A stretch of DNA of 64,000 nt from Tubulanus polymorphus. Lineage: Eukaryota; Nemertea; Palaeonemertea; Tubulaniformes; Tubulanidae. Both the position numbers and the translations under genes were made by a program. Location: the NCBI RefSeq assembly GCF_964204645.1, contig NC_134031.1, positions 2,401,001-2,465,000 of the forward strand, written 5' to 3'. The notes beneath the pieces are model-generated. The model did not search any database, had not been told where the DNA came from, and saw nothing but the letters and a program-made list of their open reading frames with translations. Shown here in pieces: positions 1 through 64,000 of this stretch. The stretch's first letter is position 1. Every line of letters begins with the position of its first letter.

Positions 1-3000
1 GACTAGAACATTTAGGTATACGTTAAATAAGACCGAGCTGTTCCTCCGTTGTTTGGTCTGATAGCGCGTTTCGATGACGCAGGGCGCTCATGGTGTCTAG
101 AGGCTGATCTCGTACTTTGTTGATATTGACTGAAATGGAGACGATATTACGGTGACTGAATATGTTTTCTCTTCCGATATGTCCACCTGAACCAGACACA
201 AATACCGATCTATTCTGATATCTGATACAACAGCACTGAGGGCAACTAATGATTGCTGTACTGCATCCACTTGCTTCAAGCTAAACGGGTTTTGCACCAA
301 AAATCCCCGGCAGACATCAGACACCAGTTTCTTGCGATTCATGATTTACGGCGTTATGTGATGAGAGATGATGGTAACGCGAGTATCCTCCAACATCATT
401 ATTGTTGCACGACGCTTAAAGCAAGCATCAGGTTTACTATTTCATTCGGCCAATTAAGCGAAAGACTGATTAATGTACGCATCTAGTTTTTTCTGGCATT
501 GATTTGTTGCTAATGAAATATTTCTGTTGTATTAGTGGACGTTGTACACCACCTGGTTGTTAATACTGAGAGCCGATTTACGAAAGCCGGGTTAGCAAGG
601 CGAGCAACAGCCACTTAACAGCAAGCTTCCGTGAAGCCTCAAAGAGTTCTGAAGCTTGTTAAATTCTGTGTCTAGATGCATTGGTCTATCATTGGCCGTC
701 TGATATAAACTGGCCGCCTTTCAAGATCTCATCATACTATTAAAGCAGTGGAGATAATCGTCGATGAAAGCATTCTTCATTAGTCGGTTTTTGAGATTGA
801 AATGCTTATAATTTGATTAATGGCTTAAGATGTTTTTCTTTCATTTGTTTTGCTTTCGTGTTTAGCCTTATCGAACTCAATTTCAAGCCGAATATACAAC
901 TAGATCGGTATAGAGGCAAATATCTACCATTCTGAAGTCTATACCGATATCAGAGTATTTTCCCTGGGAACCAGGTTGGTTGGGCGCCCTGTATAAGCGG
1001 CTAAAGTGCGCGAGTCGCATTAGATTGGATTAGGTATCTTCGTTATAGAATTGAGCTGCGCGATACGCGATACATCCAGCAACTTAATTAACATGTCAAT
1101 CACCGATGGACCGAGTTAAGAATATCATTTCTTTTTGCCGATAAAATTCACCTCGTCGTCGAACGGGAGAAGAAGCCTCATATAGTATCCCCTCTAGTAA
1201 TAATACTCGATCGTACGGGTTTTCCGCGCGGTGTTTGTCCGTTCAAAAAGAAAACATACCTAAACCTGATGTTGAGACTTTTTTTCTCGTCGGTGTCGTT
1301 TCAATTCGTGATTAATTCATCACCGGTTTTACGACGCCAGACAACGAAGGTCAAGGTCGTCGATCCTCTTCAGACGACGACAACGCTTCGTTTAATCCCT
1401 CGTAAATACCCTTAAATGTTCTTACCGAACGGGGGGATACCGAACGTGCTTATTTTAGGTGGATTTCTGGAGTGGCGGTAATTTCGATAGACCAGCGACG
1501 GTTCTAATTATAGCGATGAATCAATTTTTGCAGCTTTCCCCGATGGAAAAAAATAAGGACTACGAAATCATAAGTCGACAATAGTAGAGATTTCCAGTTC
1601 CAAAAATGATGGCAAGAAATCTCGTGTCGCAAGTTTCAGCTCGTTTCGATCAAGAGACGCGAAAAATATGAAAAGTTGCTAAAGAGTTTATTTTTCTGTT
1701 CAGGCGTATGCATGATCGCAATCATAATGCGCTTCATCTCAGTTTGCGCTTCTCGCCATTACGACGAAGCTACGAACGTCTGGTTTTGAAAGCGAATTTT
1801 TCAATCCTCACGACGCGTTAAGTCTTCAGTTTCGTTTCGATGATCTAAGAGAGCAACAGTCACTTAAATCTTATAAACAGATTGTAAAATCTCGCACATC
1901 ACGCGTAATGATAAACCAGACGAGTGGGAGCCATTCGCTTGACTCGTGCACATGCATATGTATGGGCTTTTTCGACAGCATTTTTGACACAAAGGCGCTT
2001 TTCTTTTCGACTCTGCTTCTAACGGTCAGTGATTGTTATTCTCATGCCGGGCAGGTATCACCAATGCCCCACGTAGCGCGCGATATCGCCGCCCAGTCAA
2101 TCATACGTATATTAAGACGGATCATATGTAGACATATTTTTAGCAATCTCGGTGCATGTGTATCTGAGATGTTTTGATATGGGAAAAAAATTGCGCTCGT
2201 GACGGGAATGCAACCGTTACGAAGCAGGGATTCGTGTTATGATAATGAAGCATTCACGCTGAGCGACAAATTTCCGATCTTGCGGCAATAAAAATCTACG
2301 ACAACCAGCGAAAACCCACAGGGCCTCATTTCGCGGGGCTAATAATGATTAATTTGGATTTGGTAAAGCGGACGAAAATGTAAACGCTACCATTGATAAG
2401 TAATTGTAATTTTTTGCTATTTCATCAAACGTTTCGAGTGGAATATAATTAGCTCGGCAAGTCGGAACGTGAAACATAATGCATTTTATGACATTGAAGT
2501 TGTTTTCCATTAAAATGGTGACCGTCGGAACGCAGCTCCACGCGTGCACCTCAATGTTAAGTTTAAAATCAGGAATCAGTTCCTAAGTTTAAATTAATTA
2601 CTCAAGTCTGGAATGAAGGTAAACAAACAACAAGTGCAGTCAATTTATTCATTAATCCCTGCGTAAAATTCTAACCTTCGGTTCTTACTTCATATTCGAA
2701 AACTTTGAAGTGTAACCGATTTTTCGAAAGAACGCACCTTCGTTTGATCTTGATACGATGCACATACGCATCGAAGTTTTCTTTCGACAAGTTCGACAAC
2801 TGTATTTGAGTTGGTGATGAATATATTTTTAAAAACACCGCTAACGAAGTGACGAAAAAAGTAATAACTGCAATTGAAGAAGCGGGTGAAGAAATTGGTG
2901 AACATGAAGACTTACCGAGAGAGACGGCGAGAATCCGGATAAATATACAGTCGTTATTGCGGTTACTAAGCCGGATGTCAGACGAGAAGGTTAAATCCAA

Positions 3001-6000
3001 TTCTCGACCTCTCGGCCGGCGCTCAGATTTAGTGACGCGTTGATCGTACACACACCACTCTGATACAGACGAGGGATGTTTACAGACAGCTAGATAACGA
3101 TGCGACTGACTCGAGACCTGGAGAGACGCGCTATTTATCGCAAAAAACATGGCGTAATTATCAATACGATTGATATGTCGACCGCGCTTTCATTCGCGAT
3201 CCATTATTTTTTCCTCATGTTTTGCTTGAATTTGAGTGTATTTATAATTACCATTCTTCAAATTTTCAGAGCCAGATAATGAAATTACCTCTTCGTATAA
3301 AGCGTTCTTAAGCCGCGATCAAACAAGCGTTTTTGGCCCGTACCAAATTTCGGAAAAAACTGTTCACACGGGTGCCAAATTGGCCCGTGCCTGTTTGGCC
3401 CGACCAAAAACGTCGGACCAGACCCGAGCTAAATGTTGGCACATGATTTGACCCGTTCTAACGAGGTAACGGCTAGATTCGACTCTGGCTTGATCCGGGC
3501 CAGGTCTCCGTGCGAGTTACTATTACAAAGTATGAGTGTCTAATAATACGAAGTCAGTCAAATTTCCAGTGGATCAATCAATCTTTGACGAGATATCGAA
3601 ATTCGTAGCAGTTTGTTTTTGTAATATTAACGCAATTTAAATATTTTGAAAAATATAGAAATAAACATATTCATGTATTGTGAAGAGCTTTGAGATTGTT
3701 TTTAATGATAAGGACTTTTTAGATAATTGATTATCATTATTATTATCATGATTTTTATCATCCAACATTCAAACACTTTCGATAATTTCTTCCTTGTTTT
3801 TATAATGGATTTTTTTCTAGAAGGCGTGAAAACAGCCACATAAATCTAGAATATACAAATGACAGCGCGTAAAACCGTGTTCATTGACATACATGAATCA
3901 CACGTCTCTTTTATGCATTATTTTTGATTTGGTCTGGTTGATGTGATGGACGAGACCGACTCTCGCAAAATGGGAATTTATTCAAATCGTGTCCAAACAG
4001 CATTACACGCGCCGTGTTCGTTCATTTGTCACAAAGCCGGGCGCCACATCAATATCGCGTTGTGTGGAATTGAACGTAACGGCAACATTTACACGGTCAA
4101 TAGTTCAGACAAAACGCAAATAAACAAAACCGTAAGTGTCATGCGAGATGACAATGTATGCATTCAGCAAAATCAATATCTATCATCAAAAAGCGTTTTT
4201 ATACAGGGATAGCTATAGCCGTTATTTAGAGCGTTTTGATTTAGGACGGACCAGGCGACCACACTAGTAAAAAGTCAGTTCTAGATTGATCCGTTCCATT
4301 TTAGAAACGGACTAAAATGACTGATTCCTGTCCTTTCTAATTTTCAGAACCGACCATTTCTATGATGTTTGAAAGAAACTTCGCCTGTGAGCAGCAGTAT
4401 TGAGTCTGGAGCAGTGATAATAGCTGACTTTAAAAAAGTGTATGAATGCGCAGCATTGATTTAGTCCGTTCAAATTTGGTCCGTTTCAGGTACGCGCAGA
4501 ATAAGAACGGTCCAACTATCGGTAGTCCGGTTTTTCGAAGTATTTGCGAATGCATTGATCGGAGACAGCAATCATAGTTGAAAACTTCGAGATTGTTTTT
4601 AGATCGGTCGAAATAAGTATGAAAACCACGACCAAAAAAGAATCAAAGCTAATGCTTTACGTTAATTTGAATCTATTTTTCCTTTCCCTACTTCCGTCAG
4701 AGATCGTTTTATTCTACCGATCTGGATTGAGACAAAAATTGAAAGCGCACGCGCATTAAGAGAACGGACGGAGCGAGCGTGGAATCGGATTCGTTTGATT
4801 TGAAACTAATTTCACTCCGTGGCGGCGGCGGTGGCAATCTTGTAATTCAACACACGATTGAGGAGTTTTTTCTTGATTAGTTTCCGCGGACGGGGAAGCG
4901 ACGCCGCGAAACCGGTAATCAAAGGCAGCTGTTTGAAATGAAATTTGCGTAAAATGATAGAGCAACATCCCTCTCTATTGGGTGACGTTGAACGGACTAT
5001 ATCGATCCTTATAAGGAAAGTATGCCTTCTAGCAGATTATTTAGGAGCTAATGCTATTAGTTCTTATCGAGCAAAATATCCAATTGAATAAAAAATGGCA
5101 TCCTAATACATTAGATCTGATAATTAATTGAATCAACGTAAAGATGCGTCCCGGGATGCTAGAAAATTATTAATCCAATCTACATGAAATTAGGGTGTTC
5201 GTCATTATCAAATGATAATCAAATCAAGATAATAAATTTGTATTACAACAGCCGTAGGGACGCGATGTCAGACGGGGCTAAGCTCATTTCGGTTCAATCT
5301 TATAGGTTAGCATGTCAGGGAAATAGTTTGTCGCAGACACCATCGTCTGGTATGACCGCATGTAAGCCCCACGAGACGATGACTTGTATCATTTCTGTTA
5401 TGCTATGATTTCTACGTTTCAGGAATTAGCTAACTCCCATAGGAGGAATACTCTGCACCTTTTCTTCGCAGACGCAATTCAGGACACGGATAATTTGTTC
5501 TTACGTCCCTTGCTGACAACCAGCCACGTGATAAAGGGCAAACGCCGCGTCGCGAACGAGTTGAAAACTTTTCTCTTCACCGTCTGGAACTGTAAAGGGA
5601 TCTAGCTCAGACGGCCGTACAATTATCGTTCACAAACCTCGGGCTCTACGCGGTAATAAAATCGCTCTACAAAGCTGATTATTTCGTCATCAAATACACG
5701 ACGACCATTTGCAACGAGCTCCTGGAACTTAGATAGTTTTTCCGAGCGAGCTATTACTTTGTCGTTAAATTGAATAATCCGGCTAGAAAACTATAGCAAC
5801 ACAGGAAATAAATTTCAATTAATCGCAAAATTAACTATAAACGTCCGTTGCACGAATCATCAATTCTAACAACTGGATAAATTGACTTTTATGTTTTGTT
5901 TAGGCATCGTACAATGGAGTACACCAGCGTACAAACGAAATGGAGCGCACCAGAGTTGTGTAATATATAAATTTGTCATTCAAAAATAGGAAACAAGCTA

Positions 6001-7558
6001 TTTTTGTTCTAGTGGATGGACCCTCAAATAACTCGCACCGCTTGCTGGTCCAGGCTGGTTGGAAGATCGTTTGAATGAACCGGAACCGAAATCTATGCAC
6101 TTCGATTCAAAAAAATTCTATGAAATCGATCACCGATCACACATTTGCTATGCCTGTACTTCGATTTCGATTACAGCAACAAACACCCTGTTTCGCTCCC
6201 GGCAGGAGTGCTGGGTTTTTAAAGGGACACCAAACCAAAACACGAATCAAACGAAATGTACCAATTAAACAAATAAATAAGTGACAAACCCTGTTTTTAA
6301 GATAGACAAAAAAACTGACGCTGGATTTCGTGTTATCAGCTGTAATTGGCCACTCACGATGCCGCGAACACACCAAACCGCCTCGCGCTGTCGTCATTAA
6401 ACTTATTTTCACCGAAGATCGATCGGATTTTAATCGTATTCTCCTAACAAATTCACTCGTTCCTCTCTGCACTTTTTCTTTTAATTGCGGTTCGTCTAAT
6501 TACAAAATGAGCGCCGGTAGAGAGATGGCTCAACGGCAATTAGACTGATAGCAGAATGAATCGCAGCTATCATCCATCAATGATACCACTGGTTACGATG
6601 TGTCTTTTTCGTTCGTTCCTCACCTCACAGTGCCTTTCTGCTTTGCTACTAAATAAAACGTTGATAGTGCGGCGGGTCCATCAATTTTATTACGAATCTA
6701 TAGCAACAGTATTATTCGTCTATGAGAGATATTTCTTTTTTACTCACAAATTAACTCAGTCTCTCGCAAAACAACTGTCGCAACGTCGCAAAAACGTTTT
6801 TATGGTTCCTGCCCAGACCACGAGGTAATTTACTTCTGAATGGCGAATTTATAATTCGAATAGATTCTCCTCGTTAAGATAATTGCCGATCGATTTTTAT
6901 TGGCGAATTCAAACGGATAGCAATTTGTTTTACATCAAGAGAAAATATTTCGTGATCACGTCAATATAGAGAAAAATGATAGACCTAATATTCATTAGCA
7001 GCAAAGAGAATGTTTTACCCGTCAAACTGTGACGGATGTATCAATTTATCTCGCTCTAATACGAGATACAACAAAAGGCCTATCGCCAAACGAGCGATTT
7101 TATGTAAAATACGTCATCGTTTCGTGTGCCCGTAATATGTATAATAGGCCAATCACGATCGTACCCAGTATTTCGGATGATAAACGATCAGGATCTTGAT
7201 GTTGTTCAATTGTGTAGAGTCGTTTTATGAAGGCCGGCCGAGTACATAAACCTTTTGTAAGAATGGATATAGAAAACTTAACTTCAGAACCGAGTCAAAA
7301 TTACTTAATGTATCTTCAGATAGATCGGAATCTTTCTCTCTAGCAAATCAAATTCTTCCCCATGTTCACAATATTCTAGTTAAGCTTAAGCCGTTTGAAA
7401 ACAACACAACCCTTTCATCAAGAAATGTGAAAATATCACCATGAGCACTATACAGTAATTCCTTGTTTTTTAAGTGGCGATTTGTTTTTCAAATGTTGCG
7501 ACAAAAAAAAATATATTTTAGAAAGCTAGAGGCCTCAACTCCAAAATAATGATGTCGC
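1..7558. other. Gene-free stretch with degenerate repeats
   Basis: I find no gene here that I can support. Open frames are short, have no recognisable domains and lack consistent splice signals. Diverged repeat-like sequence is visible around 3305-3540, where GGCCCG-type motifs recur, and around 4225-4530, where 'gtccgtt' and 'ggaccg' motifs recur on both strands. Similar motifs come back near 35860-35945. The best coding-like stretch is a minus-strand frame of about 80 codons at 97-342. It could be an exon of a gene running off the left edge, but nothing confirms it. Confidence 0.5.
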
Positions 7559-7631
7559 CGATCCTGCCAGGACTCGAACCTGGAATCCCCTGATTCGTAG
7601 TCAGATGCCTTATCCATTGGGCCACAGGACC
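7559..7631 (-). tRNA. tRNA-Arg (anticodon ACG)
   Basis: A complete 73-nt tRNA without an intron is read on the minus strand. The acceptor stem pairs GGTCCTG with CAGGATC (one G.U pair), followed by discriminator G at 7559. The D-arm region carries the box A-like TGGCCCAATGG. The anticodon loop is CTACGAA, with anticodon ACG at 7598-7596. The T arm has the box B sequence GGTTCGAGTCC. A TTTT run at 7541-7544, about 15 nt past the 3' end, fits an RNA polymerase III terminator. The intact stems suggest a functional gene and not a SINE fragment. Confidence 0.97.
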
Positions 7632-9203
7632 GTTGTGTCATAGCGAGACATGAATTTTATGGATTGGTAGATTGGTAGATTGGCGATTGTTCTGACGAGA
7701 AATCCAGTTTTTCGTTATAAAAAGCAATTCTAATTTCGTTATTCTACGAAGGAATACAAGATAGGGAATTGAATTCTTGGAAATTCGGGCGTGGATGCTG
7801 TCACGTATCAATTATCAAACCTTACAAGTCACGTAATGGCGTCTTCAGTGAAAGCTAGAATAAAGAGTGATTTCAGCGTGAGCTCAGAAGTTTCGCCCAC
7901 ATTCTTGTCAATCATTTTAAAAGCGGATATCTGCGAGAAAGCTTACAGATGCGGATGATTTACAGTAGCCTAAAACTTGAGTCAGGGTGTTTTAATTTAT
8001 GTCTTGGCGTAGATTAGATTCGTGCAATATTACACAAGTGCGCGAGGTTCTTCTTTTTGGAAGTTAAAACTGTCGCCATGACGTCTAATGGATATTATAC
8101 AACATCGACCACAACACACGGAAGACAATCGTCGAATCGTAAAAACCTTCTTTTGTGTAAATTCCGAACTAGTCATCGTAGCAAAAAATTATCTAAAATC
8201 TCGAGTCGATGTTTCATATCGCCATCTCATCGAGCTAGGGGTTTAGCGTGACAGGGTGAATAACACCAAATACTCATCAACGATTGTCGGTCTACTGATC
8301 TGATTTTTTTAAACCCCGACCTATCAAGCGCTGGAATATCAATGGCTCCGCTTGAAACCGTTTTCTCTTTTGATGGGGGAAGGCTCGAAGAACGGTCGAT
8401 CAAGAGACACTACCTTGATTGCCGTGAGCGTTGGAAAATGGCGAGACGAATATAGGCCTAGTAAAAGGACGATGAACTCCGAAAATACAAGATATCAAAA
8501 ATGATAAAGAACTACATATAAGTTTGTGTGTAGAAAAATAGAGTATAACATCTTGTATGTATCAATACCAGACTTGCAAAACAATTGAACTAAAAGCTGG
8601 GTTCAATTTTTTTCGGATTCTCAAGAAAATGATCAAACTTAGTTTGAAGTAAACCGCATCTTACGCGAAGTATAAAAAAAAACTTCATTCTGGAGAGTGC
8701 CTCGTTTAAAAACAACGTAATTGCCAACAGCGCCAACACGCAACCGTTGTTTAAAAGAGCGTTTGTAGCCGTAGCGGATTCAGCCCAGTGGGCGAAATTA
8801 ACTTAGAACACGTCATCACGAATATCGTTTGAAGCCGGCGTGTGACTGAGAAATATCTCAACTCGCCACGAAGAGAAAAACCTTCAAAGTAATTTTTACA
8901 TCATATTCGTTGTGTGAAAGCGCACGTCAAGTCGCTCTCAGGTGGCACAATAACCGAAAAACAACAACAAGACCGATCGGTTGATTGTCACCTCTCTGCG
9001 CCGTTGCGTGTGACAAAACGAGCAGTAGCTGTTTGATTTATGAGCATCATCGTTTGTTATATTTTCCTAAGGATTGTCACTAGTTAGCGGTCTTTAGGCG
9101 AAGGATTAATGACGCATAGCAAACAATAAGAACGCTCAAAAAATGACGCGCGCGAGATATGCTCCCTTCTGAAGTTCTTCTGCTGAAATTCTTCCCCCCT
9201 CCA

Positions 9204-9216
9204 CCCCCCCCCCCCC
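9204..9216. repeat. Poly-C run
   Basis: Thirteen consecutive C residues, preceded by a shorter interrupted C-rich tract at 9194-9203. Confidence 0.9.
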
Positions 9217-10252
9217 AATTGAATTAATTTCATGGATCCGCCTCAGTATATCGAAATAAATTCTACTCACACAAATGGAATCTGTAAAAAATGCTCAAGT
9301 CTATCAATGGTGAAAATTTAAACGAAATTCGATTAACGGACCTAAGGGAACGTTTTCGGAAGATTATTTATGAAAAGCAGCGCGCATCTCACGCAGAAGA
9401 CTAACAGCCATTTCCAGCTGCCCTTCCCATCCCGTGTATTTCCGATCGTAAATGAGACACCCACACTGTAATACATGTATGTAATGGAAAAAGCGATTGC
9501 ATGTTTTGCTGATGGTCTAGTGACAAAGTGATGACCAGTAGACCCGATCTCTGCTAATCTTTTAATAGTTTCAAAACTTGCTCTAAAATCGATTAAGATA
9601 GATATATACATATATATTATGAAATAGAATCATAGATATAAAACTTCATGTAAACTGAAAATTGTCATTACTCCTGTTCAGTTTTACCAAGTAGGCTTAT
9701 TCGGAGTTATACGATCACTTCAATCCACTTCACAAGAGCTACGTATTGCTGTATGAATGATCCCCCCTGAGCTGTGGCGGAAGAAACAGGCGAGACTGTC
9801 AAGTGCACCGGACTATCTCCGGATTATCACGCGTTGTTTTGACAGCAACCGTGACAAGAAACTTATATAAGACAAGAAGATGCTCCAATTACCGTCGGCC
9901 ACGCACAGGCGTTTCAAATAACTAATACGGTGACCGGACGTATTGAATTCTAGAAGCGAAGGCGAATTACGAATATCTATAAGGGAAGTAGTCGAATAGA
10001 ATTCTCTTATCCGTGTACACTGAAATAAAGAAGTCCCACATTAGAATTGTATACGATAAGATTTATTAAAACAAAATCAAATCGATACCAATGATTCCAA
10101 TCGAAGTTAATATACGTTTGGTTTGCAAATTCTTGGTTTGCAAATGCTTTTCTCTGGTTGTCCTGCTGTTATTTTGCATCAGTTTGCAAAACAAATAAAT
10201 TATCTATAGTTAGTTCGTAAAATCTGGTATTCATTGATGTAAATTATTCAGG

Positions 10253-10280
10253 AAATAAATAAATAAATAAATAAATAAAT
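10253..10280. repeat. (AAAT)n microsatellite
   Basis: Seven uninterrupted AAAT units. Confidence 0.95.
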
Positions 10281-13200
10281 TCAGCTGGTTACCGCTTAGA
10301 AGATCGGGCTAGATGAAGGGCATTTGATCAATAAAAGCGGTGCAAATCTAACGGAAAGATCAGAAGTGTCCCGGCGACGATTATAGATGTGCTGGTATTT
10401 GCTGGCGGAAAATCGTGCATTAAATCAAGACACTTCTCGGTCCGGTTGCTCCTCCGTAATGGCCAATAAAACCAGTTCCGCTGTGGCCGTCTGCGGCACT
10501 GATAGCAGATTCAACTGGTGAGATACTCCTCGTCCGGCATATTAAACATCATAATTCGCGGGTCGCATCATCGATCTAGTCTTCATAATGCGACTGTAAA
10601 TTTTATGCGCGGCCCGCAAATTGTCTATTAATGTTATAGAGGTCTACGTGACATAGACATTAATCACCCAATAACCTAAAATACTGTATAATTTGTTCGT
10701 GCTTATAAGCACCGGCTGGAATATCGGTATTTGGAATCTGGAATCGTGGTAAATTGGACTATTGGAACACGATCTCACCGCTCACAATCACGCATCAAAC
10801 TCCGGTTATATCTAGCCGAATTTCTTGGCACACACGAAGTCACGAAGCCATCGATAGATACGGTGAATTGGTCTCATGGGATTCGTGTGGCTCGGCGACT
10901 TTTTTCGAGTGCCGTCGAAGACATTCTCGACATCTCGAGAAATGACACTATGAAGGACGTCTGTGCGATAAACATTCAATGAAAATATTCAATTCTATGT
11001 AGATATTCGTCTTCTCCATCAGGTTGAAGTAGCAATATGAATATATATCATGTGACGTTGAACATGTTGAGAATGAGTTGAATTCGATACAGCTGCTGAT
11101 CGCTTTTTGGGATCCGAATCAGGGGTTCGAACCGTGCTTCAATCATTTCTAAACATAAATCATAGATATACTAGTATAATTCACCATTTCATAGCTGGTT
11201 CGAGTCCCTTAGTCTGACAGCGGAATCTACGTCACATGATCTAACTGGTCAATACATTCAGTTCATATCTGCTGTATTTCAATGTGATTGATCGTGGAAA
11301 ATACGTCGTCTTCAATAGAACGAAATAAAATCGCTTCATGTCGGAAAATGGATCTTTTGACGAATCGTCAACGTCTTTGAAAGAGTGATATAATTACGTT
11401 TATATCCGCATTGATTTAATTGGCAACTTGCGGGCGTACACGTAAAAAGATCCTTTTAGCTAATGAGCGCATTTAGCTAAGCATTTTATTTTTCGTATAG
11501 TTAATTGTCACCAAAGACTGCATCGCGCTTGTCGAAACGTGTTCGCTGATGTGATGTACCTTCCGCGGGAAAAGGTTCGTGCAAATGATGAGAGGAAACT
11601 CTGAGGAGAAAATTGTTCCCTTTTTTCTCAGAATTATTTACAGACTCTGACGACGTAATATTGATCTTTATGGCTGATATTACGGCAGACGATTGCCGCT
11701 GTCCAGAATCAGAACCAATCTATTAAGCAGCACCAGTGCACCTTATATTACGATTTTACGATCTAATCGGTGTTGGCTAACATAAAATACGTAAGATTGA
11801 TCCACACTGCCAGTGATTGAAAATATTGATTCGTGAATTTGATTTTTTATCAACGACTGATTCGGCCATCATTGTAAACTGTGATCGCTTGGTATGAAAT
11901 CGGTAAATATTCGGAATTAGTCGAAAAAAACATTCAAATCTGTGTAGATGAATGAAAAAGGTCCCAACATAGATTTTTTGCGATAAAATCATGAAGATAT
12001 ATTGAAGCGAAACCACAAAGTTTCGGCTGTGGACTAACAGCCATCAGCAGGTGGAATCACGCAATAGACGGTGTTGCACAGTGCGGTTTCTCATTGTTGA
12101 TATAGCAGCAACCTGATGATGGCCCAAGTCAACAACCAATGTGGTTTCGTTTCAATAAATCTTTGAAATTGTGTCACATGAAATTCTATTGTGTGGGACT
12201 TTTTTATTTGTCGAATTCAAACCTTCATAAGGTTGGCGGCCGAATAAAGAATCAAATCTTCGCCAATCAAGAACTGCTCATGGTCACTTGTGCATTAGCT
12301 ACAGGTTTGCAGTTTACAGTTTTGATTCTTTATTGTCATTTGATCAGTGACTTCAGGCGAATAAACCTCTATACAATACCGCGGAGTCTTTTAATCAAGC
12401 ATCGTGTGACGAAGCGTTTCATCATCATCATCAGCGAGAGGAGAATTAAATACACAGACAAATTCATTTGATTTTTTATTTTTTCATTCAAGGCGCGTCG
12501 AATATCGAAGTTCCGATAATCGCGTTTTATAGTCAGCGCCGAATCATAGCGCGTCGTCGTAATTTAAAGAAATACGTGTTTCATGTACAAATTCATAAAA
12601 ATCTCGTCAAAAACGAATTATTCGCCATCCCCCTCTAGGCGTTCGCTGGAGCAGATCTCGACCTTTGCGGGTGAATACCTGTGATACTAATTACGGTTAT
12701 GTTTGTTCCCGTCGACCCGGTATTCGCCACTCGACCTTGAACAAAGTAACCGGAAACTAGACCGCGGCAACTAATAGATTTTTGCCGCGTCGTGGGATCG
12801 ACCGCGCTTTCGTCGTCAAAACTCCTTCAGTTTTGGTCGCAGTAAACCGGCCACACAGGTCGTAATACGTGCATTAATTCTTCTAAGCATTTGGCCAAAA
12901 TACCACGATCGATGACACGCCGACTGTCTAATGAAAGAGATCACGTACATAATATAGCAGATCTATACCCACTCTGTCCATTATCTTAAAAACAGCAATT
13001 TTTCTAACTACTTTCATCCAGAGCTCCTTCCGGCCGTCTGTCGACGATATACCCATCATAACAAACTGAATAATCCCGACGGTTTTTGCTCGTTAATGAA
13101 CACTTGATCTTTGTTATCAAACCGTACATACAATGCCCTTATAAGAGATACATATACGGGATCACGAGTATACTTCTTATGAAAGCTAAACAGTATCTAT

Positions 13201-13606
13201 CGGCTTACAGTCCCAATTCGTGCCAATCACCAGTATCATTATATGAAACCCTATAAAAGTCGAGTCGTTGAGCCTGCTAAGAAGGATCATTGAGGTATTC
13301 CGCATGTCTCGTTTCTAATCTTTCTCATCACAAGTCGGATGATATTTTCGGGTCCGTGGAATAGTTTATTGAGGGTCAAATGTCAAAGCTTGACATGATC
13401 GCACTCATCGACGGCAGTTTTTCTCAGAATCTGCGAAATCAAAGTTGACGCCATGACATGGCTCACTTCTAAGATCGTATTATACATGTGAACGCTACTA
13501 CATTCACTTATGTCATATCAACGCACTTCTCTAAAAGTACTTTCGTTTTTGCGTGTCTCTAAGCATGAGGCTAGTTGGCATATTGGCTTATATTGATATA
13601 TACCAG

Positions 13607-13801
13607 GGTAAGGGCCGACAGATAAGTCTTTCAATATGGCGTACCACTGATCCTGTCGCATTGCCAAATGGGTCATACAAGTGTAGAACATCAATATCTA
13701 ATCATAATTTCACTGTTACTATATATTGTAATAATCAGGTTCATAGCATAGGACAATATACCTTCACTTATACGGGTAATCCTCTTTGGATTTTGGAAAT
13801 A
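13607..13801 (+). other. Orphan exon candidate, 65 codons
   Basis: A stop-free segment is bounded by an acceptor (ATACCAG just before 13607) and a consensus donor (GTAAGT at 13802). It is exactly 65 codons, in phase 0 at both ends. The translation has two NxS/T glycosylation motifs (NGS, NFT), two cysteines (SYKC and IYC) and alternating hydrophobic residues ending in PLWILEI. This suggests an extracellular beta-rich domain, but I do not recognise the family. It does not splice in frame to the GPR157 exon at 14232 through any AG close to that start. It may be a lone exon, a pseudo-exon or chance. Confidence 0.25.
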
Positions 13802-14231
13802 GTAAGTCGTGATGTGATGATTTCAAATCACCAACGCACGGGCGTCATGCGGCGGTGAAATCCACGTGAAAATTAGTTCAGGATATAAGCAAAAGTCACG
13901 CGTGTTTGAAATAAGTTCATCCGTGTAAATGTAATCCAATAAAATTGCGTATTTTTCAACGTTTAGAAAATCTAACTGTCACGCGTGTGTTTATGACTTT
14001 TTCGATCTATTTTATGATAATCGACCGAACAGTTAATTAGAATCGATAGAAAACGTGGTCATTCTCTGGAGGATAAACCAAAGCCTATTCATTGCATGGT
14101 TAGTTGGAAAAGGAACTCTACGCTTTTGGCCACGACTGGGAATTCAACAAAGACACTAAGCACTTCTGAGATGTATGTTTGAAACGTTCATTCTACCGTC
14201 TTAAGACACTAGATATAGATTAGTAGGAGGA

Positions 14232-16820
14232 ATGATAATTGTGATGAATACGACCGTGGAGCCAGAGGAACCGTTTGGAATACCGACGTATTTCGCCATA
14301 CTCGTAATCGTATCGTGCGTGTTTTCCATTATCGGTGGTGCGGTAATAATGCTAAGCTACATGTGTTTACCGCAAATTCGAACCGCAGCCCGGCGTCTGG
14401 TCGTTTATCTCACTGTAGCCGATCTACTGACGGCTATCGGTAATCTGGTCGGAATGACGCGCTACGTCGTCTTATCGAACGAGGGACGAATCGGCTGCGG
14501 AAAAGTGGACGACCTTCGAGAAATCTGCGTCGTCCAAAGCGCGTTGACCACGTATTCCGCCATGTGTTCGCTTTTCTGGACGGTCGCCTTAGCCGTTTAT
14601 CTATACATGAATATCGCCTGCCGAGACGCGTGGAGAGCGAGAAGATCTGTATTATACTGTCATATCGTATCCTGGGGTATTCCAGGTATGCTAACAACAA
14701 TAGAACAATAAAGAAAAGAGAAAATGAAAAGGAAATGAGTTTGTGGGTGGCGATGATTAATCTATGCGACTATGTATTGTTTTGCGTTTTCTAGGTGTTA
14801 TCGTATTAACGGCAGCTATCGGCAATGTTCTCGGCGACGATCTATCAGAAACGACTGTTGGATGGTGCTGGATAAGCACTTGCTCTGGTACTAGACGCCG
14901 GCAAGTCGTTTGGATGCTCGGGACGGGCAAAGCATGGGAACCAGTGGCTGGTATACTGGCGATAGTATTCTTCGTGTTAGTGAAGTGCCATTCCCCGATG
15001 ACGGTAAGATTCTAGAGTCAGTTCGATAGATTTAGTCAAATCTACTTCATTCCTATGAGTGAAATTTCACAACTCGAAGAATAATCGATTATTTTGGCAA
15101 TTCAATGGGTTTCCTTGATTATAACAAATCAAGACACGATTCTAAAGTCGACATGGCACTATTGGAACACAATTATGCGAAGATATCTAAAATATCACAG
15201 CAATTCTACAACTCTCAGGAAAACTGCTCCATGGTGGAGTTGTGATCAAAATAAAATGTCCAAATGTCATGTTTAAGTTTTCTGTTTCGGACATGTGAAG
15301 CATTTTGGCTGTGAAGTGAAGCGTTATCTTCTTCTGGGGGCATAAGTCATATTCAAAAACTAAATTGTTTATTTTCAAATGGTTTCTGCCTCAACCGGGT
15401 AAATTTGTTTGTAGCCCGATCGTCGCTATACGATCCACTTGAATCGAGATGACGTTGGCGAAAACGCGGATGACGAGCCAGAGGATGGAGCGAACAAACA
15501 CCTGGCCATTATACCCATAGTTTTCATCGTATTAAGAATGTGGGGAACAATCCGCTTTTTTCTACACGTCACCGATGATAACCCGTTACCCCGGGCTACA
15601 GACGGCTTCCTACTCGTATTACAAGTAAGTCTCTGATCGCTAATCTCTCCCAGCTCAGACGAGATCCTTCGATCATTTCTTCATTCGATCGATGGATCAA
15701 TGACAACCGATGTTATTTCCTCTTATTTCAATTCGAATAATGGGAGACGATATATAAAAAAATCGAAAAGAAGATATCACTGGAAATTAGACTTCCAAAA
15801 TCTATATAATAATTCTTCGACCACGGCGTGAAATTGGATTACAATTCGAACCGACACGGGTCAATTGGCAGTTGATATGCTATATACGGGGCCGCCGTCA
15901 GCCTGTATCCGCTAATGGTTATTATAAAGGACTACGAGGAAATATTTTTTGAGAGAAGCCTCGACCAGGGAAGTGTGATGAGACTCATCACACTTCCCTG
16001 CCTCGACCGACTGACCATCGCCAACAGGGTTGTACGCAGAGTTTGGTTGTAGCACCGTCCGGTCACCTGGTGGACATGTCTGCCAACTGACACCTTGGAC
16101 TAGTGGTTGACTTGATTGATCGTTAAAACTCTTTTCGAAAGTCAAAATACAGCCATTCCAACGGCCATTTACTGCCAAAACTGATTTTGTCACATAACAG
16201 AGCAGGGCATTGTCAAGGTCTAATGTGTTGGCGGCCCGCGTATTACACGAGTTCACAAAAATTCCGTTAGGGGACCTTACAGCGCTGCAACCAAGCTTGC
16301 ATGATCTTAATGAAAATGCGGTTCAATGATTGGCTGACTTATCGATTTGTCGTACCCCGCGTAATTTAAAATGGCTTGATGCTGGATTTCCCATAATCGA
16401 ACAAGACTTCGGCTGGAGGCAACCAAGCATGGTAGAAGCAACGTCTTATATAATGCTTATCCTCAGATTACTTCCATTGTCTTTTTATTTTTGTAGGGTA
16501 TAGGAGATAGCGGCCAAGGATTTTGCAACTGTATTATTTTCTGTTTATCGTCGAGGAAACTGAATGAATATTTCTCAGATTGGTGTACGAATTGCTGGTG
16601 CGCGTGCAAACGATGTTGTCCTTCGATTTGCCGCGAATACAAAGACCTGGAACAGTTTCACAAGTTTATGTCGAGTAACCGCGGGTATGACCGGAGTCAG
16701 AGCTCCGACTATACGAGTCACCGATCGATGGTTGTGCCTACGTATCAGTACGGTACGATGCCGCCTATTACGGAACTTTCTTCTACTCCAGGCGATCCCT
16801 CGAGAAGACTATCGTTCTAA
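14232..16820 (+). CDS. GPR157: GPR157-like seven-transmembrane receptor
   Basis: Four coding exons join in frame: 14232-14685, 14795-15003, 15415-15624 and 16497-16820. All introns are GT-AG, with phases 1, 0 and 0. The product is 394 aa from the ATG at 14244, or 398 aa from 14232; human GPR157 is about 335 aa. Exon 1 encodes TM1 (FAILVIVSCVFSIIGG), TM2 (VVYLTVADLLTAIGNLVG), TM3 (CVVQSALTTYSAMCSLFW) and the start of TM4. Exon 2 completes TM4 and gives TM5 (AGILAIVFFVLVKC). Exon 3 gives TM6 (IIPIVFIVLRMWGTIRFF). Exons 3-4 join as LLVLQ/GIGDSGQGFCNCIIF for TM7. The TM2, TM6 (RMWGT-RF) and TM7 (G-G-S-QG--NCI-F) patterns match GPR157, an orphan receptor reported as Gq-coupled and ciliary in vertebrate neural progenitors. 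The tail of about 85 aa is Cys- then Ser-rich and longer than in mammals. Its 3' end converges on PSMC2. Confidence 0.92.
15959..16007. mobile_element. Tiny palindrome with 7-bp target duplication (copy 1)
   Basis: The 35-bp palindrome at 15966-16000 has perfect 17-bp arms, starting CAGGGAAGTGTGATGAG, around a single A. It is flanked flush by the direct repeat CCTCGAC at 15959-15965 and 16001-16007. The site lies in GPR157 intron 3. The arms match those at 62525-62566 at 16 of 17 positions. Confidence 0.8.
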
Positions 16821-17324
16821 ACACATTTAGCGAGTTATAGAGGTTTTCAATATGTTTGCCAGACGTGGAACTAGCCATACACGACCAGCAATAGAATCAG
16901 GGAATTTACTAACTTTCGAGTGGAAATTTCGCATTGTGTTAACTAGCTAATTAACTGATTGCGGCGCATGGGTGCAATACCTCTATAGCGCACGGCTAGA
17001 TCAAGCGCGCTAATGTCGCTGCGGGTCGTTGGCCATGAAGCCAATACGTTGTCCTAGTTGAACGGCCAATATGACGATCAAGCATAAACCTCTATAGATT
17101 CCAATGTGGTAGAAATCGACCCGTGCAGTAGTTGTAACGTTCAATGCTCGAGGGTTTCCCCTAGGACAGTCTGGTACAGAAACCAGGAACGACATCCCGG
17201 AAAATGTGATAAAAACTCAGCCATGAAGTTTAATTTGATGAATTTTTTTTAATCATTTTCGTTTTTACAAAAACATACACATGTACATGTACTACATCCG
17301 TCAAGAGAAATCGATATTTACTTA

Positions 17325-17330
17325 AATAAA
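17325..17330 (+). promoter_or_regulatory. Likely poly(A) signal of GPR157
   Basis: An AATAAA hexamer on the plus strand about 505 nt after the GPR157 stop, the first clear one found. Confidence 0.5.
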
Positions 17331-17381
17331 TGTACATATTATATTTACCGACATGTACTTGATTTAATCGCAGTTTGAAAC

Positions 17382-17387
17382 TTTATT
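17382..17387 (-). promoter_or_regulatory. Likely poly(A) signal of PSMC2
   Basis: AATAAA on the minus strand, 44 nt after the PSMC2 stop codon. This implies a very short 3' UTR. Confidence 0.65.
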
Positions 17388-17430
17388 TCTATATACACTA
17401 ATTTCCTCTACAAACACTCGAGGAATGCAG

Positions 17431-22962
<5,532 letters not shown>

Positions 22963-25786
22963 CTTTTCTCGCGTTGATTTCTCCTAATTTTTCGATATTT
23001 TGAGGAAATCTTCAGCACTGCTCTAAAGCGGAAGTGGAGACCGTGAGGAGTTCATACGCCGCGTCAGGCACAAATATCAATTCAATCCAATCCATACCAA
23101 CACTTAAAACAATGGAATATGAACGAATTTAGGGCTATTGAGTGCCAAGCAATAAACGTTCTTGTTATTCTGATCTTAATTGGAGAAAGGGTCTGCTTTT
23201 ACGCAAACTAATTGATTTCGAAATGGTATCAACGGAATCCGCTAGACGGCAGCTGCGTAGTTATGCATGAAAACAGGTGCGCGATGCTATATTGCATTCC
23301 TTGGTTTTAGAAAATCCACCAGATGGCTAGTTAGTAGAAGGTGACTCAGTTTAAGAGTAATCAGTTAGAGGGCAAGTCAGTAGGGCTACTATAACGTTCA
23401 AGAACCAAGGCGGTAAACATGTTTCTGGTGTTAAAAAATCCACTAGAGGGCAAGTCAGAGGCAATTCCCTGATCAAGTAGTCAGGGTGATGTAGGAAAGA
23501 ATGATTTCCGCTTGATGAAGTAGAATCTTCATTTCCCGTAAAAGAAAAAAATGTTACTGTCACCAAAAAAGAATGAAAATTGATAAAATCGTTTCCAAGA
23601 AAATTTGGTTTATTCACCAATATATTTTTATTACAATTATGCAACAATTTATAGATTTTTTGTTTCCCAAATAAAATTGATCATCATCACATCATATTAT
23701 TCAATTCATTTTCAACTACAAATCGTAATAGTACACATGATCTTTATCTACAGTTGTTGTACACTAATGTTTGTTAATTAACTAATCAATTAAAATGACA
23801 TTATCTTCATTGAATGAAATATATTTCCAGTAAATCAATCAAGTTCTGTTCAGCATAAACAGAACAGGTTTAGGCACTGCACTGCTAACTCAAAAAGATA
23901 TGAAAATATTTGCCAGTCAGTTTTTTTTTTCATTTTGAGGCCACAGCCTCCTGGTATCAGGATCATCTCTATCAAAGCATCTACTGGTTTACAAAATAAT
24001 AACCATTGATAGCCGTCTGGGTAAGATAATATAAAATCTCACACAAGGAATGAAAGAATTAAGTTTTAAAAAGTTTCCTTTGAAATTGCGGTTTATCAAA
24101 AATTTCGACTTTACACCTTAATAGTCATATACATCAGTATTCCTGAAGATGACTATTTGGACATAGTTGAAAGGTTGAATAAACTGCTACTTATTCAAGA
24201 AAACTCAATTCTTTCATACTTAGCGTGGAATTTTATATAAGGGTACGCAAAGTAACCGGAATTTTAAGATCCGCCTTCATCAATGATGTTTATCAAATGT
24301 TAAACGAAATAGACGATGATCCCATAAAATAATTACACCTACATGATCGTTAAAAGTATATCGGTAAAAGCGTACGTTAAGAAACTACAGTATGGAAAAT
24401 CAGAAAAGAATTTATCGTCACCCTAACCTAAAAATGTAATGAGAAAAGCTGATCTTTACCTCTCAGAAGTATCAAAATATACAACCACAATTTTCTCAGA
24501 TATTAACTTATTTCAACACATTTTCTTTTTAGTAGAACACATACAAAAAAAAAATACATCAGGTATTCAAACCGTAAATCGAATCGTCTTATAATATCAT
24601 CTAAATAATGAGGAAATTTTCAACACGATTATATCAATTATGCGCCAGCACATACAAGTAGCAGCACTTAAATTATCAAAACTGAAAATGCACACGTCAA
24701 GTATAGCATTTTGCCTTTTTAGTGCACGATTAATTAAAACAGCATATGCCGCATATGCGTGTATGTGCGCCTTACACCAAAATTACTACACTTTACACCT
24801 AAACGTACAAAACCCTCTTAATCCAGATCAGTTTTAAGGCAAATTTTCCAGATACGATTTCCTAAGTCTGAAATGGCATCGGAATTACCTCAAAGTCTAA
24901 TCATATGCACCAAATAATCCGGATCAAGTTGGTTTTACCGTTTCCGTCTATCCGGTGCAAGCTGTACGAAGACCGTGAGACAGGCGACTACACCGCACGA
25001 AACTACCTAACATTCCATAAACGAAAATAATTTCAGTTAAATCTCGACCGTCCGAAGAACTTCATGAGCAGGAAAGCTGCGTCGATTGGCAAAATTGCGT
25101 ATAATACAGTGTAAAACTACAGTTAGGAGGAGGATAGCTAGCTATCTACGTAGAAACATTTCGTGAATAATAAATGCGAAGAGATACTAAATGCAATGTG
25201 CACAACAACTATAACGATCTGACAAAAATAAGCTTGATAGAACCGGACGATGTAGTTATCGTTGATTTCTTTATGCATCGACGTTCAAATAACACTGGCT
25301 ATATCGTGAAAAATGCCGCGCTAAAAACGGATTGAAATCTATCTTTTCTCAAAACAACAAGGATGGCTACCAAAAGTCAATGGATGAATTTCGTTTGTCA
25401 AATGATCCAAATTTAGCGGGTTCCACTGGCAGCTATCATTATACTGTATCTATTCATTGTTAATGAAATAAAATGATTGAATAAAATATATTGTACTTTT
25501 ACGGTGAACCAGCCCCACGAAAACAACAGCAGTTTTTTCATTTTTGTCGTTTTAAATTCACGGGATAAAAACCGATTGCATAGGAACACAACGTTCACGA
25601 TGGCTGCTAGCGCAGCACTCAATGGACCGTACGTACGGTGGACGGAGGCTAGAAATTATTTTCGATGTTCATTTCTACAAATTTGTGACGTAAAATAATC
25701 GGGAGAATGCGTTTTGAATCCAGTTAAAAAATACCGCGTAATGGTGAGAACAAATACAGCGGATCTTCGGTCTAATTACAGGTTCC

Positions 25787-26086
25787 TGCAGCCTGGACAC
25801 TGCAACCCCTCAGACAATCCATACTTTTGCAATCACCATCCAAACCTTAAATGTGTTCATGATTTCACCCAAGAGATTTGAATAGAAAATGCACAACAAA
25901 CACCTGGCGTTACAGATGGATTTCATCAGTGAACTTTCAAAAACTGATCGTCCACACTTCAGTTTTGACTCTGAGATGAGATAACTAAATCTAACCAAAC
26001 AGGGAAAAACATTTTATCAGCACACTCAATTATAGAGATCGTAAAGACTTAGGTGAATGACTGAAGCTACCAGTACCAGGCTGCAG
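25787..26086. repeat. Interspersed repeat with CTGCAGCCTGG ends
   Basis: An element of about 300 bp has inverted ends CTGCAGCCTGG, and internal CTGATCGTCCACACTTC. Shared internal and right-end words recur at about 41727-41802 and 43660-44360, so it is a dispersed family. Confidence 0.55.
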
Positions 26087-26838
26087 ATCGATAACCCGCA
26101 TAATAGATTCATGAACAAAGATGCAAAGCTAAGCAAGTTTGCACGAAAAATACATCATCTAAAGCACGAAATATCAGTGGAAAAAGCACAGGAATTCATC
26201 GTTATAAACGTGTCTGACATAAATTACTACTAAACCAGTATAACACGAGTATAGATATAATCTTTAACTAAACATATAGTTTGAAAATAAATGAAAATAT
26301 GAATAATCATAATAATAATAATAATCGCTATTTAATATATCGAACTAAATATTAAGATACACAAGTACTACAGGATCAACATACGTATTTAATGCGTACA
26401 TATATAGATATACATATATACACACATATACATTGAGTGTTAGAAAGAAAGTTGATTACAAAATAAATCATAGTTTTCCATGTCCAGCGCGACGTCAAGG
26501 GTTACCGGCCATTTTAAGTGCACATTTACCCAGTGTGCAAAGTAATGTTACCTGTAATATTAATCTATTGACGTTCTATCATTGCGATCGTGGAAATTCG
26601 AACAATCCCTAACATCTGTTGTTCAAAATCTTGAGAGAAAATCGCTAGCCAAATTACGGCGAAAACGACCCAACATCTGACATAATAATATCAAAGCAAA
26701 AAAACAATAATATTATAAACATTCTTCTAGAATCTAGCTATGGTTAAGACTTGTTTCTTGGACCAGCCATCGGTTGGCCGTACGTCGGCCGACAACATTA
26801 TCAAAAGGGTTTCCAGAAACCGAATATAGGATATATAA

Positions 26839-26864
26839 TGATAATAATAATAATAATAATAATA
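26839..26864. repeat. (ATA)n microsatellite
   Basis: About eight ATA/TAA units, followed by interrupted repeats to about 26890. Confidence 0.85.
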
Positions 26865-27368
26865 TAACAATAACATAATAATAATCAGTATTTACTGTGA
26901 CAGAAAGGTGAATGGATGATGAAAATATACTTATATCGTCAAAAAAGCTGAAACACCTTAATTCTACATACTACATGCACATAATATCCGTAAGATCGAT
27001 GTACTATCATCAATAGACATCAAAATTGAACTGGTCCCACAATTATTAGTAGCATACAATTCGGTATTTATGCGAACCGATTTTATCGGACTGAAATGAC
27101 CCGACAAGAAGCCAGTTTCAACATAGGTCGCGACCACCTGGAGATGATCTGACCCATGCCAGACCAGAGTCAAATTTTTCAGCACCAGTGCGAATGGCTG
27201 GCTTGGGCCGTATCTCGCACAGGCTTAATTTGGTCTCGGTCAAAAACACTTGGGTGATCACGGCAATAGGCTTGTATTCTTACATAGTATAACTATCTAT
27301 AACCAGGGTAGTTTCCTCGCTCAAATCAATTGCTGAAAATTATGACATCAATACACACGATACAACAA

Positions 27369-27404
27369 TGATAATAATAATCATAATCATAATCATAATA
27401 ATAC
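27369..27404. repeat. (ATA/ATC) microsatellite
   Basis: Mixed ATAATC and ATA trinucleotide tract. Confidence 0.8.
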
Positions 27405-29162
27405 TATCAATATGTAGAAGTAAACCAGACTTTCGCAATAGAAGAGTCGCAAAAATAAAAAATGCCCAGCACATAATGTAATAATCAACTCTATGCTATT
27501 ATCATTCATTGTGTAACAATAGGTTTGTGCATCCTGCGCACAGAGAACTAATTAACTAATTAAATTCATTTCATTGAGCTACGGCTGCTATTGGACGTTT
27601 CATTATTATGCTCGTTTTTATTTTTTTCGATTACCGGTACTTCCTTTGAGAAAAGCGAATCGGGATTTTAAAAAAGAAGCCCTCCGACCTCGTATCACGT
27701 TTACAGATTATGCGTCAAGGGAATAGAAGGGGCACACCAGGAGCCAATCGAGGGCACGCCAGGGCCCGATTTAAGACCAACGCTTAATTACAACCATTAA
27801 TTTAAATCTAACAACCATGGAACCAAGTCCAGATTTAGTTTTAAGTTTAGTTAATCTGAATTAACCCCCCGGTTCTACAGGTATTCAATAAACTATATCC
27901 AGCTTAATCGAACCCTGCCTATATATACCTGCACATATAGACATACCTTCATACCAAGTTGATAGATTCACGAACTGCGCATAAAATCATCATTATATAT
28001 AAAATGTAAAAATTAGAAAGAAGTTAAATAAATTTCTGAATGATCGAAGAAGCAACAGTCACAGACTGGTTTATATCGATATCAAATCTTAATTCATGCT
28101 CAATAAGGTAACGACTAAAATCATATGCAGACCAGATTACCCAACATATCTCTATATCTACATAGTAGTTTAATAGAAAATAGAAGTTTAATTGAAAATG
28201 AACTAGATATAATTCTGATTTTGGGAGTATTTTTTGGAAACTACTCACAGATAGTAGTCGCCGAGTTACATCTATCTATGCATTCTTATTCAACGTGTTT
28301 AGACTGCTACATTATAACTATTCTAAAATCTAGACTCCGTAAAGTAGACTCCGCGGTTTTTTCAGTTGGTTCACTTGTTGGGACTGGAAAAATGTCATCT
28401 GGAAGTCGATGGAATAGCGATAAGAGTTCGGACTCAAGTCACTGGGAAAAGGATAACGTCAACCAATAGATAAAAGTGAGGAGTCTACCGAAGTGCTGAG
28501 GAATTTGTGCCAAAAACCTCAGCGTATCGAAACTGATTGCTAAAATGTTCAAGCAATGGTCTAGAGACTATGGACGTATGTGCCGAAAGGTGACGCAACT
28601 AGTAGCAGTCTTCTAACTAAGCCTAGTAGGATACTGACTTCCCGAATAAACTCAAGTTTTGAGGTTAAAATGTTCACGAGCGGAGCAAACGCAGGATAAG
28701 TCATTCAAGCTATCTGCCAAGGTTGAAGTCGTCATTCGGATTGAAAAAGTTATGAAGATCGTTCGACCCTTAAGAGAAATTACCTTTAGCGCAGTAACGA
28801 AGGAATATGCGCTAAACTCGTATATCATTATTGCCGTCGTGTCAAAAACATCATTTTGCGGATTTAACAATTTGAAACATTTTCATTTTAACGACATTTT
28901 ACGACGAAACCGATAATAACATCATATTACATTCAGGTGTTTTTTTTTTCGAAAAATATAAATCACGTAGAATCGATGTTGAAAGTGCGAGTGACTCCTA
29001 TCCATCAATATATTGCGTGTGCAACTATAACAATTTGTCTACTGTTTAGATTCGAAAAATAAAATACCGTACAATGAGAGTACGAATCGTCATTTGTTGC
29101 GTCATATCGATATTTGCGTGATCGATTACGTGGAACTTTCAGTAAATATAAAACAAAACCAG

Positions 29163-29387
29163 CAGGGGCGGATCTAGGGGTTGGTTCGCGGACTGCCTTC
29201 CCAACGAGTTTGCCCTATCTGTGAAACAATGATCGTTGAAACCTGCGCCAGATTCGACACTCATCCTCTCGGAAATTGCATCTTTCCAGACGCTTATCTT
29301 CAAAACATTCTTTAGGCACTTCATTCCGAGGAAAGCCCTTACTTTTCTGTTAGACGCCGCCTTCCGATATTCCTAGATTTGCCCCTG
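29163..29387. mobile_element. hAT-like MITE, CAGGGGCGGATC type
   Basis: A 225-bp element has terminal inverted repeats CAGGGGCGGATCTAGG and CAGGGGCAAATCTAGG (14 of 16). The CAGGGGCGGATC end is typical of hAT non-autonomous elements in many animals. A clean 8-bp duplication is not visible. Confidence 0.65.
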
Positions 29388-29985
29388 CCCAGAGGCCATT
29401 CGTGAAATTTGTACGCAAAATTTTGTCGATTTCAAAATACTTGGGACGTGGGTTTTATCTCACCTAATAGACGCGTATACATACTTTGTGAATGGCCCCG
29501 CAATGTGAACTAACATAACATGTACATATATCATCTGTAAGTGTAAGTAAATTGTATCAGCAGTGACCAAAGTGCAAACATGTCATAGTAACGTATCATA
29601 GCTTACTGCGAATAAAAAACATCCCAACCGTTCAAGTTTTCAATTCTCTGTACGGAAAAAACAAGCACGTAACCTGGACGGATGTATATGAAATATCAAT
29701 CCCGCGATTAGTTCGCTCGATCTTGCAGTATGTTTAATTGTTTACTGAAACTCGATGAGACGACACTCTCCCGAGACTGCGTTGCCGTCGTTGAATATAG
29801 AGATCGAAACGCTCAGCGATAAGATTCTAGAGTGCCGCGCGACTAAATGTCACTATCGCGATGATCAGCAGAGTTTAGAAGCGCGCCGAGCGGGAACTAT
29901 TGAAATGAAGGCAGCGGTAATGCTTCAATGAGAAACAATTCAAGTATCGAGTCATGGACGATGCATTCAGTTCATAAAAGAACAA

Positions 29986-30150
29986 GTACGTTCAACACTT
30001 ACATGTACATTCAACATGTCACATGTGCATTCAACATGTCACATGTACATTCAACACGTCAAATGCACATTCAACACGTCAAATGCACATTCAACATGTC
30101 AAATGTACATTTAACATGTCACATTTACGTTCAACACATCACATGCACAT
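29986..30150. repeat. 20-bp minisatellite, 8 units
   Basis: Eight tandem copies of a 20-bp unit such as TTCAACATGTCACATGTACA keep exact 20-bp periodicity with point differences. The 77-codon plus-strand frame across it is an artefact of the repeat. Confidence 0.95.
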
Positions 30151-31179
30151 GTTATAAATGATACATGTAATATACATAACATAGTCGACTATATACAATA
30201 ATATTTTACACAGTAATTGCGCCTATATTAGTTTCATATAACATGATGATGATACACTACAATTTTACAGTATTTTACACACCACAGAGAAAAAATAAAA
30301 TCATTCCCGTACGGAGAGCGCGGACCCTGTAGACCTTACATGTACAGTATGTACGCGGTATAAACTCTGTTATAGATAAATCATATATCATATCGTATAT
30401 CATATCATAGCTATCTCTCGGCTACAAAATGAAGTATTGAATTCTGAAATTTCTTTTTGAATTCTTTCATTTGCGAATGTCTACTTGAGCTAACCGACGC
30501 CATTTCTTCAAGTCACGCGGAACCAATTCCTTCTATGAATCAAATTTTCATAAAAATATTGCCTGTTAACAGTCTATACGCCTCGTCACAAAGGGGTCCA
30601 GCGAGTGCGATCCTCGTACAAAACCAAATCTCAGAAGGAATGACAACTAATGTTTCATCATCAAACGACGGATATCTCGATGTCTGAGCGCAGCGCGAAC
30701 AGTAGACACATCATACATCTTGATACAAGACACACACTCACGCACACGACTCTTAAGACAGCAGCACCGAAAAACAAAGCAGTGTAACTTCAACCTCAAC
30801 CGGACGGTAAAGGCTGGCTACACCTCTAAACACCTCTCATAGTTATCTCCTTCAACAGCCGCGCGTCCCGAGATAAACCGCTAGAACATTCAATACACGT
30901 TCCGCTCATTGCCGTTCATTCCACAAAGTATTGAGTTCATATACAGCACAAACATTCCACATGTTTCAGTTTAAGTTTTTAGTGCGCGTGACAACGTGGT
31001 GCGCTTCACTGAGTGTGAGAGCCATCTGGTGACTGTTATTCACTGTTGTGAGAGCCATCTGGTGACCGTTTTTAAGCGAACATCGATCAATACATAAACG
31101 TTTTATGATATATTTATATTTCGTTCTTTTCTCATCGTGCGTAGTTTTGTTTCACGCGGTGCGGCTCACGCCCGCTCGT

Positions 31180-49130
<17,951 letters not shown>

Positions 49131-50921
49131 TTTGATTTTTTCCACACTTCAGGGGAGCGTCTCAAAATGGAATAATCTATCTATCGTATCGCGTCCGCAG
49201 GCAGCCGGTTTGGCCTAGATAAGTCTATTCAAGACTTAGATAGTGACCTAATCGTTCTCTTTCATAATCGGATTGGCGTATTACCAATTATTAGTGATTT
49301 GTGAAATTCCAATCATGAAACCGAAAAAAGTGGCTGGAACAACGTTAAAACGTTAGTTGACTAAGAAATGAATTAAAACAAAGTCTAGATATTCATCGGC
49401 ACAATCATATGCATTATTTTAATGTCCACAATTGCCAATAGTTCTTTTATGTGATGAATTTGGGTCTGAATTTGAGATCAGAACATGGACATGCCAAATA
49501 GTCACTATAATGAACTATTAGAACGCTGAGATGCTCCCTTTAGTATATTACTACGCGTTAGATCGTTACTTCTAAATCGCGATTTTTCTCGCACGTAATG
49601 AAATGGCCCCGCATTGTTTAAATGTTGTCACTTTAATTTTTCAAGTCAGTCGGATCTGTTTGATTTTCGTTGGTAAAGATTCATGATTTGGCATGAAACC
49701 GAAGTGCGCGCGTCCATTGCTAGGCAACGCAATTATAATAATGTAAACATACAATATACGCGCGAATTACGAAATGAATTGAGTTCGAATCCCAGAAAGT
49801 CAATAGTTTGCATTCGAATAAAATTACTCTGCTTCTAGAATCAATAAGTGAACTAAAAAGGGAGAAGAATTGCGATATTTTCAATAGACGAAATCCATAA
49901 ATTTCAGCAATTCACAAAAACTAATGAATAATCAAAAATGTTTGTTTTATTATTCAAATAAAAGAAAAACGTACCTACAAATAATTACTATGAATTAACT
50001 ATCATTAAGTTTTTTCGTAACCATATGTGTAACATACCTTATTCATAGTGCATTTCAACGGAAAATATAAAAATACTCAAAAATAACAATTGATGCCAAC
50101 AATCACAGTAAAGATGAACAATAGAAATCTGCCTATATACATAAGCTAACAAAATGACAGTGAATACCATGGTATATATATATCGGTGCCCATATTATCA
50201 TTATATTATCTAAGCTATTAATCAAAGCCGCAAAAAAATTGGTAAAACATGTCAGTTAAAGGTGCCAAGCAAAGACTAGAAAATGTTCAAGTTTCGAAAT
50301 TTAATAAAAGAAAGAAGTTTTTCATCATGTCTCAGCAACCGTAGCCTAAGACGACTAGAACATACAAATTTGGTTATCGAATTCAATAACGAAATTTTCT
50401 AAAGAATCAAAACATTGAGAACAGATCAAAAAGTCAGCACAATTCTAAATAATCAATTTAGGAAAATATAAGCTTACAATATGAGTGTGAAAAAAAATCC
50501 TATTTCGTTTTTTTGTCTTAGACTTTAAAGCTACAAAGCTAACTGGATTACAAAACATGTACATAATTTCACAGCATTACATATAGAGAAGTGACCGATT
50601 TTTGAACACTTTTCCACAACCTTTATGAAAAACTCCATAATACTTATTTTCGGCAGTGAATTCTGCATACGACGGATAAACTGGCGAAGATAATGAACGA
50701 TCTTACTATTGATTATATCAAAAGTTTATTTTTCTCGCTGTTAGTGTTTCTCTGAATATCGGATTTAGATAAATCTCAAAACTGTCGGATAGATAAACTT
50801 TTTTATCATCAATTGTGAGATTCTCGTTGATTTCTGCATATATCGATATACAATGAATGGAAGCACCAGTAATGAGCATCAAATGCATGTAAAATGCAAA
50901 GATATAATGCCCCCGATATTA
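49131..50921. other. Intergenic stretch between SWT1 and FoxJ2/3
   Basis: About 1.8 kb of AT-rich sequence has no supported gene. It must contain the SWT1 3' UTR on its right side and probably the FoxJ2/3 5' UTR and promoter on its left. Confidence 0.6.
50725..50730 (-). promoter_or_regulatory. Likely poly(A) signal of SWT1
   Basis: AATAAA on the minus strand about 195 nt after the SWT1 stop codon. Confidence 0.55.
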
Positions 50922-53900
50922 TCAGGTATTTTTTACGATAAATTCCCTTTCTTCGGGCGATATTTGTTGTAAACTCTGATCGATTTGTGTCAATATCGCG
51001 TCGAGTTGAAGTAAACCATTTCGCAGCAGCAGTCTGAAATAAAAGAGAAAATTAATGCCCTCAAAAAAAAGATGCTCAAATCCTTATCGCCCAGAATGAA
51101 ACGCGGAATTCAAACCATACCTGTTCTCTTCATCGGCATAAAGAACTAACAAATGATTGGCGTCAACGTCGGGACAAGAATTCTGAAAACATATTCATGA
51201 TGTCAGCATATATTTCAGTTACCAGGGGCTGTCCATAAACGATGTCCGAGGTCTTTGGACTTTTGTAGCCAAGGGGAGGGGGTTCGTTGTTCGGATGTGG
51301 ATATCTTAATTCCTGTGAGCCATAACAAATCATTTAGTGCATAACAGGGATGAGTACTTCAACTTTGAATTAGGACAGAAATAGTTCACATACATGTATA
51401 TGCATACTTTCAAGATAATGTATGGAATAACAAACTGTAGTTCAGAGAGATTGATAAATGAATAAGTGAATTGAAAAACATTAGTGTAACATCTAGCATT
51501 GTTAAAGGCTGCAACAAGCCTTCTTGGGATTGTAGGAATGAAATGATCCAATATGGATCTACGTAAGTTAGATGGATCCAACTTTGAGCCGAATCTACAT
51601 TGTTACTTTGCCAGTATCCGAATAGCCATAGAAGCGATAACACTAAAAACCTCATTTTCTAATGAGTAAATACAGTTTATTAACACGACCGTTTTCGGGA
51701 TCATATCCCCTCATCGGGTGAAATACAAGTGAATCAAATGATCAAAGTATTACTTGGTTTGTAATTAGCTTAGAATTTAGCAATTGTAATTTTGTAACTT
51801 ATGTTGTATATGAACCTGTAGTTTAATCATTTGATTCACTTGTATTTCACCTGATGAGGGTTTAGTGTTATCGCTTCTATGGCTATTCGGATACTTGAAC
51901 TCTCTTCCTAAGATCTACTTTGCCAGTAGCTCTGCAAATTGATCAATTATCTATTCATCGCAAATTTACCTCTGTATCGAGGGCAGGAAGGATCAAATTC
52001 AATGCATTGCCGAGTTCATCGAATATGAGTTTATGATTGAGACAATCTTCAACAGCCAGGTTCAACATACTAAAATATACAGAAACAGGCAGCCATTGGT
52101 TAGATGTATAAACAAAGTTTAACTGATTTTCGATGTACATCTGGAAAAATGGGGAAAAGTTGGCAGCTCAGCTGAAAAGCCCTAAACTTAAATTAAAACT
52201 TACTTGACATATAAAGTGCGCAGCTGTGAGACAGCTGGTAATAACTTGGAAGTAAATATCACAGTTTGCTCGTGTGTCGGGATTTCCGTGGACGAAATGG
52301 ATGTGTTTAAACCTATAAACTGGCAAACCTGTTTCCTGAAACAGCATAAAGGGATCGTTAAATTCTTTACCATCTAAAAATCAACTTTTACCAGTTACCA
52401 TTTATCTCAGCCCAACTGGTGCCATTTTAAAATCACATCTCAAAACTTTGACGTTTCATAACGCTTTTACCAGCTAAAAAGGCTTTTACCGGTATTCAAG
52501 AGTTCTTCATGCACTGTTTGATATTGTTAAGTGCAGTGAGTCATCATAATTCAGAAAATAACGCTTTATAAAAATGAAATTTATCATTATCAATACCGAG
52601 GTTTAATTATTACACTTACGCCATCGTGCTCAGAGTCGACCAAACGTTTTGGAATTTTTGTTTGCCGATGTTGATTAAGTATTGCCGCTGTTCTTCAGGA
52701 AGTTTAGCGACTGCGCACATCACCGGTGCTGCAGCTGCTGCCGGTTGATTCGATTCGTGCTCTAAGGGTGGAGTAATACACGGTGGTGTGCATGGCGGAC
52801 TGCAACCGGTTAATTTCGTAGCCATCACTTCATCCTCATCGTCCAAAATAACGGCACCAGGCGTCTGCTGAGAGGAGACTTCATTTCTCAGATTCTGTAA
52901 AAGAAAACATCATCGGTTTTCATCGAATCGTTTTTTTGTATCTAAACCGAAATTTTCTTGTTTGTATCGTCTTTTACCATCATAAATGATTCGTATGTCT
53001 CGTGCTCTTCTACGTTGACGCCGATTAATTTCTGACAAGCCGCCGACAAGAAATCCAAATTTCCGATGACGCGTTTAGCGTGTTCTGCATAACTGAAAAA
53101 TATCGTTTTGAGAATGTCAGAGGAGCGGGAGATTGTCCATGACAACAGTAGACGTAATCATAATAATCCTTACCAGCTTCCTTTCAAAGGATCGATCAGA
53201 CTGTTTGATGCGCTCAAAACATTCGAAAAATCGTCAAAACTGAGCACAGCTGCAAACAGTAAATTTAAAGAAGAACAATATAGTACTATTTAATTCTCAT
53301 TTGGTGGGTGGATCATTTTAGGATATGAGGAATTCATTCTTTACCATTGTCAACTTTGAAATACTGCTGTAATTGTTTGACGTAATCCTCTAGCGACCGC
53401 CCGAATAAATTTCCAAAAACAGCGATCCAATGCCTAAAAGTAGTATCATGAATTTCGAGTTTCATCATTCATAAAGAGTCTATGAATAGTAAACTAGAAA
53501 GTTTAGAAGATGTAGCAGTTATAGCAAGTTGGGTTGCGTGATACTCACTTGTTAAGGCACTCTAAAATATCGTGAAATGTCAATGGTGGTTTTCGTATGA
53601 TAACTGTTTGCCTGGATAGAAAAAGATTCAACCAGTGAAACAACAAACTACACTTCAATCCGTGTATGAAGAAGTAATGGATGGTTCCTCGTACTACTGA
53701 CCACAGTTCTTTATAGATTTTCTTCATTTCTATTTCAATGACCCTTGCCAGAAAATCACGAAGCACGGTCTGCAAGTCACATACCAGTCCACGTCTCTAT
53801 CAAAAAACAAAGTAAGAATTCATCGAAATGGGCGCCGAATTTCTATAATAACTTTGGTTACTTTGGGAATATTTTACTTACGAAGTTCACTTTCCTCGTA

Positions 53901-56900
53901 TTTTGGACGTCAATGACCTGCTCGGCAGTAGTATCAGCAGTACATGTAGAACCGGTATTTCCTAGATCTGAAGCTGAATGAACAATGAAATGAAGGTACA
54001 ATATCTGCCAACGTATCTAAAATATTCATTTCCAGCGAGATGAAACACTCTGTCCGACTTCAATACGAGAGAAAATATTTTGCTCAAAATATAGACTCTT
54101 TTGCAATAGAACTTTTCATTTTTGGCTGATTTATTGTGGGATTTCTGTCGTATATTCACCTTACACTGATATTGCATATCATCTCTATTTATGTTGAACT
54201 TCACGTTTCATTGAACACACAAAATTCCAATTTAAGCATAAATTTTTTCACGCAACTGAACCCCATACTTACAAATGCATGAATCATCTTTGTCGACTGC
54301 GCTAGTGCTCAATTCTTTCAATCCAGTCATCAAATCCTTAAAAACACAAAACATTTCTTTAAACCGTTTTTTCTTCTATCGTTCACAGTAGAAATAAGGT
54401 CATCTAATCTAACGCGTACCTTTCTTGTAAAAGCTTTTAGACCATTGATCGTAGCTTTCAGGCAGAGATTCTTATCCTCCGAGAATATGACCACATACGA
54501 CGAAGGATCTAGAACGGAGAATCATAAAATTGATCATTTCTCTTGCTTATTTACGTATTTTGAATGAAAATTCAAATTAAAAAGATTAACCGTACGTACA
54601 TTTATCCTGATATTGCATACAACACTGTATGATTTTGTCATCGTTATTAGCTGCGTCAAACTTCTTCAAAGCTTCTTGGGACTGAAAGAATGACGTAAGT
54701 GATAGAATAAACTTATCTACCGATTAGTAATTAGAGGGTATATCGGCTGCTTACCTCTTTAATCGTTTGGCCTAAAAATTGCGTATTTTTCAGCATGAAA
54801 CATCTATGAAGGTAACGAACGCTTGCTTTAGCTTTCTCCTGAATAATCAACTGAAAAGAGACACGCGAGCAAACAATTAAACGAAAGAGTCACAAAAATG
54901 GGTATGATAGAAGTAAATGTAAAATATACACATACTAATATATGTACAATAGACTCCTCCTAAATTGAATCAATTGGGACCAGAAATCTTTGAGTTAGGC
55001 GTAATTCGAGTTCGACAATGGAATTCAATTCACATTTTGTTGCAATGATTCTAAAATTTGTGTTCCAGTTAAATGATGATTCAGCAGAAAGCATTCATGT
55101 TAAGAGGAGTCTTCTGACTGAACAGCAGAGACTTACCGTTGACATACGACGTTTATTGTCTTTGATCGTATCGATTTCTTGCATTACGATCCACGGTATG
55201 ACAAGTGTTGGTTTCCCTAAACCTACGAAAAAACGTTAAATCAAATAAAACACTTCTCTTATCTGTGTAAGCATTTCAGCTATTGACGAACGATCATCAA
55301 CAAGTGCTATGGGTTCATTCCACATGATGGTGGCTGTTAGTAAACCAACAAGTTATCTACAAAAACAGTATTGGTAGGTGCCTATATGCAGGTCTAAAGA
55401 GAGGGAACAAGGGGTGTGAAGTTACCCTAACATTTTATGGGAAAATGAAAAATATTAAACTGATACCTAAAAAGTTTAAATTCATAAGCTTGTTTCGGTA
55501 TTTCCAAAAATGAGTTTATATTTTCAGATAAGGAATTTTTTTTACAGGGTGCCCTTTTGATCATATGATACTTCTTTTTTGAGGGTGCACCCTCCCCTGA
55601 TATGAGTATCTTATTAGCCATGTTGCTGGACAGTACAGTGTGGAGTATCTTACCGGGGATTACTTCATTCTGGATGTTGTCGATAAACATTAAATGCTCA
55701 ATGAGTGTATTGGTATCCAACACTATCATCAAAGCCTGCGAATAAACAAACTTCCAAATTATAAAATATGAAAACCGACAAATATCGTAATCCACAAACT
55801 GTGTATATATTATCAATTACCCCCTTGCTGAATTCAACGTCCATATCAGATTCAACACGAGTCTCGGCTGTGGAAATAAAAAATTTCATTTAGGTAAAAT
55901 CCAAAAAAAAAATCAATTTACGGTAAAACGAACTGAGATTGTCTCATTACTCACACGCGACCTGCGCCACTTCAACCAGTGACGGCTCGTCAATGCTCTG
56001 TTGCTGCGACTCCGTTTCTGATAATCCGTAACTTCCAGGGAGTCCTTCGAACGTAGCCTGATAACATTCTACCGGTCGTTTGCCTCCGAATTGACTAGGA
56101 TGTCCGGACGACATCGATGACCGATTATCTAACGACGGTCGTGGTGCATTGTAGAAACTGAACTGAACCTGTGGCCGATTTTGTGACTGATTTAAATCGG
56201 GAACTTGCGACCATTCTCCAAAAGTGGATCCCGCTTTCAGACTTTCGATTCGATCTAATACAATGCCCTGAACAAGATTTCTATATAGACTAGGTACACT
56301 AGGTGGTCTAAGGGGTACACTAGGTGGTCTAGGGGGTACATTGGGTAAACAAGGGGGACTAGGTGGTCTAAGGGGTACACTAGGTGGTCTTGGGGGCAAA
56401 TTGGGTAAACAAGGGGGACTAGGTGGTCTAGAGGGTACACTAGGTGGTCTAGGGGGCAAATTGGGTAAACAAGGGGGACTAGGTGGTCTAGGGGGTACAC
56501 TAGGTGGTCTAGGAGGTACACTAGGTGGTCTAGGAGGTACACTAGGTGGACTAGGAAGTAAACTAGATGCACTAGGAAGTAAACTGGGTGGACTTGGAAG
56601 TAAACAACCCAGTATACTAGGCTGTCTAGGAGATATTTGTAGTGAACAAGGCGGTGCGGCATTCGAATCGGCAGCACCATTTTTATCCTTATTCTTTTTA
56701 TTCTTCTTTTTCTTCGACGCGACCCCAGCTACGGTGTTTTGAGCGACTGACTGACTGAAATTCCGTGCGATGATATCAGGTTTATTGGAATCCGTTGGGG
56801 ATGGTTTCGTCGATGACCCAATCGGGCGAGGAATGCTCGAAACATCGCGACCGGTCGAACTCATCGACATTTTTGACGTCGCCGACAAAAAAGATTTCGC

Positions 56901-58650
56901 GTCTTTATAATTACGAATATCCTGAGATATAGAGGCTACAGGGTTTATAGCGGGAGCTACCCGGCCACCCGTCGACTTATTCACCGCCTTATTACCGAAA
57001 TTTTCGACTCGCTCACTTTTAAAGGGTAATCTTTCTTCGGTTTTCGGAGGTTTTACGAGTTTGCTACCCGTCATTTTTGGACGAGGTTTCGCTAGTCGTG
57101 GGCAGCTGGCAGATCGAAGAGCACGCTTCTCTATGCAAGAACTCAAGTTTTTTGCATCGTTCAAGTCATATTTCGACGGACGGCGACTATGAGCGATCGG
57201 TTGTCTCAGGTTCGGACTGTCCGGTGGTTTCTTCTTTCTCGGCGAGGAGTCCCTCGTTTTCGACGTCTGGTCGGCGGTAGTTCTACCAGGAGGCTTACTG
57301 AATATAGAAGTCAAAATTGGATCCGTTTTCACTGCAGTTTTCGCCCTCTCTTGGTAATCAATCGCGGTTCTCCTCGCAGTCGGTAACGGAATCCCGAACT
57401 CGGACGGTTTAAGCGGAATTCTAGAACCTCTTCCGATTCCTACTCGCGTAGTAGACCTAACACTGGGATTGAACTGATCCGATTTAACATTACTTATTTC
57501 ACGTGCCTCGATCGCAGGCTTTTCTAAACCCTTTCTCTTTAAAACAGCCGCTAATTGCACCGTGCTAGTAAACGCTTCCGGTTTCTTCGCGTTAACGGAT
57601 TTCGAAGGTATTTTTTGGCTCGGTTTTTTCGGAGACGACTTTCTCGTCTGAACGACGACAACGCTTTTTATCGGCGATCTTCGTGTCTTGCTCGGTGAAT
57701 TCGACAATTCCGTTTCGTCTTTGCGACCATTTCCGCCGGAAAGTCTCTTGATAGTTTCGGCTTTCGGACGTCGTAATCTCTGAGTCGTACTCGTACCGGA
57801 CGGAGTCGGCTGTTTACTGGGTACATTTGGAGAAATCGATTCTTTGACGCTTTTCTGTTTGACATTTCGAAACAGGTCAGTCACTACGGATTCCGCCTTG
57901 AACATTTTCTTGACATCCGATGCGTCGGTAGAACTCCCATCGGAAAGCGCCGATTTTCTCTTGGTCGCTTCTTCCTAAAATGATCGAAACAAACATTTTG
58001 AATGTACAACAATGCGGACGTTATTAAAACGAATTCAGAAATAATGACTCGGAAACTTAGAATTTTTATTCAAAGTAAGACAATTACTGACAGGTAATAT
58101 AATGGAATAATGAACAGGGGCCAATTGCTCAAAAATTGGTTAAACTTGACCGGTTGACAAATCTCATGGAAATTAACAATACAATTTCTGTTCTCACTAT
58201 GGCATGAATTCACCTTTTAACTTAAACCAACTTGTAAGTAAATGACCCCGGAAATTCATCAATCTAACAAGGTTCTAATTATGTAAATAAGCTGCATCAT
58301 AAGATCACTAGTTACCTCTAGAAGAGGGAACGACTACTACATAGGCCTAATAGATAATCTATATAAAGTTTTAGTTTTGAAACTGCAGTGTAAACCTCGC
58401 CTAATTTACACGAACCGTTAAAATCTTACGGAGAGCTCTGTAAACATATCTATAGGCTATCTACCTTTTTGGATGCGGGGTAAATCCAGCTCGAAACCTT
58501 CGATTTCTGATTGTAGAAATATTCTTTATCCGGATATCTTTTCGAGCGCAGCACAATCCATCCTAATTGTTTCAGTTCTGGAGTCAAGCCCTCAGATTTA
58601 CTCTTAGTTGTTGGAGCAGTAATAGATTCATCGGTTTCCTTCTCATTCAT
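50922..58650 (-). CDS. SWT1: SWT1 RNA endoribonuclease (WW + PIN)
   Basis: Twenty coding exons on the minus strand: 58650-58465, 57974-55955, 55867-55821, 55735-55654, 55222-55137, 54850-54755, 54681-54600, 54508-54420, 54336-54273, 53967-53882, 53796-53702, 53611-53549, 53433-53345, 53249-53174, 53092-52978, 52894-52620, 52335-52204, 52069-51970, 51182-51121, 51033-50922. They join in frame to about 1318 aa (human SWT1 about 900). Residues 31-58 form a WW domain (GW..., YFYN, SW..P). A 673-codon exon encodes a disordered basic region with KKKKNKKNK near 480 and Pro-rich repeats near 527-625. The PIN nuclease domain follows: LMIVLDTNTL (D758), VIPWIVMQEID (E794, D796), NNDDKII (D853/D854) and FSEDKNL (D878). 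The C-terminal helical part (KPPLTFHDILECLNKHWIAVFG onward) matches vertebrate SWT1. Yeast Swt1 is a nuclear endonuclease in mRNP quality control. An acceptor-like site (TTCGACAG) 8 nt upstream of the ATG suggests an unseen 5' exon, so the N-terminus may extend further. Confidence 0.95.
51605..51928. mobile_element. Foldback insertion with 12-bp duplication
   Basis: ACTTTGCCAGTA occurs at 51605-51616 and 51917-51928. Between them, outer arms of 35 bp (51613-51647 and 51861-51895) are perfect inverted repeats. Inner arms of 35 bp (51708-51742 and 51826-51860) match at 34 of 35. The left arms are separated by 60 bp and the right arms abut. On the minus strand 51673-51721 reads CCGATGA, then a GGGA/TCCC hairpin, then GAAA and AATAAACTG, which resembles a hammerhead core. 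It lies in the SWT1 intron between exons 18 and 19. Confidence 0.75.
56281..56590 (-). repeat. Coding minisatellite encoding Pro-rich repeats in SWT1
   Basis: A 60-bp unit starts at 56341, 56401 and 56461 on the plus strand, with 21-bp subunits on both sides. On the minus strand the units encode PPRPPSV heptads and PPSPPCLPN blocks. Lengths are multiples of three, so the SWT1 frame is kept. Unstopped frames on the other strand (Gly-Gly-Leu repeats) are artefacts. Confidence 0.93.
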
Positions 58651-59825
58651 TCTTTTACCTGTCGAAATCAGAAAAAGTCGATGTCGTTATTTTTGTTACG
58701 CGAAGTAAAGACAGTGCGAGTACAGTGAAACCTCGTTACAACATACTTCACACGATTAGAAAACTTATAACTGATTCGTTCGTTAAATCCAGTATGAAAT
58801 AATTATCTCCTTTAAGACAAGAATTTATTTTCTTTATATTCAAACGATCGTTGTATCATAGTTCCGCTGTAACATTTAGATTGCACAAAGTTAACATTCT
58901 TACTGTCTGTAAGACTCAAACTGAACACGCGCTGAATATCATAAGGTCAGCGTAGATGTTTATTTTTGAAAATCGGTTGTTCAAAAGCTGTGATTTACAG
59001 CACAGTTTAAACACACATACTTGGCACATTGGAGGCAATTTTTGATTGCAACAGCCAATTGCCAATGTTTGACAGGTTCTAATATTTGGCAATCTTGCAA
59101 TTTCATCAAAAACATGGTTTAGAAAGACACATTGATCAAATAGTGAATATTCCTGTATTGGTGCAATATCCACCTCAATTAGAATAGATTTTGAGGATAC
59201 TACTTCCTATGTGGGCTCCTGGCAAAATAAAGGGGAAAATTACCACGAAACAAAAACGAAACCAAATGCAAAAAACTGAAAATATCGACTTTTTGTCTAC
59301 TATTTGTGATAATTTGATTTATCAATGGAATATCATCATCAGTGACACTCGCATGCGGCCTCAAATTGTAACTTAAACTACGGAGAATATCAGTAAAGTA
59401 AAGCGATCCCACTTACGAGTTCAATTAAAAGAATTAAATTTAATTGAATTTGCGGGTTAGAAAAATAATGTTGAATGCAGGTGTAATGGAAAAACTAGAC
59501 TGGTTGCCTGTGACCGGTAACCAGTCTATGGAAAATACAAGTTTCCGTTGAATCAGGTTCGAATCCCACGCGTTGATTTCTGTTGTGAAACCAATCCTCC
59601 TACTTGCTAATCATCATTACGAATTTGGCGATTTGCAATATTATTAAAAGCCACCCCACTTTTTTGCTTAACAAAGATTGAAAATTTATAAATGCTTTTT
59701 TCAAAAGCACGCTGTACCGCGTAGCAGATCGTTGTTCTCTGGTGGTTGGCTCACGACTTCTCATGCTTCTGTGAATGGAAATGGCCCCAAAACGCATCTC
59801 CGGCGATTGAATTTTCAAAATTTTT

Positions 59826-60034
59826 CAGGGGCGGGCCCAAGACCCCCCTTCAAAAATAAGCCTCGCCACTGAAAAAGCCGACGGCTCTGAAAAATCAAAC
59901 CGATCTTCAGTGGAAATATCATATTAGCGGCGGGTGGTGTAACATATGCCGTCACAAAAAATATTGCAGAGGAATTTCGAAGGGCATTTAAAATTTTAGA
60001 CCGTGTTGGGCATGACGGCCTGGATCCACCCCTG
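59826..60034. mobile_element. hAT-like MITE
   Basis: A 209-bp element has inverted ends CAGGGGCGGGCCCAAG and CAGGGGTGGATCCAGG. The ends resemble the element at 29163-29387. No target duplication is seen. Confidence 0.5.
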
Positions 60035-60416
60035 TGAGATGGCTATATTGACAATCAAAAAGATTGCTAATTTCGTAATTACTCCCTCGGCAGCTCAACG
60101 CCGCTTCTAACCGGTCAACAAGTGTCAGTGTGTCCGGGTTAAAGTGGCAAGCTGTATTGCCAATTTTCGATTATCATGTTTTCCGGACATCCTCGTCTCC
60201 GCACCATGTTGGTGGGAATATTGGGTTGAGAAAAAGGGGTGGATTGCAAGATAACAAAAAACACTGACTGGTGGTGAACTAACAAAGTTCAGAGTAGCTA
60301 AACAAATAAAGAATTTCAATCATATTTATTCTCATACAACAATACAAAATGCCAGGTTTGTGCTCGAGGAATTATAATGTAAGCTCCTCAAACACGTGGA
60401 CTGTATTTCAATAACA

Positions 60417-60471
60417 GTCCAACCATGGATGTATAAACTATAAACTAGAGTTTATACATCCATGGTCCAAC
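60417..60471. mobile_element. Tiny palindrome with 7-bp target duplication (copy 3)
   Basis: The 41-bp palindrome at 60424-60464 has perfect 16-bp arms (CATGGATGTATAAACT) around a 9-nt loop. It is flanked flush by GTCCAAC at 60417-60423 and 60465-60471. The arm sequence is unrelated to the other tiny palindromes. Confidence 0.8.
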
Positions 60472-62517
60472 CATAGACTCTAAAACAGAAACGTATGGCC
60501 CACAACCATGGACTCTCAGTCCATGGCTCCCCGCACTAAAACCAGAGATAAACCTGGCCAAATACTCTGGAAAGCGTTAGATTTAATGAATCAATCTGAT
60601 TTACATTTTTACTTTTTAAATCTATACCCGGCCGGCCACCTATCTACCAAGATATTACTGTAAAATCATGATCAAGCTAACCATAACAGCCCTGGCAGAA
60701 ATATATAAACTGATTACAAATTTCATTGATTTATGAAATGACCCGACCGATCAAGAAAAACAAGGTATCATTTTTAGCCTTATAATAATGACTTAAGATT
60801 ATTCAAAAAATAAAATTACTAGCTTTTAATATCACATATCATGCAAGGTATTTCAAGGTTTTTATTCACCCAAAAAAATTTCCACTGCAACGGATTCATA
60901 CAATTTGAATCAATAGGAAAATAACGAAATTACACAAAGAATTGTAAACTTGGATCCATAAAACACCGACAATGGGGACCAGTCTGACTATTAATTTGAC
61001 ATTTCATGATGTCACCAGGCATAAGGACACTTGTCTATTTCATGAAATATGAAGCATTCTATCATATCAACTATTCAGCAAATTACAATGTAAGAGAAAG
61101 ATTTCCGTTTATACAAAAAACTACAAAACATATTTCCAACATATAAACATTAAAGCTGGACATAAAACCACAAATTCACTCAAATAATCCAGCTCTAATT
61201 TCATTTCATTAACATTATTTTTACAAGAAAACTGAAATTTTGCAAACTTTGCATTGTATTCTAGGAATTATCAGTTCTTCCTTAACTAATGGGTGAACTG
61301 TATTTGAAGAAAAAACAGTTCAACATAAAAGCATTAAAACCAGAGATAAAACCTAAAGATTCAACTCTGGAAAGCTTGAGATTAGCTAGTCAATCTTTAT
61401 TTTCATTTTCATTTAAATTATTCTACAAGATAACAAGAGTTTTACAAGATAGCTAGAGTTTTTCCAACTTTGCCTGAGATTTTCAAACATTATCAGTTCG
61501 CTCATTTAATACAACGTTATTGCAGGGAAAACATGACAATAATTTTACTATCGATAACTTATCACGTTTATAGCTGTTTAACATTCTTTCTAGAAAAGAG
61601 TTAAATGTATCTCCCAGATATTAGCCCTAAAACAATTAACAGTTACAGCAGTGACAGGGTGTGATACATAGGTAAATGGACGCGTGATCTTTCATCAGTT
61701 ATTTGAAGCATTCTATCAAAACAGATATTTTTTAGTGTGTTTGATTTAGTTAAGGTTTATGGTTATTTGTTTTGTTTATTACTGAGCCGATAGAATGCTT
61801 AAAACAACAACAGAAAGGATCTCAAGAGGTTGGGAAACACGGAGAAGGTTGTTCTATGAAAGAAGAACCTTTAATAATTAGATTAAGTTGATTAGAAAAA
61901 ATGCCTGATGATGAAGGCCTATAGAGTATATACTAATTGTTTGTTGGTTTTGTTTACTTTTATTACTTATAATTTAATTTGGTTTTTTTTTGTTATGTAT
62001 TTTTTTATTAATTGTTTTTTTTAAATGTATTTTTTTAAATTATGTTCTATGTATTTTGTACTATTTATTACAATTTACATCATCAGGAATTTTTTATCAG
62101 TGAAATTATGGGCTCACTTAAAAAAAGTGCTACAAAATCACCGCTGCACCTAAATAATTGTTTATTATAAAACACCACGATTAGTATGAAAGCCACTCAA
62201 CCTTATGATATGGATGACAATGAAAGAAGTCAAAACAGCTATAAACAAAATTAAAACGATCAAAATCATTGCAGGTCATTATTATCATTCCTTTATATCA
62301 TTTTACTCCTAGCTATACCTCTCTTATATATACCTCTGTGGATACAATGTACTTAGATATAAGTTTTCATATACCAAGCTATGATTATCTACATGGAAGC
62401 TCAATGCTAAAACTCTGTGAAAATCAATATATTAGACTCATTAGTCAAATCGCTTTTATGGGCCTTCAAAAAAATTAATGTCATCAAAAATACATCAACA
62501 GTTTGGTATACTTATTA

Positions 62518-62573
62518 TTTGTACCAGGGAAGTGTAATGAGTATTGAATCTCATTACACTTCCCTGTTTGTAC
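62518..62573. mobile_element. Tiny palindrome with 7-bp target duplication (copy 4)
   Basis: The 42-bp palindrome at 62525-62566 has perfect 17-bp arms (CAGGGAAGTGTAATGAG) around an 8-nt loop. It is flanked flush by TTTGTAC at 62518-62524 and 62567-62573. It belongs to the same arm family as 15966-16000. Confidence 0.85.
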
Positions 62574-64000
62574 ATAGAACACTGCCTAGTCTATGTTTTT
62601 CTAAACTACGTGATGATATTCGGGGGGCGTAGCCAGTCTATACTAATTGTACTAAAGGCCCGGCCCTTCACTTTTCGGCCAAGGAGTCATTTTCAATATT
62701 CAAAGTCCATAAACTTGCTGGGCGAGTTCAGGAGTTCAAACTAATAACGTTCCAACATCCATTTTTGCGTTTAAAAGTTGCAACTGTTTAACTGACTACG
62801 CTCTCCCTTTTGAACATTTAGGCTATGCAAATCATTTTCACCCACAGATAATATAAATGAATCACTATTTCTAATATTAATAATCGAATAAAGACTATGA
62901 GAGTAATTCATCCTATGAACTATGTCATTATTACAAATTATGCAAAGCTATGTTTAACTGAAGTATGAAGATTATCTGAACTATCCTATCAATATTATAT
63001 CTCAAATTAGGTGTATTTCAACCGACCTACAAGTCGAACTGATCAATACCATGCATTAATGGAGCGCAAATTTTATGAGACTCCAAGAAGGAACTTTAAG
63101 GACTTAAATGACTCATCTGTTTAACAAATCTAAACAGTTTGCCTAATCAATATAAAGAATCAGGAGGATGCCATTTTTTTGAAATATTCAAATATGAATA
63201 GTTCCTTCTCAGGCCCAGAGCCCAAATTACCTAATTTTCATTAATCGACATTTCAACTACTAATCAACTATTTCTTTAGTTTATTCCGCCCCTTCAAATA
63301 GACAGTGAATTTTGTAAACTCATGTTACACATCAGACTGATTTGTAAAAAGGTGATACGTAAAATAAATGAATACTTCACATATTCTACTGTTGTTGCTG
63401 CTCCTGAATAAGGGTTTATAAGATACGCATTGTCTCTGCTGCTCCTGAATAATTGTAATAAGACACGCAATGTCTCTGCTCCATCAATTGTAGAAGAACT
63501 CCATCATTGAACCGATGAACCGATGCTGGCTGAATTTCTCATCTGGACTTCAGCAGTTAAATTCAAGTTGGATTCATTCTGCTGACTGTTCTAATCAGTA
63601 GATTCTAGATGGTTAGTTGATCTTAGTATGGGCTTTATCTCATGTGATTCAGCTGAAAATATCCTGTATTCACACAATATTTCATATAACATTAATCATA
63701 ATAATTTCCATGTAAATCAACTTACCTTTCAAGATTGCTGAGTATCGGCTAGGATTGTCTTAGTTGGTTCATAAGTTAAATTTGTTGGACTCTTCCTTGG
63801 TAGTTGATGAGTTCAATTCAAGTTGTACCTTCTATGATTGCTGGGTTCATTATCGGCGAGGATCTCCTGGTTTTTGAGTTTCGAATCGGCCCCTTCTGTG
63901 CGCTGTTCTCTAATTGGCAGATTTCTGATGATTTGTCGACATCAAGCTCTCGTTTGAGTTGGTGTCCCTTACAATCCTACCACACCTGCTGGGAGCGAAA

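Follow-up and report, generated by a model that had tools for sequence, protein, structure and literature searches.

The window (the whole stretch of 64,000 nucleotides that was analysed, part of a 268-Mb assembly) contains 21 short inverted repeats with arms of at least 12 nt, and four of these are flanked flush by a perfect 7-bp direct repeat. All four palindromes and all four repeats of the preliminary description were recovered, with the duplication kept on both sides at each of the four loci. The family-1 palindrome at 15966..16000 (17+1+17) lies between two copies of the target site duplication CCTCGAC (15959..15965 and 16001..16007), and its arm is the outer 17 nt found at both ends of a 5.5-kb element, L045. 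The palindrome at 62525..62566, GTGTAATGAG (17+8+17), is flanked by TTTGTAC (62518..62524 and 62567..62573) and represents a close subtype of family 1, the A subtype, which is also seen among the family-1 palindromes listed genome-wide; the full elements examined exclude this subtype. The family-2 palindrome at 19860..19897 (18+2+18), bounded by ATTGAAC (19853..19859 and 19898..19904), has arms like the ends of the elements L127-L129. The family-3 palindrome at 60424..60464 has 16-nt arms around a 9-nt filler that repeats ATAAACT of its arm, and it is bounded by GTCCAAC (60417..60423 and 60465..60471). The four are not all unrelated hairpins, as those at 15966 and 62525 have one arm in common; the palindrome at 60424 lies within an interspersed repeat. 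Elsewhere in the window, a near-perfect hairpin with 25-bp arms and a 12-nt loop (22071-22132) has no flanking repeat and is perhaps an RNA hairpin or another element.

The palindromes were compared with shuffled sequence, as had been proposed, over 184 kb made up of the window and twelve 10-kb pieces picked by coordinate, with arms of at least 9, loops of at most 24 and low complexity removed. Six matches with a 7-bp repeat were found in the real sequence, namely the four window loci, one in L104, and one at window position 30014 among tandem repeats. Three shuffles of the same 184 kb, which preserve dinucleotides, gave no match at all for repeats of 5 to 10 bp. The real sequence also gave matches with repeats of other lengths (3 of 5 bp, 4 of 6 bp, and 3 each of 8, 9, and 10 bp), and these non-7-bp matches come mostly from a single local array in L113 read in several registers. 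At 6526-6543 of L104, an 18-bp near-palindrome, CATGGACACGAGTCCATG, lies between 7-bp repeats GTTAAAA and is perhaps the footprint of an L121-type element, whose ends begin CATGGACTC.

Genome-wide, the exact family-1 pattern CAGGGAAGTG-N0-30-CACTTCCCTG occurs at 151 places (reversed-pattern control 0), a count that includes copies with common flanks. Relatives of the 15966 palindrome were found at 36 further loci, all of which were examined, and 35 of them consist of two arms of CAGGGAAGTGTGATGAG, or a shorter or slightly altered form of it, around 0-21 nt of filler; a perfect 7-bp repeat is present in 30 of these 35. A larger, scripted set of 60 includes 48 loci with a perfect 7-mer (45 of them distinct) and 12 without one; L010 and L027, which have mismatched arms and a perfect 7-mer in both cases, were left out of the family-1 count. 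Junctions between the arms are diverse, with 30 distinct ones in 54 footprints, some recurring 2-7 times, and the filler is copied from the arm in L022 and L033. The palindromes L008 (3/7), L013 (2/7), and L081 (2/7) have hardly any flank match and are possibly joins between different sites. Eight unpaired family-1 17-mers were examined as well, of which five proved to be footprints and three (L057, L058, and L060) single ends. L005 was read by eye because a second family-1 element end comes directly after the right 7-mer of its footprint.

The same arm sequence terminates resident elements. The 17-mer CAGGGAAGTGTGATGAG has 106 + 108 occurrences genome-wide (control 0), and at least 28 inverted pairs, footprints excluded, were recognised by eye among the 100 places listed, 20 of them spaced 2.1-2.2 kb apart. 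In the twelve family-1 elements examined (L043-L053 and L062), a perfect 7-bp duplication is present in 11 and a flush 8-bp duplication in L062. L045 is 5,511 bp long, with 33-bp terminal inverted repeats and a 7-bp duplication, and contains an unbroken 627-aa frame that matches PF21787, the P-type RNase H domain (E 2.1e-26). The sole PDB match of this frame at E up to 0.01 is the Drosophila P transposase, 6p5a (4.2e-8), where the better of two aligned stretches spans the VSD and D-x2-H blocks, whereas the stretch over the DEMK block is weak (7.7 bits). Internal deletion seems to have produced five family-1 copies of 2.13-2.22 kb, in which both ends are retained. In another five of the twelve elements (L048-L052), one end is full and the other matches for 17-20 nt only, a state that end joining after partial copying of the gap would produce. 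A count by eye of the stretch between C1 and C4:7.97 Mb gave 50 family-1 footprints and 16 inverted pairs in which both 17-mers are exact, the criterion for footprints being looser than that for pairs.

The flanks of the 60 family-1 footprints match at seven positions (0.90-0.97 each), compared with 0-0.58 at the four positions on either side, and the 48 perfect 7-bp matches among these true pairs compare with 25 in 19,653 random cross-pairs. The target consensus, once symmetrised, is GTYWRAC, and T is preferred at the position three bases beyond it (79/96). A box of seven matching positions is likewise present in the L125 family, described below, and in family 2, where it is accompanied by a match of 0.96 at one outside position, probably the favoured outer T meeting a constant element base. 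Perfect random cross-pairs number 371 of 19,305 in family 2 and 179 of 18,987 in the L125 family, and both values are raised by flank-sharing loci.

In addition to L045, elements with L125-family ends encode predicted P-type proteins. The genome contains 20 PF21787 matches, and one of these, the L125 locus, which was found via its transposase domain, proved to hold an element of 5,311 bp that has terminal repeats of 37 bp (CAGGGAGGTGGGAGTGAA...) and is flanked by a 7-bp duplication. If the palindromes are excision footprints, palindromes of the L125 end are to be expected, and 46 were found genome-wide (control 0). It is worth noting that this test is not wholly independent, because the L125 end CAGGGAGGTG resembles the family-1 end CAGGGAAGTG. 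The 46 palindromes have 27 distinct junctions, the commonest of which accounts for 17. We examined 20 loci of this family, namely every one of the 17 that have the commonest junction plus three more, and found a perfect 7-bp repeat at 16 of the 20. Five of the 17 have common flanks, which leaves the commonest junction at 13 unrelated sites. This junction is more uniform than expected of 1-nt microhomology, and a mobile 32-bp unit would give the same picture.

The proteins themselves appear to differ in their N-terminal region from those with THAP, for which the L045 frame (searched to E 0.001) and the N-terminal stretches of L125 and L123 (searched to E 1) gave no match. A CxxC zinc module takes its place in L045 (~4741-4914), L125 (4549-4830), and L123 (4517-4960), all on the (-) strand; its zf-AD score is weak (24.7-27.4 bits against a cut-off of 28), and in L125 and L123 it also matches the RAG1 importin-binding region, weaker still (E 0.0014 and 0.0086). 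PF21788, the GTP-binding insertion domain, was matched only in L041 among the five frames scanned, and the L045 frame ends near the place where it is expected. A further open frame, which runs convergently to the transposase, was noted in L045 (1223-1792), L125 (855-1802), L123 (~1010-1952), L121 (777-1832), and L042 (454-1047), all on the (+) strand. These second frames share 21-48% identity over 50-320 aa between different P-type elements, those of L125 and L121 had no Pfam match over the cut-off, and they may represent a second gene of this P lineage. Terminal repeats were also sought at L041 and L042 (the first PF12017 loci) and at L123, where no limits were found, and at L124, where the single candidate is of low complexity; L121 has matching CATGGACTCTAAAAC ends and no matching duplication.

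The family-2 pattern of the 19860 palindrome (CTACGAGCAA...) occurs at 217 places genome-wide (reversed-pattern control 0), again including copies with common flanks; among the 50 of these 217 that were listed, a group of six represents copies of one larger repeat, and L136 and L137 also have common flanks. The set analysed, 34 loci minus L091, L094, L097, L098, and L102 (no exact arms) and minus the flank-sharing copies L131-L135, contains 19 distinct junctions in 24 loci, with a perfect 7-bp repeat at 15 of the 24. One junction recurs at two unrelated sites (L138 and L139). Family-2 ends vary, and arm length in this family was judged against five versions of the end, including one that was partly guessed. 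Candidate parents were traced through L100, namely L127 (1,148 bp), L129 (1,163 bp), and L128 (5,605 bp), each of which has its own 7-bp duplication and ends that match the family-2 arms with 0-2 mismatches. A search of L127-L129 for a P transposase with frames from seven P-type loci gave no match, and two L128 frames scanned for domains had none over the cut-off. The anatomy of family 2 nevertheless suggests that it is of P type. The frames of L128 (C2:12824261-12829865) carry a VVVLADDMDVLL...GIGKKTAW pattern, which we take to recall PIN/FEN-like nucleases and not a recognised transposase. Three further loci were rejected as members of the class: L101 and L102 are not palindromes of this kind, and L146 (C1:20197217-20197387) has the family-2 core within a longer hairpin that reaches into both flanks, without a 7-bp repeat.

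The interspersed repeat around the family-3 palindrome gave 172 first-look candidates, and in the 40 copies scored, the match over the palindrome and the flanking sequence is 95-100%. A query in which the 60424 flanks are joined by a single 7-mer returned two related, palindrome-free copies, L115 and L116; L116 reads through AACAGTCCAACCATAGACTCTAAAACA with a single 7-mer, and L115 does likewise in a diverged copy. These are paralogous sites, not orthologous ones, and since they have one 7-mer, the palindrome together with one 7-mer constitutes a clean addition or, less simply, a clean loss. Such a loss in L115 and L116 could have come about by recombination between the 7-mers. Family 3 is tied to no element, and its anatomy points to a footprint, probably also of P type. 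Directly adjoining the right GTCCAAC, at 60472..60488 (+), lies a sequence that by eye resembles the terminal repeat of L121, and it is possible that, within 60417-60488, the GTCCAAC target was used twice, leaving a footprint and then an L121-like end, a situation comparable to that at L005.

The length of the arms is limited. In the 54 distinct family-1 footprints of G type, which have 108 ends, the match with the element is always shorter than 20 nt, compared with a terminal repeat of 33 bp; L067, which copies L066, and five footprints of A type were left out of this count. With the limit set at 17, one more matching base that was unavailable from the other arm is present in 33 ends, and with the limit set at 18, in only 2. 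The proportion of ends matching past 17 (33 of 48, with 15 stopping there) is far above 1/4, with p about 2e-10 when loci are treated as independent. In the L125 family, where the terminal repeat is 37 bp, none of the 92 ends of all 46 palindromes extends past 18 and 27 stop exactly at 18, 17 of these 27 coming from one repeated junction; four flank-sharing loci were left out of one arm-length comparison for this family. From these limits we infer a donor cut ~18 nt inside the element end. The stagger of Drosophila P is 17 nt (PMC7776569), and the sum of stagger and duplication is thus 25 in both systems (18 + 7 here, 17 + 8 in Drosophila P).

Overall, the arm limit of ~18 nt, the variable junctions, and the match with Drosophila P-excision products make it most likely that the palindromes are excision footprints of P-superfamily cut-and-paste transposons, a reading that we hold with a probability of about 0.92. 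What inserted was then most likely a transposon of kilobase scale, and the hairpin is the remnant after its departure. A P-type element would insert and duplicate 7 bp of target with a consensus near GTYWRAC. Its transposase would later excise it by cutting one strand at the element border and the other ~18 nt inside the terminal inverted repeat, so that a 3' tail with the element's outermost ~18 nt would remain on each flank. The two tails would be identical in sequence, and therefore joining them would give the duplication, an arm, a short filler, the reverse-complement arm, and the duplication again. The joining would proceed by microhomology end joining, occasionally with templated filler, and the repair is probably of the polymerase-theta type. 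The excision events themselves we infer; what was observed are the anatomy, copy numbers, junction diversity, arm limit, resident parents, and single-7-mer paralogues of 60424, together with the transposase homology of family 1 and the L125 family.

This bears on the earlier proposal that tiny hairpins were inserted through a staggered cut. A staggered cut remains the best explanation of the 7-bp duplications, but the hairpin as the inserted unit finds no support, given that its arms are the ends of resident 1.1-5.6-kb elements, that these arms are limited to ~18 nt, and that the junctions vary by locus. Of the identities then listed (transposase substrate, captured hairpin, or repair product), the repair product is the one that fits.

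In a competing account, the palindromes themselves are mobile, as MITE-like units of 20-66 bp that consist of two inverted ends and are moved in trans, with a 7-bp staggered cut, by a transposase resident in the genome. The flush 7-bp duplications at unrelated sites agree with this, as do the recurrence of several family-1 junctions and the family-2 junction shared by L138 and L139, and its best argument is the L125-family junction that is found in 17 of 46 palindromes, at 13 sites with different flanks. A mobile unit, however, should conserve its interior, whereas distinct junctions number 30 in 54, 19 in 24, and 27 in 46 in family 1, family 2, and the L125 family, respectively. The arms are not only limited to ~18 nt but often shorter and unequal, and some of the identity between palindromes has another source, as the six identical family-2 palindromes are copies of one older repeat and the same applies to 5 of the 17 L125-family loci. 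P transposase, moreover, requires internal element sequence. Like MITEs, the palindromes combine terminal inverted repeats and target duplications without coding capacity; unlike them, they lack a conserved interior, measure 20-66 bp in the loci examined, and have arms cut at a fixed point in a longer terminal repeat. We reject a mobile mini-hairpin for most loci, as the junctions vary and several identical palindromes are copies of larger repeats, and grant it a small residual probability in view of the 13 unrelated sites that share one L125-family junction.

The palindromes might also be footprints of another cut-and-paste superfamily, such as hAT, or of hairpin-forming transposases. Family 2, which has no matched P transposase, and family 3, which is tied to no element, would allow for this, and hAT terminal repeats can also begin CAGGG. 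Because the elements of family 1 and the L125 family encode predicted P-type proteins, however, we reject this explanation for those two families. In addition, hAT duplications are 8 bp, and hAT forms its hairpins on the flanks, so that the resulting palindromes consist of flank sequence and not of the element end. The target preference GTYWRAC resembles the GTANTAC of Galileo. We consider a non-P origin very improbable. Chance palindromes, or hairpins that arise when replication slips or switches template and that happen to have flanking repeats, deserve practically no weight, as the preliminary description had also judged for chance. Short inverted repeats do occur in the window, but the 184-kb shuffles were empty, the reversed controls gave 0 against 151, 217, and 46, and the flanks of family 1 have a match profile of seven positions.

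Several known systems are comparable. Excision of the Drosophila P element yields products that retain the 8-bp duplication and up to 17 nt of each end, with AT/TA microhomologies or templated inserts, as well as products of partial synthesis combined with end joining (PMC2895639). The footprints described here are similar in having the duplication on both sides, outer inverted-repeat arms, microhomology joins, templated insertions, and signs of partial synthesis with end joining. By contrast, their duplications are 7 bp instead of 8 bp, up to 18 nt of the end is kept instead of 17 nt, and the end sequences are different; in addition, they form a standing record of hundreds of genomic loci, whereas the Drosophila P products come from a laboratory assay. 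Galileo, a member of the P superfamily in Drosophila, makes 7-bp and occasionally 8-bp duplications with the consensus GTANTAC (PMC4168063). The present elements share with Galileo the 7-bp duplications, the occasional 8-bp one (L062), and the preference for palindromic GT...AC targets. Galileo has long terminal repeats and THAP, whereas the terminal repeats are 33-37 bp here and the module is zf-AD-like, below the Pfam cut-off where tested. Zebrafish Pdre2/THAP9 has 13-bp terminal repeats, subterminal repeats, and 8-bp duplications, and larger flank deletions have been reported after THAP9 excision in Drosophila cells (PMC10983969); it resembles the present case in being of P type, in occurring outside Drosophila, and in that its donor sites are repaired imperfectly after excision.

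On this reading, the genome adds a new and very numerous set of loci to a type of scar that is already known, and the geometry is a 7-bp/18-nt variant. Among the top-ranked open-licence PMC papers, none has a title that reports palindromic P-type excision scars recorded across a genome, which is weak evidence of absence. More tentatively, and at slightly less than even odds, this may be a P-superfamily lineage that cuts 18 nt into the donor end and 7 bp apart in the target, where the common sum of 25 reflects the same geometry with the border shifted by one base, and in which end-joined germline excision scars outnumber resident copies. If the footprint reading is true, the scars would constitute a natural archive of transposon excision and germline end joining, with one cut and one repair per locus, from which the cut position of the transposase, its target preference, and the repair habits of the host would be measurable from an assembly alone. 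For those who annotate genomes, it would mean that short palindromes with flush duplications can be scars instead of micro-transposons, and that the length of their arms may reveal the stagger of the transposase.
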